Of a DNA stretch of 64,000 nucleotides, positions 1-64,000 are shown piece after piece; the first letter of the stretch is position 1; every line of letters starts with the position of its first letter. The notes under the pieces were generated by a model. It did not search any database. It was not told the origin of the DNA and saw only the letters and a program-made list of their open reading frames with translations. A program made the position numbers and the translations under genes. The stretch comes from Rhizobium sp. CCGE531 (lineage in GTDB: Bacteria > Pseudomonadota > Alphaproteobacteria > Rhizobiales > Rhizobiaceae), in contig NZ_CP032687.1 of assembly GCF_003627795.1 (NCBI RefSeq), positions 513,597 through 577,596 on the forward strand, written 5' to 3'.

Positions 1-441
1 ATTAGCTATCATCGTAGCGCGAGTGGCTATAGTGACGAGATCATTCAACTGCTGCCCGCACTCGTTATGAAGGAGTTGTCTCCTCATCCACATGGTTGGC
101 AAGCGCTGTTGGCTCCCCGTGGCGCGCCTTTGCGAACAGTAGAAGCCGATCGTATCGTACTTGCCACCGGTTTTCAGCCTCGCTCGCTTCCGTTCATCGA
201 TCGCCTATTGGCTTCCGCCGTCATCGAAGATGACCTGCCGGTCGTAGATGAAGATTACGCCGTTCAATTCAAGGATAGTGCTCCAGGCCAGGTTTATCTG
301 CAGAGCCGGACGCGCGTCCAAAACGGCTTGCAGAGTGTGAATTTGTCACTCGTAGCGTACCGAAATAGCCGCATCGTCAATAGACTGCTCGGGCGTGATC
401 ATTATGCGAACGTCCCAGATCGGCAGATCTTCGGGGTCTAG
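1..441 (+). CDS. Lysine/ornithine N-hydroxylase family flavoprotein (C-terminal part, cut by window edge)
   Basis: The reading frame is open from base 1 and ends at 441, so only about the last 146 residues are present. They contain the ATGF motif typical of the SidA/IucD/PvdA flavin monooxygenase family and, near the end, NGLQSVNLSLVAYRNSRIVN, which matches the conserved C-terminal NLSLVAWR-type signature of these enzymes. The family uses FAD, NADPH and O2 to hydroxylate the side-chain amine of lysine or ornithine. It is usually part of siderophore pathways, but also supplies N6-hydroxylysine to hydrazine synthetases. The same-strand PhyH, cupin and MetRS-like genes that follow favour the second role here. 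Substrate (Lys or Orn) cannot be read from this fragment. Confidence 0.8.
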   Translation: MSYHRSASGYSDEIIQLLPALVMKELSPHPHGWQALLAPRGAPLRTVEADRIVLATGFQPRSLPFIDRLLASAVIEDDLPVVDEDYAVQFKDSAPGQVYLQSRTRVQNGLQSVNLSLVAYRNSRIVNRLLGRDHYANVPDRQIFGV

Positions 442-615
442 AATGGCAACATGCAAGAACAAAAGGATCGATAATTCTCCGCAAAAGCAATGCAGCTCGC
501 CAAACAGCACCGTGCACAAGGACAAACGGGCGACATTTCCATGAACCGGCAAACTGCCTTCTCAACCGGGGCAGCTTTTTCAGGCAGATCAATTCTGATG
601 AGGAGAGACTTACCC

Positions 616-1395
616 ATGTTAACCGAAGCACAAAAAGCAACATGGCATAAAACTGGATACCTCAAGTTAGAGGAATTTTTCGACCAGGAAAGTCGTGACC
701 GTCTCTCAACTCTTGTCGAAGATATTTCGTGCTGGGAGATAAGCGACGACAAATGGTTGATGTGGTTCGAAAAAACGACGGACAACAAAAAAATAATTTC
801 CAAGGTCGAGAACTTCCTCGAATTCAATGCCCCTCTGCGTGACCTGATCCTGGCTGACCACCGTATCGAGTCAATCGTCGAGTCCTTGTTGGAGGAAGAT
901 GCCCGGATGCTCAAAGAGCTGCTGATCTTCAAATATCCCGATAGTGGCGGCTATCGCCCGCATCAGGACATCTACCATGTCCCTCATAAGCTGCCAGACC
1001 GGATGGTCCATGCAATTGTTGCAATCGGCATCGACGATTCCGGCCCAGACAATGGAGGGCTTTTCTTCAGCCCCGCCAATCACAAGAAGGGTGTATTTCC
1101 GATGGATGCCGGCGGTGTGATTTACCCCGACATCGTCGAAACGTTCGCCTGGGAGCCGGTGTCATGGAAGGCCGGCGACATCTTTATCTTTGACGATTAT
1201 GCGCCGCATTATTCGAAACCTAATAAAAGTGAAAATTCCCGGAGGGTAATTTACTTGGTGTTCCAGCGCGCTTCCACCGGGGGCCCAACGCGGGCCGAGT
1301 ACAACAAACTCAAGCGCGCCTACAATCCTCCCGAGGGCAAGGTCTCCAACATCGATGAACTCAAGCCGCCGAACGGCATTTTCTATCGCGAGTGA
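616..1395 (+). CDS. PhyH-family Fe(II)/2-oxoglutarate dioxygenase
   Basis: A 259-residue protein of the phytanoyl-CoA dioxygenase family, which hydroxylates small molecules or amino acids using Fe(II), 2-oxoglutarate and O2. The iron triad is visible as His116-x-Asp118 (PHQDIYH) and His198 (PHYSKPN), and Arg209 is placed to bind 2-oxoglutarate. The ATG at 616 is preferred because GAGGAGAG lies 8-10 bases upstream; the frame is open further upstream but without a comparable ribosome site. It sits between an amine N-hydroxylase and a cupin/MetRS-like pair on the same strand, 21 bases before the cupin, so it is probably a tailoring enzyme of that pathway. Its substrate is not known. Confidence 0.8.
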   Translation: MLTEAQKATWHKTGYLKLEEFFDQESRDRLSTLVEDISCWEISDDKWLMWFEKTTDNKKIISKVENFLEFNAPLRDLILADHRIESIVESLLEEDARMLKELLIFKYPDSGGYRPHQDIYHVPHKLPDRMVHAIVAIGIDDSGPDNGGLFFSPANHKKGVFPMDAGGVIYPDIVETFAWEPVSWKAGDIFIFDDYAPHYSKPNKSENSRRVIYLVFQRASTGGPTRAEYNKLKRAYNPPEGKVSNIDELKPPNGIFYRE

Positions 1396-1416
1396 AGCAC
1401 CGCGTGGGAGGCAAAC

Positions 1417-1746
1417 ATGTATACGAAACAGATCGACGGCTCAATCATGCGCCCGGAGTTTGGCGTTCTGGTGTGCCGATTGCTTGAACATCTGCCGCAG
1501 ACGGTCGCAACGGGCTTCGGGACTTCGATTGTGGAGGTGGTGGCGAACGGTGCAGTCGATCTTCATTCGCACCCAGAGCACGAACTTTGGGTACTGATCT
1601 CGGGCAGTGGCGTGTTCGAAGCCGACGGCGAAACCACGGCGGTCGGCGAGAACACGTTGCTCTACATAAGGCCACACCAAACGCACGCGATCAAAAATAG
1701 CGACCCTGAAACCAGTCTGAAGTTCTTTTCGATATGGTGGGATTGA
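1417..1746 (+). CDS. Single-domain cupin, candidate N-N bond-forming half of a hydrazine synthetase
   Basis: A 109-residue protein that is one cupin barrel. Cupin motif 1 reads DLHSHPEHELWVLISG, giving metal ligands His50, His52 and Glu56; motif 2 supplies His90 (RPHQTHAI). GGGAGG lies just before the ATG. The stop codon is at 1744-1746 and the next gene starts at 1748, so the two are almost certainly translationally coupled. In the established hydrazine-forming enzymes (Spb40, Tri28) a zinc cupin of this kind is fused to a MetRS-like domain and rearranges an ester of N6-hydroxylysine and an amino acid into an N-N bond. Here the two parts are separate, adjacent genes. The function is inferred from that context; a cupin alone would be uninformative. 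Confidence 0.75.
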   Translation: MYTKQIDGSIMRPEFGVLVCRLLEHLPQTVATGFGTSIVEVVANGAVDLHSHPEHELWVLISGSGVFEADGETTAVGENTLLYIRPHQTHAIKNSDPETSLKFFSIWWD

Positions 1747-1747
1747 A

Positions 1748-3337
1748 TTGAGCGTAAAGCAAAAAACTTACTTTGCCTGCTCGGCGCCCCCATGCCCGAA
1801 TGGAAAGCTGCACCTTGGGCATATTGGAGGGGTGTACCTGCTAACAGACGTGTTCATACGCTTTCAGCGAATGGTAGGGAATGCGGCCTATCACGTAACA
1901 GGTGCTGATGAACATGGCACTTATACGCTGTTGAAAGCCCGCAAGCTTGGCAGGCCAGTTGATGACGTTGCACAAATGCACATTGATGAAATCCTGCGTT
2001 GTCTGCGGGTAGTAGATATTGAGCCGGACGTATTTGTCAGGACTTCAAGCGAAGACCACAAAGAGCGAAGTCTCGCAATCTACGACCAACTAAGAGCCTT
2101 AGGCTACATCGAGCTGCGGGACGCAGAGCAATTGTATTGCGAAACGTGCGGAGAGTTCGCAGCAGACTCACTTGCGATCGGGCGGTGCCCGGCTTGCAAT
2201 GCGGAAACAGATAGTAACCTTTGCGAAGATTGCGGCCTCGCGCTGCAGCACAATCTACTACGCAATCCCATCCACACCGTATGCGGATGCAGCCTTGTTT
2301 TACGACCGATCCGCCAGGCCCATTTTGACCTCAAGAAATTTGCTCCCGCACTTGATGACGCCATTGAGGCCAGCAGATGGCCGGAGACCATAAAATGCAA
2401 AGAACGCGACTGGTTACGGACAAAATTGCGGTCATTGCCAATGTCGCGGCATTTCGATCGTGGTGTGACGTTGAGCTCCCCGGCAGATGTGGCAGGTCAA
2501 ACTCTGCTGACGTGGTTTGAAGGATTGTGGTGCTACGAGACAGGAATCGAACGCATCTGCAAGCAAAGTGGTGCAGATCTTGACGACACTTTGCGTGACC
2601 CGAATACGAAACTCGTATTCTTCATGGGCCAGGATAACCGATTTTATTATACGATCGGCGTCACTGCTGGTTTGTTCGCACGTGGTTACGCGATCCCACA
2701 CAATCATGCGATCCAGGACTTTTATAAACTCGAAAGCGCAAAATTTTCTACTGGCCGCGATCATGCTTTGTGGGCTGACGAGGTGGCGGCAGACATCGAC
2801 ACGAACGTGCTGCGCTATTATTTGGCCAGCATTGCAAAGCCATTTGGCAGAAACGACAACGATTTTCTGATCGAGGGGCTGGTTCAGGCGGAGGTGCGCA
2901 TTCATGCTTTCGAAACCGTTTTGCGCCGACACGCTGGATGTAACGAGACGCTGAGGGTCGACAAACTCACGCGCGAGCAGATCCACAATGCTAAACGGTA
3001 TTGCGAAGCCATGGAGGACACGCGCGTTTGGGATGCTCTAAATGCGTTGAACGCTTTTTTCGACGCTGCGAGTTTTTCAAAGACAGGTACCTTGGTCAGC
3101 GCAACGGAAATTTCGGTATTCCTGAGCCTTCTTTATCCGGTGACCCCGACACTTGCGGCTCGCTATGGTGCTTGCTTTTTCGGACTCGGATGGCGACCCC
3201 GGCTCTATGACGAAGCTATTCAGCCAAGTGCAGGCTCACGTGAAGCGATTGATTTCACCCGATTTGCCCGCCCGATTCCGGCCGCCTTTATAGCAGCCTA
3301 CCAAAAACGATTTAGGCAACCACAGACGAAGGCGTGA
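1748..3337 (+). CDS. Methionyl-tRNA synthetase-like protein, candidate amino-acid-activating half of a split hydrazine synthetase
   Basis: A 529-residue class I aminoacyl-tRNA synthetase fold resembling MetRS. The HIGH signature is H22-L-G-H25. Eight cysteines (131, 134, 147, 150, 159, 162, 179, 181) form the double zinc-knuckle insert of MetRS. The KMSKS loop is altered to K332-F-S-T-G. The start is TTG at 1748, one base after the stop of the cupin gene. Housekeeping metG genes are normally chromosomal and not coupled to a cupin; in Spb40/Tri28-type enzymes the MetRS-like domain activates an amino acid (glycine in the studied case) for esterification to an N-hydroxylamine. A plain second MetRS is the alternative, but the altered KMSKS and the neighbours make that less likely. 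Confidence 0.8.
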   Translation: MSVKQKTYFACSAPPCPNGKLHLGHIGGVYLLTDVFIRFQRMVGNAAYHVTGADEHGTYTLLKARKLGRPVDDVAQMHIDEILRCLRVVDIEPDVFVRTSSEDHKERSLAIYDQLRALGYIELRDAEQLYCETCGEFAADSLAIGRCPACNAETDSNLCEDCGLALQHNLLRNPIHTVCGCSLVLRPIRQAHFDLKKFAPALDDAIEASRWPETIKCKERDWLRTKLRSLPMSRHFDRGVTLSSPADVAGQTLLTWFEGLWCYETGIERICKQSGADLDDTLRDPNTKLVFFMGQDNRFYYTIGVTAGLFARGYAIPHNHAIQDFYKLESAKFSTGRDHALWADEVAADIDTNVLRYYLASIAKPFGRNDNDFLIEGLVQAEVRIHAFETVLRRHAGCNETLRVDKLTREQIHNAKRYCEAMEDTRVWDALNALNAFFDAASFSKTGTLVSATEISVFLSLLYPVTPTLAARYGACFFGLGWRPRLYDEAIQPSAGSREAIDFTRFARPIPAAFIAAYQKRFRQPQTKA

Positions 3338-3477
3338 CTTCCTGCCTACCGCAGCGAGATCTGCACGGCTTTAAACATAGTCGGTTGTTCATTGACGATG
3401 TCAAAACCACGAATGCTTTTGTCCGCTTCACACTGTTGCGCGTTCCGGCGAACGGTTTTGATACGCAGGTGGAGACT

Positions 3478-4947
3478 TCAATTGTTTAGCGTCGATCGGA
3501 TTGGCGTCCTTCGCGTTCCTATGGAGCGAATCTGCCTTATTCGCTGCATAATCCTTTCCGCCTGATCAACAATTTCGGGCACCGAGGTAAGTTCACCGAA
3601 CGTCCCCCGGGCCAATGGGCCGGCAATGAACAGGTCATCGACGGGTGTCCCGTCCCGTGCTAAGGCGCGATTCTCGCGATCGCATTTGATGCCGAGACCA
3701 TGCGGATCCTTTGTGATCAAAGCGGCGCGCTCGAGGTCCAACAAACAGGCCTGGCTGCCGATTACATTCTCATGATCGGGGCCGGTTGCGAGAATCAGCC
3801 ACTGTGCGCGGTCCTTCTCTATATTGCCATGCGGCGTAGTTGCGACGTCGACTAAAATGTCTCGGCTGCCGCATTCGGCGGAAACTATTCTTCCCGCACG
3901 AATGTGGAGGCGACCAGCTGCTGTCTCGCGGGCGACGAGTTCCTTGATTTGAGGTGGCATCCGGAAGCGGTGGATGTCGTACCATCTACGAAGATGGCGC
4001 AAGAAACACCGTTGCTCCTCGAGCGGCAGCGCCTGCCATATTGCCTGCCCCTGATGCCGCAGCGCATCGAAAACGATCTGCCAGGGCAATCTTTTTTCCG
4101 TTACGTCGCTGATAGCCAATCGAACCTGTCGCAGAAGGCAAAGCGCCGTCTTAGGAACGCGTTTTAGCAAGTCATCACCGTCTAGCGTGAAGCTGCCCGT
4201 CGCGTGGGGCCGCGGCAGACGTCCTGAACGCGACAATAAAGTGATCTCTCCACTATGACCGCGAGCGCGCAAGGTTGCTAGCACGTCAAGTGCGGTCAAT
4301 CCGGCACCGATGATCCATATATTGTCCCTTTGCTGGATCTTTTGAAAAGCGCCAGAGGTAGAGGGATTTGAGACAAAACGTGGATGAAATTGCAGCGCAG
4401 AAGCAAATTGTGCTGGCGTCCTTGGTGGCGGATGACCGGTAGCAACAACGACGATGTCGGCGTGAAGGATCGTCCCGGCATTTCCTTCGATTCGCCAGCG
4501 GCCATTCTGTCGATGAATGCGCTCGACACGCTCGCACGCATGTATGATGCTGCCATTTTCGAGAAGCGGCCGCATCTCATTGTCCATGAAGTCCGCAAAA
4601 TCACCTCTCCGTGCATAGATTGCTCCCTCTGTTCCAGCCTCCGGATCTCGCCCAGCACGACCGGTTTCACAAAACCAGCGGGCGAACCTCTGCGGGTCTC
4701 CGGGTATTGCCCGCATCCGGTGGGCGGCAACGTTTAAGCGAAGTGACGGATCATTTGTGTCGTAGGCAACGCCGGCACCAAGGCGCGACCTTGGCTCGAA
4801 GACCACAATCTCATCAGGCTCGAACAGGCCTGAGAGTGCGAGCAAGCGACTTATCGTCGCCCCACTGAACCCGCCTCCGACAATGGCCACCCGGCTCACG
4901 GTAGTCAACGAAGGCGACGGTTCTTGTGAGGACTGCATTGGTTTCAA
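3478..4947 (-). CDS. FAD/NAD(P)-binding oxidoreductase (NAD_binding_9 type)
   Basis: About 490 residues with an N-terminal dinucleotide-binding motif (VAIVGGGFSGATIS), the family block GVAYDT...LRLNVAAHRM typical of FAD/NAD(P)-binding PF13454 proteins, a second Rossmann motif (IWIIGAGLTALDVL) near the middle, and a C-terminal block ending FIAGPLARGTFGELTSVPEI. It is probably a soluble flavoprotein oxidoreductase. Substrate unknown. It is convergent with the MetRS-like gene, 140 bases away, and may belong to the same pathway. The start is uncertain: the TTG at 4947 has AAGGGAG 9 bases upstream and is chosen; ATG at 4938 and GTG at 4992 are alternatives. Confidence 0.75.
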   Translation of the reverse strand: MKPMQSSQEPSPSLTTVSRVAIVGGGFSGATISRLLALSGLFEPDEIVVFEPRSRLGAGVAYDTNDPSLRLNVAAHRMRAIPGDPQRFARWFCETGRAGRDPEAGTEGAIYARRGDFADFMDNEMRPLLENGSIIHACERVERIHRQNGRWRIEGNAGTILHADIVVVATGHPPPRTPAQFASALQFHPRFVSNPSTSGAFQKIQQRDNIWIIGAGLTALDVLATLRARGHSGEITLLSRSGRLPRPHATGSFTLDGDDLLKRVPKTALCLLRQVRLAISDVTEKRLPWQIVFDALRHQGQAIWQALPLEEQRCFLRHLRRWYDIHRFRMPPQIKELVARETAAGRLHIRAGRIVSAECGSRDILVDVATTPHGNIEKDRAQWLILATGPDHENVIGSQACLLDLERAALITKDPHGLGIKCDRENRALARDGTPVDDLFIAGPLARGTFGELTSVPEIVDQAERIMQRIRQIRSIGTRRTPIRSTLNN

Positions 4948-5209
4948 TAAACCTAACTCCCTTCGGCTAACAGTGGCTGAAACAATGCACACTTATTTTA
5001 TAGATTCAATCCATAAATATGTTGTCCCGGGTCCGGCATTTACCTCGAGCGCCGTGAGCACAATCTTGGGGTCGAGACTTAATTGGGTTCACAATGAGAT
5101 CGCCACGGCGAGACAGACGCCCGATAGGGAGATGTCCGCTGTCGTGGCGATGCGTTGGAGATCCTTGAGCCGCGCTCTACCGCCTGACGAGAGCTGACAC
5201 GGAAGAGAA

Positions 5210-5509
5210 TCAAGCGGCAAAGTTGCGGCTGTATCGAAAGCTCTCCATCAGCGGGGCAAAGGCTTCAACGGCGAAAGCGGTCAAAACGCGGCCAATCCCA
5301 GGGGTGGTCCGCACGCGTCGCGCCGTATCGGCTTCCGCTACCAGCGCCTTGATCTTCCGGCTGGGATTGATGCGGATCCTCTTCTCGGCAATCTGCTCCA
5401 CCAAATCACGGCACTCCTCGCGCTCAAATCGGGCAACACGGTTCAGTGCATTCAGGATATCTTTAATCCCGTTGAGCTGACGATTTCCTTGTGAAACAAT
5501 ATCCGCATA
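5210..5509 (-). pseudogene. IS110-family transposase remnant
   Basis: The frame reads from a stop at 5510 to 5210 and has no proper start. The piece RRVRTTPGIGRVLTAFAVEA followed by FRYSRNFAA matches the helix-hairpin-helix (PGIG) and following region of the C-terminal Transposase_20 domain of IS110/IS1111 elements. The N-terminal DEDD RuvC-like domain and the catalytic serine end are missing, so it cannot be active. It marks a past insertion between the flavoprotein gene and the next gene. No terminal repeats could be defined. Confidence 0.6.
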
Positions 5510-5950
5510 CTAGATGCAGTGGACGACATCGCGCGCCACCATTTCCTCATAGGCAGGAAGCAGGGCGGCAAGCGCAGCCCTCTCAATAGCCGAGTTCACC
5601 GGCCACCAAACGGTATAGCGCCTTTCTACCTTAGCGCTTGGCGCGTAGACCCCTAGGATCCCTTCTGCATGCTTAACCAAATGGACACCGCTCACCCTCA
5701 ATCCAAGGTCAGGCAACCATATGTCACCCACGGCTAGGATTTCATAGCTGTGGCTACCATTGTCTCTCCATTTTCGAATGTACAAAACTTCAGCTTTCAT
5801 ACCGGCTATTCCATCTGCGACAATGCAGGATCGCTGCGGGCAATGTGCGTGCTTGTTTTCTGAAACTCCCATACGGACAGCCTTCATTTCGCGGATTTGA
5901 CATGCTGTTCGCCATCCGTCATCGGCTTTCACAGCAGCTCGCGCTGACAT
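5510..5950 (-). CDS. Hypothetical protein, possibly SpoVG-like
   Basis: A 146-residue open frame without a confident family. The stretch from about residue 50 (AEVLYIRKW) through YEILAVGDIWLPDLGLRVSG, an aromatic/proline patch (YTVWWPVNSAIE) and a C-terminal helix ending ALLPAYEEMV has the layout of SpoVG-type nucleic-acid-binding proteins (beta strands, a loop naming a proline, final amphipathic helix). This is a weak resemblance by eye. The N-terminus is uncertain and the gene abuts an IS110 remnant, so it may itself be disturbed. Confidence 0.4.
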   Translation of the reverse strand: MSARAAVKADDGWRTACQIREMKAVRMGVSENKHAHCPQRSCIVADGIAGMKAEVLYIRKWRDNGSHSYEILAVGDIWLPDLGLRVSGVHLVKHAEGILGVYAPSAKVERRYTVWWPVNSAIERAALAALLPAYEEMVARDVVHCI

Positions 5951-6229
5951 TCATCTCGCCACGGCCGAAAACTTGGATCCTGTTCTGACTTCCACGAGAG
6001 CGGACCGCGACGAACTTGTCGACGTTGAGGTTTGCACTGCCGCCCGTCGGCCATGCATGGCTAACTCGTCGGATGGGCCGCCAGACATTAGCGAGAATAG
6101 CGGCAGGATCTCCGCGCAGGGATAAGGGGTTCACCCGTGGTCCCCACGCAATTCGGGTCGCTTTGTGCCCACTCGTTCGAGCTTATTGTAGGATCCCGTT
6201 GAGGTCTCACCGCAGCTGCGAAGCCCCAC

Positions 6230-6634
6230 TCATATCCGTTTGAACTTGGCATCAAGGCTCCACGCTCCCGGACCGGCCAAGACCAGGTAGAGGAACACGA
6301 AGCAAAACAGGATCGCTGCATCGCCGCCGTTAAGCACGGGAAAAATGCTGTGGCCTGGTAAATGTATGATCCAATAGGCGACGGCCATTTGACCTGACAA
6401 AAGAAAGGCTACCGGTCTCGTCAGGACGCCAACAAGAATAGCCAGGCCGCCGATCACCTCCAGAAGACCCGCAGTCAACATGAAGGGTGACAAACCACCC
6501 AAACCTCCTGTTCCGACGAGGCCGCCTGAAGGGAAGCTAAATAGCTTCATGGTGCCATGTTCGATGAATAGTAGCGCGGTAACGATCCTCAGCACGGCAA
6601 GTGCCGTCTGCGCGTATTTCGAAACATCCTTCAA
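6230..6634 (-). CDS. DoxX-family membrane protein
   Basis: The protein from YAQTALAVLRIVTALLFIEHG to the end is a four-helix DoxX-type membrane protein: helix 1 with the family pattern R-x8-F-x-x-H-G, a glycine-rich loop, helix 2 (LLEVIGGLAILVGVLTR), helix 3 (AFLLSGQMAVAYWIIHLP) and helix 4 (AAILFCFVFLYLVLAGPG). DoxX proteins are inner-membrane proteins tied to respiratory or redox functions; the exact role is unknown. The frame is open upstream to 6868, but the TTG at 6634 gives the usual length (about 134 residues) and has TGGAG 6 bases upstream, so it is preferred. Confidence 0.75.
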   Translation of the reverse strand: MKDVSKYAQTALAVLRIVTALLFIEHGTMKLFSFPSGGLVGTGGLGGLSPFMLTAGLLEVIGGLAILVGVLTRPVAFLLSGQMAVAYWIIHLPGHSIFPVLNGGDAAILFCFVFLYLVLAGPGAWSLDAKFKRI

Positions 6635-7010
6635 AGCAGTCTCCAGTTTTCCGTTTGTCTCGTCGAAAAGGCCTAATCGACTGGAATTCGCATTAGATTC
6701 CGCCGTGGCCGTTAACACGGACCAGGGCGGATCATTCCTCGCAAATATCGTGCCATAGGAACTGCCCGGAAGCGTACGATGGTTACCGTGCAGGAGGGAT
6801 AGGGATTCTGGGTGCGAAATCGTGGCAAACGATTCTGAAGCTTCACAGGAGCGGCTGACGCGCCCCACCTTTCAAATAGCACTGACACACTATTCATGCA
6901 GGACGGCTTGAAGGTCACTGCTTCTTTCTTCTTAATTCAGCCGCGCGACGATTGTAGAAGGCAAGGATTGCCCGTCTGACGATTCTGAAGGTTTTAAGGT
7001 AACAACATTC

Positions 7011-7889
7011 ATGCATGATGCTGTCGTTATTCGTTCCGGTATTTCACAGGCAGTTGTCAACCGAAAAGGAGCAGAGCTAGTTGGGTGGCGGGTCGGTGCA
7101 AACGACCTCCTTTGGTCCCGGCGCCCTCCAGGTTGGAACCAAGCTTGTCCCCTGATGTTTCCTTCATGCGGATGGAGTGAGGCTTCGCTTGTCGAAATAA
7201 AAGGGCAACTTTATCCGATGCCCGTTCACGGCTTCATCAGCATGCAGGAATTTGACGTGGTTTCCATCTCCAAAAGCGAGGTGACATTAGAAACATCTGA
7301 CGATGAATTCACGAAAACGATGTTTCCATTTTGTTTTATTTTCAGGATTACGTATAAAATTTCAGATAGTGAGCTGAACGTCGATATTTCCGTAAAAAAC
7401 AGCTCCCGTAGTGAACTCCTCCCTTATGCGATCGGAATACATCCGGGATTTAGATGGCCCTTACTGTCTGCCCGGAAAGATACCTGGCGGCTGGAATTCG
7501 AGAAATTGGAATCCCCTCTCGTCCCATGCATATCTTCCGAAGGTCTAATTCGAAGTATTCAACGGAAAATTTCATTTCACGGGCGGTACCTTCATCTAAA
7601 TGAGAGCCTTTTCCAAAATGAAGCCCTTTGTTTTTTGAATGCAAACAGTAAACGTCTGTCGCTGGTTGGGGAAAAGGCCTCCATTACAATTGAGGCGCCA
7701 AATGCACGTCACTGGGTCGTATGGTCTCTTCCACAGCAAGACTTCCTCGCGTTAGAACCATGTACAGGTCATGGTGACATGGAGGGTAGACGCATTCCAT
7801 TCGAAGAGCGGGATTATAATGTCAACCTCGCCCCAGGAGAGGAGCAAATATTTCGAGTACGATTTGAGTTTGCGCAGCACGAAGATTAG
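7011..7889 (+). CDS. Aldose 1-epimerase family protein (LacX-like)
   Basis: A 292-residue protein of the galactose-mutarotase fold. Family positions visible are MPVHGF (His73), GIHPGFRWP (His144) and ALEPCTGHGD (Glu249, the usual catalytic base), in the order expected for LacX/YihR-type aldose epimerases that interconvert sugar anomers in the cytoplasm. It stands alone, with no sugar transporter or dehydrogenase beside it. Base composition is more AT-rich than the neighbouring nodT-like gene, which suggests separate acquisition. The start ATG at 7011 has only a weak ribosome site (TTTTAAGGTAAC), so a nearby alternative is possible. Confidence 0.8.
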   Translation: MHDAVVIRSGISQAVVNRKGAELVGWRVGANDLLWSRRPPGWNQACPLMFPSCGWSEASLVEIKGQLYPMPVHGFISMQEFDVVSISKSEVTLETSDDEFTKTMFPFCFIFRITYKISDSELNVDISVKNSSRSELLPYAIGIHPGFRWPLLSARKDTWRLEFEKLESPLVPCISSEGLIRSIQRKISFHGRYLHLNESLFQNEALCFLNANSKRLSLVGEKASITIEAPNARHWVVWSLPQQDFLALEPCTGHGDMEGRRIPFEERDYNVNLAPGEEQIFRVRFEFAQHED

Positions 7890-8757
7890 TCTTCAGAAGA
7901 CTTGCACTATAGGGCATATCAGCGGCGTTGCGTTCACGCCTCTATTTGACCTGCTTGTCCGCTGAATCGATTGGTGTTGAAACAAAGCGCATCCCAATGC
8001 CGAGCTTCTTGATATAGCGCCTTATGTCGAAGGTGCGGGAAGGCTCCGCATTTTAACAAGTTTGCAGGAGCAGCGTAGAGACTTATTCCGATAACGGTTC
8101 GTTACGGTCTCGCGGCGATGGTCTGCGGCGCAACAGTCGTGCAGACCACCGTGCAAATAAATAAATGCCTAAGATATGAATTGAATACGCTTTTTTATTT
8201 GTAAAATCAAATCATTAGCTTCAACTATGCCTCTTCCGTTTTGGGAGGACTTGTGCATACATCGGGCGAACTCACCTCTGCGACGACGTCGCACGGGCAG
8301 ATGACAACGGCGGTGGGTGAAATGCCGGAGTGTTTTCAATTGGTTTCATCTCCATCGATCGCGTGCCGCACGCCGACCCTAAGCGAGGCGTTTGGCTCGA
8401 CTTTTGTTTGCATACCCGTTGCAGGAAGTCATCAAGCTTCCCCTAAGTCTTGCGTTCGCCCGGGAGATTTCTCCTTCGGCACGAAAAATGCTTGGCTCAT
8501 GCGGGAGCCCCCGTAAACGGAGAAAGATTTATGAGCCGCGCCAGTTCATCCGCAGCTTTCCTTATTACGGCTTCGGCCGCGCTTTTTGCATTCTACGCAA
8601 TCCATGTGGAAGATTCTTCAAGTACCGGCGCGACTTGGAGCCCTTGGCAAAATCGACATGGATCCACCCGAGTGTGAACATTGGGCGTCGTCATGCGACG
8701 TCGAGTTCAAATGCGGAGGCGAATTTCAAACATCAGTCCGAACGAACCCGCGCTGTG
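7890..8757. other. Long stretch with no convincing gene
   Basis: About 870 bases upstream of the nod box. Short open frames exist (for example 8241-8516). One has a good ribosome site: ATG at 8531 after GGAGAAAGATTT, encoding a 48-residue peptide with a hydrophobic N-terminal segment (AAFLITASAALFAFYAI) that ends at 8677. It may be the start of a lost membrane-fusion or exported protein, but this is a guess. The part around 8150-8240 is AT-rich. Nothing else recognisable. Confidence 0.4.
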
Positions 8758-8805
8758 ATCCATGACGTAGATCAGTGTGATCCGAACAACCAATTTTTCC
8801 AAACA
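8758..8805 (+). promoter_or_regulatory. nod box (NodD binding site) upstream of the nodT-like gene
   Basis: The sequence starts ATCCATGACGTAGATC, continues with GTGTGATCCGAACAA and ends ATTTTTCCAA. This follows the order and spacing of the rhizobial nod box (ATCCAY..., GATG, ATC-N-AAACAATCRATTTTACCAATC) over about 47 bases. Nod boxes bind the LysR regulator NodD and allow transcription in response to plant flavonoids. The next gene on this strand starts at 8930, about 125 bases after the box. A second, closer match sits upstream of nodM in this window. Confidence 0.7.
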
Positions 8806-8929
8806 GTCGCGTGCCATTATCAAGCGTAAAAAAAGATGAAGCTGTAAGTTAGGCAGCGTCGTCATCGAAGCGCCGAGTGTCACGTTTCCCCTAAGAGCGT
8901 GATCATGTAATTCAATCGTAGGTAACGTG

Positions 8930-10384
8930 ATGATATCCATTCGTACAGCCGCCCCCGCCCTGCTGCTTCTGCTGGCAGGTTGCGTCAGCGGCCCCGAGCA
9001 TAAGACACCGGAAATGCCCCTAGCGGCCAAGTTCTCGGAGGGCGGTACGAAGATCAACGGCGACGTCGCAGGTTCGCAATGGTGGACCGCCTTCGGCGAC
9101 AGGAAGCTGAATGCCTTGGTTGAACAAGGACTTGCAGAAAACCTCAATATCCAGCAGGCGCTGGAGCGCATCAATCAGGCGCAGGCGCAGGTCGTCAGCG
9201 CTGCGGCCGGCGGAATGCCGAGCCTTCTCGTGTCAGGCAGCAACACGCTCAGGGGCGAAAAGGGCAGTCAGCGCAACAAGAGGGAAACGGAAAACACCAC
9301 CGGCGGCGGCCTCACGGCTTCGTGGCTGCTCGATCTGTGGGGCCAATACCGTCGCGCCAAGGAAAGCGCCAACGCATCGCTGGATGCGGCCTATTCCAAC
9401 GTCGACGTTGCTCGCCTGACCTATCTCCGGGATCTGGCAAACAGCTACGTCAATGTCCGCTATTATCAGGCCCGCGTCGCGATCGCACGGGACAACCTGA
9501 AGTCTCGCCGCGAAACGCTTGAACTCACCAAATTCCAGCTCGATGCCGGCGCCGTTTCCCGCCTCGACGTTGTCCAAGCCGAAGGTCTCGTCAACTCGAC
9601 GCTTTCCGAAATTCCGGGCCTCGAAATCAGCTACCGTCAGGCCGTGCATCATATCGCAACCCTGCTGAACGTACCGTCGGCAACCATTATCGCCCAGTTG
9701 CAGGGTGGCGGCGTCCAGCCGGTATTCCCCGGTCGCGTCAATTCCGGCGTCCCGGCCGACCTCATCCGCAACCGGCCCGACATCCGGGTCGCCGAGCGTA
9801 ACCTTGCCGCTGCGACCGCTCAGATCGGCGTGGCGGAGGCCCAGCTCTATCCGACGATCACGCTCGGCGGTTCGATTTCGCCGTCCTATACCCATACGAA
9901 GTCCAACAACGGCAACCTGACGAAATGGTCGTTCGGTCCGAGCCTGTCGCTGCCGATCTTCGATGGCGGCGCATTGCGCGCCAATGTCAAGAGTGCCGAA
10001 TCCACCAGCCGCGAGCGGTATATCGTCTGGAAGCAGACCGTGCTGTCTGGTGTCGAACAGGTCGAAAGCGCCCTGTCGGCCGTCAGCCGCGATGCCCAGA
10101 CGGTTGGCGCACTGCGGGCGCAGGTGAAGTCGTATCAGGAAGCCCTCGATCTTTCCACGGAAAGCTATAAGGACGGCGCATCTTCGCTTCTCGACGTTCT
10201 CGACGCGCAGCGTTCGGTTTCTAATGCGCAGGAAAGCCTCGCTGAGGCCGTCCAGCAAAGCGCTCTCGACTACATCTCTCTGAACATCACGATCGGCGCC
10301 GGCTATATTCCCGCCGAAAAGCCGACTGTTGTTGCGAAGCCGGCCACGTTTGTCAAAGTCGCCGCCGAGCAGGCACGGAACTGA
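8930..10384 (+). CDS. nodT: NodT-like outer-membrane efflux lipoprotein (RND OMF)
   Basis: A 484-residue TolC-fold outer-membrane factor of the NodT/OprM family. It starts with a lipoprotein signal (APALLLLLAGC, lipobox LLAGC, acylated Cys at about residue 18), has the family block WWTAFGD near the N-terminus, and two repeated outer-membrane efflux domains; RNRPDIRVAERNLAAATAQI lies at the start of the second. It would form the outer-membrane duct of a tripartite pump. The ATG at 8930 is chosen over the GTG at 8927. A nod box about 125 bases upstream suggests flavonoid/NodD control, as for nodT in R. leguminosarum. The only RND partners in the window are at 13.5-17.8 kb on the other strand. 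Confidence 0.85.
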   Translation: MISIRTAAPALLLLLAGCVSGPEHKTPEMPLAAKFSEGGTKINGDVAGSQWWTAFGDRKLNALVEQGLAENLNIQQALERINQAQAQVVSAAAGGMPSLLVSGSNTLRGEKGSQRNKRETENTTGGGLTASWLLDLWGQYRRAKESANASLDAAYSNVDVARLTYLRDLANSYVNVRYYQARVAIARDNLKSRRETLELTKFQLDAGAVSRLDVVQAEGLVNSTLSEIPGLEISYRQAVHHIATLLNVPSATIIAQLQGGGVQPVFPGRVNSGVPADLIRNRPDIRVAERNLAAATAQIGVAEAQLYPTITLGGSISPSYTHTKSNNGNLTKWSFGPSLSLPIFDGGALRANVKSAESTSRERYIVWKQTVLSGVEQVESALSAVSRDAQTVGALRAQVKSYQEALDLSTESYKDGASSLLDVLDAQRSVSNAQESLAEAVQQSALDYISLNITIGAGYIPAEKPTVVAKPATFVKVAAEQARN

Positions 10385-10765
10385 CCCGATCAACCGGCCT
10401 TGCGCAGTCGGGCGGCTTACGTCGGGGTCAAACGTAGCGACATAGGCGAGTTTTCCTCAGGACAGTACATGGAAGCCTCGGGATGTTGTCGACAAATTGT
10501 TGGTCTGTGTTCCAGCGTCACCCCGGAATACGAGCTCGATGACCAAGATCTAATCGACCTGACAGCTGGACACTCGTTATTCATACCGTCAGGCGTGGTT
10601 CAAAAGACCTTGGCAACGACGAAGCGTCAGAATTGGCGACCTATGTGGGGTCAGACCTCGCCGAGACCGCGAAGTAAGTCAGAACGTCGCGGCGACACCT
10701 TATTCACATCCGTGAAGACGAGGTTCGTGGCGAAAGTCGATTGTTCCCACTGGCCCTATTTTTAA
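10385..10765. other. No supported gene
   Basis: The 380 bases after nodT hold only a 121-codon open frame (10400-10765) with biased, low-complexity composition and no recognisable family or ribosome site. It lies between convergent genes (nodT-like and the DUF1269 gene). Confidence 0.4.
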
Positions 10766-11305
10766 TCATGCTCCTGTCGGCGGCGCTGCGGCGGACGGTT
10801 CGGACGCAAGCGCGCTACGCAGACGCTCCTCCTGCTCGGGCGAGAGCGACGTTCTCAATATCCGCGCATGTTCGCCCTGGAACTCCTGCAGCACCTTCTC
10901 CGGCTGAACCTTCCGAATTAGCAAAAAGAGCGCCGAGCTGTTTACCGGGATCGTGTCGGCCAGCCGCGTAATGAGGTCGTCGTCGATGCCGTAGTCCGTC
11001 ATCGAGCCTGCCAAAGCGCCGGAACCTGCTCCGAAGGCACCGCCGAGAACCATGCCCGCAAGAGGATTTAGGAACAAAAGGCCGACAAGCGATCCCCAGA
11101 TGGCGCCCGACAACCCGCCACTCGCGGCGCCGGCTGCTGTCAGATTGACGCTCTGCTTCAGACGAACCTTGCCCGAAGCGTCGCGGATCGCAACCACGGA
11201 GTCTTCAAGATCGACCAGATATTCCTTCTGGAGTTGAATGAGGCGATTGAGGACAACGTCCGCCTGGTCGGAGTTGTCAAAGCCGAGCACTACGAGTTCA
11301 GACAT
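10766..11305 (-). CDS. DUF1269 domain membrane-associated protein
   Basis: A 179-residue protein that begins MSELVVLGFDNSDQADVVLN, the signature of DUF1269, followed by a glycine/alanine-rich hydrophobic hairpin (about residues 55-100, with repeated GxxxG patterns) and a C-terminal soluble part rich in Glu/Arg. The family is widespread and is often linked to stress, but its biochemical role is unknown. AAGGAAAA lies upstream of the ATG. It is monocistronic and convergent with the nodT-like gene. Confidence 0.8.
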   Translation of the reverse strand: MSELVVLGFDNSDQADVVLNRLIQLQKEYLVDLEDSVVAIRDASGKVRLKQSVNLTAAGAASGGLSGAIWGSLVGLLFLNPLAGMVLGGAFGAGSGALAGSMTDYGIDDDLITRLADTIPVNSSALFLLIRKVQPEKVLQEFQGEHARILRTSLSPEQEERLRSALASEPSAAAPPTGA

Positions 11306-11894
11306 CGTTTTTTCCTTCGGTTTGGTGTTGCTGATATCGAAATTCGCCTTAATCCGAGAATTTTACCACGTCCGTGTGAGGTTGCGATGAAAGTAGGTAC
11401 CCGCTTGCCGTCTGCGACCGATCAGCCATTGTCTATAACATCCGCTCGCATCGCCATTTCATCAGCCTGAATTAATGTGAAGTTGTCATTATGCCGGACC
11501 ATACTGACCTCACTGATGATTGAGCGCACGTTGATCCCGCTCGAGACCGACGCAGTGAGCATCGCTTGCTCACGGTCTTTTCCGGCATTGGTACTCTCGT
11601 AACGCGGACTACCGCAATGCGATCTTGGAATTCGATTGGGCGCCCGGCGGCGAAACGGAATGCGGCGAATGCTACATGCGCCGCGGCTCTCGAAGCATCA
11701 AGGGATCGCAAGCGGGCCAGAGCGGGCCTGCAGCTTGGAGTAAGCCATTGACGAAGTGGCGTAATCGAGCCCATGGCGGTTCTGAAGTTCCAACCTGCAA
11801 TCAAGCCTCTTTTGGATAAAGGAAAGCCCAGCTCTTGATGTGATGGGATTCGAACTTGCAGAGCCTGCAATTATCAACGCCACACGAGCTGTCG
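11306..11894. other. No supported gene
   Basis: About 590 bases between the DUF1269 gene and the exonuclease. Small overlapping open frames are present on both strands but none has a family signature or a ribosome site. Near 11850 the other strand contains a TTCGAATCCC string that resembles a tRNA T-loop, but no complete tRNA can be folded around it. Confidence 0.35.
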
Positions 11895-12866
11895 TCACGC
11901 CCTGAAACGGTCAAATGAGGTGAGGCGTCTCATCGGTGGATCAGCGTCATCCCAGCGATAGATTTCAGAGCGCAGATAGCGAAGCTCGTCGTCGAGACCC
12001 TCTTCTGCAATCTCGGTCCACCAACATTTCGGGCGACCATCACTACCATCCGACCAACGGTAGCCGCGCGCCTTCAGGTGATCCTTCATGTCGAACGGAC
12101 TGTTTTCGGCGTAGATGCGGACACGACAACGCTGGCTGGCTTGATAGAGTTCGGCGAACGGCGTTTGCCCGAAGCCGATGCAATCCTCTGCGAGAACTTC
12201 GAGCAACGCAAAACAGTCATCCACTGCCCGATGCCCCTCATGAAAATAGCCTGCCTGTCCGATCAAATATCCAAGCTTGGTTCCTTCGAAGCGACGTGAC
12301 GCCCAATCGATTTCCGAGACCGAGCACGCCCAGGCTTTGCCGGCGAATATGGGTGAAAAGGCCTCGCAGAAGGGCCGATCGAAGCCAGCATTGTGAGCGA
12401 TGATGAGGTCGGCTCCTTCGACAAGCGCGCGCAGTTGCTGAAGATCAATGATTTGGCCGGCCACCATTTCGTCGGTGATGCCGGTCAGACGCGTGATCTC
12501 TTCTGGGATTGGTGTGCTCGGCTGCTGTAGGCCACCATAGACGCCGATGATGTCGCCGATATTGCCCGCTTCATCAAAGGTGAACGCAACAGCGCCGACC
12601 TCGACGATTTCGTCCTTGCGATGGTTGAGGCCAGTGGTTTCGGTATCGAGGATAACGCCCTTCAACGGGAATCCGGGCCGCGCCTCCGTTGCGATGGCAC
12701 GCGGTTCGAGTTTTTTGAGGATGCGATATCGGCCGGTCGCCTGGAGTTGCTGCACCATGTCGTCCTCACTCAAGGCAGCCGATGGTTGGCGCTTCGGGAG
12801 CAATGAAGCAGCTGCCTTCGCGGAAGGTGTCTCACTTGAAACAAACAAATCGAACTGCTGCGTCAC
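11895..12866 (-). CDS. DEDDh-type 3'-5' exonuclease (DnaQ/Pol III epsilon-like)
   Basis: A 323-residue protein with all three exonuclease motifs of the DnaQ superfamily: ExoI VILDTETTGL (Asp74, Glu76), ExoII AHNAGFDRPF, and ExoIII HRAVDD with the DEDDh histidine. An N-terminal extension of about 70 residues precedes the nuclease domain, and a C-terminal part of about 110 residues contains PFDMKDHLKARGYRWSDG, resembling a small domain found in stand-alone exonucleases of rhizobia. It probably acts in DNA repair or nucleic-acid turnover in the cytoplasm rather than as a replicative proofreading subunit. It stands alone. Confidence 0.85.
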   Translation of the reverse strand: MTQQFDLFVSSETPSAKAAASLLPKRQPSAALSEDDMVQQLQATGRYRILKKLEPRAIATEARPGFPLKGVILDTETTGLNHRKDEIVEVGAVAFTFDEAGNIGDIIGVYGGLQQPSTPIPEEITRLTGITDEMVAGQIIDLQQLRALVEGADLIIAHNAGFDRPFCEAFSPIFAGKAWACSVSEIDWASRRFEGTKLGYLIGQAGYFHEGHRAVDDCFALLEVLAEDCIGFGQTPFAELYQASQRCRVRIYAENSPFDMKDHLKARGYRWSDGSDGRPKCWWTEIAEEGLDDELRYLRSEIYRWDDADPPMRRLTSFDRFRA

Positions 12867-13045
12867 TCAGTCCCCGACGTTATCTTAGAACGAACTCTCC
12901 AGACTGCATTGTCCGGCAAATCGGTATAGGCTATCTCCTCCAAAAAATCAGGAGAAAAAGCACAGGATAACGGCGATGTAACTGATCTGACATGCGTCAC
13001 AGCCCGACCGTACCGCCTCTCACACAATGATGCATGTTGGTCTAC

Positions 13046-13345
13046 TTAGACAGGATCGCCGGTCCAGTCTTCATGTCTACGGCGTATTCGGATCACGAAA
13101 ATTGCTCCGTTTTCCTCGATCCTGTAGACAATAGGATGGGCCTCGAACGGATGAATTCTAACTGGTGGCGAAATCTCTTCCAGCTCACGTGCCATTCGCG
13201 GGTTGGCGGCAATGAGGTCAAGCACAGCGAACAAGTCATCATGATATCGCCTCGCCTGTGTGGATCCGAACATGCTTACACCTTGTTCGGCGATCGCAAT
13301 GATGTCCTCTTCCGCCTCAACTGAAAGGCTAAAATTAAAATGCAT
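13046..13345 (-). CDS. ParE/RelE-family toxin-like protein, apparently orphan
   Basis: From the Met at 13345 this is a 99-residue protein beginning MHFNFSLSVEAEEDIIAIAE, with SARRYHDDLF-like middle helix and a C-terminal RIHPFEAHPIVYRI...VIRIRRRHEDW core typical of ParE toxins, which act on DNA gyrase. The final Arg-His-Asp-W pattern is intact. No antitoxin of the ParD type can be seen immediately upstream in the same orientation, although the frame is open to 13435. The toxin may be orphan, or its partner has decayed. Confidence 0.7.
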   Translation of the reverse strand: MHFNFSLSVEAEEDIIAIAEQGVSMFGSTQARRYHDDLFAVLDLIAANPRMARELEEISPPVRIHPFEAHPIVYRIEENGAIFVIRIRRRHEDWTGDPV

Positions 13346-13511
13346 TATCTGCTGCCGCGCATAGTGTCCACGCGCGCGACTGCCGCAACAAAGAAGGCGC
13401 CGAGCTTCGCACTTGACCGCAGGAGGCAATATCAATGACAGGCCGAGGGTTGGAATTCGCGTGATTTGATCGACAACGAGAAGCGTTTGCCAAAAACGCC
13501 TCCAGTCCCGA

Positions 13512-16500
13512 TCAAGGTGTGGGTTCGATGACTTTATGCTGAGATGGAGTCATCTCTAGGGATTTCCCCGTATCGCCGCCGAGATCGCCTGGCAAATTAC
13601 TGAACTCCGTCTCTCGCCCGCAGGTCGCATGGCGTCGAAGCGCTCGGCGATTGAACGATTTGAGCAAATTTTGCAGGTCGTCGACGAAGGTGAAGATGAC
13701 CGGGATAATGATGAGGCTGAGCAGCGTTGATATCATCACGCCGCCGATCACCACAATGGCCATCGGCTGCCGGAAGCTGGAATCCCCACCCGACAGGCTG
13801 AGCGCGGCCGGCAGCATGCCCGAGGCCATGGCAAGGGTGGTCATGACGATCGGCCGCGCCCGCTTGTGGCAGGCATCGACGAGCGCATCGAACCGGGACA
13901 TGCCTCGGCGACGTGACATGATCGCATATTCGATGAGAAGGATGGAGTTCTTCGTCACAACGCCCATCAGCATGAGAAGGCCGATGACGGCAGGCATCGA
14001 GAAACTGGTGCCCGTCACCACCAGCGGCACCAGCGCGCCGCCGAGCGAGAGCGGCAGGGCCATCAGAAGCGTGAGCGGCTGCAGGAAATCGTGGAACAGC
14101 AGGACGAGCACCGTATAGATGCAGAACACACCGATCGCCATCGCAAGCGCGAAGCTCTGGAACAGCTCGGAGCTGCGCTGAAGCTCGCCGTGTTCCACCA
14201 GCGTAACGCCTGGCGGCAGATGCTGGAGAGCCGGCAGCGCCTTCGCCTCGCGGTTGACGTCGCCGAGGATGCGGCCATTGAGTTCGACGGAAACGGTGAC
14301 ATTGCGCATGCGGTCGATACGATCGATCTCCGAAGGACTGCCGCCGATGCGGATATCGGCAATCGATCCGAGATCGACATTGCCTTTGGCGCCGGGAACG
14401 CGCATGTTTTTGATGTCGTCGAGATTGGTGCGCGTTTCCGGCGAGAAGCGGACGACGATCGGGATCTGCCGCTGTGGCAGATTGAGCTTCGGCAGATCCG
14501 AGGAATATTCCCCATTTGTCGCCACGCGCACGGCGCTCGCGATTGCATTCGATGTCACGCCGAGCGCTGCAGCACGCGCAAAATCGGGGGTGATCTGGAT
14601 TTCCGGCGCTTGCCTCGCCGCCGTCGATGTCACGGCGCCTATGCCCTGCAGCGTTCGAAGCTGCTCCTCGAGCGCCGTGCTTGCGCTGTCGAGGGCATTG
14701 GCATCGTCGCTGGCCAGAGTGAACTCGAGCTTGGTACCGTTGCCGATACCGACCGCCACACGCACTCCGGGGAGGACGGAGAGCGCCTGCCGGATATCGT
14801 TCTCGATCTCCGACTGCTTGCGGTCGCGCCCATCAATCGGCGTCAGCGTGGCGACGATCGCGGCAGACCCGACACTGCTCCTGGCGACCGTCGCACCACC
14901 GCCCGAGGATCCCGAGCCGACAGCAGCAAACACATGTGTCACGTCGGGAATCTCACTGAGAATATCTGCGGCCTTCCTGGTTGCAGCGTCGGTTTGCTCG
15001 ACAGTGGCGCCGGGCTGCAGGGTGAGCGTGATCTGCGTCCGCGAGTCGTCAGCGGCTGGCAGGTATCCCGTTCTTAAGAGGGGGATAACGGAAAGCGAAA
15101 CCGCAACGACGACGGCAGTCACGGCCACTGTTGTCTTCCGGTGATCGAGGGCAGCCTTCGCGAGCGCCATATAGGCGCGCATGATTCGGCCATCCTTCTG
15201 CTCCGACGGATGAGCCTTCATGAAATAGGCGGCCATCATGGGGGTAAGCAGACGCGCAACGACAAGCGAGGCAACGACGGCAACAGCGGCGGTGATGCCG
15301 AACTGACGGAACAGGAGGCCCGGTATGCCGCTCATGAATGCCGTCGGCAGGAAGACGGCGACCAGCGTGAAGGTGGTGGCGATGACGGCCAGCCCGATCT
15401 CGTTGGCCGCCTCCATCGCGGCATCGATCGGCCGCTTGCCCATCTGCAGGTGGCGGGCAATGTTTTCAATCTCGACGATGGCGTCGTCGACGAGAATACC
15501 TACCACAAGCGACAGCGCCAGCAAGGTGACGACGTTCAGACTGAAGCCCGCCAGGTACATGACCAGGAAGGTCGGTATGGCCGACAAGGGCAGTGCCACA
15601 GCCGACAGGATCGTCGCGCGCCAGTCCCGAAGGAAGAGCCAGACGACCACGATTGCCAGGATCGCACCCTCATACAGTATGTGCATCGAGCCGTCATAAT
15701 TGCCGAGAATTGACCCGATCAGGCTGTAGACTGCATGGATCTGCACATTGGGATGCGACGCTGCGAAGTTTTTCATTGCCGTGCTAACGTCAGCCGAAAC
15801 GCTGCTGTCGGAAAACCCGTTCGAACGCTTGATTTCGACGGCGATCACCGGCTTGCCGTCGAGATAGGCCATCGAGGAGCGCTCCGCGAAGCTGTCCTTG
15901 ACCGAGGCGATGTCGTCGAGCCGGGCCTGCTGCCCGTTAGCGAGCGGTATAGTGAGCTCCCTCAGGGCCCCGACCGACTCTACGGCGCCGAGCGTGCGCA
16001 ATGTCTGACGCGTGCCGCCGACTTCGCCAAGGCCGCCAGACTTGTCGGCTTGCACGGCCTTCAACTGCGCTGATACGGTCGCGGCGGTGACGCCGAACGA
16101 CGCCATCGTCGAAGGATCGAGATCGACATGGACCTCGCGATCGATCCCGCCGATGCGGTTGACCTGGCCGACGCCCGGGACCGATAGCAGTGCCTTGGTC
16201 AGATCGTTATCGACAAACCAGGAGAGTTCGGTCTCGTTGAGAGCGGTCGAGCGGACGGCATAGGTGACAAGTGCGGAGCTTTGGACGGTGGCCTTCGTAA
16301 CGATCGGTGTCGCCATCTGTGCCGGCAGATCGGCCTTGACGCTATCGACGGCATTGCGGACCTCATTGAGGGCCGTTTCGCTGTCTTTCTGCAGCTTGAA
16401 GGATACCTTGGTCGAGACGGTGCCGTCGGTGATCGTCGTGAGAATATGATCGAGATGGCTCAAGGAGGTGAGGCTATCCTCGATGGTGCGGGCAACCTCC

Positions 16501-16682
16501 GTCTCGAGCTGCGTCGGCGCAGCGCCGTCGAGCGTGGCGGTGACACTGATAGTCGGCAGGTCCATATCCGGAAAGTACTGAACCGCCAGCTGTTTGAATG
16601 CCCAAAGCCCGCCAAATCCAAACATCACAAACAGCAATATCGCTGGTATGGGATTGCGGATCGAGAAGGCGGAGAAATTCAT
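13512..16682 (-). CDS. RND-family efflux permease
   Basis: A 1056-residue AcrB-type inner-membrane antiporter. It has an N-terminal helix (NPIPAILLFVMFGFGGLWAF), a first porter domain, the family TM4 motif with the two proton-relay aspartates (VVGILVDDAIVEIENI), and a second half-repeat ending with QPLTLLMALPLSLGGALVPL and further helices. It drives export of toxic compounds using the proton gradient, with the membrane fusion protein encoded just upstream; the two genes overlap by one base (TGATG). The C-terminus has an unusual soluble tail of about 50 residues. The outer-membrane partner is not in this operon; the nodT-like gene 3 kb away could supply it. Substrate unknown. Confidence 0.9.
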   Translation of the reverse strand: MNFSAFSIRNPIPAILLFVMFGFGGLWAFKQLAVQYFPDMDLPTISVTATLDGAAPTQLETEVARTIEDSLTSLSHLDHILTTITDGTVSTKVSFKLQKDSETALNEVRNAVDSVKADLPAQMATPIVTKATVQSSALVTYAVRSTALNETELSWFVDNDLTKALLSVPGVGQVNRIGGIDREVHVDLDPSTMASFGVTAATVSAQLKAVQADKSGGLGEVGGTRQTLRTLGAVESVGALRELTIPLANGQQARLDDIASVKDSFAERSSMAYLDGKPVIAVEIKRSNGFSDSSVSADVSTAMKNFAASHPNVQIHAVYSLIGSILGNYDGSMHILYEGAILAIVVVWLFLRDWRATILSAVALPLSAIPTFLVMYLAGFSLNVVTLLALSLVVGILVDDAIVEIENIARHLQMGKRPIDAAMEAANEIGLAVIATTFTLVAVFLPTAFMSGIPGLLFRQFGITAAVAVVASLVVARLLTPMMAAYFMKAHPSEQKDGRIMRAYMALAKAALDHRKTTVAVTAVVVAVSLSVIPLLRTGYLPAADDSRTQITLTLQPGATVEQTDAATRKAADILSEIPDVTHVFAAVGSGSSGGGATVARSSVGSAAIVATLTPIDGRDRKQSEIENDIRQALSVLPGVRVAVGIGNGTKLEFTLASDDANALDSASTALEEQLRTLQGIGAVTSTAARQAPEIQITPDFARAAALGVTSNAIASAVRVATNGEYSSDLPKLNLPQRQIPIVVRFSPETRTNLDDIKNMRVPGAKGNVDLGSIADIRIGGSPSEIDRIDRMRNVTVSVELNGRILGDVNREAKALPALQHLPPGVTLVEHGELQRSSELFQSFALAMAIGVFCIYTVLVLLFHDFLQPLTLLMALPLSLGGALVPLVVTGTSFSMPAVIGLLMLMGVVTKNSILLIEYAIMSRRRGMSRFDALVDACHKRARPIVMTTLAMASGMLPAALSLSGGDSSFRQPMAIVVIGGVMISTLLSLIIIPVIFTFVDDLQNLLKSFNRRALRRHATCGRETEFSNLPGDLGGDTGKSLEMTPSQHKVIEPTP

Positions 16683-17755
16683 CAGTTCTTCTCCGCAATC
16701 TTCACGAGGTCATTGTCCGACAGAAAGGCACCGCCCGACGTCACGACCTTCGACGACCGATCGATGCCGAAGACGATCTCGACTTCACCATTGTTGCGGC
16801 GGCCGGTTTCGACGCGGACCCGTCGCACCCGCTTGTCCTCGCCGGCGGTGAAGACGTAGCTGATGCCATCCCGGAACACGATTGCGGTCTCGGGGACGGT
16901 GAGCGCCGGTGTGGTCTGCAACTCGATGCTGCCCGTGACGTAGAGGCCGGTCCGCGGACGAATGTCGGCGGGAAGCGCGACATAGACGATCGCCCGGCTG
17001 GTGTCGGTGCTGACCGAGGGTCCGACAAGCCGCACCTTGCCGGCAATGACGTGACCTTCCGGCCCGTTGATCCTAACGCTCAGGCCTTCCGAAATCCGCG
17101 GCAGATAACGCGCCGATACTTCGGCCTGCCATTCGACACGCTGCTGGCGCACCATGCGGAACAGCTCGGTGCCGGTGGAGACGACGGCGCCGAGGTTGGC
17201 GGAACGCGAGGTTATGAGGCCATCGTCGGCGGCGGTGATGGTCGTATGCGCAAGCTTGATCTTTTCGCCGTCGAGCGCTGCTTCCTCCGATGTCAGGCTT
17301 GCCGTCGCCGTCTGCTCGTCCGCCAGATATTCAGTGATTTTCTCGTCGGCGAGGGCCCCCGAAGTGCTGAGCTGGCGTGCACGATCCGCATTCGCCTTGG
17401 CCTTTGTCAGATTTGCCTTGGCAGTCACGACAGCCGCCTCCTGCTTGCGAAGGTCCGCCAGTACGCTGTCCTGCGAAAGCCGGGCCAGCGTCTGCCCCTT
17501 CGTGACCACGGACCCGACATCCGCCAGGACGTCGGTGATGCGCAGGCCGCTCGTCTCGGAGGCGATGATTGCTTCCTGCCAGGGTTTCAGCCAGCCGCTC
17601 GCGGGAACGGTTTCCGGCCAGTCCCGTATTGCCGGCGCCGTCAGAGAAACGGTCAGAGCGGGTGCGGCCGCCTGTTCAGCCATGCTATTGGCGCAGGGAA
17701 ACTGGAGTGCTGCACAGACAAGAACGGCAACGAGTAGAAGACACGGTTTTCTCAA
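16682..17755 (-). CDS. RND efflux membrane fusion protein (periplasmic adaptor)
   Basis: A 357-residue HlyD/AcrA-type adaptor. It has an N-terminal signal sequence (LLLVAVLVCAALQFPCANSMA), a biotinyl-lipoyl-like half domain (SETSGLRITDVLADVGSVV), a coiled-coil hairpin (about residues 105-165, alanine-rich), the second lipoyl half (TTITAADDGLITSRSANLGA), a beta barrel and a membrane-proximal domain. It links the RND permease, with which it overlaps by one base, to an outer-membrane channel. It is the first gene of the two-gene operon. No regulator lies directly next to it. Confidence 0.9.
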   Translation of the reverse strand: MRKPCLLLVAVLVCAALQFPCANSMAEQAAAPALTVSLTAPAIRDWPETVPASGWLKPWQEAIIASETSGLRITDVLADVGSVVTKGQTLARLSQDSVLADLRKQEAAVVTAKANLTKAKANADRARQLSTSGALADEKITEYLADEQTATASLTSEEAALDGEKIKLAHTTITAADDGLITSRSANLGAVVSTGTELFRMVRQQRVEWQAEVSARYLPRISEGLSVRINGPEGHVIAGKVRLVGPSVSTDTSRAIVYVALPADIRPRTGLYVTGSIELQTTPALTVPETAIVFRDGISYVFTAGEDKRVRRVRVETGRRNNGEVEIVFGIDRSSKVVTSGGAFLSDNDLVKIAEKN

Positions 17756-17851
17756 ATGGCAATTCCTCGCAGTTCACGGGTGTCCGCGCGCAACCGTGGC
17801 GTCAAAAATGTCGGCTGTTGTGGTGCAAAGTTGAAATGCCTGACGGTCTCG

Positions 17852-17966
17852 AAGGTGACAAAACTCAACTGTTCAAAACATCTTGGCGACACCAGTGATG
17901 TCGGGCTATTCCGCCATCCAAAGCAGCAGTTTTTTGTCGGCGACTCCGTCAGAGATCGCCAATCAG
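17852..17966 (+). repeat. Diverged repeat, copy A (probable mobile-element remnant)
   Basis: Lies within 17756-18179, a 424-base stretch with no supported gene. It resembles 25166-25270 over about 105 bases; the core is GTGATGTCGGGCTATTCCGC here and GTGATTTCGGGCTACTCTGC there. The matching frames read DVGLFRHPKQQFFVGDS and DFGLLCHPRRQAPVGNS, with most changes preserving the frame, so both look like pieces of a once-coding element. The parent element could not be named. Confidence 0.4.
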
Positions 17967-18179
17967 CTGCTGGATTGAGCCAGGATTGGGCGCGCTCGCC
18001 AACTATAACAAGACCACCTACGGCCGGGGAGAGGCTAGCGTTTTGAGGACACTGGCATCCGATTGGACCAGGGAAACACAGAGTCAAAGTTGTCTTCGAG
18101 GAGGTGAATACCGCTAAATCGCCTCTTAAGGTTCGCGTGGGACAATAGAGCCTGTTGCGCCGACGTTTGCTGCGTCTGG

Positions 18180-18710
18180 TCATCCTATTGCGTATGCTGC
18201 TTCCTCGACAGCTCGGCCTACACGCATGCGGATGGCCTCGGAAATCACCTCCCCGTGGGCGAAGTCATTACGGGTGGCATAGATTGCGGTCGGCATCGCA
18301 AGCGCTTCAAAGAACCCGAACAGAGGGCGCAACTGATGCTCGACGACAAGCGAATGACGCTCGCCTCCGCCCGTCGCAGCGATGATGATAGGCTTGCCCC
18401 TCAGCGATGTTGGATCGAGCAAATCGAAATAGTGCTTGAATAGGCCGGTGTAACTGCCCTTGTAGGTGGGTGAGCCTACAACCAGGACATCTGCCTCCAG
18501 CATTTGGTCTACGACCCCGCGTGCTTGAGCGTTAAGGTCGTCTAGCCGTTTGGCCGCCAATAGTGAAGGTCCAAGGTCATCGACATCGAAGGACTGCGCC
18601 ACCGCTCGCGTTTTGATTGCCAATTGCCCGACGATATGGTCGACGAATGTGCGCGTCGTGGACGGTCGTGTTATGTTCCCCGAGAAGCCAAATATCTTCG
18701 TTTGCGGCAT
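18180..18710 (-). CDS. NADPH-dependent FMN reductase (flavodoxin-like fold)
   Basis: A 176-residue flavoprotein of the SsuE/MsuE family. KIFGFSGNITRPSTTR near the N-terminus is the FMN phosphate-binding loop, and VVGSPTYKGSYTGLFKHYFD is the diagnostic second flavin-contact motif. It reduces FMN with NAD(P)H and usually supplies FMNH2 to a two-component monooxygenase. No such monooxygenase is adjacent. GGAG lies 6 bases before the ATG at 18710, so that start is chosen over the in-frame TTG at 18722. It lies 71 bases downstream of nodM on the same strand and could be transcribed with it from the nod box. Confidence 0.85.
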   Translation of the reverse strand: MPQTKIFGFSGNITRPSTTRTFVDHIVGQLAIKTRAVAQSFDVDDLGPSLLAAKRLDDLNAQARGVVDQMLEADVLVVGSPTYKGSYTGLFKHYFDLLDPTSLRGKPIIIAATGGGERHSLVVEHQLRPLFGFFEALAMPTAIYATRNDFAHGEVISEAIRMRVGRAVEEAAYAIG

Positions 18711-18781
18711 GTCGATCTCCAAATGCTCAGCAGTTATAAGTCATCTAAACTCTGTCATTCGTCCCTTACGGAAACGATGAC

Positions 18782-20608
18782 CTATTCGACGGTGACTGAT
18801 TTCGCCAGATTGCGCGGCTGATCGACGTCCGTGCCCGCAAACACGGCCGTATGATAGGCGAGTAATTGGACCGGCAGCGAGAAGATCATCGGCGCAATGA
18901 TCTCGTCCACATTTGGAAGAACGATTGTTTGCATCGTGTCGAGCTTCAAGGCGCGAGCGCCCTTCTCATCCGTGATCAAGATGATCCGTCCGCCGCGGGC
19001 CGCAACCTCCTGCATGTTGGAAGCGGTCTTATCGAAAAAGCGGTCGTGCGGTGCGATCACGATAACCGGCATGTTCTCATCGATGAGAGCAATTGGACCG
19101 TGTTTCAGTTCGCCGGCAGCATACCCTTGCGCGTGAATATAGGAAATCTCCTTTAGTTTCAGGGCGCCTTCCATGGCCAAAGGGAAGCTGGTTCCGCGGC
19201 CAAGATAGAGCACGGCGCGGCACTTTGCCAATTCACGCGATAGAAGTTCGATCCTGGGTTGGATGCTGTTGAGCACCTGCCCCATGACGCGCGGCATCTC
19301 GGCAAGCCGGCCGACCAGTGTCTGTTCCTCCTTCTCCGTAAGGGTGCCACGCGCCCTGCCGGCAGCAACCGCGAGCGCAGCCAATACGGCGAGTTGGCAT
19401 GTAAAGGCCTTCGTAGACGCAACGCCGATCTCCGGTCCGGCGAGGATCGGGAACACAGTGTCGGACTCTCGTGCTATCGTCGATTCGGGCGTGTTGACGA
19501 CTGCACCGGTCTTCAAGCCGTGCTCCTTGCAATAGCGTAGGCAAGCAAGTGTATCGGCCGTCTCGCCCGATTGTGAGATGAAGAGAGCTGCCACCTGTGG
19601 CGAGAACGGGATTTCGCGGTACCGAAATTCGGAGGCGACATCAATTTCGACCGGCAGACGTGCGTAGTGCTCGAACCAGTATTTGCCGATCAGTCCGGCC
19701 AAGTACGCAGTGCCGCAGGCGGAGATCGCCAAGCTTTGCACGTTGGCGAAGACGGTGTCGCGCCAAGCCGCGACCACCTGATTGTCGCTGAAGTTGAGGT
19801 AATGGCCAAGGGTATCGGAGATGGCCTCCGGCTGGTCGTAAATCTCCTTCTCCATGAAATGGCGATAGTTGCCCTTGTCGATCATATGGGCCGTCACCAC
19901 CGAGATCTGCCGCGGTCGGGTGGTGACCTTTCCGTCGATATCGAAGATACGTACGCCAGTCTTGTCGATGACCGCCCAATCGCCGTCGATCAGGTAGGTG
20001 ATCTCGTTAGTGAAGGGCGCCAGCGCAATCGCGTCCGATCCGAGAAACATCTCGCCGCTTCCGTGACCGATCGCGAGCGGCGGGCCATTCCGGGCAGCCA
20101 TGATGGTCGAAGGGTCCTCCTCGAAGAGCAGAGCCAGCGAGTAAGCGCCTCGGACGCGCTTCAGCATCGCATGCATAGCTTCGCGCCGGCCCATGCCGTC
20201 CCGGCGAAGTCTTGCCACGAGATGCGCGATGACCTCCGTGTCGGTGTCGGTTTGGAACTCGGTGCCGGCCGCGGTCAGCTCATCCTTCAATTCGGCGAAA
20301 TTCTCGATTATCCCATTGTGGACGACTGCGATGCCGTCGCTAAAATGTGGGTGGGCATTGCGTTCCGTCGGCGCGCCATGGGTTGCCCAGCGCGTATGGC
20401 CAATGCCGATTGTGCCCGCCAGGGGCTGTTCTTTCAGCTTTGCTTCAAGGTTGAGGAGCTTGCCCTCACAGCGCCGGCGATGGAGCGCTCCACCGTCGAT
20501 CGTCGCGACGCCTGCCGAATCGTAGCCACGATATTCAAGCCGTTTCAATGCGTCTATCAGCCGGTCCGAAACCGGATGATGGCCGACAATACCCACAATC
20601 CCGCACAT
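18782..20608 (-). CDS. nodM: Glucosamine-6-phosphate synthase, NodM-type second copy
   Basis: A 608-residue glutamine:fructose-6-phosphate aminotransferase, close to the usual 609. The protein starts MCGIVGIVG with catalytic Cys2 for the N-terminal glutaminase, followed by two SIS isomerase domains (LSQSGETADT; SFPLAMEGALKLKEISYIHA) and the conserved C-terminus DQPRNLAKSVTVE. The ATG at 20608 has CGGAG 6 bases upstream; the open frame reaches further upstream but Cys2 must be near the start. It makes glucosamine-6-phosphate for UDP-GlcNAc, the precursor of Nod-factor backbones. A nod box about 180 bases upstream makes this the symbiotic copy (NodM) rather than the housekeeping GlmS. Confidence 0.9.
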   Translation of the reverse strand: MCGIVGIVGHHPVSDRLIDALKRLEYRGYDSAGVATIDGGALHRRRCEGKLLNLEAKLKEQPLAGTIGIGHTRWATHGAPTERNAHPHFSDGIAVVHNGIIENFAELKDELTAAGTEFQTDTDTEVIAHLVARLRRDGMGRREAMHAMLKRVRGAYSLALLFEEDPSTIMAARNGPPLAIGHGSGEMFLGSDAIALAPFTNEITYLIDGDWAVIDKTGVRIFDIDGKVTTRPRQISVVTAHMIDKGNYRHFMEKEIYDQPEAISDTLGHYLNFSDNQVVAAWRDTVFANVQSLAISACGTAYLAGLIGKYWFEHYARLPVEIDVASEFRYREIPFSPQVAALFISQSGETADTLACLRYCKEHGLKTGAVVNTPESTIARESDTVFPILAGPEIGVASTKAFTCQLAVLAALAVAAGRARGTLTEKEEQTLVGRLAEMPRVMGQVLNSIQPRIELLSRELAKCRAVLYLGRGTSFPLAMEGALKLKEISYIHAQGYAAGELKHGPIALIDENMPVIVIAPHDRFFDKTASNMQEVAARGGRIILITDEKGARALKLDTMQTIVLPNVDEIIAPMIFSLPVQLLAYHTAVFAGTDVDQPRNLAKSVTVE

Positions 20609-20786
20609 ACATTCTCCGCGTTTTCGCATATCGGCCACAACGCACTCACCTAGTCCGTCAGTCTGGAGTGAGCGAAGCTGCTTCACTCCTTGATCGCCAT
20701 GACGGCTATCATTCCGTCAGAACTCCGTGGCAAAACCGTCGTGCTGTCGCGCTAAGCCAAATTCAGCGCGTTCTAACGGCACTCGA

Positions 20787-20835
20787 CTTATTGGAAAAAT
20801 CGATTCTTTGGATCGCACCCATTTACGTCATGGAT
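20787..20835 (-). promoter_or_regulatory. nod box upstream of nodM
   Basis: On the minus strand the sequence begins ATCCATGACGTAAATG, continues GATCCAAAGAATCGATTTTT and ends CCAAT. This is a close match to the nod box consensus including the highly conserved ATC-N-AAA-N-AATCGATTTT-CCAAT half. It begins about 225 bases before the nodM start and points at it, so nodM is expected to be switched on by NodD and flavonoids. Confidence 0.8.
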
Positions 20836-21101
20836 TATCGCCGCATCGGTTTTCACGCTGGGACCACGGGTGCCGCCTCGGACATAAACCGGCCGGTTTC
20901 CCAAGGCAGAGGTAACGTCCGTCATGATGCGCTCAGCAGCCATCATTGGTGCCAGGTATCTACGGAAACCTCGAAGGCGGGACGGTAGGTCCGCTCACAC
21001 AGCCTTTTAGAAGTCACCTTCGAGCGTTCTTGTGGGAAAGCCTCCCTGGCAATAAATATCGTCTCGACCGCTCATCGAACTCGCACAAAGGATGACTTTT
21101 C

Positions 21102-21818
21102 GTGTCAATCTACTGTTGGAAGTTTATACGGGTTATCGCATTTGCACCTGCTGCTGCGATCATGCTGGCCGCGCATAACATATCGGCGCAGGAATCGTTC
21201 ACCGCGGTGCAATGGCCAAACACGCCAACGGCACGGATTGAGGCACTTGCGATTCTCCAAACCTTGAATGCAAATCTCCTGAGTAATGCTAGCGCCACTT
21301 TGACGCTCGACCGGTGGTGTGCCGGACACAATCTCGCACCGCAAGGTTCTAAGATCGTTGCACAGCGGGTACGCGGGAGAGACAAGCCCGTCAATAGCCG
21401 CATCCGAGAACTTCTGGCGGTCGGCCCCGACGAGCCCATCGCCTACCGACATGTCCGCCTCGTTTGCGGCAATCGCGTCCTTTCTGAGGCTGACAATTGG
21501 TATGTTCCGGCAAGGCTGACAATGGACATGAATAAAGCGTTGAATACGAGCGACGTCGCCTTTGGCAGAGCCGTCCAATCTCTTAATTTCACCCGCACAA
21601 ATCTATCTTCCAATTTGCTGTGGTCCCCTCTTCCAGAAGGATGGGACGTGGAAAAGGAACTACCGACACCCGCAACGGGATCTCTTATACTACCGCCCTT
21701 TCTTCTCGAACATCATGCAGTGCTGAAGCTTCAGGACGGCACTCCGTTCAGTGCGCTGGTCGAAAGCTATACGAGCAATGTATTGGACTTCCCGCCTCCA
21801 CCTCTGCTTACCCACTAA
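21102..21818 (+). CDS. Exported protein, chorismate-lyase (UbiC/DUF98)-like
   Basis: A 238-residue protein starting at GTG with AAGGA upstream. The first 29 residues form a signal peptide (AFAPAAAIMLAAHNISA, cleavage before QE). The mature part contains LTLDRWCAGH, then YRHVRLVCGNRVLSEADNWY and VPARLTMDMN...FGRAV, an arrangement that recalls the chorismate lyase superfamily (paired strands ending in Leu-Ser-x-Ala-Asn/Asp). UbiC itself is cytoplasmic, so an exported relative must do something else; residues of the UbiC active site cannot be assigned with certainty. It diverges from the nodM promoter region but does not follow a nod box on its own strand. Confidence 0.55.
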   Translation: MSIYCWKFIRVIAFAPAAAIMLAAHNISAQESFTAVQWPNTPTARIEALAILQTLNANLLSNASATLTLDRWCAGHNLAPQGSKIVAQRVRGRDKPVNSRIRELLAVGPDEPIAYRHVRLVCGNRVLSEADNWYVPARLTMDMNKALNTSDVAFGRAVQSLNFTRTNLSSNLLWSPLPEGWDVEKELPTPATGSLILPPFLLEHHAVLKLQDGTPFSALVESYTSNVLDFPPPPLLTH

Positions 21819-21948
21819 GTGCCCATTGGCGCTGCGACCAAAAGCGCAGCGCCCGGGATGGTATTTTCGATCGCGACCGTAAGACAGCGTCGCCGTTGCC
21901 GAAGCTCGTCGGGTGCGTTTGTACCCGGCGAGCTTGCAGCTGTCGGTA

Positions 21949-22458
21949 TTATTCGGTGTTGTCGATGGCGATCCGCTTGACGTTGGCTCGCTCCTTCTCG
22001 GTCTTCGGCAGCGTAACCGTAAGAAGACCGTTCTTGAACGTTGCGGCGACCTTACTCTCATCAAGCTGGCGACCCAAAGCCAGTCGCCGTTCGAAGCGTC
22101 CGTAATAACGCTCGCTGAACCCGCGATCCTTGTCCTCGGTATCGGACTTGTTTTCACCGCGAAGCGTAAGCACGCCGTCTTTCAGCAGCAACTCGATATC
22201 CTCTGGATCGATGCCCGGAATTTCCGCTATCACTCGGATTTCGTCGTCATTCTCCTTGATCTCTACGTGCGGCCACTCGCCGCCAATCGGCGATGTGCCA
22301 CCAAACAACGATGGCGGACCGAAACTGCGGAAGACTTCGTCGAACAGACGGTTGACATTGCGGTGAAGCGACAGGAACGGGTCCATGTCGTCGCCACGAT
22401 AGACGTTCGGAACCTGGCTGTTGCCACGGCTCCATGGGATCAGGTCACGTACACTCAT
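21949..22458 (-). CDS. Hsp20 small heat-shock protein
   Basis: A 169-residue alpha-crystallin-type chaperone. It starts MSVRDLIPWSRGN, typical of rhizobial Hsp20 class proteins with FLSLHRNVNRLFDEVF in the N-terminal arm. The crystallin domain runs from about residue 60 (PHVEIKENDDEIRVIAEIPG) to the terminal GLLTVTLPK strand, with an IAID tail that includes the dimer-linking I-x-I/V type motif. It binds unfolded proteins in heat stress without ATP. The ATG at 22458 fits the GAAAGGA upstream better than the ATG at 22467. It follows the second hsp20 gene by about 95 bases and is likely in the same transcript. Confidence 0.9.
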   Translation of the reverse strand: MSVRDLIPWSRGNSQVPNVYRGDDMDPFLSLHRNVNRLFDEVFRSFGPPSLFGGTSPIGGEWPHVEIKENDDEIRVIAEIPGIDPEDIELLLKDGVLTLRGENKSDTEDKDRGFSERYYGRFERRLALGRQLDESKVAATFKNGLLTVTLPKTEKERANVKRIAIDNTE

Positions 22459-22553
22459 GACTATCATCCTTTCTTCGGTTTTTTTCCTCCTGTCGTGCGA
22501 TGACGTCCTTGGCGGTTCGGGAACAGCCGAGGAGTAAGCAGGTGCGCATCACG

Positions 22554-23012
22554 CTAGGCTTTGGCGCCCTCAATCTGCTTTGAAGCGGCTTTGGCAGTCT
22601 CGGCTTGGATGGCAATCCGACGCGACTTCATCTCCTCAGGTGTTTCCTTCTTGAGATTGATGAGGAGTAGCCCGTTTTCGAGCTTTGCGCCTTCGACGAT
22701 CACGTGATCAGCCAGCTCAAATCTGCGCACAAACGACCTTACGGGAAGGCCTTGATGCAGATATAGTGCTTCGTCGTCCTCGGACTTCGCGCCGTTCACC
22801 ACGAGCATTTTTGCCTCGTGGGTGATCGTCAGTTCGCTTTCGGCAAAACCTGCCACCGCGATCGCGATGCGATACGTGTCTTCGCCGAGTTTTAGGATGT
22901 TGAAAGGCGGCCACTTGTCGGCGTTAACGCTGGCATTTTCGAGAAGATCGAATATGCGGTCGAAGCCGATGCTGGACCTATAGAAAGGGGTAAGATCGAG
23001 GTTTGTTCTCAT
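22554..23012 (-). CDS. Hsp20 small heat-shock protein (ROSE-controlled)
   Basis: A 152-residue small heat-shock protein of the IbpA type, starting MRTNLDLTPFYRSSIGFDRI, followed by a crystallin domain (NILKLGEDTYRIAIAVAGFA) and GLLLINLKKE near the end. It is an ATP-independent holdase. GGAGG is 8 bases before the ATG at 23012 and is itself part of an RNA hairpin (see the next feature), so translation is expected to rise with temperature. It heads a two-gene hsp20 operon. Confidence 0.9.
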   Translation of the reverse strand: MRTNLDLTPFYRSSIGFDRIFDLLENASVNADKWPPFNILKLGEDTYRIAIAVAGFAESELTITHEAKMLVVNGAKSEDDEALYLHQGLPVRSFVRRFELADHVIVEGAKLENGLLLINLKKETPEEMKSRRIAIQAETAKAASKQIEGAKA

Positions 23013-23108
23013 AGCTACATCCTCCACGGAGCAACATAGATACGAGGAACGCCAAGAAGCTCGGCGCCCCTGACGTCGTCGACTCTTTTTGGCGTCGACG
23101 ACAGATGA
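23013..23108 (-). promoter_or_regulatory. ROSE-type RNA thermometer in the hsp20 leader
   Basis: The 5' leader ends TTGCTCCGTGGAGGATG, the signature of ROSE elements (an anti-Shine-Dalgarno UUGCUCC paired with GGAGGA). Two further hairpins lie upstream: CGTCGAC with GTCGACG, and CGCCGAG with CTTGGCG. This three-hairpin layout over about 95 bases matches ROSE elements of rhizobial small heat-shock genes, which melt at high temperature and release the ribosome site. Confidence 0.75.
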
Positions 23109-23591
23109 AATGGGTAGCTAGCGAGGTAGGGTCAAGAGGGCGCGCAAGACTTTTCGAGCGGGAGTGACCTCAAACAATCACTATAAGCTCATACGGTTAG
23201 GAATCTAGACGTTCGAGAGCTTTGGAATCTCACCATCGTGTTAAAACCGCAAAAATCAAAACCGAGATAGGTTGGCGCGATGCCAAATGGATTACAGTTC
23301 GCGCGTCATTTTCATTCCGATGCCGCGTGTAGAAACTCATAAGAACCTCTTTGTCCATGCGCAGAAGGTCGTCACGTTCGATCTCTCGAACGATGGTAAT
23401 CTGAAGTGAAATTCCTTTCGAACGCTCGGGAGAAGATGCCGTAGGGCGTCGAATCTCGCCAATATGGTCAAGGTTAAGCTCGGCCCCAAGGCGCAACGCG
23501 GTTATGATGCCCGCGTGTGGTAACACTCGGTCCACCCAAGGAGAACGGATGTCGCCACGGCGATAACTGCAGGTGTCTTGGCGCTTCGCCG
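23109..23591. other. No supported gene
   Basis: About 480 bases between the hsp20 leader and the esterase stop. A 154-codon frame (23230-23694, minus) overlaps the esterase gene antisense and has no family signal. The hsp20 promoter should lie at the right-hand start of this stretch, but no clear -35/-10 pair was assigned. Confidence 0.35.
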
Positions 23592-24677
23592 TCAGAGGGC
23601 GCCCAGAGCAGCGATCATCTTCATAATGGCGTCCATTTGGACAGCACCCTTGATCGCATAGTTGCTGCCTGTAAAGCCCCACCAGTCCCAACAACCCCGG
23701 GGATTATACGGCCTCCGGAATGACTTATTGACTTGCGGATACAGCACTATGATACCGTTGGTATCCGCCCAGTTATTCAGATAGAGCTTGGTATACCAAT
23801 CGTCCCCAATCGATTGCTGCGATTGGCGGCAGCCATGGATGGAAACATGCAGTTTGCAGTTGGCCCTAGGCTTGCCGCAGCTGTCGGGGATAAAGACATG
23901 CCCCACATCCGCCATGCTCGACACCGGGTTGGCGGCCCCGTAGAGTTTCTGGTCGAACGCCCTCAACTTCCCAGTTGGTTTGGCGGCCGGCTGGTTAAGC
24001 TTGCCATAGATGAACTGCAAAATCGCGCCAGCCTGGTCGTAATTGTTGTCGTTGGCAGTATTTGGGGGATCGTTCACACATTCGTTGATGTACGGCGTTG
24101 CGTTGGTCGGGCACAAATTCCCGAAGACCTTCGAAACAAACGAGTGACCGGCAGGGTAATTGCTGACATAGGCGAGGTTTGAATCGGGAACTCGGGCCAA
24201 TTTGAAAAACTGGACGCTAGCATCGACGGCACTTTGCTTGACGATCGTATCGGCCGTACCGCTGAAAATGTAAATCTTCTTTGATTCAAGGTTGGAAAGC
24301 GGGTCGATGGCGCCGATCCGCGAAGACGTTTCCGCCGCAGCGAACAACATCGCAGGATTTGGAGGAACGCGCGGCACTTGGCCCATGCAGATTCCCGTAT
24401 AGGTGAGATTGCCCATAGCGCAAAAATAAGGTCCACCAGCGACAATGCCGGCTCCCATGAAACTTGATGAATACGCGACCTGCAACTGCGAGGCCATGAA
24501 CGCTCCCGATGATAGGCCCGACACCGAGATCGCGTTGCGATCGATCTTCAGTTTTGGCAGCGCTTGGGTTTGTGCCACCCCGGTCAGCAGCAGCAGGCTG
24601 AAACTTGCGGTGACAATTCGTTTAACCAAGCTACAAAACCTGGTTTTCTTCCAATCCGGAAAAATCTTTGCGCTCAT
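23592..24677 (-). CDS. Secreted PHB depolymerase/esterase family protein
   Basis: A 361-residue alpha/beta-hydrolase. The first ~40 residues carry a signal peptide (VKRIVTASFSLLLLTGVAQTQA). The nucleophile elbow is GLSSGAF (Ser in G-x-S-x-G), followed by KIYIFSGTADTIV and PAGHSF, which supply candidate Asp and His residues, and LHVSIHGCRQSQQSIG, the HGC-type oxyanion region seen in extracellular polyhydroxybutyrate depolymerases. Several cysteines suggest disulfides in an exported protein. The family hydrolyses short-chain polyhydroxyalkanoates or related esters. It stands alone. Confidence 0.8.
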   Translation of the reverse strand: MSAKIFPDWKKTRFCSLVKRIVTASFSLLLLTGVAQTQALPKLKIDRNAISVSGLSSGAFMASQLQVAYSSSFMGAGIVAGGPYFCAMGNLTYTGICMGQVPRVPPNPAMLFAAAETSSRIGAIDPLSNLESKKIYIFSGTADTIVKQSAVDASVQFFKLARVPDSNLAYVSNYPAGHSFVSKVFGNLCPTNATPYINECVNDPPNTANDNNYDQAGAILQFIYGKLNQPAAKPTGKLRAFDQKLYGAANPVSSMADVGHVFIPDSCGKPRANCKLHVSIHGCRQSQQSIGDDWYTKLYLNNWADTNGIIVLYPQVNKSFRRPYNPRGCWDWWGFTGSNYAIKGAVQMDAIMKMIAALGAL

Positions 24678-25165
24678 ACCCTCATACCCCTTTGCGGGAA
24701 TAGCTTTGGTCGCGCCCTTAAATTTGCGACCAGATTGTCAGAGGAGGCTTTTCGTGCCACATGCGGTTCACTGCCCCTGCCGAAAGCCACAGATTCGATT
24801 GCAATTGTTGCCGCGCTGCTAAACATAGAAGATGCCCAACCTCGGATCCAATGTCGTGGTGCATTCCTCCACGACTGATTTCGTACAAATCCCATGCCAC
24901 CAAAAACGGCATATCATCAAAATGTTGGGGTATGGCTCCTCGCCGTGCGCCGCGTCGACGTATTCCACAAAATCGTATGTCGCTCGCTTTTGGAGACGTG
25001 ACGAATTGATTGGTTCGTTGACAGCCTGATCGGGGAGCCCTCAGCGATCATTATGAGTGTGCTTTAACTGAACTGTGATGGAACTCCCGAGAATATGGCA
25101 AGGCTGGCATTTCTTTCGAATTATGCCGGTCTGAATCCGGAGATCCCCGACCCGTTCTGCACCGG

Positions 25166-25270
25166 GTAATAAAGTCACTATTCGAAAGATCTCATCGACA
25201 TTGGTGATTTCGGGCTACTCTGCCATCCTAGACGGCAAGCTCCTGTAGGCAACAGCGATAGCGCTCGTCA
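25166..25270 (+). repeat. Diverged repeat, copy B (probable mobile-element remnant)
   Basis: Partner of the repeat at 17852-17966. It lies in 24678-25427, a 750-base stretch that holds no supported gene apart from this remnant; the frame is DFGLLCHPRRQAPVGNS bounded by stops. No terminal inverted repeats or target duplication were recognised. Confidence 0.4.
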
Positions 25271-25427
25271 ACGATGACCGGTCGACTGGCGGCCACGAGG
25301 CTCGTCTTTCGAGAGTCCTGGTACCCGCCTTACTAAGACGACCTAGCGGGCCGAGGTTTGAGCAAATTACGGTCATTTAAAGAGGATAACCGCGCTGTTC
25401 AATGCTCGAGCGCGCCGTATTACCTCG

Positions 25428-26504
25428 TTATTCCGCTGCTACCTTAGCGGCTTCGGCGGCATACTTTCGGGCCGTCGCCCTCAGCCGGTCGGTGTATTCG
25501 TAGATCTGGTCGAGCGTATCGACGATTAAGCGCTCTTCGTTTTCCCCGTCGAAGAGCCCGATGTACTTGACTGACCTGTTGAAGTGGAGTCGCGCCAACG
25601 GTTTGCGATTGTTGTTGTCGATGAGTATCGCGCAGTAGGACTTAGCGTCTCGCATGACCACACGCTTTGCGCTGATGGTTTCGCGAACGATCGCTTTTAC
25701 GATCATGTAGCCTTCTACTTCCTCTTCGGTCGTTATGACCTCAGGGTCTTCGGCGACGGGGGCATCAATCTTCTCGATGACCTCCTGCGTCTCCGCAAGA
25801 GCGCTAGACAACCGACTCTTCACCGTATCCATGATCACTTCGCGAAACGCGGTCCGGACGACGCCTGTCAGCATTTCCCGTACGGGAGCCGTTATCCTGC
25901 CCTCGTAGACATCGTGCGAGACCATCTTTACGAATTCCTCGCTCGGCTCCTCAATAAGCTTGGAAATGACCTGCTTTATGCCCGAAGTGTACTTGAGACG
26001 CTCTGCGGTGGCCAAAATGTTCGAGACGTCGAAAGTGGATTTCTCGAACTTACGCAGTTCGGACAAAATGCCCGACTGGACGTCGCTAATGTCGAAAACG
26101 AGGAATGGTCGAGCATCGAGCTTGTTCGGCGCTTCAAGGTCGGTGTAGAAATTGAAGGTCCGGCCATTTGTGAGGATCGCGAACTTGGCATCGGTGACAC
26201 TGAAGTACCGATAGAGCTGGTCGAGGTGCTTGCGCTCCAACGCCACAGAAATCGGTTTGCATTCGATCAGGATTCTGATCTGATTGTCGATCTTGATCGC
26301 ATAGTCAACCTTCTCGCCCTTCTTCCCCACAGCGTCCGCGGTGAACTCCGGCACGACTTCCGACGGGTCAAAGACATCGTAGCCCAAAGCCCGCAGGAAC
26401 GGGAGAACGACCGCAGTCTTCACCGCTTCCTCCGTCGCCATCGTACTAGAATGCGACTTGACCCGCTCCGCAATTGCGCGAAGACTTTCTTCAATCGAAC
26501 TCAT
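25428..26504 (-). CDS. Type I restriction HsdR N-terminal-domain protein (stand-alone PD-(D/E)xK nuclease-like)
   Basis: A 358-residue protein. The N-terminal half, ATEEAVKTAVVLPFLRALGY to VDYAIKIDNQIRILIECKPI, carries the HSDR_N_2 nuclease core, with the D...ECK catalytic pattern. There is no helicase domain and no HsdM or HsdS neighbour, so this is not a complete restriction enzyme. The C-terminal half contains a long helix-rich stretch and a domain of unknown function. GGGAGGG lies just before the ATG at 26504; the frame is open to 26618. Such proteins are common in bacteria and may be defence or repair nucleases; the role here is unknown. Confidence 0.7.
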   Translation of the reverse strand: MSSIEESLRAIAERVKSHSSTMATEEAVKTAVVLPFLRALGYDVFDPSEVVPEFTADAVGKKGEKVDYAIKIDNQIRILIECKPISVALERKHLDQLYRYFSVTDAKFAILTNGRTFNFYTDLEAPNKLDARPFLVFDISDVQSGILSELRKFEKSTFDVSNILATAERLKYTSGIKQVISKLIEEPSEEFVKMVSHDVYEGRITAPVREMLTGVVRTAFREVIMDTVKSRLSSALAETQEVIEKIDAPVAEDPEVITTEEEVEGYMIVKAIVRETISAKRVVMRDAKSYCAILIDNNNRKPLARLHFNRSVKYIGLFDGENEERLIVDTLDQIYEYTDRLRATARKYAAEAAKVAAE

Positions 26505-27014
26505 CTTCCCTCCCAAGACGGTTGCATAAAAATCCGCCCTCCGCAACTTATCGCAGATTTTTCGATAAGTCTTTAGCAACCGCCATGATATTTTAGTGCA
26601 CCCGGGAAACTGCGCCACGGTAAGAAGACCGGCCCAGGCCGTTGCAGGATGCGTATGTCTGTAGCACCGTCGTAGTGTAGAAAAACAAACCCGCTCTCAC
26701 TAATCTCTTTTTGTTTGCCCTGGAAAGATCGTCGAAGATAGCATTGCCGGCGTTACGGCGGACATGGCGGCCAGCGACCATGAAGAACCTGCCCGACGGG
26801 ATCGGAGCGTTTCGTGGGCAAAGCCATTGCCGGCTCTTCACTATGGAAGGCCAACCAAAGGGCGTGGCTTGGTAGTGTATAGTGCTCGCCGCGAGTTCTT
26901 TTATGAGCAAAACAGGATAACTGAGCGGAAATGGCGTCGATGGGCTTGCATTTGTCGCATTTAGACGGTGTTTGTCACCCCCATGATTCTGATGGGTGTC
27001 AAAGCGGAGGCAAA
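26505..27014. other. No supported gene
   Basis: About 510 bases between divergent genes (the HsdR-N protein and the methyltransferase). Both promoters should lie here. Short open frames (26593-26910 minus, 26764-26964 plus) lack family signals. Confidence 0.35.
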
Positions 27015-27605
27015 ATGGGCGTGCGGCAGCGGATGGGGTTGAAGTTCAAGGATGAGATCGCGTTCCTGAAGGGCTGGAAGCGCGACCGCACAGCGGTAGG
27101 CGCCATAACGCCCACTTCCGTTGCGACGGCAAGGAAGATGGCAAGCGTTATCGATCCTTTCTCCAGCCTTCCTGTCCTTGAACTGGGTCCGGGAACCGGC
27201 GTAATCACAAAACAGATCCTGGCGCGCGGCGTTGGGCCCAAGGAGCTCTTGTCCATCGAGTATTCGCCCGAGTTCTGTCGGCATCTTCAGCAGGAGTTTC
27301 CCGAGGTCGACGTTCGATGTGGAGACGCCTTTGCGTTGGATCTCGTTCTGGGCGCTCAGCGAGGTGCAAAGTTCGACTGCGTCATCTCCGCTGTGCCCCT
27401 CCTTCATTTGCCGCCTTCAAAGCGATTGTCGCTGATCCTCGATCTTCTCGAACGGATTCCGACAGGGCGGCCCGTCGTCCAAATCACCTATGGATTGCTC
27501 TCTCCAGTCGTCGCGCTTCCCGCCGGATACGAGGTCCGTCACCTGGCTTTCATGATGCGCAACATTCCGCCGGCACAACTTTGGACCTACCGAAAGACGA
27601 GATGA
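27015..27605 (+). CDS. Phospholipid N-methyltransferase (PmtA-like)
   Basis: A 196-residue class I SAM-dependent methyltransferase. Motif I is VLELGPGTGVITKQIL, preceded by GAITPTSVATARKMA, which is typical of the Sinorhizobium-type PmtA family; SAVPLLHLPPSKRL and the hydrophobic C-terminus agree. PmtA converts phosphatidylethanolamine to phosphatidylcholine at the inner membrane, a lipid rhizobia need for symbiosis. CGGAGG is 4 bases before the ATG at 27015. A plasmid-borne copy would be in addition to the chromosomal one; other small methyltransferases (e.g. rRNA adenine type) share parts of this pattern. Confidence 0.75.
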   Translation: MGVRQRMGLKFKDEIAFLKGWKRDRTAVGAITPTSVATARKMASVIDPFSSLPVLELGPGTGVITKQILARGVGPKELLSIEYSPEFCRHLQQEFPEVDVRCGDAFALDLVLGAQRGAKFDCVISAVPLLHLPPSKRLSLILDLLERIPTGRPVVQITYGLLSPVVALPAGYEVRHLAFMMRNIPPAQLWTYRKTR

Positions 27606-28478
27606 CCTCGGCCATCTCATAAACATTGATCGAAAAGTTTTGATCGCTGGGCTGATGACGAACGCGACCGATGTGGAAAGCGCTTGGGCGGCTTTCCAGA
27701 CGCGCGCTGCCCTTCGTTCGACCAGCGCCCAGAGCGGGCCGAACGATCGAAGATCGAGGCCTCGGGCGGCCAAGAAATGTCCGTCTCTATCTCATCGCGG
27801 ACAATCGCTCCGGCAGTCACACCGCGCCGGCGGTTTCCTCAATGTCATCACGTTGATGGTGAAAATGGCGCTGACTGCCCAGCGCTTTCGGGAAAAAGGG
27901 CCGCCGTAAGAAGGGTGTTGCTCGCGCCGGGGATTGGATCCAGCGACTGCAACGGGCATTGCGCCAAAGCGCATTGCAAAGCCCGCCAAAGCGCCATCCA
28001 GATTGCAAAAGTCGATCTGTTGGGCACCAAAAGCGGCCTCATAGAAGTCGGCAACCTCTGTTCCCGGCCATCCTCTAAGCTAAGAACAAAGACATTCCGA
28101 TGCTGATATCGTTGGCTATCTCAATCCTCTCTCATCAGGGGAATCACCGAGTTCAAATATGCCATAAGCCGGTCGATACGATGGCATCGCGCAGGCAGGC
28201 GGCCGATGAAATCCGCCCGGCATTTCGAGACCGCAGGCCGCAGATCGTGACCTGGTCGATGCAGTCGAGCGTCGTTGCGTGAGGCACCTCCCTAACCAGT
28301 CCAATCCCGCTCTCTGTTGATGGAGTCCTGGCCCGGTTCCGGATCTTCCACCCGCGAGCGGTCCGCTAGCCATGCTGCGGCCGCTTCCGCGTCGCGCAGC
28401 GGTGATCGCGCCCTCCCCGGGCGGGCCTTTTGTGGAGTGATCGAGCGGGAATTGGGCCGCTCCGAAGGAACCACTCAC
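27606..28478. other. Long stretch with no supported gene
   Basis: About 870 bases at the left edge of the plasmid accessory block. Many short frames overlap on both strands without a family signal. The GC-rich composition and the decayed genes that follow suggest this holds remnants too degraded to name. Confidence 0.35.
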
Positions 28479-28652
28479 ATGTCGCACGAATCTCTCACTC
28501 GCCCAGTCCCACACTTTCCAGCTCTCCCGCAACCTGATGGTCCCGGTCACCCTCTTCTCCGTCGACGGCGGATAACGGCGTCCTGCCGTCCGACGCAATC
28601 GACGCCGATGAACGATCTTGAGATCGTCCATGAATACACGCCTTGGCATTGA
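28479..28652 (+). pseudogene. Small plasmid-type ORF, apparently frameshifted
   Basis: ATG at 28479 follows GAAGGAACCACTCAC. The 57-codon frame begins MSHESLTRPVPHF and ends LEIVHEYTPWH. In another frame the middle reads HFQLSRNLMVPVTLFSVDGG, which looks far more like real protein, and then a third frame gives LPSDAIDADE before the end returns to frame one. This suggests a small conserved protein broken by two shifts. It was recognised only by its coding character, not by a named family. Confidence 0.35.
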
Positions 28653-28843
28653 GCCGGCGGCATGGCCTGCGGCGTGCCGCTAGCGAGCGGCAGGCCGCAA
28701 GGGAGGCTTCGCCGCGGTCGACCTTGCACGATTCACCAAATTGCCAGCCGCGCCCTTGCGTCCTTTGCTCTTCGCGGCCGCTGAAGTGGCCGATGAATAG
28801 AACTGACGAGCAGGAGGCGATCGCTTTCGCGATCGGAAGGAAA

Positions 28844-29896
28844 ATGGAGAGAAGAGAAATAGAATCGCTTCGCGACAAGGTAAGCTGCGCCGCCGTGCTG
28901 GATAAGAACGGGTTTGCCATTGACGTCAAGGAAAGCACCCGGCGGGCGGTCAAGTACCGCCGCGGCAGTGAGATCATCATCGTGACGCATGGAGGGCGTG
29001 GATGGTTCGATCCGCTCAGCGATGCGAAAGGCGATATCTTTGGATTGGTCGAGCACCTTGACCGTGTTGGCTTTTCGGCATGCGTCGCAAAGGTCGCGGA
29101 CCTCATAGGCTTCCATATTTCCAAGGCTGAGTGGCAGCCTGGCATTCCGGACGGCCAATCCGACCTTCCGCTTGGCGATCGCTGGCAGGCGCGCCGCCGC
29201 CCCTGGCGGGGTTCATCAACATGGCGGTACCTGCAGGACGTGCGTTGCCTGCCGACGGTTCTTTTATGCTCGGCGATCAAACGCAACCTTCTTCGCGAAG
29301 GTCCGCAAGGCACCATGTGGGCCGCCCATACGAACGAGGCAGGCGGTGTCACAGGCTGGGAGGCGCGCGGTCCGCAATACCGCGGGTTCGCCTCGGGAGG
29401 AACGAAGGTTCTCTTTCGTCTGGGGTCGCGTGCAGCGGTGCGACTGGCCGTCACGGAAGCTGCGATCGACGCGATGAGCCTTGCGGCAATCGAGGGCCTG
29501 CGAGACGGCACACTCTACCTCAGCACCGGCGGCGGCTGGTCGCCGACCACGGCCGCGGCACTCCGCAGGCTTGCGTCGGGCCCCAACGTCCAGCTTGTCG
29601 CTGCCACCGACGCCAACCCACAAGGCGAGATGTTTGCCGAGCGACTACGCGCACTTGCCGAGGAGGCGGGATGCGACTGGATGCGACTTCGCCCGTCACA
29701 AGAAGACTGGAACGAAGTTCAGAAGCTACGCCCGAAGCGGGGCAGCGAGAAACAGAAATTGGAGGAAGAAGCGAAAGAGGAAGAGGCGTGCCGCAGGCGA
29801 GCCGGCCGCGTCAAGGGAGGCTTCTCCCGGCTAAAGCCAGCCCTGGATGCGGGAGGTCGCGATGCCGGCGGCAGGAAACGGATCACGAAGGACTGA
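28844..29896 (+). CDS. DUF3991/Toprim domain protein
   Basis: A 350-residue protein typical of large rhizobial plasmids. The N-terminal DUF3991 block is visible (ESTRRAVKYRRGSEIIIVTH, then GWFDPLSDAKGDIFGLVEHL), followed by a Toprim-like fold with VTEAAIDAMSLAAIEG and VQLVAATDANPQGEM, the D-x-N motif replacing classical DxD. The C-terminus is highly charged (Glu/Lys/Arg runs). These proteins resemble DNA primase/TraC-like components, but no activity has been established for them. GGAAGG is 4 bases before the ATG at 28844; ATG at 28793 is an alternative. The gene is intact, unlike its downstream neighbours. Confidence 0.75.
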   Translation: MERREIESLRDKVSCAAVLDKNGFAIDVKESTRRAVKYRRGSEIIIVTHGGRGWFDPLSDAKGDIFGLVEHLDRVGFSACVAKVADLIGFHISKAEWQPGIPDGQSDLPLGDRWQARRRPWRGSSTWRYLQDVRCLPTVLLCSAIKRNLLREGPQGTMWAAHTNEAGGVTGWEARGPQYRGFASGGTKVLFRLGSRAAVRLAVTEAAIDAMSLAAIEGLRDGTLYLSTGGGWSPTTAAALRRLASGPNVQLVAATDANPQGEMFAERLRALAEEAGCDWMRLRPSQEDWNEVQKLRPKRGSEKQKLEEEAKEEEACRRRAGRVKGGFSRLKPALDAGGRDAGGRKRITKD

Positions 29897-29957
29897 AGAA
29901 GATGGCAGGGTCGAGAGGACTGAGCCGCGCTTGGTCCGCCCGCGCAAGGAGCCGCAA

Positions 29958-30370
29958 ATGGCCTCTTCCCTCCGCAAGTGTTTCAGGGCGTCGCAAGCCG
30001 CCAGCAGATGTTTCCCACGTTCGACCGCCACGTCCAGCGACCCGATCGTCGGGACCGTGACGCAACTCCGCTCTATGCAGGCGAATGGTTCGAAATCCCC
30101 GAGGCCGAGCACGATTACATGTTCGAGATCCTGCCGCCGATCTGGATCCGCGGCTCGCTGTTCGCGATGCGGGAATTCCTCACCGGCTCGGTGACATACG
30201 TGTTCTTCGCGCTGCGCATCGACGAGGCGATCCGTTACTTCCACGGTTACTGCGACCTCTCCGACAAGGTGTACGACGAAGTCGCCGCCAAGCTGCCGGT
30301 CCAACTGCGCCACCTCCCCGCGCCGATCGCATCTGTGCGCGACCTGGTTGCGCGCGGCAGCGCCGATGCC
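29958..30370 (+). pseudogene. DUF1419 protein, frameshifted and truncated
   Basis: AAGGAG precedes an ATG at 29958 that reads MASSLRK; one base appears to be missing after AAG, and the protein continues in the next frame from 29978 as VFQGVASRQQMFPTF. The body (EWFEIPEAEHDYMFEILPPI, FAMREFLTGSVTYVFFALRI, YFHGYCDLSDKVYDEV) is typical of DUF1419 proteins of alphaproteobacterial plasmids. After about residue 135 it runs into the tail of another gene in a different frame. An intact product from GTG at 29978 is possible but would carry a foreign C-terminus. Confidence 0.6.
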
Positions 30371-30377
30371 GCGACGT

Positions 30378-30711
30378 ATGGCGGTTACCGCAATCGACGG
30401 CTATCACTACACAACCCTGCTGCAGCGCACCGGCGCAACCCAGGAGCTCGATCTTGCCGTCACCATGACGCCGCTCGGCGCGGTTTCACGGCTCGAGCAT
30501 GCGCTCGACGGTGTCGATGAGGCGCAGGAGCGCTATCGGTATCGCTTGCACGAGGCCGAGCGGCGGTCTTGTCTCCTATCGCTCGCGCGACGGCGGCATG
30601 TTCGCGTTCGCGGACGACCTTTCCGACAAGCGCCAACAGGTTCGGGAGGTCGATGAGGTCCTGGCGACCGCGGCGCGCGGGGAAACGGCGGGGACGTCTG
30701 ACGCCGCTTGA
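30378..30711 (+). pseudogene. C-terminal remnant of a plasmid DNA methylase/helicase
   Basis: In one frame 30378-30560 reads AVTAIDGYHYTTLLQRTGAT, LDLAVTMTPLGAVSRLEHAL and RYRYRLHEAERR; the sense continues in another frame from about 30560 as LVSYRSRDGGMFAFADDLSD to a stop at 30711. This resembles the extreme C-terminus of the very large (about 1500-residue) methylase/helicase proteins found beside DUF1419 genes on rhizobial plasmids. The rest of that gene is absent, so a deletion has joined the DUF1419 gene to this tail. Family assignment is from memory of such tails and is tentative. Confidence 0.45.
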
Positions 30712-30779
30712 CGATCAAGCCCGTCTCGATGGGTCGTCCGTGGCGGTGCAGCACGCGCATAGCTGCATTGCACAATAAA

Positions 30780-30931
30780 TGTTTTCCTTCCGATCAAAAA
30801 TTAATCATAGTGCACACAGCTGATGCACATGGCGGATTTCCTCCCAGTGCCGCCGCAGCAGCTGTTCCCCTCTGGAGGTTTATTGACCTTCACGCTTCAT
30901 GGGCCGCGGTTTTCGCTGGCCCATTTTTTTT
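30780..30931 (+). ncRNA. Candidate small RNA ending in a strong intrinsic terminator
   Basis: The 380 bases from 30712 to 31095 contain no gene. At 30899-30922 an inverted repeat (ATGGGCC...GGCCCAT) with an inner GCGG/TTTT/CGC loop is followed by eight T residues, a textbook rho-independent terminator with no coding gene in front of it. About 60 bases upstream the transcript would contain TTCCTCCCAG, an anti-Shine-Dalgarno-like segment of the kind exposed in rhizobial trans-acting sRNAs. The 5' end is a guess. Confidence 0.35.
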
Positions 30932-31095
30932 GTTCAGGTCATCCGACGATTTATCCGCGCACGATCCTGACGCGACTCCCCTTGCCAGCAAACTGCGCGT
31001 GGTCCGATAGCATCTGACACTTTCGGGCTTGTGAGGCATGGGCCCCTTGTCCATCTTGTGGTCTTCGGTCCATTGGGACAGATTGGAGCTATCGA

Positions 31096-31740
31096 ATGCC
31101 TGAAACACGTTCACCGCGACTTGCTGTACTAATTGACGCTGACAATGCGTCGGCCAAGATCGTTGACGGCTTATTCGAGGAAATAGCCAAAATCGGCGAG
31201 GCGAGCGTCCGACGCATATACGGTGACTTCGCAAACGCTCGCTCGAAAGCCTGGATCGACGTCCTTGCCAGGCACGCGATCATTCCGCAGCAGCAATTTG
31301 CCTACACGACCGGTAAAAATGCCTCTGATATCACACTTGTGATCGACGCCATGGACCTCCTCCACAGCGGGCGCTTCGACGGCTTTTGCCTTGTTTCCTC
31401 CGACAGCGATTTTACACGCCTCGCCTCTCGGATCCGTGAGCAAGGCATCGATGTGTTCGGTTTTGGCGAGCAGAAAACGCCCGAAAGCTTCCGCCAGGCG
31501 TGCCGGAGGTTTATCTACACTGAAAACCTCCTCCCTTCAGCGCCTACAAATGGTGGAGATGCTACTCAGGCAACTCCTTCGCTCCAGCCGCCAAGCGCAG
31601 CGGCGCCGATCATCAGAAAGGTCATCGCGCAGATGGAGAGTGAGGATGGTTGGGTGCCGCTCGGCGCAGTCGGAACGCAGCTTGCGAACCTCTCTTCAGA
31701 CTTCGATCCCCGAACATCAGGAAGCTCAGCGACCTCGTGA
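31096..31740 (+). CDS. NYN-domain (PIN-like) nuclease with LOTUS domain, frameshifted near the 3' end
   Basis: A 214-residue product. Residues 8-150 are an NYN/LabA-type PIN nuclease domain: LAVLIDADNAS, RRIYGDF, the acidic residues in DITLVIDAMDLL and VSSDSDFTRLASRIREQG. A linker is followed by an OST-HTH/LOTUS RNA-binding domain that starts at about residue 170 (IIRKVIAQMESEDGWVPLGA). The frame ends early at 31740; the domain clearly continues in another frame as NIRKLSDLVKKTNAFEIDHS to a stop at 31832, so a small indel near 31710 has removed the last strand of LOTUS. The nuclease part is whole and could still act on RNA. Confidence 0.7.
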   Translation: MPETRSPRLAVLIDADNASAKIVDGLFEEIAKIGEASVRRIYGDFANARSKAWIDVLARHAIIPQQQFAYTTGKNASDITLVIDAMDLLHSGRFDGFCLVSSDSDFTRLASRIREQGIDVFGFGEQKTPESFRQACRRFIYTENLLPSAPTNGGDATQATPSLQPPSAAAPIIRKVIAQMESEDGWVPLGAVGTQLANLSSDFDPRTSGSSATS

Positions 31741-31832
31741 AGAAGACAAATGCGTTCGAGATAGACCATTCGGACAGCAGACCTCTGCGCATCCGCGTCA
31801 AACAACCTTCTGCCAAGAAAAGCGCCAAGTGA

Positions 31833-32169
31833 CGTTTAGTACGGGTCTCCATCAGCACGTTTTGGTTCGCCGCATCCTCCAAGCTTTGTGGTGAGAGAGC
31901 AAGGGATAGGCGAATGGAAATGGAAGAAAAGATGGAGGAAGACTACTCGCAGATCGAGTAGCCGGGCGTCGCTGACGCTCAACCGCGCCGCTCGCAATGG
32001 CGGCCACTGGTCCTCGCAGGGCTGTCAGCTCCGCTCGTCCTTCGCGGCAGCGATGCTCGGCCGCAGTTGCACCCGGCTGCCCGCTCCGCGCTTCGGGTTG
32101 TGTCTTCGGAAGGAATGAAGACGCGAAGGACAGGCAGAGGCCTGTCCAATCCTCGAAAAGGAATATCCC
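31833..32169. other. Leader region without a gene
   Basis: About 340 GC-rich bases between the NYN gene and the ParB-like pseudogene. They hold only short frames. An A/G-rich ribosome-site-like AAAAGGA lies just before the next start at 32170. Confidence 0.35.
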
Positions 32170-33214
32170 ATGCAATTGATGAAGGTCGATCCGCGTGCGT
32201 TAAAGGACGACCCCGACAACACGCGCCAGTCGAAGTCGACGCCCCAGGCCGACGCCCTGCTTGGCGACGATCAAGGCCGTCGGCGTGATCCAGCGCCGGT
32301 CATTTCCCGGAAGCCGGCGGCAACGGTTACATCATCGAAGCCGGTCACCGCCCCACCAGTGTGGCGATCGCCGCCGGTATCGAGGAAATCGACGTGGTCG
32401 TGGTCGCGGTGGCCAACGACAACGGCGCGATGCGCTCGATGACCGAGAATATAGCTTGTGCCTTAATCCCATCGATCAATGCGCGGCATCGAGCGGCTGG
32501 TCGCGCTCGGCTGGACCGAGGAGGCGGTCGCCGTAGCGCTTGCCTTTCCCGTCCGCCAGATCCGCAAGCTTCGTCTGCTCGCAAACCTCTTGCCCTCCAT
32601 GCTCGATCAGATAGCCAAGGGCGATATGCCGAACGAGCAGCGGCTCAGAACGATTGCGGCCGCCTCGCACGACGAGCAAAAAGAGGTCTGGAAGGCCCAC
32701 TAGCCGAAGAAAGGCGAACGGCGGCCTGGTGGCAGATCGCCAACGGTCTCACAAAGACCCGTATGTATGCACGTGATGCAAGCTTCGGCGACGATCTGCG
32801 CCAGGCCTATGGGATCGAGTGGGCGGAGGACCTGTTCGGCCCTGCCGATGAGGACAATCGCTATACCACCAATGTCGAAGAGTTGCTTGGCGCCCAGCAG
32901 GAATGGATGGCGAGCAACGTGCCGAAGAAGGGTACCATCGTCGAAGTCAACAATTGGGGCCAGCCGGACCTGCCGAAGAAAGCCGAACGCGTCTACGGCA
33001 AGCCAGGCAAAGGCGACTGTACCGCGATCGCGAGGGCAAGGTGCACAGCGTCCACTGCCGGATGCCCGAGGTCAGGAAGCCCACCGGTCAGACCGGCCCG
33101 GCAGCTGATGGGGCGGAGGAGGCCCGTAACAGCCGAGGCCGGCTGATCCGCAAGGAGGGCGAGCGCAGCCTCGGCGCCACCAGCCTTTCGTGGGAGCGCC
33201 TGTCGTTGATTTGA
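32170..33214 (+). pseudogene. ParB-like nuclease-domain protein, broken by multiple frameshifts
   Basis: The gene starts with a normal ATG after AAAAGGA and reads MQLMKVDPRALKDDPDNTRQ, the ParB/Sulfiredoxin-like N-terminus. The sense then hops between frames: ATIKAVGVIQ (near 32262), AIAAGIEEIDVVVVAVANDN (near 32364), then ERLVALGWTEEAVAVALAFP to a stop at 32703, then WWQIANGLTKTRMYARDASF through KKGTIVEVNNWGQPDLPKKA, and finally REGKVHSVHCRMPE in yet another frame. At least five shifts are needed. The intact family is a chromosome/plasmid-partition-like protein of about 600-700 residues common on rhizobial plasmids. No functional product is expected. Confidence 0.65.
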
Positions 33215-33515
33215 GGACGTCACCTTCCTCCCCATGCCGGATTGCCCTTCGTTTTGCTGCGGTCTGAACCGGCGGCCGTGCGCTTCCAGGCCGCTATCGC
33301 GCCGCGGAGCGGCCGGACCCCGCCGTCCTTCACGGAGCAGGCTTGCGTGCTTTATCGAGGACAGGTTGCCCTCTTCGCACGCAAACCGGCTCCGCTCGTC
33401 CAGGAGGGGCCGGACCTTGAGGCGCCCGTCTTTCCGCCGGTCCGGGGTGACCGCACCGAAGGGCAAGCCGGCATGGGGCCGGAGCCGCTTCGGACGACCT
33501 CGAAAGGAAACGACC

Positions 33516-34103
33516 ATGGCCAAGTCCACTCCCTCATCCCGGCAATCCACGCGTGTCGTGCAACTGCGCAAAGGCGCCACCGTCGAGATGGTTCGGCTGA
33601 CTTGCCCCGACGCCATGCAGGCGCTGAAGATCGCCGAGAGTTTCGGAACCGCCGTCATCGACAGCGACGGCATCCGCGACCTGCACGAGCGGCTCGTCAC
33701 GGAGACAGCCGACGCGCTCGGCGACGGCCTTGGCGACAAGGCCATGCAGATCCACCTGCAACGGATCGTCGGCGCCTACGTCGGCTCCGCCCATGGCGCC
33801 GGCCAGTTCTACAGCCGCGCGGTCACCGAGGCACGCGATGCCACGGCCAAGGCCGCCAACGATGCCCGGGACGAGGACCTCGACGGTCCCGTCGGCTATG
33901 ACAGCGCCGCCCAGCGTAAGCGCGAATTTGCCGCCGACATGGGCATACAGGCCCATTCGCTCAGAATGGCGGCGGAAGGCGCCGTCGCCGCCTATGTCCA
34001 GGTGATCGGCGAGAGCTGGAAACCGTTCGACCGTCCCGTCGAACAACCGGGCCGCGCGCTCGACCGCAAGGCTGCCGAAGCGCAGATCTCCGCCTTCGAC
34101 TAG
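33516..34103 (+). CDS. Conserved plasmid protein of unknown function
   Basis: A 195-residue intact gene; ATG at 33516 with AAAGGAAA upstream (the open frame extends to 33234 but that part is the GC-rich leader). The sequence is alanine-rich and helical, with TCPDAMQALKIAESFGTAVI at residues 28-50 and VTEARDATAKAANDARDEDL in the middle. No named family was recognised. Proteins of this kind occur in the same plasmid accessory blocks between ParB-like and ArdC-like genes. It is followed by a strong terminator. Confidence 0.65.
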   Translation: MAKSTPSSRQSTRVVQLRKGATVEMVRLTCPDAMQALKIAESFGTAVIDSDGIRDLHERLVTETADALGDGLGDKAMQIHLQRIVGAYVGSAHGAGQFYSRAVTEARDATAKAANDARDEDLDGPVGYDSAAQRKREFAADMGIQAHSLRMAAEGAVAAYVQVIGESWKPFDRPVEQPGRALDRKAAEAQISAFD

Positions 34104-34111
34104 CCACTTCC

Positions 34112-34135
34112 GGCGGGGTTCCGGCCCCGCCTTTT
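34112..34135 (+). terminator. Rho-independent terminator
   Basis: A hairpin with arms GGCGGGG and CCCCGCC and a TTCCGG loop is followed by TTTT, 9 bases after the stop of the preceding gene. Confidence 0.75.
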
Positions 34136-34404
34136 CCATCAACTCGAGCCGGCCGGTTCCATGGCGGGACCGGCCTGTTGTCGTTTTGCGAACCCGGCCA
34201 GCAAGGAAAAAGAAATGAAGCCGATGGCACGCCCGTCGCCGCACGTTCCTTCGTCGGGTCTGCAGGAGCCGCCGGCGGATGCAACGGCTTCGCCGTCCTC
34301 CACTGCGTTGCGGCTGTTCCGGTGCATCCACCGGCTGATCTGCTCCTGCTTTCGCCCTCCGTAACGGGCGGCGACGGGCGCGGCCTTGAAACGGAGGTTT
34401 GGAT

Positions 34405-35328
34405 ATGAGCAAGACCGAAAATCAGCGGGGCGATCTCTACAGCCGCATCACCGACAGGATCATCGAAGACCTGGCGAAAGGCGTGCGGCCCTGGATGAAA
34501 CCATGGAATTCGGCGAACACGGCAGGCCACATTACCCGCCCGCTGCGTTACAACGGGCAACCCTATTCTGGCGTCAACGTGCTGCTTTTATGGTCGGAGG
34601 GTATCACACGGGGTTATACGTCATCCACATGGATGACGTTCAAGCAGGCCCTGGAACTGAGCGGCGCAGTGCGCAAGGGCGAGACCGGCACGACCGTCGT
34701 CTTCGCAAGCCGATTCACCAAGTCCGAAACCGACGGGAACGGCGGCGAGGTCGAGCGGGAGATCCCTTTCCTGAAAGCCTACAGCGTCTTCAACGTCGAA
34801 CAGATCGACGGACTTCCCGACCAGTATCATCACCGGCCGGCACCGGTTCTCGATCCGGTTGAACGGGTTGGGCATGCCGATCGGTTCTTCCGCGACACCG
34901 GCGCTGCAATCCGCCATGGCGGCAACCAGGCCTTCTTTGCGCCTGCCGCCGATCTCATCCAGATGCCACCATTTGAGAGCTTCAAGGATGCGGCAAGCTA
35001 CTACGCGACTTTAAGCCACGAGGTCACGCACTGGACGGCGCCGGCCCACCGCCTCGCTCGCGACCTCAGCCGCTATGCCAAGGACAAATCCGAGCGAGCC
35101 CGCGAGGAACTGATAGCGGAGCTCGGTAGCTGCTTCCTTTGCGCCGATCTCGGGATTGTTCCCGAGCTCGAGCCCCGCCCCGATCACGCCTCCTACCTCG
35201 ACTCCTGGCTTAAGGTCCTGACCGACGACAGACGGGCGATATTCCAGGCGTCGGCGCATGCGCAACGGGCCGTAGCGTTCCTGCATTCGCTGCAGCTCGC
35301 CGCAGCCGACGAGCGGCTCGTCGCGTGA
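34405..35328 (+). CDS. ArdC-like antirestriction protein (ssDNA-binding plus zincin-like domains)
   Basis: A 307-residue protein. Residues 5-130 are the N-terminal ssDNA-binding domain (YSRITDRIIEDLAKGVRPWM, KPWN, LRYNGQPYSGVNVLLLW), and the C-terminal half is a zincin-like metallopeptidase domain with the motif H205-E-V-T-H209 and a later Glu (EELIAELGSCFL). This architecture matches ArdC of plasmid pSa, which protects incoming plasmid DNA during conjugation. GGAGG lies 7 bases before the ATG at 34405. The gene is intact and forms part of the plasmid accessory block beside DUF736. Confidence 0.85.
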   Translation: MSKTENQRGDLYSRITDRIIEDLAKGVRPWMKPWNSANTAGHITRPLRYNGQPYSGVNVLLLWSEGITRGYTSSTWMTFKQALELSGAVRKGETGTTVVFASRFTKSETDGNGGEVEREIPFLKAYSVFNVEQIDGLPDQYHHRPAPVLDPVERVGHADRFFRDTGAAIRHGGNQAFFAPAADLIQMPPFESFKDAASYYATLSHEVTHWTAPAHRLARDLSRYAKDKSERAREELIAELGSCFLCADLGIVPELEPRPDHASYLDSWLKVLTDDRRAIFQASAHAQRAVAFLHSLQLAAADERLVA

Positions 35329-35952
35329 AGACTTGTCAGCGCCGGTCGTTGGCCTCGCCAGCGGTCGGCAACTCTTGCCCGTCGGTCGGGGGGCGCGTCA
35401 CGATCAGCCGCGAGGTCCAGTTTGCCCCAGATCGAGGTTGTCCGGTCGATCGGCTTGAGCTTCCGGGACGGCTTGATTTCGACGATAAACGGCTTTGTCT
35501 GCTGACGTATAGATCCTCAGGCGACGGTTCGCGAGGCGCCGCGATAGCGCGGAGCGGGCAATGCAACGCCCTCACGCTGGGTGGTTCTGCGAGGTTTGGG
35601 CTAGGCATGTGGACAAGACAGCGGACTGATCGTTGTAGCGTCCGGGCAGGCACCGGGGACGGGCTGCCATTGCCATATCCCTTCGAGCACTGCAGCAAGC
35701 CACGTCCTTCGCGGGCTCGATGAGGCATGTCTGATCGAAGACCGGCTTCGCCTCGATCGTCTTCCCGCAACGGCCTTGCGAAACTTTCTTCCGCTGAGCG
35801 CGATGCGCTCATTCCTCGCGGAGCAACAAAGCTTCTCCTCGCCGCCCGCCATTTCATTTCGGCCCTACGGGTGCGGACCGATCGTCCCCGATCCTTGCGA
35901 CAGCCATCGAGGCCGCGATGGGCGCGGCCCGAGACAGCAAAGGAATACGACA
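35329..35952. other. Long leader before the DUF736 gene, with a segment repeated at 37.65 kb
   Basis: About 620 bases with no supported gene. The segment 35713-35790 (around GATGAGGCATGTCTGATCG and CCGCAACGGCCTTGCGAAA) recurs in diverged form at about 37653-37722. The last 60 bases before the DUF736 start are a structured, GC-rich leader. Frames on the minus strand are shadows of this composition. Confidence 0.45.
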
Positions 35953-36261
35953 ATGGCAACCATCGGCACCTTCACCACCTCCGAAACCGGCTTCAACGGA
36001 TCGATCCGCACGCTCGCCCTCAACGTCAAGGCCCGCATCGCCCGCATCGAAAACCCCTCCGACAAGGGCCCGCACTTCCGCATCTACGCAGGCAACGTCG
36101 AGCTGGGCGCGGCCTGGCAGAAGCGCTCCGAGCAGGACCGCGACTACCTCTCGGTCAAGCTCGACGATCCGAGCTTCCCTGCCCCGATCTACGCGACGCT
36201 CACAGAGGTCGAGGGCGAAGAGGGCTACCAGCTGATCTGGTCCCGCCCTAACCGGGACTGA
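35953..36261 (+). CDS. DUF736 family protein
   Basis: A 102-residue protein starting [20 protein letters not shown], with [20 protein letters not shown] and ending GYQLIWSRP, an essentially canonical DUF736 sequence. The family is almost confined to alphaproteobacterial plasmids and integrative elements, near conjugation and ArdC-like genes. Its function is unknown; a beta-rich cytoplasmic protein is expected. AAAGGAA lies 7-9 bases upstream of the ATG. A strong hairpin terminator follows at once. Confidence 0.9.
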
Positions 36262-36268
36262 CACGCAG

Positions 36269-36292
36269 ACGGCCCCGCTAAAGCGGGGCCGT
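36269..36292 (+). terminator. Terminator hairpin after DUF736
   Basis: A perfect 10-bp inverted repeat (ACGGCCCCGC and GCGGGGCCGT) with a TAAA loop lies 8 bases after the DUF736 stop. There is no T-run, so termination may be incomplete. Confidence 0.6.
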
Positions 36293-36336
36293 CGATCTCT
36301 CGGTTAAAGGCCGGCTCAAAAGCGGTCCGCAAACCC

Positions 36337-36558
36337 TTACGTGTTCAAGGCGTCCTTCAGAGCCTTGGCAGGCTGGAAGCCCAGCTTTCTTGCCGCAGCA
36401 ACCTTGATCGCCGCACCGGTCGACGGATTGCGGCCTTCGCGCTCCGGGGTATGCTTCACCTTGAATTTCCCGAAGCCGGGAATGAACGTCTCGGCGCCGG
36501 AGGTGGCAGCGGCCGTGATCGCCGCAAATACAGCTTCGACGATCGCCTTTCCCTGCAC
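36337..36558 (-). CDS. HU-type histone-like DNA-binding protein, 5' end damaged
   Basis: A 73-residue frame from GTG reads QGKAIVEAVFAAITAAATSG, then FIPGFGKFKVKHTPEREGRN and a tail KLGFQPAKALKDALN, the body and DNA-binding arm of HU. Normal HU is about 90 residues. In-frame upstream codons read FADKIASDHGLTK, the expected first helix, but are preceded by a TGA, while AAGGAG sits just before them, so the original start codon has been lost by a small deletion. A product from the internal GTG would lack helix 1 and might not dimerise normally. Confidence 0.65.
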   Translation of the reverse strand: MQGKAIVEAVFAAITAAATSGAETFIPGFGKFKVKHTPEREGRNPSTGAAIKVAAARKLGFQPAKALKDALNT

Positions 36559-36607
36559 CTTCGTCAGGCCGTGGTCTGACGCGATCTTGTCAGCGAATCA
36601 CGACTCC

Positions 36608-37225
36608 TTATTCGGTTGCGATGGACCGAACCGCTTTGGCAACGACCTCCAGAGCGTGCACGTCGAGTTCAATGACCCCATCAGACTTCTCGCCGATCGT
36701 TTTCGGCTTTGCGCCGCTGTTGTCCCAGATCCAGGCCTTGTCGGCTTGTTCCAGAAACCAGGGAAATTGCTCAAGGGACCGTTGGTACCGCTGGCGGACT
36801 TTTTCGTCGGGTACCGGATGTCCGCCTTTGGCTACGCGCAACTTGATCCGCTCGATCGAGCGCTCGGGGCTATCGACGACGACATATAAGAACCAGACCG
36901 CGAATCCGAGCGCCTTCGCCGCTACCACGAGACGTCGATACTTCTCTGTCGACAGGACTGTTTCGACGCCGATTGTTTTGTGGACGTTGATCGACGCTTC
37001 AAGCCAAGACTCGATCCGTTGAACCGCGGTTAGGTTGGCTTCCAGCGGCGGTCTGGACTCGACTTTGCTGATTCTGGCAGCCAGTAGATCCGGATTTACG
37101 ATCCAGACTGAGCGACCTTCCATTTCAAGGTCGGCATTCTCGTACACGCTGCTTTTCCCAGAGCCATTTGGCCCGGCGATGATCAGGAAGACTGGCTGCT
37201 CAATCTTCGATGGGAGCACGATCAA
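36608..37225 (-). CDS. Zeta-toxin-like AAA/P-loop kinase
   Basis: A 205-residue protein with a Walker A loop at residues 18-25 (AGPNGSGKSS), WIVNPDLLAARIS and IGVETVLSTEKYRRLV in the order seen in zeta-toxin-type kinases, and a lid region GGHPVPDEKVRQRYQRSL. Zeta toxins phosphorylate UDP-GlcNAc and block cell-wall synthesis; relatives include other small kinases. The gene overlaps the small gene upstream by 26 bases, which is the usual layout of an antitoxin-toxin pair. Toxicity is inferred. Confidence 0.75.
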   Translation of the reverse strand: MIVLPSKIEQPVFLIIAGPNGSGKSSVYENADLEMEGRSVWIVNPDLLAARISKVESRPPLEANLTAVQRIESWLEASINVHKTIGVETVLSTEKYRRLVVAAKALGFAVWFLYVVVDSPERSIERIKLRVAKGGHPVPDEKVRQRYQRSLEQFPWFLEQADKAWIWDNSGAKPKTIGEKSDGVIELDVHALEVVAKAVRSIATE

Positions 37226-37442
37226 GGACGCCAGTTACAGCCTTGTTCTCGCGACGCGCCTTGGCGACATTCTTGCTGAACACGTAGCTCAGATCTTTTC
37301 CGAGCGTCTTGCTCTGCGCGTCGATCGTCCGAACAGTCAGAAACTGCCCGGTACCTGCGTCACGCACGCGTTTCTGCGTGACCGCGGTATCGCGTACGCC
37401 GACTTTGGCACTTCCAAATTTTTTGACGACGACTTTGGCCAT
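37200..37442 (-). CDS. Small protein overlapping the zeta-like kinase, candidate antitoxin
   Basis: An 80-residue protein starting MAKVVVKKFGSAKVGVRDTA, with TVRTIDAQSKTLGKDLSYVF and a basic C-terminus. GGAG is 5 bases before the ATG at 37442 (the frame stays open to 37664). No named family was recognised. It precedes and overlaps the zeta-like kinase gene on the same strand, so it is probably its partner. The early Lys-rich strand and the later helix could fit a DNA- or protein-binding antitoxin. Confidence 0.6.
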   Translation of the reverse strand: MAKVVVKKFGSAKVGVRDTAVTQKRVRDAGTGQFLTVRTIDAQSKTLGKDLSYVFSKNVAKARRENKAVTGVLDRAPIED

Positions 37443-37649
37443 GTCTGCTCCAACCTTTCCGCAAATATAGCAATCATTTTCCCACCCGAAAAGAGCCTGT
37501 TGGCTTTTGACTGGAGGGTGTGCGAGCCTTGCTATGAGAGCGAACGGCTTCACGTTGAAGGCGAAGCAGCCGAATCGCATTGCGAAATCTACCAGGCGTG
37601 GGCCGCCACTGTCATGTCCCTTTGTCTGGTTATTCGTGGCTCCAGGGGC

Positions 37650-37772
37650 GCCTCGATGGGGCACGTCTGACGCGGACCGGCTGCGCCTCGCTCGCTACCC
37701 GCAACGGCGCTTCGAAATTTTCATCACCAACCGGGACTGAGCCGGAAACGCCCCAACGTGAGGCGGGGCCGA
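37650..37772 (+). repeat. Remnant of a second DUF736 unit (leader joined to gene end)
   Basis: Bases 37653-37722 resemble the DUF736 leader at 35713-35790. They are followed at once by TCACCAACCGGGACTGAG, like the last codons of DUF736 (AACCGGGACTGA), and then by a hairpin-forming GCCCC...GGCGGGGCC like the DUF736 terminator. The gene body is missing. This is best read as a duplicated DUF736 unit that lost its coding middle. Confidence 0.55.
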
Positions 37773-37921
37773 CTGGCCAGATAGGCAAGCCGACGACAGA
37801 CATCGAGCCTGCCGCCGGCTTTTTCGGTGCGATACGGAACCGGAATATGTTCGGCGTCAAGATCCCGTTCTTCGTCGAGATCGAGATGTCCTTCGAGACC
37901 GACTGGAACAGGCGCCGATGA

Positions 37922-37939
37922 GGCCCGCTTCGGCGGGCC
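37922..37939 (-). terminator. Hairpin terminator after the WGR gene
   Basis: A perfect 7-bp inverted repeat (GGCCCGC/GCGGGCC) with a 4-base loop lies 4 bases after the stop of the leftward WGR gene. It reads as a stable UUCG-type hairpin on the plus strand and could serve both directions. Confidence 0.55.
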
Positions 37940-37943
37940 ATTC

Positions 37944-38201
37944 TCATGTTGGCACGGAGGTGCGTGGACGATAGCCGCGCTTTCGTTTCTGCCGCAGCAG
38001 GTCGAGAAACAGTTCGACTGCTTCCTCTTCCCGCCCGAAATGGTGGACCATCATCTGACCCTTCGTGCCGATGCGGCCCCATTTCCGGAGCAGGCAGACA
38101 TCCCCGAACAGGTTGGGCTCGATCGACATGGCGTAGTAGCGCGCCATGTTTCTGGCGGCGTCAGAGCGTTCGACATAAAGATGGTACGGTTGCGCGATCA
38201 T
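37944..38201 (-). CDS. WGR-domain protein
   Basis: An 85-residue protein that is essentially one WGR domain: YHLYVERSDAARNMARYYAM, then NLFGDVCLLRKWGRIGTKGQ with the name-giving W-G-R, and EEAVELFLDLLRQKRKRGY. WGR domains bind nucleic acid ends in PARP proteins; stand-alone copies are common on rhizobial plasmids with unknown roles. The ATG at 38201 is chosen over an upstream TTG at 38237. A stable hairpin follows the stop. Confidence 0.8.
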   Translation of the reverse strand: MIAQPYHLYVERSDAARNMARYYAMSIEPNLFGDVCLLRKWGRIGTKGQMMVHHFGREEEAVELFLDLLRQKRKRGYRPRTSVPT

Positions 38202-38239
38202 GAGACAAGAATCGCCTATGCCGGGAATCGCGTCCAACG

Positions 38240-38562
38240 AGACTTATGAATCGGTCGGCAAGGATCGATTCATATCGCTGATGACCTGCGACCGGACACG
38301 ATGGCCTTGCTCGAATTTGCCTGATGACGGTCCGTGCGGATGGCGACCATCGATAAGGAACTTAAACCAATTCCGCGGGATTTCCTTTCGAGGCTGGGCT
38401 TGGCACAATGAGCGTCTTCGACTGCCGCCGACATCAGATGATAGAGGTTTAATTTCAGGGAGCTTCGCTTTTTTTAGGCGTGCGCTGGCGCAGGTTTCTC
38501 ACTTCGCCGGGATTTCACCTCCGAGAAGATCATAAATTTCGAAAATAGCATGAGGATGTCAC
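38240..38562. other. No supported gene
   Basis: About 320 bases between the WGR gene and a small membrane protein gene. Only short frames without signals. Confidence 0.3.
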
Positions 38563-38739
38563 ATGAAAGGCTATCTTCCCTATGTCATCGGCGCATTGTT
38601 GGGCGCCATCGTCGCGGTCGCTGTGTCCATTCTCTTCGGCCTTGATGGGATGTTCCAGCTTGCGGTCTTGGCGCTGCTGCCGGTTCTGGGTGCTGCGCTG
38701 GTCGAGCGCTTTTACTATCGCGGGTCACGAGCGCGCTAA
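38563..38739 (+). CDS. Small two-helix membrane protein
   Basis: A 58-residue protein: MKGYLPYVIGALLGAIVAVA begins one hydrophobic helix and FQLAVLALLPVLGAALVERF a second, followed by a short basic tail (YYRGSRAR). GAGGATG precedes the ATG at 38563. No family recognised. It may be an inner-membrane accessory protein of the plasmid. Confidence 0.5.
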   Translation: MKGYLPYVIGALLGAIVAVAVSILFGLDGMFQLAVLALLPVLGAALVERFYYRGSRAR

Positions 38740-38888
38740 CGTGACTATCAACAGATGGATATCGGGCCTCGGTCGTGCAAAGCCGACGGTTCTTGGGCGA
38801 GACGCCTGCGGCGCACGGCTCTATTCGCGATGCTCACGGTGCCCGAAAACGGTCTCCGCCCATCCAGGTGCGATCCTCTCGCAGCCCC

Positions 38889-39467
38889 TCACCCGCACCA
38901 TCCATGTCTTGCGCCGTCCCAGCGCCGGGCAAGACCTTCATCGATGAGGCGGTCGCCGAGCGAGCGCCCTTCCCGTGTAACGGTCCGGAGTTTTCGGCCA
39001 TACTTGTCCTCGTCCCGCAAGCCTACTGACAACGAGAACTTGCCGGCGTTCAGAAGCGCCAGCAGGCGCGCTTTCGCTGCCTCGCCCTTGATCCGTTCCG
39101 CCTCGCAGCGCGGTGGGCTGAGCTCCGGCGTGTCGATGTCAGCGATGCGGATTTTTTCTCCCCCAAACCAGAAAGTGTCGCCATCGACGACGCAGTTCAT
39201 TCGCACGCTCTCGCCGCACAACGAAAACGTGGCCTGCGACGTATCCGTTGTCGGCGCCTTGGCCAAAGCTAAGATGCCAGAAAGATCGCCGGCGCCGGCA
39301 AAGGCAAACCATCCGCCTGCTCCAATGATGATGGCTGAGATGACCGCCATCAGCGACTTGCGCGGGCCGTTCTGTCCAGTTCGGAATTTTCGCTGCGGCC
39401 GATATCGATCGCTCCCGCGGCCGGATTTGCGCCGCGGTCTCAACGGCACCACATTCGATTTCGCCAC
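38889..39467 (-). CDS. Membrane-anchored staphylococcal-nuclease-like (TNase) protein
   Basis: About 192 residues. A basic N-terminus (NVVPLRPRRKSGRG) is followed by one transmembrane helix (SLMAVISAIIIGAGGWFAFA) and an SNase domain: VVDGDTFWFGGEKIRIADID, TPE, then KYGRKLRTVTREGRSLGDRL. The calcium and phosphate-binding Asp/Arg/Glu positions of micrococcal nuclease are present. It would degrade nucleic acid outside the inner membrane. Rhizobial plasmids often carry it beside traG. The GTG at 39467 has GAGG 8 bases upstream and is preferred; ATG at 39491 is possible. Confidence 0.8.
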   Translation of the reverse strand: MAKSNVVPLRPRRKSGRGSDRYRPQRKFRTGQNGPRKSLMAVISAIIIGAGGWFAFAGAGDLSGILALAKAPTTDTSQATFSLCGESVRMNCVVDGDTFWFGGEKIRIADIDTPELSPPRCEAERIKGEAAKARLLALLNAGKFSLSVGLRDEDKYGRKLRTVTREGRSLGDRLIDEGLARRWDGARHGWCG

Positions 39468-39699
39468 GTGCCTGTCCTCTGCTGTTCGCATCAATCTACG
39501 TCGAGCCCGGTTTCTTCTGTCTTTACGAACAAGCCGGCCTCAGATGGAGTTTAGGAGCGGGCGCAGTCGGTCCCGCCTCCCCGGTGTGGGCCACTATGTT
39601 GAGGCTCCTGCGGCTGCGCTTTTTCCCGCTCCTTGCACGACGAGAATTCCAGAAATCCCGCCCTTCGGCGGACGCCCACGCTGATTTCTCCGATACTCT

Positions 39700-41676
39700 T
39701 CATTGTTCTCGATCGGCCTTGCTCGCTGCGCTGCGCGCCGGCCGATCGGGCGAATTCTCTGCGGGGTTCGCTGCTTTCGAAAACGCTCTCGCGCCCACGC
39801 ACCCCTTCATATCGTCACGCCGAAACCAGATCGCGCGTCCGCATCTGAGCGGCGCGTTTCCGGCGGTGAAGACGATCTGCTCGTCGGCCCGCATGCGCAG
39901 CACCTCGTGCGGCTGGATCAGCGGCCTGGCGGCGAGTTGCTTCGACCGCGTGCGCGACGATCCTTTCGATTGGACACTGCGGCTGACCTGATCGATCTCG
40001 ACGGTCGTCATGCCGCAGCGGCGTGAGATGTAGTCGGCAGTCTCGGGATCGTTGATCGCGGCGAATGAAATCCAGCTTGCGCTCTCGAACCATTTGCTCG
40101 CCGCATCGCGGCCGCCATAGGTCTCGCGCATCTGGCCGATCGACTGGTAGATCATGGTCAGCGTGATTCCATACTTACGGCCGGCGTCGCGCGCGGTCTC
40201 CAGGATGCGCATGTAGCCGAGGCGCGCCACCTCATCGAGAAGGAACAGTGCCCTTCCCTGCATCTCTCCGTTGCGGTTGTAGATCGCGTTCAGAAACGCG
40301 CCGATGATGACGCGCGCCAGGCCCGCATGCGTCTCCAGCGTCTTGAGATCGATGTTGATGAAGACATCCGTCTTTCCGTCCGCCAGATCGCTCGTCGAAA
40401 AGGAAGTTCCCGAGACCAGCGCGGCGTAGTTCGGATAGGACAGCCAGTGCGTTTCCTTGACCGCGTTGGCATATACGCCCGAGAAGGTTTCCGGCGTCAT
40501 GTTGACGAAGGCTGCGACATTCTCCTTGACGAAATCCGAATTCGAATCGTCGTAGATTTCATGCAGCCGCTGGCGCAGTTGGGGCTCTGGCTCGGACAGG
40601 TTCTTGCGTACTTGCCGGAGTGTCTGGTCGTTTTCCGTCGTGTGGCCTGAGAGGCAAACGTCGGCAATGAGAGCCGTCAGCAACTGCAAGGCCGAGGCGC
40701 GGAAGAAGTCGTCACGGACCCCACGCGCGCCACCGCTGTCGCTCATGATCCACGATGCGACGGAGGCGATATCCTCCTCTTTCGTTCCCCCGAACCGGCC
40801 GATCCAGTCGAGCGCGTTGAAGCCGATTTCCGAGTGTTTCGGATCGAGCACGAAGACGTCGCGGTTGGCGTCGCCACGGTGCTTCAACACCATTGGCGCA
40901 ACCTCGTTCGAAGGATCGAGGACAACGAGCGCGCCACCCCACTTGAGCGCCGTCGGGATCGTGACCGATGTCGTCTTGAAGCCGCCGGATCCGGCGAACA
41001 CGATGCCGTGCGACGAGCCGAACGAGCCGTCGAAGCAAAGCAGCGGCGACTTGCCGCCCGCTCCCCAGCTCGCGGCGCTGTCGGCGCGAAACGATGGTGC
41101 CGCGATGCTATCCCGGTCGACCCGGTAGCGCTCGCCGATGACGATGCCGCCGCTCTCGGCAAACAGCTTTTCGGCTTGCGATAGTTTCATCCAGTCGGCC
41201 TCGCCGTGCAGCGCCCGTTTCCCAACGATGCGCTTCGGTTCGGCCCTCGCGAATGTCGCGTTGCCGGCAATCGCCACACGCATGCCGAACAGCGCCGACA
41301 TCAGCACGGCAGCAGCCCCGATCGCCGTCGCGGGATCGAGATAGTTGAAGACGGTTTTGCCGGCCGGGACTTGTTCGAGATACGCGGAGAGCCTCGATGC
41401 CTCGCGCAGGACCGCTAGGACGAGCGTCGCTGTCGCGCCCGTGACAACGCCCCATCCTGCCGTCCTGATCCGCGCGGAGCCTGCGCTCGCAAACAGAAAG
41501 ATGATGCCGACGACGGACGCGGCGACATAGGGCAGAGCGATGCCGGCACGGCCGAGCATCTGCCGGGCGGCATCGCTCTTGCCGAAGTGGGATAGCCACA
41601 GTTCGGTCCCGGTCATGCCGATGGCCATCAGCATCATCAACGCGCATGGCGCTACGAACAGCAGGATCCTAGTCAT
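39700..41676 (-). CDS. traG: TraG, VirD4-type conjugative coupling protein
   Basis: A 658-residue type IV coupling protein. Two N-terminal membrane segments ([36 protein letters not shown]) are followed by the NTPase domain with Walker [11 protein letters not shown] and Walker [13 protein letters not shown]. It brings the TraA-oriT DNA complex to the Trb secretion channel. GGAG is 4-5 bases before the ATG at 41676, and the start overlaps the end of traD by 8 bases. It is the last gene of the leftward traC-traD-traG operon. Confidence 0.95.
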
Positions 41677-41884
41677 CTCTCTCTCCGAACGCTTCAGCAC
41701 CGAGTGCGGCGAGCCGTGAGCGCTCCTGTGCGTCTCCCTTCAGGCGCGCGGCGGCATCGATGAGGAGCCCGAGCAGCAGCGCGCGCTTCTCGTAGCGCAG
41801 CCCCGCCTTGATGATCAGGCCGCCGAGCTCGATCTTTTCGCGCGTGTCCTTCTTGCGGGCATCTGATGTCGTGGATCTTCGCAT
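41669..41884 (-). CDS. traD: TraD conjugal transfer protein
   Basis: A 71-residue protein reading [20 protein letters not shown], then [20 protein letters not shown], typical of Ti-type TraD, a small accessory protein of the DNA-processing machinery whose biochemical role is unclear. It sits between traC (4 bases upstream) and traG (overlap). The frame is open further upstream (to 42067), but the upstream part lies over traC. Confidence 0.9.
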
Positions 41885-41888
41885 CCGC

Positions 41889-42185
41889 TCAAGCCTCGCC
41901 AGTCCTGCCCTCAGCCGTACCAGGCGGGTTCTGCGCGGCGGGCGCGCTGCCCTCGCCTGCGCCGCTTGCCCCCTTCCCTCCGGTCGAACGGACCTTGCCT
42001 CCGCGAAAGCGTTTCGCCAGATCCTCGAATGCTGCCTGCAGTTCACCCTCGTCGATCTCGATCTCACCGAGCCCGGCTTTAAGCGCGATCCGGCCGATGC
42101 GCTCGGCCTCCCGGGTCTCGGCGAGCTTCAATTGCTCCTGGAGCCTGGCGATTTCGTCGCGGATTTTCGAGGATGGTTTCTTCAT
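41889..42185 (-). CDS. traC: TraC conjugal transfer protein
   Basis: A 98-residue protein starting [20 protein letters not shown] with a short coiled coil, then [20 protein letters not shown], the conserved TraC block, and a low-complexity Gly/Ala tail. In Ti plasmids TraC assists relaxosome formation at oriT. AAGGAG lies 10 bases before the ATG at 42185. First gene of traCDG, reading away from oriT. Confidence 0.9.
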
Positions 42186-42258
42186 GTCCGGATGTCTCCT
42201 TGGGTGCGAAAGCTTGTCTTTCGGACCCCATCTTCCGGATGTCGGTGCGGAACGCACT

Positions 42259-42275
42259 ACTGTGAATCCTACAAT
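42259..42275 (-). promoter_or_regulatory. Candidate TraR-box between traC and traA
   Basis: On the minus strand the sequence is ATTGTAGGATTCACAGT. Nearly the same string occurs at 60140-60156 (TTGTAGGAATCACCAGT), and a fully symmetric form at 60053-60068 (TTGTAGAATCCTACAA). All three lie in promoter regions that TraR controls in Ti-type plasmids. It is 74 bases from traC and about 170 from traA. Confidence 0.5.
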
Positions 42276-42330
42276 CGCCAAGGGCGATGCTTTCGTGGAT
42301 GATCCCGGCCGCTCGACAAGAGCGGCATCC

Positions 42331-42363
42331 GAAGGGCGCAATTATACGTCGCTGGCGCGACGT
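42331..42363. other. oriT: oriT nick region
   Basis: On the minus strand TATAATTGCGCCCTTC matches the RSF1010/Ti nick core (TAAGTGCGCCCT in RSF1010). Next to it is a perfect 7-bp inverted repeat, ACGTCGC-TGGC-GCGACGT (42346-42363), the type of hairpin recognised by MOBQ relaxases. The location, between divergent traC and traA, is that of oriT in Ti plasmids. Confidence 0.75.
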
Positions 42364-42441
42364 TCTTTTGAGAGCGCCTGGCGGAGCCGATCTCGCTGGC
42401 GAACATGTTGATTTTGCTCGGAATCGGGAGAGAATTCCGCC

Positions 42442-45400
42442 GTGGCCGTTCCTCATTTCTCCGTCAGCATCGTCGCCCGCGGCTCCGGCCGCAGCGCTGT
42501 GCTGTCGGCGGCCTATCGGCATTGCGCCAAGATGGAGTACGAGCGGGAGGCCCGCACGATCGACTACACCCGCAAGCAGGGCTTGCTGCACGAGGAGTTC
42601 GTCATCCCTGCCGATGCGCCGTCATGGCTGCGGACGATGATTGCCGACCGATCCGTCTCCGGCGCGTCGGAAGCGTTCTGGAACAGTGTCGAAATCTTCG
42701 AGAAACGCGTCGATGCCCAGCTTGCAAAGGATGTGACCGTTGCGCTGCCGATGGAGCTCTCAAGCGAGCAGAACATCGAACTGGTGCGGGATTTTATCGA
42801 GCGTCACATCACGTCGAAGGGCATGATCGCCGACTGGGTCTATCACGATGCACCCGGCAATCCGCATGTGCACCTGATGACGACGCTCCGGCCGCTGACC
42901 GAAGACGGGTTCGGCGCCAAGAAGGTTGCAGTGACCGGCCCTGGCGGCAAGCCAGTGCGCAACGATGCCGGCAAGATCGTCTACGAGCTCTGGGCCGGCA
43001 GCCTCGACGATTTCAATGCCTTTCGTGACGGCTGGTTCGCCTGTCAGAACCGGCACCTGGCGCGCGCCGGCCTCGATCTCCGCGTCGACGGCCATTCCTT
43101 CGAGAAGCAGGGGATCAATCTGACGCCAACCATCCACCTCGGTGTCGGCGCCAAGGCGATCGAGCGCAAGTCGGCGGAAGCCGAGCGGGCCCCTTCGCTG
43201 GAGCGGTTGGAGCTGCAGGAGGAGCGCCGGGCCGAAAACGCCCGCCGCATTCAGCGCCGTCCCGAGCTCGTGCTCGACCTGATCACGCGGGAGAAGAGCG
43301 TCTTCGACGAACGCGACGTTGCCAAGATCCTCCACCGCTACATAGACGACGCTGGCCTCTTCCAAAGTCTGATGGCAAGGATCCTGCAGAGCCCCGAAAC
43401 GCTCCGGCTCGAACGCGAGCGGATCGAGTTTTCAGGCGGCCTACGCGTGCCGACGAAATACACGACGCGGGACCTCGTCCGGCTGGAAGCAGAGATGGCC
43501 AACCGGGCGATCTGGCTGGCTCAACGCTCTTCTCACGGCGTTGCGGACGCTGTGCGCGAAGCCACCTTCGCCCGCCACCTGCGCCTGGCGGACGAGCAGA
43601 AGACGGCGATCGCACATGTTACCGGCGGCGAGCGCATCGCTGCGGTGATCGGACGTGCAGGCGCCGGCAAGACGACGATGATGAAGGCGGCGCGCGAAGC
43701 CTGGGAAGCGGCCGGTTATCGCGTCGTCGGCGGGGCGCTTGCGGGCAAGGCCGCCGAGGGCCTGGAGAAGGAAGCCGGCATTCTCTCCCGCACGCTGTCA
43801 TCATGGGAACTGCGCTGGAACCAAGGCCGCAATCAGCTGGACGACAAAACCGTATTCGTTCTCGACGAAGCGGGCATGGTGTCGTCGCGGCAGATGGCGC
43901 TGTTTGTCGAAGCGGCGACCAAGGCCGGCGCCAAACTCGTGCTTGTCGGAGATCCGGAACAGCTCCAGCCGATCGAAGCCGGCGCTGCCTTCCGCGCCAT
44001 TGCCGACCGCATCGGCTATGGCGAACTCGAAAACATCTACCGCCAGCGTGAACAGTGGATGCGCGAGGCGTCGCTCGATCTGGCCCGCGGCAATATCGGC
44101 AGAGCCGTCGAAGCCTATCGCGCCCAGGGCCGCGTCAGCGGAGCCGATCTCAAGGCCGATGCCGTGCAGGCGCTGATTGCCGATTGGAACCGCGACTACG
44201 ATCCGCAAAGGTCGAGCCTCATTCTTGCGCACTTGCGAAGAGACGTGCGCATGCTCAACGGCATGGCTCGCGCAAAGCTCGTCGAACGCGGTCTCGTCGC
44301 CGACGGTTTCGCCTTCCGGACCGAAGACGGGCACCGAAAATTCGCGGCCGGCGACCAGATCGTGTTCCTGAAGAACGAGGGCTCGCTCGGCGTCAAGAAC
44401 GGTATGCTGGCGAAGGTCGTGGACGCAACGCCCGGGCGTATTGTCGCGGAAGTCGGAGACGGCGAACACCGCCGCCAGGTCACGGTCGAACAACGCTTCT
44501 ACGCCAATCTCGATCACGGCTATGCCACCACGATCCATAAGAGCCAGGGTGCCACCGTCGATAGGGTGAAGGTGCTGGCTTCCCTCTCTCTCGACCGCCA
44601 TCTCACTTACGTGGCCATGACCCGTCACCGAGAGGACTTCGGTCTCTACCACGGCCGCCGATCTTTCGCCAAGGCAGGCGGCCTGATCCCGATCCTGTCG
44701 CGCAGACAAGCCAAGGAAACGACGCTCGATTATGCGAGTGGCCGCTTCTACGCCCAAGCCCTTCGCTTCGCCGACGCCCGTGGCCTTCACCTCGTTAACG
44801 TCGCACGCACTGTCGTTCGCGACCGGATCGAATGGACCGTCCGGCAAAAGTCGAAGCTCGCCGCGCTTGGCGCTCGTCTGGCGGCAATCGCCCGCAGGCT
44901 TGGTCTGTCCGCCGGCGCGGCCAAGACCAGTCAATCGCACAGCATGCAGGAGGCAAAACCCATGGTATCGGGCATCACCACGTTCCCAAAATCGCTGGAA
45001 CAGGTCGTCGAGGACCTGCTTGCAGCGGACCCCGGCTTGAAGAAGCAATGGGAGGAAGTCTCAGCGCGCTTCCATCTCGTCTACGCTCAGCCGGAAGACG
45101 CGTTCAAGGCTGTCAACGTCGATGCGATGCTGAGAAACGAAGCGGCGGCGAAATCGACGATCACCAAGATCGGTTCCGAGCCGGAGACCTTTGGTGCGCT
45201 GAAAGGCAAGACCGGGATCCTTGCCGGCCGCGCCGACAAGCAGGCCCATGAGAGGGCCGTCACCAATGCGCCGGCGCTTGCCCGAAACCTGGAACGCTAT
45301 CTGCGGCAGCGCACGGAGGCGGAACACAAATATGACGCCGAGGAGCGCGCCGTCCGCATGAAGATCTCTCTCGACATCCCGGCGCTGTCGCCGGCGGCAA

Positions 45401-45753
45401 AGCAGACGCTCGAACGCGTCCGTGACGCCATCGATCGCAACGACCTTCCCGCAGGACTCGAAAACGCGCTCGCCGACAAAATGGTGAAAGCCGAACTCGA
45501 AGGTTTTGCGAGAGCCGTATCGGAACGTTTCGGGGAACGCACCTTCCTACCGCTCGCCGCCAAAGACATGACAGGTCAGACCTTCCAGTCGGTGACCTCG
45601 AGCATGTCTGCCGGGCAGAAGGCGGAAGTGCAATCGGCCTGGAGCACGATGCGAACGGTGCAGCAACTTTCCGCGCATGAGCGCACGACCGAGGCGTTGA
45701 AGCAGGCCGAGACGCTGCGGCAAACGAAGAGCCAGGGGCTCTCGCTCAAATGA
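42442..45753 (+). CDS. traA: TraA, conjugative relaxase-helicase (MOBQ, Ti type)
   Basis: A 1103-residue protein. The N-terminus (FSVSIVARGSGRSAVLSAAY) and PGNPHVHLMTTLRPL with the HxH metal ligands form the MobA/MobL relaxase domain that nicks oriT. From about residue 375 follows a RecD/TraI-type helicase with Walker A GRAGAGKTTMM and Walker B VFVLDEAGMVSS, and a UvrD-like C-terminal helicase motif (GYATTIHKSQGATVDRVKVL). A 250-residue C-terminal domain completes the Ti-type TraA layout. The start is GTG at 42442. It diverges from traC across oriT and its end overlaps traF (ATGA). Confidence 0.95.
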   Translation: MAVPHFSVSIVARGSGRSAVLSAAYRHCAKMEYEREARTIDYTRKQGLLHEEFVIPADAPSWLRTMIADRSVSGASEAFWNSVEIFEKRVDAQLAKDVTVALPMELSSEQNIELVRDFIERHITSKGMIADWVYHDAPGNPHVHLMTTLRPLTEDGFGAKKVAVTGPGGKPVRNDAGKIVYELWAGSLDDFNAFRDGWFACQNRHLARAGLDLRVDGHSFEKQGINLTPTIHLGVGAKAIERKSAEAERAPSLERLELQEERRAENARRIQRRPELVLDLITREKSVFDERDVAKILHRYIDDAGLFQSLMARILQSPETLRLERERIEFSGGLRVPTKYTTRDLVRLEAEMANRAIWLAQRSSHGVADAVREATFARHLRLADEQKTAIAHVTGGERIAAVIGRAGAGKTTMMKAAREAWEAAGYRVVGGALAGKAAEGLEKEAGILSRTLSSWELRWNQGRNQLDDKTVFVLDEAGMVSSRQMALFVEAATKAGAKLVLVGDPEQLQPIEAGAAFRAIADRIGYGELENIYRQREQWMREASLDLARGNIGRAVEAYRAQGRVSGADLKADAVQALIADWNRDYDPQRSSLILAHLRRDVRMLNGMARAKLVERGLVADGFAFRTEDGHRKFAAGDQIVFLKNEGSLGVKNGMLAKVVDATPGRIVAEVGDGEHRRQVTVEQRFYANLDHGYATTIHKSQGATVDRVKVLASLSLDRHLTYVAMTRHREDFGLYHGRRSFAKAGGLIPILSRRQAKETTLDYASGRFYAQALRFADARGLHLVNVARTVVRDRIEWTVRQKSKLAALGARLAAIARRLGLSAGAAKTSQSHSMQEAKPMVSGITTFPKSLEQVVEDLLAADPGLKKQWEEVSARFHLVYAQPEDAFKAVNVDAMLRNEAAAKSTITKIGSEPETFGALKGKTGILAGRADKQAHERAVTNAPALARNLERYLRQRTEAEHKYDAEERAVRMKISLDIPALSPAAKQTLERVRDAIDRNDLPAGLENALADKMVKAELEGFARAVSERFGERTFLPLAAKDMTGQTFQSVTSSMSAGQKAEVQSAWSTMRTVQQLSAHERTTEALKQAETLRQTKSQGLSLK

Positions 45754-46316
45754 CGCGTCCGGGTCGAACACGCGAGCGAGCCATGGCGCAGCGAAAACAA
45801 GCTGCCGTCACTTCATCGGTTTCTGCTGCCGCCATCGCAGTGATCGGACTGGCCGGTCTATTAGGCAGCTATCGCATCAATCTTACGCCGAGCGAGCCAC
45901 TTGGCCTCTGGCAGATTGTCCCGCTCGACCGTTCGCCTGGTGTGGACGACCTGGTGTTCATCTGCCCACCGGACACAGCCGCCATGCACGAAGCGAGGGC
46001 GCGCGGCTATCTCCGCTCCGGACTTTGCCCCGGTCATCTCGCGCCGCTCATCAAGTCGGTGGTCGCGGTCGCCGGCCAGCGCGTCGAGATCGCCAACGAG
46101 GTGACGGTCGATGGGCGCCTGGTTCGTGCTTCCACTGTCGCCGAAAAAGACGGAGAAGGTCGGCCGCTGACACGGTTTTCGGGCGGCGTGGTACCGGGCG
46201 GTGAGGTCTTCCTGCATGCGGCCTTCGCCGGCTCGTTCGACTCCCGTTATTTCGGGCCTGTGCCGACATCCGGCATTCTCGGTCTGGCGCGTGAGGTGCT
46301 GACCTATGCGCCATGA
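45750..46316 (+). CDS. traF: TraF, conjugative-pilus maturation signal peptidase
   Basis: A 188-residue S26-family protein. An N-terminal membrane helix (VSAAAIAVIGLAGLLGSYRI) is followed by NLTPSEPLGLWQ carrying the nucleophile Ser, and IKSVVAVAGQRVE carrying the general-base Lys. In the RP4/Ti systems TraF processes and cyclises the TrbC pilin. The ATG overlaps the traA stop (ATGA), and its own end overlaps traB. Confidence 0.92.
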   Translation: MTRPGRTRERAMAQRKQAAVTSSVSAAAIAVIGLAGLLGSYRINLTPSEPLGLWQIVPLDRSPGVDDLVFICPPDTAAMHEARARGYLRSGLCPGHLAPLIKSVVAVAGQRVEIANEVTVDGRLVRASTVAEKDGEGRPLTRFSGGVVPGGEVFLHAAFAGSFDSRYFGPVPTSGILGLAREVLTYAP

Positions 46317-47469
46317 CTGGGTTTGGCCAACGCTGCTTATCATCGCCTCGGTCGGCGTCGGATCGGTGGCATGGAGCGGCCACGTGCTGTTGTTGCCGGT
46401 GGCGCTCGGCTTTCCCGTCCTCTGGTCGCTGTCGAGAACGAAAAAGACGGCAACCTTGGTTTCCGCAGCATATTTCCTGTCGGCGTCGCGCGGCCTGCCG
46501 CAAGGCGTGGCCACCTTCTATGCTGCGGATATCTGGCCGGGCCTGCTGCTGTGGCTGGCTGCCTCGGCCAGCTTTGTCGCGGCGCATGCGCTCCTGTGGA
46601 CGAAGGAGGTTGGCCTTCGTCCGGGCCGCTACGTCCTGGCGGCCGTACTGATGGTGGTTCCCCCTTTCGGCATTACCGGCTGGGCGCATCCCATCACGGC
46701 CGCAGGCGTGTTGTTTCCGGGATGGGGATGGTGGGGACTGGCCGTCACGACAGCCGGCTTGGCGGGCCTCGTTTCCCGCCTCTGCCCAACTGTCGCCATG
46801 GGCCTTATAGGCTTCTGGCTTTGGTCCGCCGCTTCGTGGACGGACCCGAAGCTACCGGAAGCCTGGCGGGGCGTCGATCTCGAATTGGGTGCGTCGGTCG
46901 GGCGGGACACCAGCATGGCCCGCCACCGTGATCTAATTGCAACGGTGCTTGAACGAGGGACCGACGGTGTTCGAACCGTCATCCTTCCTGAAAGTACGTT
47001 GGGCTTCTGGACGCCGACGGTCGAACGGCTTTGGATCCGCGCGCTATCAGGGCATGACACGACCGTTCTCGCGGGCGCGGCAGTCGTTAACGCGGCCGGA
47101 TACGACAATGTGGTGGTTGCAATCTCCGCAGATAGCAGTCGGATCCTCTACCGGGAACGGATGCCGGTTCCGGGCTCGATGTGGCAGCCCTGGCAGCCGC
47201 TCTTCGGCGGCAACGCCGGAGCGCAAGCGCACATCTTTGCAAATCCTGTCGTCGCGCTCGGCTCCGGGCGGGTGGCGGTGCTGATCTGCTACGAGCAACT
47301 GCTCGTCTGGCCGGTCTTGCAATCGATGCTCGGCAGTCCGGACGTGATCGTTGCGGTCGGCAACGGCTGGTGGACCAAAGGCACGTCCATTGTCGCCATC
47401 CAGCGCGCCAGCACCGCCGCCTGGGCAAAGCTGTTTTCCAGGCCAGTCGTTTTTTCTTTCAACACCTGA
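46306..47469 (+). CDS. traB: TraB, nitrilase-fold conjugal transfer protein
   Basis: A 387-residue inner-membrane protein. The N-terminal half has several membrane helices (WPTLLIIASVGVGSVAW, VLLLPVALGFPVLW and others); the C-terminal half is a carbon-nitrogen hydrolase domain with the catalytic-type Glu in PESTLGFW and Cys in VLICYEQL. Ti TraB has the same Lnt-like layout and raises transfer frequency. It overlaps traF by 11 bases in the traAFBH operon. Confidence 0.92.
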   Translation: MRHDWVWPTLLIIASVGVGSVAWSGHVLLLPVALGFPVLWSLSRTKKTATLVSAAYFLSASRGLPQGVATFYAADIWPGLLLWLAASASFVAAHALLWTKEVGLRPGRYVLAAVLMVVPPFGITGWAHPITAAGVLFPGWGWWGLAVTTAGLAGLVSRLCPTVAMGLIGFWLWSAASWTDPKLPEAWRGVDLELGASVGRDTSMARHRDLIATVLERGTDGVRTVILPESTLGFWTPTVERLWIRALSGHDTTVLAGAAVVNAAGYDNVVVAISADSSRILYRERMPVPGSMWQPWQPLFGGNAGAQAHIFANPVVALGSGRVAVLICYEQLLVWPVLQSMLGSPDVIVAVGNGWWTKGTSIVAIQRASTAAWAKLFSRPVVFSFNT

Positions 47470-47484
47470 TGCCGAGGAGGTCCC

Positions 47485-48093
47485 ATGCTCGACGCCGCCC
47501 TTATCAAAGACTGCGCCGACCCTTCACTGAAACCCGCGATCGTCGAGCAGTTCGTCGCGGCGGCGGGCTCTGCCGATCCCCTTGCGGTGACCGTGCGCTC
47601 GGGAGGGCGGTTGATCCTGGTGCCCAAGGCCAGATCACCCGACGAGGCGATGGACATCGTGCGCCAATATGCCGGCAACGCTGTCGTTCGTGTCGGTCTG
47701 ACGCAGTTTCCAGCCGGTGTGGGCGTCAAGGACCTGGCCGATCTCAAAACGGATTTGGTCGATGCTTGCCAGAACCTGCGCAAGGGAACGGCGATGTTCG
47801 CCAAGGTCCTGCGCATTGTTGCCAAATGGTACGGCGATCCGAAGAGCGATGACGTCTTCCGCCAGATTTTCGAGGATGCGCTCTATGCGTGGAAAGCCGG
47901 CGAGTTCGAGGGCGTCGGTGTGTTTCAAGCGCAGGATCCAGGAGCCTCCATCGAATTGCCTCGGCAAAGCGAAGCGCGGTCCGTCGATGAACCGCCAGCC
48001 ACCGCGACCACTCCCGAGATGCGGACGAAGGTGAATGAGGTTATTGGCCAAGCCGGAATTCGGATCGATCTTTCGAGGATCGGAGGCAAATAA
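47485..48093 (+). CDS. traH: TraH conjugal transfer protein
   Basis: A 202-residue protein of the Ti-type TraH family (MLDAALIKDCADPSLKPAIV at the start, then LAVTVRSGGRLILVP, VRVGLTQFPAGVGV and IGQAGIRIDLSRIG at the end). GAGGAGG is 4 bases before the ATG, and traB ends 15 bases earlier. Its role in transfer is not established and it is dispensable in some Ti plasmids. Confidence 0.9.
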   Translation: MLDAALIKDCADPSLKPAIVEQFVAAAGSADPLAVTVRSGGRLILVPKARSPDEAMDIVRQYAGNAVVRVGLTQFPAGVGVKDLADLKTDLVDACQNLRKGTAMFAKVLRIVAKWYGDPKSDDVFRQIFEDALYAWKAGEFEGVGVFQAQDPGASIELPRQSEARSVDEPPATATTPEMRTKVNEVIGQAGIRIDLSRIGGK

Positions 48094-48356
48094 GCACTCG
48101 AGTTTCTTACGTCGGAAACGGCGCGACGGATGGAACATCCCCGGCATGCATAATCATCCTCGTCGAAAAGTTGAAGGGCAATTCCAAAGTGCCAACGCCA
48201 CAGGCGAAAAAGGGTACCGCGGAACGTTCGCCGGATGGCATGACCTTTTATGGCCGCATAGCAATTCCTCCAGAGCCTGTCGGACATTCGGGGTTGAGGA
48301 CGCGCTGAGCATTGCGTCCTTGTTTGCCTTGTTTTCGGTTCCCAGCCCTGTACCCG

Positions 48357-48593
48357 TCATCTCAGTGGCTCAATTTTTGTCTCAGGCCGACGTTTCAGCA
48401 GTTCAGACGCCTCAACACCTAAGACCGTCGCCAGGCGATCGACAACGTCGATGCTTGCATTATAGACACTGCGCTCCAAAGAACTGATATAAGTTCGATC
48501 GATGCCTGCCTCAAACGCGAGCTCTTCTTGCGACAGGCCTTTGGCTTGACGCGCGGCTTTCAGATTCCGTGCAAACACCTCTCGAATCTCCAT
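48357..48593 (-). CDS. XRE-family helix-turn-helix regulator
   Basis: A 78-residue protein made of one HTH_3 domain: EVFARNLKAARQAKGLSQEE, LAFEAGIDRTYISSLERSVY, then VVDRLATVLGVEASELL. It is a small Cro/C1-type repressor, expected to be a dimer. It is divergent from traM and convergent with traH, in a position where Ti-like plasmids sometimes carry extra regulators; its target is unknown. The 260 bases between traH and this gene, and the 250 bases to traM, hold no other gene. Confidence 0.8.
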   Translation of the reverse strand: MEIREVFARNLKAARQAKGLSQEELAFEAGIDRTYISSLERSVYNASIDVVDRLATVLGVEASELLKRRPETKIEPLR

Positions 48594-48842
48594 GCTGGAG
48601 AGAGCAGCGGCTTGCAGAGTATTTCTCCACGGAGTATTCTCTACAGCCGTATTCCGGATATGGAATGTTCATACGAATCAGGGTGATTAGGCGTTCACTG
48701 ATGCCCTCTTCTTGCGAGCAATGAATTGTCGAGTTTGTAGCCACCCATCTTACTGAAGGATGGGATCTATTCTGCAAAGCGTATACGCTACCGGAAGGTC
48801 TCGATCCTTGCCGGGTCGCAAACGAGGTAAGAGGAGAAGCGG

Positions 48843-49157
48843 ATGGACAACGAGGTCTCATTCGAGACAAGCGGCAAAAGAGAGTCTCGTTATAAAGCGA
48901 TGCGAGAAGCCGATTTGAAAGCGTTAGCAATTTCTGCGATCCGCGAGCACCGCCGACTTCTAGCCGCGGATGAAGCTGTCTACGAAGCGTGGACTCTTGC
49001 AACCGCCAACGCCTCGACTTCCAGGGACGTGCTCAAGAGCCTGCAAGATGAGTATCTCGATCGTCAAAAGAAGTCAGAAGCGCAGCAGGAAGAACTCTCG
49101 GAAATCGTCGATGCGCTTGGTTATGTTCCCGATGTGCCCTCCGAAAACAACGAATGA
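48843..49157 (+). CDS. traM: TraM, TraR antiactivator
   Basis: A 104-residue helical protein: ADLKALAISAIREHRRLLAA and AVYEAWTLATANASTSRDVL, followed by a coiled-coil and EIVDALGYVPDVP at the end, the pattern of TraM. TraM binds TraR and blocks DNA binding until enough autoinducer is present. AGAGGAGAAGCGG precedes the ATG. It converges on traR, with 3 bases between the two stops. Confidence 0.9.
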   Translation: MDNEVSFETSGKRESRYKAMREADLKALAISAIREHRRLLAADEAVYEAWTLATANASTSRDVLKSLQDEYLDRQKKSEAQQEELSEIVDALGYVPDVPSENNE

Positions 49158-49160
49158 TGG

Positions 49161-49865
49161 TTAAACCAAACCGCGGTCCTTCGCGATTGCCACGAGCTGA
49201 GGGATCGTCGCGGCATTCAGCTTTTTGCGTGCGCGATCGAAATGGTGTTGCACTGTTCGTTGGGTAATTCCCATTAAAATGGCAATCTCCCAAGCCTTTT
49301 TACCCTTTGCCGCCCACGTAAGACACATCGCTTCCTTTGGTGAAAGCAGCCGGCTGGGTGCGACGATCGTCGACGCAGCTATGATCTTCAGGCGATAGTG
49401 AATTGCCAACACCGCCTGAAGCGGGTTTAGTTGCTTTTGACATTTTGAAATATCAGCTTTATGCCCCGAGGACGCGAATGTCAGCATAATGATCGAGCCG
49501 AAACTGCCTTGAACGGGAACCGTCACCCCACTGCGAATGCCATGTTCTACCGCTTCATCCCGAAAACGATTGAACTCAGAGCTCCCACGAGACGGCCAGT
49601 CATCGATCGCCCAGGAAAACATCTCCATCCGGCGTTTGGCTTCCGTAACGACCGGATCCACCCGAGAATATTGGTTGCTTAGGTAAATTTTCTGCCATTT
49701 CTCGGGATAGGAACTGAGCGCGCGGGCGCTAAGGCCTTCCGTTTGCAGATATGCAAAGAATTGAAATCCGCACGAATGAACGAACCCTTTGAGCCCGCGT
49801 TTGATCATCCGTTCATCGTATGAGGCTTCAACCATGTCAATGAGAGCGCTTAAGGCTGGATCCAC
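49161..49865 (-). CDS. traR: TraR, acyl-homoserine-lactone-responsive activator of transfer
   Basis: A 234-residue LuxR-type protein, the same length as Ti TraR. The ligand pocket residues Tyr53, Trp57, Tyr61, Asp70 and Trp85 fall at exactly the Ti TraR numbers. The C-terminal GerE-type HTH reads LSPKEAMCLTWAAKGKKAWE to TVQHHFDRARKKLNAAT. With the 3-oxo-acyl-HSL type signal made by TraI it should activate tra, trb and rep promoters. It lies downstream of trbI in the same direction and upstream of convergent traM. Confidence 0.95.
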   Translation of the reverse strand: MDPALSALIDMVEASYDERMIKRGLKGFVHSCGFQFFAYLQTEGLSARALSSYPEKWQKIYLSNQYSRVDPVVTEAKRRMEMFSWAIDDWPSRGSSEFNRFRDEAVEHGIRSGVTVPVQGSFGSIIMLTFASSGHKADISKCQKQLNPLQAVLAIHYRLKIIAASTIVAPSRLLSPKEAMCLTWAAKGKKAWEIAILMGITQRTVQHHFDRARKKLNAATIPQLVAIAKDRGLV

Positions 49866-49915
49866 AGACCTGTCTCCTTTCTGTTGTACGTGAAGGCGCC
49901 CCCGCTCCTTCGGAA

Positions 49916-49936
49916 GTGATACAGATCTGCGCTCAC
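49916..49936. promoter_or_regulatory. Palindromic site upstream of traR
   Basis: The sequence GTGATACAGATCTGCGCTCA holds an 8-bp palindrome CAGATCTG, the exact core of the classical Ti tra box (TGTGCAGATCTGCACA), with weaker outer arms. It lies about 50 bases before the traR start, so TraR might bind here and adjust its own expression. It differs from the TTGTAG-type sites at the other tra promoters. Confidence 0.4.
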
Positions 49937-50023
49937 CCGCGCAAACGTCTATTCACCTCTATTTCGCAATCAAACCTTCTGACCAAGAGATGAAGTTAAA
50001 CAAAGATCTCTTCTGATGCTGTA

Positions 50024-51325
50024 TCACTGACTGCTGTACGTAGAGGGGAAGACGATATCCTGATCGACCAAGACATTGAACTCGTATCCCGGCCGGATTT
50101 GGATTGTCGGCTGAACGTTCAAGTTTTTCGAGATCGTCTGCTCGGCAACGCGACCGAAGGTGTCCGCAAAATTCCGTCTGGCGGCATCGGAGGCCGTGTC
50201 CTGGGTGGCAAGCGTCGTGCTTTCGGGCATCGACATGTCGATGCCGGTTCCGAGTATCGCGACAAGTGCTGCCGAACTCCACGTGCGCCAGAGATGCCGA
50301 TCGACCTTATCCTTGAACCCGCCATAACCTGCCCCATCGGTCCCAGCCATGCCGCCGATTTGCAGCGTCGAGCCATTCGGGAAGATCAGATCGGTCCAGA
50401 CGACGAGCACGCGGTCCTGGCCAAAGGAAACCTTGGAATCGTAACGGCCGAACAACTTGGCTCCCTGCGGGATCAGGAGCCGGTAGCCGGTGGCGCTATC
50501 ATAGACATTCTGGCTGATCTGCCCGATGATCCGGCCCGGAAGGTCTGAGTTGAGACCTGTGATCAACGTGGCTGGAATGACCGAGCCGCGCTTCAGCTCA
50601 TACGGCGACATCTGCGGCACGACCTTATTCGGCAAATAGCCAAGATCCTTGATGTCCTGATTGAAGAAATCCTCCTTCGAACTTTGGGCATTCGGGTCGA
50701 CGTTCTGGGCCGTCAGCCCGGATTTCGATGCGGCGGTGTAGAGATCAGAAGCATTGTTGGCTGTCGTCGTCGCAGTCTGACGACCGGCGTCTGTGGAACT
50801 TTTAGCGGCCTTCTCGACATCAGAAATATCCACCTTCAAAGGCGAGTCCAAAGCGGTTGCCCGCGCCTGCAGGTGAGCCATCCGCTGGCGCTGAGCTTCA
50901 CGGATATATTGTTCATCCTGCTCCCGCTTTAGGCGGGCTCGCCATTCCTCCTCTGATTCGAGCTGCGGGCCTCTTTCTTGCCGTTCCGTAGGCCGGCGGT
51001 CTATAACAGGTGCTCCCTTCTCCACCTTCTGCTCGACGGTGGGTGTTGGCTGGAGCACTTCGCGCTCACCTGGCTCGCCGATGATGCCGTCACTGATGCC
51101 GCGCTTGAGCTGGTCACCGAAGTTCGTCGCCGGTGTATTCAAGTTGCTGTCGATATCGTAGCTCCAGTTGAAGGGAAGTCCTCGCCACGATAGGCCGATC
51201 ACGACCACGCCGAAGAATAGCGCGATGAGGACGGTTGCGGTAATAATTGGCAGCCGATTGAGGCGGCGCATTCCTTTCGGATCGTCGGCTTGCTTTGAAG
51301 GGCCGAGCTGGAGCGATTGGATCAT
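50024..51325 (-). CDS. trbI: TrbI, mating-pair channel core protein (VirB10-like)
   Basis: A 433-residue protein with an N-terminal cytoplasmic segment, one membrane helix (LPIITATVLIALFFGVVVIG), a Gln/Glu-rich periplasmic region and a C-terminal beta-barrel domain (RGSVIPATLITGLNSDLPGR; GRYDSKVSFGQDRVLVVWTD). It spans both membranes in the type IV secretion core with TrbG and TrbH. The ATG at 51325 has GGGGAAAGG upstream. Last gene of the trb operon. Confidence 0.95.
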   Translation of the reverse strand: MIQSLQLGPSKQADDPKGMRRLNRLPIITATVLIALFFGVVVIGLSWRGLPFNWSYDIDSNLNTPATNFGDQLKRGISDGIIGEPGEREVLQPTPTVEQKVEKGAPVIDRRPTERQERGPQLESEEEWRARLKREQDEQYIREAQRQRMAHLQARATALDSPLKVDISDVEKAAKSSTDAGRQTATTTANNASDLYTAASKSGLTAQNVDPNAQSSKEDFFNQDIKDLGYLPNKVVPQMSPYELKRGSVIPATLITGLNSDLPGRIIGQISQNVYDSATGYRLLIPQGAKLFGRYDSKVSFGQDRVLVVWTDLIFPNGSTLQIGGMAGTDGAGYGGFKDKVDRHLWRTWSSAALVAILGTGIDMSMPESTTLATQDTASDAARRNFADTFGRVAEQTISKNLNVQPTIQIRPGYEFNVLVDQDIVFPSTYSSQ

Positions 51326-51335
51326 ACCTTTCCCC

Positions 51336-51770
51336 TCAATTACGCTGCATGATGGAGAGCGGACTTGCCGGCGTCGCACCGGCGGCCGTTGCTTTGTATG
51401 CGCGGCCAAGGGTAATGGACGGTGTTGACAGCCGCGCGAGCACCTGATCTTGAGTGCCATCGATCGCGTAAGTGAGCTCGACCGGTTTCACGTCCTTTCC
51501 AACTTTGCCGTCGGTTAGAACGGTGTAGCCAGAGCCCTTGAGGGCCGCCTCGAGTGCCGCCGCAAACTCCGATGTGTCCCTTTCCATCTTGATTGTCGTC
51601 GACCTCACGGGACTGATCTGCTCGGCGAGCCGGCTTGCCATGTCGGCGGCGATGGCACTTGCGGCGGGCCCGGAGACCGGCGCGGCGTTTGACCTGGCGT
51701 CAGACCCATCCCCAGCAGTTTGGCATGCGGTGAGAAAGCCGCTGATGATGATGACGAGAAGCTTGTGCAT
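51336..51770 (-). CDS. trbH: TrbH, lipoprotein (VirB7-like)
   Basis: A 144-residue lipoprotein with signal MHKLLVIIISGFLTAC and acylated Cys16. The mature part contains ALEAALKGSGYTVLTDGKVG and a short C-terminal beta segment. It is thought to stabilise the outer-membrane ring of the mating-pair channel. It ends 10 bases before trbI and follows trbG by 3 bases. Confidence 0.9.
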   Translation of the reverse strand: MHKLLVIIISGFLTACQTAGDGSDARSNAAPVSGPAASAIAADMASRLAEQISPVRSTTIKMERDTSEFAAALEAALKGSGYTVLTDGKVGKDVKPVELTYAIDGTQDQVLARLSTPSITLGRAYKATAAGATPASPLSIMQRN

Positions 51771-51773
51771 AGC

Positions 51774-52586
51774 TTAGCCTCCTCGCCGAATGGTAATCTT
51801 CTGCTGGCGCCAGCCGACGCCGGAGACGAGGATCGCCTCGTCGACGGCATAATCGACGATCATCAAGTCGTTCTTCATTCGGTAATTGACGATGCGGCTC
51901 TGGCCGCCGTGGATCACGACCAGCACCGGTGCATCCTGACCTGAGATCGACTTCGAAAACTGGATGTAGGTTTTCACGCCATCCGAATAGACCCGCGTCG
52001 GCTTCCAAGGTGCCGAGCCACTCACGGAATATGAGAAGTTCAGTTTGTCGGGTGCCGCCCCGGGAATGCCGCCGGTCTCGAGCCGGGAATTGATGTCGGC
52101 GAGCTTGGTCGAGACGTCCTCCGGATATTCGAAGCCGACGCGTGCCATGTACTGGCTCGGATGTGACTTGAGCTGGATGTAATAGGTGCGTCGCGACGTC
52201 GTGACCACCATCGAGGTGACAAGACCTACTTCCGACGGCTTGACGATCAGATGGATCGCTTGGCCGCCGATTGCACCGGAGGTGGCAGGCTCCACCTTCC
52301 AGCGAACAGTATCTCCAACGAGAACATCGCGGACGATCTCGCCGCTCTGGAGTTCGATATCGCAGACCTGCAAGGGCGAGCAGACAACGGACGGCTGGGT
52401 TTCGCCGAAGAGAAAGGTGACCTTGCCATCGGAGCCTGCCGTCACCAGTCCGGGCGCGACGCGCCATTTCCTGGAAATGGTCGTGCCATTCACCTCATTT
52501 GCCGTCATGGTCTGCGCCTCAGCGCCGCCCACAAAGACGAGTCCCGCCAAGCAGCCGGTGGCTGCAATTAGTGCTGTTCTGTGCAT
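51774..52586 (-). CDS. trbG: TrbG, outer-membrane channel protein (VirB9-like)
   Basis: A 270-residue periplasmic/outer-membrane protein with a cleaved signal ([14 protein letters not shown]). VirB9-type strands follow: [40 protein letters not shown], and [20 protein letters not shown]. The ATG at 52586 has AGGGGA upstream, better than the upstream open frame to 52694. It forms the core complex with TrbI and TrbH. Confidence 0.93.
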
Positions 52587-52602
52587 GTCAAATCCCCTGC
52601 CC

Positions 52603-53265
52603 TCAAAGCTGTGCCGTCCAGTCAAAATCCCTAACGTAGAGGCCGATCGGATTGAGGCGGATGGTCGCCTCGTCCTGCGGCGCGGTAAGCGCAACCGTCG
52701 CGATTCCGCGGAACCGGCGCGTCCCGGTTTCCTTGCCCTTCCGGTCCCGTTCGTATTCGGTCCAGTCGATCTGATAAGTCTGATTGGAGAGCGCCACTAT
52801 GTTGTTGACCTCGATGGCGATCGTCGACGACTTCGCCTTTTCGAACGGCGAATTGCTGCGGAACCAGTCATTGATCTTCTGGGTCGAGGGATCGGAAGCT
52901 CGCAGAAGCGCATAGGTTCGATCGATATATTGCTTTTGCACTACGGCATCCGGTGTGACGCTGCGGAAGCTCGTTACGAAGTTGCCAAGCGTGGCGCGCA
53001 CCACCCGCACATCCGCGTATTCGATCTGCTCGGGGAACCCTGAGGTGACCGAGGTGCCGAGCTTGTCGACCTGGACGATATAAGGCACCAGCTTCACCTG
53101 CGTGCTTAGGTATATCGCGTACCCGAAGCCGATCACGGCCATGGTCAGACCCAGTATGCCGACGATGCGCCATGCGGCCGCGGCCTGCACATAGGAGCCG
53201 TATCGCTCATTCCATTCCTGGCGCGCGGCAAGATACGGGTTTTCGGGAGCGCGTTTCGCTGCCAT
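52603..53265 (-). CDS. trbF: TrbF, inner-membrane channel protein (VirB8-like)
   Basis: A 220-residue protein: [20 protein letters not shown], then one membrane helix ([20 protein letters not shown]), then a VirB8 periplasmic domain with [10 protein letters not shown], and [20 protein letters not shown]. It links inner-membrane and core parts of the channel. It follows trbL by 24 bases and precedes trbG by 16. Confidence 0.93.
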
Positions 53266-53289
53266 CGATCGATCACTTTCTGATTGCTA

Positions 53290-54468
53290 TTAGTCTTTAA
53301 GTTCGGGAAGTGGCTTTGGTCCGCTGTGCCCACTGCGCGCCTGATCCAGCTTGGCGTTAGCAAGGCCTAGGATAGACCCGGCGTAGGCACCGGGAGAGCC
53401 GATGGCCTTCTCCTTGGTAGCCGAGCCCGCCGCTTTTCCTGCCGAGCCGATCCCTGCGCCGAAACCCCGCAGCATTGCGCCTGCGACGGATGACCCCGCG
53501 GCGCGCGCGGTTTGAGCCGCCGCAAATCCCGCCCCGGCAGCGCCCGCCGCGAGGAACCCTGCTCCTGTCGCAAACGATGCGGCCTGACCACCGTGCCTTA
53601 TTGCCTCCATTCCGCCCGAGACGGACGCGCCCTGAACAACACCCTGCATGATGTTCGGGACGTAGATGGCGATAATGAAGACCACGACAGCGATACCAGC
53701 GATCGCAAGCGCAGTCTGGAACTGGTCGCCAATGTCGGGCTGGTCTGCCAACCCGATCAGCACCTCTGATCCGATACGCGAGATCATGACGAGCGCCATG
53801 AGTTTCATTCCGACCGAGAAGGCGTAGACCAAATATCGGACCGCGAAATCCTTTGTATAGGACGAGCCGCCAAGCCCCAGCATGATCATACCGGCAAGAA
53901 GGCCGATATACATCTCAACCATGACCGACACGAAAATCGCGGCGACAAGCGAGAATGAGATGACGACGACGACCATTGCAAAAGCAGCCGAGATCGCCAA
54001 CGCGTTGTCCTCAAAAAGACCGAACTGTATCTTTTCCGACATCTTCGTTGCGACGGCGAGTCCAGCATTGAAGACGTCTGCTGGGGAGGCCGTGCCGCCT
54101 CCAGCCCCAATCTCAAACAAACTATCCACCACTGCCTTCGCAAAGGCCGGCCCCTGTCCCAAAACGAAGGCAAAAAAGCCGACGAATATGATCCGCCGGA
54201 CAAGCTCGGCAAACCAGCTGTCTAGCGAAGCTGCCTGCAATGCGAGCCAGACGGCGGCGATGCCAATCTCGATTGTCGCGAGGATCCAGAACAAGGATTT
54301 CGCCGCATCCATGACAGTAGTTTCCCACCCCTTTGCGGCCGTGGTGATCTGGCTCTGTAATGAGGTCAGCACTGAACCTTCTTGGGCGACTGCCGGCTGT
54401 GCTGCCAGCATGCAGAAGGTGGCAATCACCATCGCGGTGCGGAGCCGCCGAAGACATATTGTTGTCAT
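53290..54468 (-). CDS. trbL: TrbL, polytopic membrane channel protein (VirB6-like)
   Basis: A 392-residue protein with a signal-like N-terminus (ATFCMLAAQPAVAQ), five or more membrane helices (for example LFWILATIEIGIAAVWLALQ; AGMIMLGLGGSSYTKDFAVR; AIAGIAVVVFIIAIYVPNIM) and a Gly/Ala-rich C-terminal cytoplasmic tail. It starts 4 bases after trbJ ends, so no room is left for trbK between them. Confidence 0.93.
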   Translation of the reverse strand: MTTICLRRLRTAMVIATFCMLAAQPAVAQEGSVLTSLQSQITTAAKGWETTVMDAAKSLFWILATIEIGIAAVWLALQAASLDSWFAELVRRIIFVGFFAFVLGQGPAFAKAVVDSLFEIGAGGGTASPADVFNAGLAVATKMSEKIQFGLFEDNALAISAAFAMVVVVISFSLVAAIFVSVMVEMYIGLLAGMIMLGLGGSSYTKDFAVRYLVYAFSVGMKLMALVMISRIGSEVLIGLADQPDIGDQFQTALAIAGIAVVVFIIAIYVPNIMQGVVQGASVSGGMEAIRHGGQAASFATGAGFLAAGAAGAGFAAAQTARAAGSSVAGAMLRGFGAGIGSAGKAAGSATKEKAIGSPGAYAGSILGLANAKLDQARSGHSGPKPLPELKD

Positions 54469-54472
54469 GTGC

Positions 54473-55276
54473 TTACCACTCGACTTTCATCTTTTCGCCG
54501 CCGGAGGTGGAAGGGGCAGTCCCGCTGAAGAATTTCTCACGCCGCGCCTGCGCAAGGTCCTTGTCGGTCTGTTCGGTCTGGAGCCAGGTGCCCATCATCG
54601 TCATTTGCTGCGAGACGAGGCCGCGAAGCTTCTGAATCTGGGCGACCTGTTGCGCGGCGATCTCATGCCCGACCTGCAGGGCTTTCATCTGCCCGTCGGC
54701 GGTCTCGGACATGGACCGCAGCGAGGACATCGTGCCTTCCTCGCTATCGAATTGCTCGGCCGTCAGACTCGCCGCCTTCAGCGTGCTGGCGATCGTGTCC
54801 CGGTTCGTATCGGACCAGGACTGATAGGTGGTAGAAAACGACGAATTGTCTGGCAGGTTGGTTTTAAGGCTTGAGTAGCTCTGAAAACGTTGTTGCAACA
54901 CATCATCCGCATTGCCCATGGAAAACGAGATGCTCTGGCCCTGGTCGACGATGCTGCGCAGCTGGTTGAGATCGCTTTCGACCTGCCCCCACATATGCGA
55001 CGGAAGCGTCGCCGTGTTCTGGAGGAGGTTTTGGTAGATATTCAGCTGCGTTTCGATCTGTTGTGCGAGCTGGCTGATCTGGGTGAGCTGGTTCTGGATC
55101 TGCTCGCCGGACTTCCCGACCAAAGCGACCAGCTCGCCATTATTGAGGACCTGCGTCCACTCGGTGGCGGCACCCGTGGCAGTTCCAGCATTTGCGGGCA
55201 CGACAGTGCCGGCCATCAATGCGACAGCCGCCAGGCCAGTGAGCAATTTATTCGAGGTTGAGCAGCGCTGCGGCAT
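54473..55276 (-). CDS. trbJ: TrbJ, periplasmic mating-channel protein (VirB5-like)
   Basis: A 267-residue exported protein with signal LLTGLAAVALMAGTVVPANA and long helical regions (LTQISQLAQQIETQLNIYQN; QVGHEIAAQQVAQIQKLRGL). TrbJ is a minor pilus/channel component. It overlaps the end of trbE by 29 bases. The next gene is trbL, not trbK. Confidence 0.92.
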   Translation of the reverse strand: MPQRCSTSNKLLTGLAAVALMAGTVVPANAGTATGAATEWTQVLNNGELVALVGKSGEQIQNQLTQISQLAQQIETQLNIYQNLLQNTATLPSHMWGQVESDLNQLRSIVDQGQSISFSMGNADDVLQQRFQSYSSLKTNLPDNSSFSTTYQSWSDTNRDTIASTLKAASLTAEQFDSEEGTMSSLRSMSETADGQMKALQVGHEIAAQQVAQIQKLRGLVSQQMTMMGTWLQTEQTDKDLAQARREKFFSGTAPSTSGGEKMKVEW

Positions 55277-57704
55277 CCTGAACTCCTCTCGTTCGTAGCC
55301 AGTGGATCGGCCAGTCGCGGCCGTGTTTGGAACTGAGCGTGCGGATGCGCTTCAGGTCTTCCTTGCCGGATGCGCCAACGAAACTGAGCGCCACGGGGCC
55401 GAGCGACATGTCGAAGAGCCGCCTGCCTTCGGACGTTGCGACGTAATATTCTCGCTTAGGAATCGCATTCGAAACGATCTCGATCTGTCTCTCGTTGAAG
55501 CCAATCCGCTCATAGAACTCGCGGGTCCCAGGCTCACTTGCGGCGCCGTTCGGCAGGCAAATTTTCGTGGGGCAGGATTCCTTCAACACGTCGATGATGC
55601 CGGAACGCTCAGCATCGGAAATGGATTGCGTGGCCAATACCACCGCGCAGTTCGCCTTGCGCAGCACCTTCAGCCACTCTCGGATCTTGCTCCTGAAGAC
55701 CGGATGGCCGAGCATCAGCCAGGCTTCGTCTAGGACGATGAGGCTCGGTGAGCCATCGAGGCGCTTTTCGATGCGGCGGAACAGATAGGTGAGAACAGGT
55801 ACGAGGTTCCGCTCGCCCATGTTCATCAACTCTTCGATCTCAAAGGTCTGGAATGAGCCAAGCAACAGTCCGTCTTTCTCAGCATCGAGAAGCTGGCCCA
55901 TGGGACCATCGACGGTGTAGTGATGGAGCGCGTCCTTGATCTCGCGCATCTGTACGCCGCTTACAAAGTCCGAGAGAGATCGGCCCGCTGCACTGGCCAT
56001 CAAGCCAATCTGGCGAGAGACCGCATTGCGGTGGTCCGGGGTGATGGTCACGCCCTGCAGCGCGATCAACATCTCGATCCATTCCGCGGCCCATGCGCGA
56101 TCACTGTCGCTGGAGAGGTCCGACAGCGGGCAGAAGGCCAGCGCCTTCGCCTCTTCTTGAGCGTCGCCACCGATCTCATAGTGATCACCTCCGGTGGCAA
56201 GGGTCAGCGGAAGGAGAGAGTTCCCCTTGTCAAAGGCGAAGATCTGGGCGCGTTCATAGCGCCGGAACTGCGCGGCGATTAGTGCAAGCAGCGTCGACTT
56301 GCCCGAACCGGTCGGCCCAAAAATGAGTGTGTGACCGACGTCGTCGACATGTAGGTTCAGCCGGAACGGCGTCGACCCGCTCGCCACCTGCATCAGTGGC
56401 GGTGAATTCGGCGGGTAGAACGGGCACGGCGCGACAGGGGAGCCCGACCAGACAGAGTTGAGCGGAATGAGATCGGCAAGGTTGCTGGTATTGATCAGCG
56501 GTTCGCGGATGTTGCAATACCAATTGCCCGGTAGGCTGCCGAGGTAGGCATCGGTGGCGTTGAGCGTTTCGATGCGCGCCCCGAAGCCCTCCGCCTGAAT
56601 AAGTCTGCGGATGGACTCTGCCTTTTCCTGCAGTCCTTCACGATCGTGATCGAAGAGAACGATGACGGGCGTGTAATAGCCGTATGCGACCAACTGCGAC
56701 GAAGCCTGGGCGATAGCCTCTTCTGTCTCGGCGACCATGTTCATGGCGTCCTGATCAAGCGAACGGCTCTGCGTCTGAAAAAGCTGGTCGAAGAATGGGC
56801 GCACCTTCTGCTGCCATTTCTTGCGGGTCCGCTCCAGTTTTTGTCTGGCCTCCTGCGCGTCGAGAAAAATGAAGCGCGACGACCAGCGGTAGGTTAGCGG
56901 CATGAGATCGAGGCTGTTGAGGATCCCCGGCCAGCTCTCGGCCGGCAGGCCGTCGATCGCGACGACACCGAGGAAGCGGCTTTCAACCTTTGAGGTCAGC
57001 CCATGTTCAAGCTCGGCGGTCGCGATCCAGTCGAGATACATGGGCGCATCCGGCAGCCGGATCGGATGGTTGTCACCAGTGATGCAGAAGCGAACGAATT
57101 GGAGCAGTTCGTCGTAGCGGGCAACCCGCGCCCCTCCCCTCTCGAGAGCCTCCCGCGTTTCCATGCGACGGATCGAAAGCGTATTGGCGAAATACTGCTC
57201 GATCTCGCGGACCGCGTTCTTGAAAATGAACAGCACCGTGTCGGCATAGGTCTTCTTGCGGCTCACCTCGTCCGAGTAGATGTATTTGCTGAGCGCCGTT
57301 TTTTTGGATTCGAGCGGCCGATAGGTCAGGATCAGCGCGTGTTTACTCTCGAAATGCCCCTGTTCGCGGGCGAAATGCGCCCGCCGCTCGGCGTCGATCG
57401 CGCGAGTTACAGGATCGGGAAAGTGACAACGATTATCCGACGGATAGTCGAATGTCGGGATGCGAACTGCCTCGACCTGGATCATCCAGCCGCTCCCGAG
57501 CCGCGAGAGGATTGTATTGATATGGCGCGACAGTTCGTTGCGATCGAGGGCCGTGGCGCTCTCTGAATCTGGTCCCGCAAAATACCAGGCGGCCATCAGG
57601 CTTCCGTCTTTCAACAGGAGAACACCATTGTCGACGAGGCCGGCATAGGGGACGAGATCAGCAAAGGATGGGTCGGGGGCCCGGAAGCGTTTGAGAGCGA
57701 CCAT
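55248..57704 (-). CDS. trbE: TrbE, secretion ATPase (VirB4-like)
   Basis: An 818-residue ATPase. Walker A is FGPTGSGKSTLLALI, Walker B LIVLDEAWLMLGHPV, with RKANCAVVLATQSISDAERS following. It powers assembly of the mating channel at the inner membrane. GAGAGGAACGC precedes the start; trbD lies 9 bases upstream. The family length (about 815-820) is met in full. Confidence 0.95.
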   Translation of the reverse strand: MVALKRFRAPDPSFADLVPYAGLVDNGVLLLKDGSLMAAWYFAGPDSESATALDRNELSRHINTILSRLGSGWMIQVEAVRIPTFDYPSDNRCHFPDPVTRAIDAERRAHFAREQGHFESKHALILTYRPLESKKTALSKYIYSDEVSRKKTYADTVLFIFKNAVREIEQYFANTLSIRRMETREALERGGARVARYDELLQFVRFCITGDNHPIRLPDAPMYLDWIATAELEHGLTSKVESRFLGVVAIDGLPAESWPGILNSLDLMPLTYRWSSRFIFLDAQEARQKLERTRKKWQQKVRPFFDQLFQTQSRSLDQDAMNMVAETEEAIAQASSQLVAYGYYTPVIVLFDHDREGLQEKAESIRRLIQAEGFGARIETLNATDAYLGSLPGNWYCNIREPLINTSNLADLIPLNSVWSGSPVAPCPFYPPNSPPLMQVASGSTPFRLNLHVDDVGHTLIFGPTGSGKSTLLALIAAQFRRYERAQIFAFDKGNSLLPLTLATGGDHYEIGGDAQEEAKALAFCPLSDLSSDSDRAWAAEWIEMLIALQGVTITPDHRNAVSRQIGLMASAAGRSLSDFVSGVQMREIKDALHHYTVDGPMGQLLDAEKDGLLLGSFQTFEIEELMNMGERNLVPVLTYLFRRIEKRLDGSPSLIVLDEAWLMLGHPVFRSKIREWLKVLRKANCAVVLATQSISDAERSGIIDVLKESCPTKICLPNGAASEPGTREFYERIGFNERQIEIVSNAIPKREYYVATSEGRRLFDMSLGPVALSFVGASGKEDLKRIRTLSSKHGRDWPIHWLRTRGVQDAAALLNLE

Positions 57705-57713
57705 GCGTTCCTC

Positions 57714-58013
57714 TCAATACCGGCGCCACGGCGAGGAGGTCGCCTTGTAGTAATGCTTGTACGAGATATGGCGGACATAGACCTGTCGCATGAGCGGATC
57801 GGCCTTTGCCATCATTCTCAAGAGCCCGACGATGACAATCCAGACGCCAACGCCGAAGAGCGCCGAATAGATCGTAAGAACGACGAAGATGAGGATGACT
57901 GCGGCCAAGCCGGTGATCAGCACCAGTTCCCGGTCCGCGCCCACCAGAAGGTTCGGGCGCGACAGCGCGCGGTGGATGCGGTTCCGCTGCAGACCGGACG
58001 CGGACTCAGCCAT
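57714..58013 (-). CDS. trbD: TrbD, inner-membrane channel protein (VirB3-like)
   Basis: A 99-residue protein with a VirB3-type start ([20 protein letters not shown]) and two adjacent helices ([20 protein letters not shown] and [17 protein letters not shown]). It overlaps trbC by 8 bases and precedes trbE. Confidence 0.93.
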
Positions 58014-58389
58014 TTGTCACTCCTGCGCCTTGGAAGCCGTCCGAGGCGACCAGCTCCCTCGTCAGGCCAATTGAAGCTCCAGTCGCGCCGAACAGGCCCA
58101 CAATGGTCGTGGCACCGAGCAGAATGCCGGCGACGAGAACCACGTATACAAGTCGCCGCGCGAAGTCGTTCAACTCCCCACCAAATATGAGCATGCCGCC
58201 GGCTATGGCGACAGCCGCAAGTGCGATGTATCCTGCGACAGGTCCGGTGATCGACTCTTGAATCTGCTGCAGTGGTCCTTCCCAGGGCAGTCCGCCACCG
58301 CCCGAACTGGCGAGTGCCGGATCAAGCGAAGCGAGAACTGTCGTTAGGACAGAGAATGTGACCTTGGCGAGCGAAGGCTTACGCGACAT
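58006..58389 (-). CDS. trbC: TrbC, conjugative pilin precursor (VirB2-like)
   Basis: A 127-residue prepilin: signal region ([20 protein letters not shown]), then [19 protein letters not shown] and two helices ([40 protein letters not shown]). It is expected to be trimmed and cyclised by TraF to form the T-pilus-like mating pilus. The ATG at 58389 overlaps the end of trbB by 11 bases; the open frame to 58530 lies over trbB. Confidence 0.92.
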
Positions 58390-59356
58390 GACGGGCCTCC
58401 TCTTCCTCATCGAGTTGGTCTGAACCGATCTGGTATTGGCCCTCCGCGAACCGTTCGATGTGGATGACGTCTCGAACCCGTCGCCCGCGCGGTGTCCGTT
58501 CAATGGAGATGATGAGGTCGACTGCCTCACCGATAACCTCGTGCATCGGCTGCTGGCTTGCTTCTGCGGTCAATTGTTCAAAGCGGCGGAGGGCCGACAT
58601 GGCGGTGTTCGAGTGAATTGTCGCAACGCCTCCGGGATGACCGGTGTTCCACGCCTTCAGCAGAGTCAACGCGGCACCGTCGCGGACTTCGCCGACGACA
58701 ATCCTGTCGGGGCGCAGTCGCATCGTGCTCTTCAGCAATCGTGACATATCAACGGTATCGCTGGTATGCAGAAGAACGGCGTTCTCGGCCGAACAATGAA
58801 TTTCGGCGGTATCTTCGAGGATCACCAAACGGTCTTCGGGGGCGAATTTGACGATCTCATCGATCAACGCGTTCGCAAGCGTCGTTTTGCCAGAACCGGC
58901 GCCCCCGGATACGATGATGTTTCGCCTTTTGGAAATCGCCTTTCGGATCATTAAGGCGTGGCATCCCGTCAGCGCGCCTGACCGCACATATTCTTCCAGC
59001 GGAATTAGGCGTGGGGCACGGCGGCGGATCGTAAAGGCTGGCTTGGCGACCGCTGGTGGTAAAAGGCCTTCGAAGCGGTGCCCACCTATCGGGAGCTCGC
59101 CGGAGATGATCGGTTGCTTCGTGTCTACCTGGGACTGAAGGAAATGCGCCACAATTCCGATCACCGTTTCCGCGGCGACGGGGGACATTTCGCCGGCCGC
59201 CGCAACGCCGTGAGCGAGGCGCTCAATAAAGAGCTTTCCGTCCGGATTGAGCATTATTTCGATCACATCCACGTCTTCCAATGCGGCGCACAGCTTATGG
59301 CCGAGCGCGTCTTGAAGTTTGCAGACAAGCCGGTGGTGAGAGCGGAGCTGGTTCAT
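58379..59356 (-). CDS. trbB: TrbB, secretion ATPase (VirB11-like)
   Basis: A 325-residue hexameric ATPase with Walker [19 protein letters not shown], Asp box [13 protein letters not shown], Walker B-type [20 protein letters not shown], and His box [19 protein letters not shown]. It drives export and channel assembly from the cytoplasmic face. Its ATG overlaps the traI stop (ATGA). Confidence 0.95.
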
Positions 59357-59991
59357 GGATTTCTCCTTTTCCGCTGCCCATCTGGGGAGATGAATTCAGA
59401 ACGGTAACTGGATGGACGAAGCCTCAGGAATGTCTCGGCGTTCACCGGTAAGGTGCCCGCGACGGCAATTGTCTTGCCAATGTTCTTTGGTTCGCCCAAT
59501 CGCGATAGGTGCCACCCAACGCGTGCAAGGATCCGCTCGAATCGAAGATCGGTCACCGTGACGAGCTCCGTGTACCCATTTGCGATGCACCATTCGATGA
59601 TGCCTGCGAACATGGTCAAAGTGGCCTCGTGGACGAGGCCTCCTCCGCGAAGATCGACCAAGGTTGTGTCCACGCAAAAACGGGAGCTTTCGATCATACT
59701 TGGATGGGCGTTTAGGTGTCCATGCGTTAGCAGTGACGAAAAGACATGGGTCACCATCGTCGGACCCATGGCCGGCAGGAGTCTAGCGCATCCTGCCACA
59801 CGAGCGCTGTCCGATACGGCGAGTATGTAAGTCGGCTGGAGAGCGTCGAAGACGTCCGCTTCCCGGCCGTCAAGAACACCGACCTCCCAACCCAACCGAT
59901 TTGAAAACACTTGAGCTCGAAGTCGATGATGTGCTTCGAGAAGGTGCTGTGCAGGAAGCCCATGTCTGGTCGATATCGCAACAACCTTCAT
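59353..59991 (-). CDS. traI: TraI, acyl-homoserine lactone synthase
   Basis: A 212-residue LuxI-type synthase. The invariant residues are visible: Arg25, Phe29 and Trp35 (LRAQVFSNRLGW), Asp46 and Asp49, Arg70, and Glu-x-x-Arg in ESSRFCVD. It makes the AHL signal that TraR senses from SAM and an acyl-ACP. GGAG lies 6 bases before the ATG at 59991. It is the first gene of the trb operon and diverges from repA across about 380 bases with candidate TraR boxes. Confidence 0.95.
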   Translation of the reverse strand: MKVVAISTRHGLPAQHLLEAHHRLRAQVFSNRLGWEVGVLDGREADVFDALQPTYILAVSDSARVAGCARLLPAMGPTMVTHVFSSLLTHGHLNAHPSMIESSRFCVDTTLVDLRGGGLVHEATLTMFAGIIEWCIANGYTELVTVTDLRFERILARVGWHLSRLGEPKNIGKTIAVAGTLPVNAETFLRLRPSSYRSEFISPDGQRKRRNP

Positions 59992-60052
59992 ACTGATCTC
60001 CGTCGCTTAAATTTATCGACAAAGATCAGCACGGATTAGAATGGCTGGGCAG

Positions 60053-60068
60053 TTGTAGAATCCTACAA
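60053..60068. promoter_or_regulatory. Candidate TraR box upstream of traI
   Basis: TTGTAG-AATC-CTACAA is a near-perfect inverted repeat 62 bases before the traI start. It shares its core with the sites at 60140-60156 and 42259-42275. In Ti plasmids TraR boxes lie between traI and repA and couple transfer with copy number. Confidence 0.6.
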
Positions 60069-60139
60069 GGTATTTTGGTGAGTCGCGCGCGGTTTTGGGC
60101 GACAACGCGCTGATCTGATCTCGCGTGTTATTCCCTTAG

Positions 60140-60156
60140 TTGTAGGAATCACCAGT
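60140..60156 (+). promoter_or_regulatory. Second candidate TraR box in the traI-repA gap
   Basis: TTGTAGGAATCACCAGT matches the minus-strand site at 42259-42275 at all but two or three positions. It is about 215 bases before repA and could serve repABC. Confidence 0.5.
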
Positions 60157-60313
60157 GAACAAATATGCAACGAACGTTGTGACTCGGAGCGGTAACAGAT
60201 TGGATTTGCAAGGGAAATACCGATGGCGGCGTTAACCATAGGTCAAGGGGCGTCCCGGCTATTAACAGTTTATTAGCCGCATTTTCCTTGCCGGCCCGCG
60301 AGAATCGGACATA

Positions 60314-60352
60314 ATAACGGTTCAGTGGCAATATCGGGCCGAAAACCGTTAT
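60314..60352. promoter_or_regulatory. Inverted repeat just before repA, candidate RepA operator
   Basis: ATAACGGTT and AACCGTTAT are perfect 9-bp inverted arms separated by 21 bases, ending 17 bases before the repA start. RepA proteins of repABC replicons repress their own promoter at such sites. Confidence 0.5.
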
Positions 60353-60369
60353 CTGAAAGATTTCTGACA

Positions 60370-61590
60370 ATGAACGCTAATTCGATGGCTTCGCTTAAGA
60401 TGCCGATGCACTTTGAAGATCAAATCCTAGAACAGGGTGATTTGATCTCGAAAAAGCTGCACCTACTTAGCGTACAACGATTCCCGCCCAACGCGAAAAA
60501 GACATTGCGAAGCTTCTCGCTGGCGGAGGTCGCGACCTATGTCGGCGTATCGCAGAGCACATTGAAAAAGCTGCATCTGGACGGAAAGGGCCCCTCCCCT
60601 CAAACATCGTCCTCCGGTCGTCGCTCCTACACCGCCGAACAGATGTTGGAACTGCGTCAATATCTGGATACGCACGGTCGATCCGACAACCGCATGTATG
60701 TTCCCCACCGGCGCGGCGGTGAAAAGCTGCAGGTGCTTGCTGTAGTCAACTTCAAAGGGGGCTCGGGGAAAACCACGACCGCCGCGCATTTAGCGCAGTA
60801 CCTGGCATTGACGGGGCATCGCGTCCTTGCCGTAGACCTCGACCCTCAAGCATCCCTTTCGTCTCTGCACGGCTTCCAACCGGAGCTCGATCAGATCGCG
60901 TCCATCTATGATGCCATTCGCTATGATGGTGCGAGAAAGCCGATCTCGGAGATCATCCAGACCACTAATTTTCCTGGATTGGACATTGTCCCTGCAAACC
61001 TCGATTTGCAGGAGTATGAATATGACACGCCGCTTGCGATGTCTGATAAGTCTTCTAATGAAGGCAAAACGTTTTTCACCCGCATATCGCGGGCTTTGGC
61101 TGAGGTCGACGATCGTTATGATGTCGTCGTCGTCGACTGTCCACCGCAGCTCGGATATTTGACGCTGACCGCACTGACCGCAGCTACAAGTGTTCTGATA
61201 ACAATCCATCCGCAGATGCTCGACGTGATGTCGATGGGTCAGTTCCTTCTGATGCTTGGTGGAATTCTAAAGCCGATCCGTGCCGCTGGTGCGGAAGTGA
61301 ACCTCTCCTGGTACAGATACTTGATTACGCGCTACGAGCCGACCGATGTTCCGCAAGCCCAGATGGTCGGCTTTATGTCCACGATGTTCAACGAGTTCAT
61401 ACTAAAGAACCAGATGGTGAAGTCGACGGCGGTTTCAGATGCCGGAATTACCAAGCAAACTCTGTACGAAGTCGATCGGGCATCCATGAATAGAGGCACG
61501 TATGACCGTGCGATGGAATCGTTGGATGCAGTGAATGCTGAAATTGCCGGCCTCGTTCACGAGTCATGGGGACGTCGATTTGTCAGCTGA
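60370..61590 (+). CDS. repA: RepA, ParA-type partition ATPase and repressor of repABC
   Basis: A 406-residue protein. The N-terminal part contains an HTH (FSLAEVATYVGVSQSTLKKL), followed by the ParA deviant Walker A FKGGSGKTTTAAHL, Walker A' and B (VDLDPQASLSSL; VVVVDCPPQLGYLTLTALTA). It segregates plasmid copies with RepB and represses repABC. The ATG at 60370 fits the usual length; the open frame begins at 60325. First gene of the operon, 59 bases before repB. Confidence 0.95.
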   Translation: MNANSMASLKMPMHFEDQILEQGDLISKKLHLLSVQRFPPNAKKTLRSFSLAEVATYVGVSQSTLKKLHLDGKGPSPQTSSSGRRSYTAEQMLELRQYLDTHGRSDNRMYVPHRRGGEKLQVLAVVNFKGGSGKTTTAAHLAQYLALTGHRVLAVDLDPQASLSSLHGFQPELDQIASIYDAIRYDGARKPISEIIQTTNFPGLDIVPANLDLQEYEYDTPLAMSDKSSNEGKTFFTRISRALAEVDDRYDVVVVDCPPQLGYLTLTALTAATSVLITIHPQMLDVMSMGQFLLMLGGILKPIRAAGAEVNLSWYRYLITRYEPTDVPQAQMVGFMSTMFNEFILKNQMVKSTAVSDAGITKQTLYEVDRASMNRGTYDRAMESLDAVNAEIAGLVHESWGRRFVS

Positions 61591-61594
61591 CAAA
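61579..61594. promoter_or_regulatory. parS: Candidate parS centromere site
   Basis: TTTGTCAGCTGACAAA is a perfect 16-bp palindrome overlapping the repA stop codon. It has the length and CAGCTG centre of parS sites of repABC plasmids (pattern GTTnnnnGCnnnnAAC), which RepB binds and which often lie near repA-repB. The outermost bases differ from the GTT/AAC consensus. Confidence 0.6.
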
Positions 61595-61649
61595 AACGAA
61601 CGTTTTATGCGGAAAAACAAGCAGCTAACGGCTGCTCGGAGCAAATGAG

Positions 61650-62624
61650 ATGGCACGGAAAAATCTGCTCGAGGGACTTGCTGACCTGCATGAAGATAGC
61701 GGCACGGCACCTGCATATCCAATGCGAGGCGCAGGCAAATCTCTCGTGCGTTCGCTGGACGAGCTGGCAAAGCAGGCTGACAAATATCTCGAAGGCGAGG
61801 CAATTATCGAACTTGATCCGGCACAAATTGAAGGCTCCTTCGTAAAGGATCGGATATCAGACGACGACGGCGAGTATCAAGATCTGCTAGAGGCAATTAG
61901 GGTACGTGGGCAGGATACGCCTATTCTCGTGCGGCCCCATACAAAGGTCGATGGTCTTTATCAGGTTGTCTTCGGCCACAGACGGGTAAGGGCAGCAAGG
62001 GACCTCGGCAGAAAAGTCCGGGCTATTGTCAAGGCAATCGACGACCGTTCCCATGTCATTGCTCAAGGGCAGGAAAATTCCGCGCGCGCGAATCTCTCTT
62101 TTATCGAAAGGGCGTTATTTGCCAAGCGCCTGGATGATCTTGGTTACGGCCGAGAGGTGATTTCCTTGGCATTGTCCGCGAATGCGGCTTCGGTCTCGAA
62201 GATGATGACGGTGGCAGAGCGCATCTCGGCTAACGTCATAGAAAAAATCGGGTCGGCTCCCGGTGTGGGCCGAGAGCGCTGGATAGAGCTTTCACTTCTA
62301 GTCGGAAAATTCGCCAATAGCGGCAAAGTGTCAGAAGTTTTGAGCACGGACGGCTTCGACGCATTGCCGTCCGATGAACGCTTTTCATCTCTGTACAAGG
62401 CGCTCAACAGAACAGCGCGGCCCGTGAGGAAGGCGGAGGTTTCGACTCAAAAGGCGAAGTGGCAGCCCCGGGACAAGGCAGTGCAGGCCGAAATCAAGAA
62501 TACGGGCAAAGCTTTCTCGCTCTCGATGAAGGCGAAGAATGCTGGCCGTTTCGGAGAATATCTTTCCCGCAATTTGGATGCGCTCTACGAGCAATTCCTG
62601 AAGGAGGGAAGCAAAGGAGACTGA
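61650..62624 (+). CDS. repB: RepB, ParB-type centromere-binding protein
   Basis: A 324-residue protein with the ParB N-terminal motif (LLEAIRVRGQDTPILVRPHT; VFGHRRVRAARDLG), an HTH (SLALSANAASVSKMMTVAER) and a RepB-specific C-terminus. It binds parS and works with RepA in plasmid partition. AAATGAG precedes the ATG at 61650. Confidence 0.95.
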   Translation: MARKNLLEGLADLHEDSGTAPAYPMRGAGKSLVRSLDELAKQADKYLEGEAIIELDPAQIEGSFVKDRISDDDGEYQDLLEAIRVRGQDTPILVRPHTKVDGLYQVVFGHRRVRAARDLGRKVRAIVKAIDDRSHVIAQGQENSARANLSFIERALFAKRLDDLGYGREVISLALSANAASVSKMMTVAERISANVIEKIGSAPGVGRERWIELSLLVGKFANSGKVSEVLSTDGFDALPSDERFSSLYKALNRTARPVRKAEVSTQKAKWQPRDKAVQAEIKNTGKAFSLSMKAKNAGRFGEYLSRNLDALYEQFLKEGSKGD

Positions 62625-62629
62625 AGCCG

Positions 62630-62690
62630 CAAAAGAAAAAGGCCCCCAAACGACCAAGTCGTGGAAGCCCTTCTCGTATTCCCTAAGCAA
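62630..62690 (-). ncRNA. Counter-transcribed RNA between repB and repC (RepE/incA type)
   Basis: On the minus strand a TTGACA box (62719-62724) with a GATTCT box 17 bases later could start an RNA near 62690. It ends in a strong terminator: arms GGCTTCC and GGGGGCC with an inner ACGAC/GTCGT stem and a TTTTTC run at about 62632. Such short antisense RNAs, in exactly this place, lower RepC synthesis and set copy number and incompatibility in repABC plasmids. Confidence 0.7.
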
Positions 62691-62785
62691 GATTGAGAAT
62701 CGCATTTCCACGAATCCCTGTCAAGAGTCGTAACCGTCGATTTGGCGGGCGGATCTCTTTTGCCTCAATTAAGGTGAGAGAAAAA

Positions 62786-64000
62786 ATGCAGAGTGGAAGT
62801 GTGACGACGCCCTTCGGGCGGCGGCCGATATCGCTTGCCCAGGTAAGAGGGCAAATGAAAACGGCTGAGATGCGGCCAGGTAAGACGGCCGCCAAATGGA
62901 AGATCTTTCGCGATGCCTCGGAGGCGAGGGCAGTGCTCGGCATTCAGGACCGCGCCCTTGCCGTTCTTGATGCGCTCTTGACCTTCTATCCCGACAATGA
63001 GCTTTCGGAAGAGCGCGGCCTGGTGGTGTTCCCATCAAATGAACAGCTTTCCGTTCGAGCGCATGGTATTGCTGGCACGACATTGCGCCGCCACCTTGCT
63101 GCACTCGTCGATGCTGGACTGATCCAGCGCAAAGACAGTGCTAATGGCAAACGATACGCCCGAAAGGACAAGGGCGGCCAGATCGAAGATGCGTTCGGCT
63201 TCAGCCTCGCGCCGCTGCTTGCTCGCGCCGAAGAGCTTGCGCAGCTCGCACAGCAGATAGCAGCCGAGCGCCGGCACTTCCGCAGCGCCAAGGAAGCACT
63301 GACGATCTGCCGTCGTGACGTTCGTAAGCTGCTGACGGCTGCGATAGAAGAGGGCGCTTCTGGCGATTGGGAAAAGCTGGAGGGCTACTACGTGCAGCTG
63401 CTCGCAGGCATCCCCCGCTCCCCAACCCTCAAAGATATTGAATCCGTCCTCGACGAAATGCGAATGTTGCGTGAAGAGATCATCAACCAACTGGAATTTC
63501 AGGAAGATTCTCAAAAAACAGATAGCAATGATGTCCAAATTGGACGTCACATACAGAATTCAAAACCCGAATCCAGCAATGAATTTGAACCTTGCTCTGA
63601 AAAAGAGCAGGGGCCGAAATCGAACCCAGACATTGGGCGAATGCGAGAGCCGATAAAGGCTTTTCCACTGGGAATGGTCTTGCAGGCCTGCCCTGAGATT
63701 TCGAATTACGGGCCGGGCGGGGCGGTCGGGAGTTGGCGCGATCTCATGTCAGCCGCGGTGGTCGTGCGATCGATGCTGGCCGTCAGTCCGAGTGCCTACC
63801 AGAATGCCTGTGAGGCACTCGGTGCCGAGAATGCTGCGGCCGTGATGGCCTGCATCCTCGAAAGGGCAGGGCACATCAACAATGCGGGCGGTTATTTGCG
63901 TGACCTCACCCGCAAGGCAGAACGCGGAGAGTTTTCACTTGGGCCGATGTTGATGGCGCTGATGCGAACGAATGGTTCGCCAGGCCGGAGAGCATCATGA
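62786..64000 (+). CDS. repC: RepC, replication initiator
   Basis: A 404-residue initiator starting MQSGSVTTPFGRRPISLAQV, with NEQLSVRAHGIAGTTLRRHL (winged-helix DNA-binding), LEGYYVQLLAGIPRSPTLKD, and the C-terminal block YGPGGAVGSWRDLMSAAVVV...LGAENAAAVMACILERA. The stop codon is the last three bases of the window, so the gene is complete. AAGGTGAGAG precedes the ATG at 62786. An AT-rich stretch at about 63490-63600 inside the gene is where oriV lies in related plasmids. Confidence 0.95.
   Translation: MQSGSVTTPFGRRPISLAQVRGQMKTAEMRPGKTAAKWKIFRDASEARAVLGIQDRALAVLDALLTFYPDNELSEERGLVVFPSNEQLSVRAHGIAGTTLRRHLAALVDAGLIQRKDSANGKRYARKDKGGQIEDAFGFSLAPLLARAEELAQLAQQIAAERRHFRSAKEALTICRRDVRKLLTAAIEEGASGDWEKLEGYYVQLLAGIPRSPTLKDIESVLDEMRMLREEIINQLEFQEDSQKTDSNDVQIGRHIQNSKPESSNEFEPCSEKEQGPKSNPDIGRMREPIKAFPLGMVLQACPEISNYGPGGAVGSWRDLMSAAVVVRSMLAVSPSAYQNACEALGAENAAAVMACILERAGHINNAGGYLRDLTRKAERGEFSLGPMLMALMRTNGSPGRRAS
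63490..63605. other. AT-rich segment inside repC, candidate oriV
   Basis: This part of repC is clearly richer in A and T than the rest of the gene (runs such as TCTCAAAAAACAGATAG and GAATTCAAAACCCGAATCC). In Ti and p42d plasmids the replication origin lies within repC in such a region. No iterons were seen. Confidence 0.35.

Follow-up and report, generated by a model that had tools for sequence, protein, structure and literature searches.

A predicted split hydrazine synthetase cluster on a Rhizobium symbiotic plasmid, with a PhyH-family dioxygenase as candidate replacement for a flavin oxidase

The first genes of the window (the whole 64 kb stretch of DNA analysed) probably belong to an operon for a small, exported compound with an N-N bond, formed through the successive steps of a flavin N-monooxygenase (NMO), a MetRS-like protein, a zinc cupin, a PhyH-family dioxygenase and an MFS protein. 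PhyH is the new element, and no other gene of the set is as informative; the initial annotation gave PhyH no role. Because gene replacement was observed in related loci, we infer from sequence that PhyH replaced a Spb39-type flavin oxidase in processing the hydrazine adduct. N-N bond biosynthesis involves few enzyme types, and an Fe(II)/2-oxoglutarate (2OG) dioxygenase in place of a flavin oxidase would, if true, represent a different chemistry for the adduct-processing step. If nodule bacteria did make a reactive hydrazine, it would matter for host range, for competition or for the control of plant hormones.

The four genes lie in series on the forward strand, as the initial annotation had placed them. 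The window opens with the C-terminal part of the lysine/ornithine-type NMO (1..441, motifs SPLKDC and DDSAFVN). The whole gene was located at L002:14170-15441 (G000:C4; L002 position = window position + 15000), starting at 14170 or at ATG 14197, the latter corresponding to the start of the annotated gene in CB3090. The complete gene matched Lys_Orn_oxgnase with an E-value of 1.5e-100, in keeping with the earlier reading of this first gene as an N-hydroxylase. The PhyH-family Fe(II)/2OG dioxygenase (616..1395, 259 aa; Pfam PhyH, E-value 3.3e-32) was listed as a frame from 490, but position 616 is the counterpart of the annotated start in CB3090. It is followed by a zinc-type cupin (1417..1746, 109 aa; Cupin_2, 2.4e-11), the N-N-forming half of a predicted split hydrazine synthetase (HS), and by the MetRS-like protein (1748..3337, 529 aa; tRNA-synt_1g, 2.4e-69), its predicted amino acid-activating half. 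The two halves are indeed encoded separately, a single base (1747) separating the stop codon of the cupin gene from the TTG that starts the MetRS-like gene. The dN/dS values of the four genes against three relatives were 0.06-0.22, and the NMO, PhyH, cupin and MetRS-like genes are therefore maintained. An MFS gene and a divergent MocR-type regulator gene accompany the cluster.

A gene for a predicted amino acid N-hydroxylase thus described sits in the same cluster as the cupin and MetRS-like genes. The Lys of the KD motif was present in 16 of 16 NMOs compared, and the KD and DDSxFxN motifs of the window NMO match those of MbtG and PvdA, unlike those of 6xbb, 5o8p and 7us3; we take these motif residues to hold the amino acid carboxylate. 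By whole-sequence score 6xbb, presumably a cadaverine enzyme, was the nearest to the window NMO, contrary to its Lys/Orn motifs. A diamine N-hydroxylase was considered and rejected, since the motifs are of the MbtG/PvdA kind even though 6xbb scores highest.

The cupin residues His50, His52, Glu56 and His90 named in the initial annotation are present, and were invariant in 19/19 window-type cupins aligned (the window's included). In a wider cupin alignment of 18 rows, H52, E56 and H90 were found in 18/18 and H50 in 17/18. The predicted structure superposes on the zinc cupin RHS1 (PDB 5UQP, 26% identity), its best structural match, the first ~30 residues of the model being of low confidence and the fit being one of fold, not of side-chain geometry. 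This comparison favours the zinc-type cupin of the initial annotation.

The MetRS-like protein was placed in the HS clade and not among housekeeping MetRS, as initially proposed, in a tree of 53 rows built with a quick method and no bootstrap. The HS clade had an SH-aLRT of 99, the window lineage (12 rows, including one long branch) of 100 and the remainder of 93. The ATP-site motifs, HLGH and KFSTG in the window, were conserved as HLGH and KFSTG/S in 35 sequences, with H22-H25 invariant and K332 nearly so (at least 90%); K332 corresponds to PyrN K458 by motif, not by full-length PyrN alignment. PyrN (PDB 9L8V) was the best structural match, with 24% identity over the aligned part. The amino acid pocket motifs are unlike those of PyrN, of the type-B enzymes and of the SAT1/SM11 type, and because the pocket is unlike PyrN and type-B, the second amino acid, and hence the adduct, may differ from known ones. 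When the order was searched with the MetRS-like protein, 11 of 397 genomes matched at 1e-25; only four of the 397, all Rhizobium, had it at 79-100% identity, and the other seven matches were at 27-31%.

RHS1 and its MetRS-like partner from Rhodococcus jostii RHA1 are encoded by separate genes, with an N6-lysine hydroxylase and a zinc site, as in the window. The RHS1 cluster was found via pyrL, a saccharopine dehydrogenase-like gene (PMC8664883); that cluster has pyrL, whereas the window has PhyH. The same paper gives PyrN, from the pyrazomycin pathway, the four metal residues of the window cupin with identical numbering, but PyrN is a fused cupin/MetRS using L-Glu, whereas the window HS is split and has another pocket (PMC8664883). 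The Spb38/Spb39/Spb40 system (s56-p1, hydrazinoacetic acid) pairs an NMO with a cupin/MetRS HS, as in the window, but its HS is fused and accompanied by the adduct-cleaving flavin oxidase Spb39 (PMC11705231, PMC13274452), whereas in the window the HS is split and PhyH is present without the oxidase. The step after the HS adduct is described with the flavin oxidases Spb39, Tri27 and Apy10 in the review PMC11705231, in which "dioxygenase", "oxoglutarate" and "phytanoyl" had 0 occurrences.

Stand-alone cupin/MetRS-like pairs have already been studied (Zhao 2021, PMC8664883), and several are listed in the review (PMC11705231). The split HS pair with an N-hydroxylase on a symbiotic plasmid was retained from the initial annotation, and the split as a new arrangement was not. 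Nor is a rhizobial HS without precedent: Table 2 of PMC11705231 lists the HS Q8KGM6 of Mesorhizobium japonicum R7A, so that one is in print as an enzyme. Q8KGM6 resembles the window HS in being rhizobial; it is probably fused, because it is listed under a single accession (PMC11705231), and is likely the type-B HS of locus L065. The relevant passages of PMC5011921 concern a housekeeping MetRS only. The titles and abstract openings of open-licence PMC literature contained nothing on the cluster in rhizobia or on PhyH in a cupin/MetRS hydrazine pathway.

In the proposed pathway, the flavin NMO would hydroxylate a basic amino acid (most likely L-lysine) at its side-chain amine. The MetRS-like protein would then use ATP to activate a second amino acid and would transfer it to the hydroxylamine oxygen, giving an unstable ester that the stand-alone zinc cupin would rearrange to form the N-N bond of the adduct. 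These three steps are proposed because the NMO, MetRS-like protein and cupin closely fit a characterised enzyme family. In place of a Spb39-type flavin oxidase, PhyH would oxidise the adduct; a hydroxyl group placed on the carbon adjoining the hydrazine would allow the C-N bond to break and a hydrazino acid to be released. Finally, the MFS protein would export the product, which the divergent MocR-type regulator may sense, a step drawn from gene order alone. MocR-type regulators bind PLP by family, and MocR is a possible product sensor because hydrazines react with PLP.

H116, D118, H198 and the R209/R210 pair of PhyH were invariant in 12/12 aligned sequences; by family these are the HxD...H metal triad and the 2OG arginine, respectively. 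PhyH was found in 35 of 37 window-type loci, from six genera, and an intact Spb39-type flavin oxidase in none of the 37, L020 being the only one with an oxidase trace, a remnant. Other HS loci had a whole Spb39-type oxidase in 8/11 cases and the window-type PhyH in 0/11. No match to this oxidase (DAO family) was obtained in L002, L007 or L008. In two Mesorhizobium loci (L065, L077), a fused HS and an NMO of another kind are joined to this PhyH (76% identical), which in both lies inside a broken oxidase gene, between its remnants. The HS of L065 matched 32 fused HS proteins at 84-95% identity (P0050-P0081), among which the gene context of P0052, the HS of L077, was examined. M. albiziae has the same foreign (type-B) NMO as L065 and L077, but window-type cupin and MetRS-like genes. 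When oxidases were used one at a time as queries, the remnants also scored 26-32 bits, a range that overlaps that of shuffled controls, and the case for PhyH in place of the oxidase comes from one family of loci in three genomes. A search of sampled genomes for more fused-HS Mesorhizobium loci yielded only G598, which leaves the total at two loci and M. albiziae.

A fuller reading is offered tentatively and is on balance doubtful: PhyH would be a hydrazine-releasing Fe(II)/2OG dioxygenase, cleaving the C-N bond of the adduct, and would have displaced the flavin oxidase, with rhizobia, plant-associated Burkholderiales and Pseudomonas making an exported hydrazino acid that attacks PLP enzymes in the plant or in competing microbes, and with the PLP-containing MocR as sensor in Rhizobium and Mesorhizobium. 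Rhizobitoxine is a comparable attack on PLP enzymes. Nothing found in the literature on PLP inhibitors directly supported a role for hydrazinoacetate. It is possible, though not the likelier course, that hydrazine is made and PhyH is a tailoring enzyme, acting early on the lysine part or on the finished product and not performing the Spb39 step, with the oxidase remnants marking only a DNA join. PhyH enzymes mostly hydroxylate carbon and leave the chain unbroken, and the nearest NCBIfam model, methylphosphonate hydroxylase, scored 171.9 bits where its cut-off is 500. A PLP enzyme might free the product in window-type loci instead, and a further PLP enzyme was found in 24/26 of those outside Rhizobium (three in pieces); it was, however, missing from the window, CB3090, L020 and all 11/11 Rhizobium loci. 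Tailoring is also at odds with the position of PhyH inside the broken oxidase gene, and with PhyH and a whole flavin oxidase never occurring together in the loci examined. That the missing aminotransferase might lie elsewhere in the genome was considered and rejected, the best matches being 30-31% identical and one of them the MocR gene. Because the PLP enzyme of 24/26 loci is missing from the window, the pathway encoded here may be incomplete or may have another end point.

We consider it improbable that the MetRS-like/cupin pair lost N-N formation and instead turns the hydroxylamine into an ester, an amide or some other N-acyl compound, such as a siderophore-like part. The window-type MetRS-like lineage does form a long branch, of 0.96 changes per column, next to the rest of the HS proteins in the tree, and it has its own pocket motifs. 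Against such a loss are the invariance of the four PyrN-type metal residues, the best fit of the cupin model to RHS1, the type-B NMO in the same operon in L020 and the fused HS in the corresponding place in L065 and L077; no siderophore gene was named in the (incomplete) annotation around the L007 and L008 clusters. It is very improbable that the protein is a spare or resistance-type methionyl-tRNA synthetase and that its neighbours have nothing to do with it. Pfam and NCBIfam do name the protein methionine--tRNA ligase, but it fell under the curated cut-off of every NCBIfam model matched (best score 249.4 against 587), and further MetRS genes are present elsewhere in the genome, at C1:2040023 and C3:625183. 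The tree position, the model scores and the clustering with NMO, PhyH and cupin genes kept across several genera led us to reject a housekeeping or spare MetRS, and the structural match to PyrN also argues against it.

The initial annotation had described a plasmid with nod boxes, and two sites in the window, together with three nodA genes on the contig, bear this out. One nod box-like site lies at 8758..8805 on the forward strand (6 of 40 specified positions differ), before a gene at 8927-10384 for an outer-membrane efflux protein (NodT-like), and the other, with 5 of 40 positions differing, at 20788..20835 on the reverse strand, where it precedes a NodM-like gene at 18782-20686 (-); both sites are outside the cluster, and both gene families were assigned by eye. 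The scan used 40 specified positions of the nod box consensus; of three shuffled windows, one gave a best site of 13 mismatches and two gave none at 14 or fewer. No nod box was found directly before the cluster, and a weak one (10 mismatches, L002:8569-8616) lies 4.3 kb before the MFS gene, directly before another gene. Eight nif/nod marker proteins had no match within the 64 kb window. The same eight occurred close to 13 of the 41 loci searched, namely 11 from Rhizobium together with L065 and L077, and not near the other 28, which include CB3090, M. amorphae and M. albiziae and in which many stretches are short; they were near none of the Bradyrhizobium or Paraburkholderia loci searched. The cluster is decayed in several Rhizobium symbiotic plasmids; Rhizobium sp. 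CB3090 and Mesorhizobium amorphae carry a complete operon. In 11/11 Rhizobium loci nodD2 is near the cluster, and two complete plasmids of bean symbionts have nodA and nif genes close to it as well.

The window (G000:C4:513597-577596) forms the right-hand end of a contig of 577,596 bp, which is a symbiotic plasmid because it carries three nodA genes (at 110703, 193428 and 231690, all without internal stops). The stretch to its left (L002) supplied the rest of the first gene, a lysine/ornithine-type flavin N-monooxygenase (NMO). First in order is the gene of a MocR-type regulator that contains an aminotransferase-like domain (frame listed as L002:11452-12918, minus strand), followed by an MFS transporter gene on the plus strand that ends at L002:14113 and whose start is not fixed (an ATG at 12854 agrees with the start annotated in the relative Rhizobium sp. 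CB3090; 12902 was used here). The NMO gene (L002:14170 or 14197 to 15441, plus strand) precedes those for a putative Fe(II)/2-oxoglutarate dioxygenase (PhyH; window 616-1395), a cupin (1417-1746) and a MetRS-like protein (1748-3337). The next gene, for a flavoprotein (3478-4992), lies on the opposite strand; in neither CB3090 nor M. amorphae does it follow the cluster. Reading frames were open in all six cluster genes, and dN/dS was 0.06-0.22 for the four core genes (versus CB3090, M. amorphae and R. phaseoli) and 0.16 for the MFS gene (versus CB3090).

Histamine N-monooxygenase, the best NCBIfam model for the window NMO, was rejected as a name, as the score of 256 bits was under the cut-off of 700. 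Solved structures ranked in the order 6xbb, 5o8p, MbtG, 7us3 (putrescine hydroxylase) and PvdA. The substrate-site motifs SPLKDC and DDSAFVN are matched by MbtG and PvdA (FLKDL; DDSPFxN), which share with the window NMO a lysine that is missing in 6xbb, 5o8p and 7us3 and present in all 16 of the compared NMOs from clusters with a cupin/MetRS-like hydrazine synthetase (HS). We take the likely substrate to be lysine or ornithine, with lysine favoured because a type-B NMO, the kind paired with Spb39-like flavin oxidases, takes its place in M. albiziae.

Scanning 84,980 species genomes with a pattern that required one of two conserved peptides returned 39 loci: 37 of the window type (L011-L047), one broken copy (L048) and one distant protein (L049). 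The usual order outside Rhizobium was NMO, MFS, PhyH, cupin, MetRS-like and a PLP enzyme; M. amorphae has the Rhizobium order with the MocR gene, plus the PLP enzyme. Of the 26 window-type loci from other genera than Rhizobium, 24 have this enzyme, which is fragmented in three of them; the exceptions are L020 from M. albiziae, where it is missing, and L042, whose sequence ends before its position. None was found in the window, CB3090 or the 11 Rhizobium loci of the scan. One idea, drawn from general chemistry and gene order, is that the cluster product is a PLP inhibitor. No nif or nod markers were found near 28 of the 41 loci searched, and in R. phaseoli R630 the cluster sits between nodA and nodD2/nodD3. 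The cluster is not tied to nodulation, because P. fuscovaginae and Ralstonia also carry it.

Within the genus Rhizobium, the MetRS-like gene was present in 19 of 148 genomes (three broken or partial), and the cluster is decaying in bean symbionts. All that remains of the MFS protein in R630 is residues 346-401, directly behind an IS66 element, and MFS was seen only from residue 213 on in 9 of the 11 Rhizobium scan loci, with 8 of those contigs ending there. NMO, PhyH and part of the cupin have been lost in R. etli p42d (L006) and R. aethiopicum (L015, L018), the MetRS-like frame is broken in L045 and L046, and the NMO is rearranged in L017. The window and CB3090 keep the complete gene set.

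Two Mesorhizobium loci, from strains 131-3-5 (L065, adjoining nif-specific fdxB) and L-8-3 (L077), combine a PhyH 76% identical to that of the window with an NMO of just 35% identity and a fused HS (27.5% identity in the cupin part and 29-30% in the MetRS part). The gap between NMO and PhyH holds an Spb39-like flavin oxidase reduced to its N-terminal half, so not a complete gene, together with a scrap from a window-type NMO; a C-terminal oxidase scrap (48% over 50 residues with one stop in L065, 54% over 24 in L077) separates PhyH from the fused HS. Since the order NMO, oxidase, HS is found in SAT1, SM11, R. rhizogenes and three more Streptomyces loci, a segment with a window-type NMO end and PhyH thus lies within the oxidase gene of a type-B operon. 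In M. albiziae, a type-B NMO (85% identical to that of L065) is followed by oxidase and NMO scraps, then by window-type PhyH, cupin and MetRS-like genes, all open. In the NMO tree, it grouped with the NMOs of L065 and L077 (100/100) within clade B (94/92), and the window NMO fell in clade A (100/100); the program issued a warning about long branches meeting between clade A and the outgroup. Best scores for seven scraps were 34-56 bits; codon shuffling of these stretches, in 400 versions, gave 78 hits in total, none above 29.6 bits. The oxidase scrap at the C-end in L077 (30.0 bits) lies outside this seven-scrap control, and weaker single-query matches (26-32 bits) overlap the shuffled scores.

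PhyH and the oxidase were mutually exclusive among the loci examined. PhyH occurred in 35 of the 37 window-type loci (one is partial, and they are not all independent), and window-type PhyH in 0 of 11 other HS loci. A whole oxidase was present in 8 of these 11 (L009, L064, L066, L067, L068, L078, L079 and L080) by annotation, joined in five by Pfam DAO matches; because these eight were used to build the oxidase model, they match it by construction. It was cut by the record end in L069 and absent in L010 and L070. The count excluded L081 (MetRS without cupin or NMO) and short loci of unsettled kind (L056-L063), among them L057 with a weak oxidase match (32 bits). Spb39 splits the adduct C-N bond, and its products are hydrazinoacetate and aminoadipate semialdehyde (PMC13274452). 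On the simplest reading, PhyH would perform the oxidation corresponding to this Spb39 step. The pairing of type-B NMO with window-type cupin and MetRS-like proteins, and of window-type PhyH with type-B HS, speaks for a hydroxylamine, and perhaps an adduct, shared by the two systems. Pocket motifs are unlike between the two MetRS-like lineages, so the second amino acid may differ; PhyH would then act on the lysine part common to both adducts. Stand-alone cupin/MetRS-like pairs and their mechanism have been published (PMC8664883), and the M. japonicum R7A HS appears in a table of PMC11705231. Searches of open-licence literature turned up no description of the cluster as such, nor of PhyH in such a pathway.

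Other HS clusters were seen on plasmids. Sinorhizobium meliloti pSmeSM11b (L064) has a fused HS alongside genes for NMO, flavin oxidase, MbtH, NRPS, acyl carrier and GNAT proteins. Plasmids in further S. meliloti and in S. medicae carry this cluster type too, which is probably a separate N-N pathway, azaserine-like or related, of accessory rhizobial plasmids. The fused HS of a Streptomyces sp. SAT1 plasmid (L009) accompanies lysine 2,3-aminomutase, methyltransferase and peptide ligase genes, resembling what we take, from the negamycin structure, to be the expected negamycin cluster. A further N-N cluster is predicted on the Rhizobiaceae plasmid pC5.7b of Rhizobium rhizogenes (L066), where a fused HS is found with flavin oxidase, glutathione S-transferase, PEP mutase-family, dapA-like and Rieske genes. 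Clusters with a split HS (NMO, cupin, MetRS-like) occur on plasmids of the Enterobacterales Pantoea agglomerans (pAR24_C, L067; typed as conjugative, and with flavin oxidase and MFS genes) and Klebsiella variicola (pBM374-1, L069). In Mesorhizobium sp. 131-3-5, a symbiont of Lotus, the fused HS gene is followed a few kb further on by an ACC deaminase gene (L065:14728-15741).

The window genome also has a second, divergent MetRS gene (525 aa; G000:C3:625183-625611; L005:379-1956, minus strand) besides that on C1 (L004); the two pair in the MetRS tree, and the C3 gene is possibly a resistance or spare copy. Left of the window, at L002:8569-9487, a nod box-like site that is weak, differing at 10 of 40 positions, lies 50 bases ahead of a gene whose 273 aa product has RTX-like repeats rich in glycine and aspartate and looks NodO-like by eye. 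In the window stretches 8758-10384 and 16682-20835, two good nod box-like sites precede genes that are NodT-like and NodM-like by eye, with an RND adaptor gene (nolF-like, by eye) close to them.
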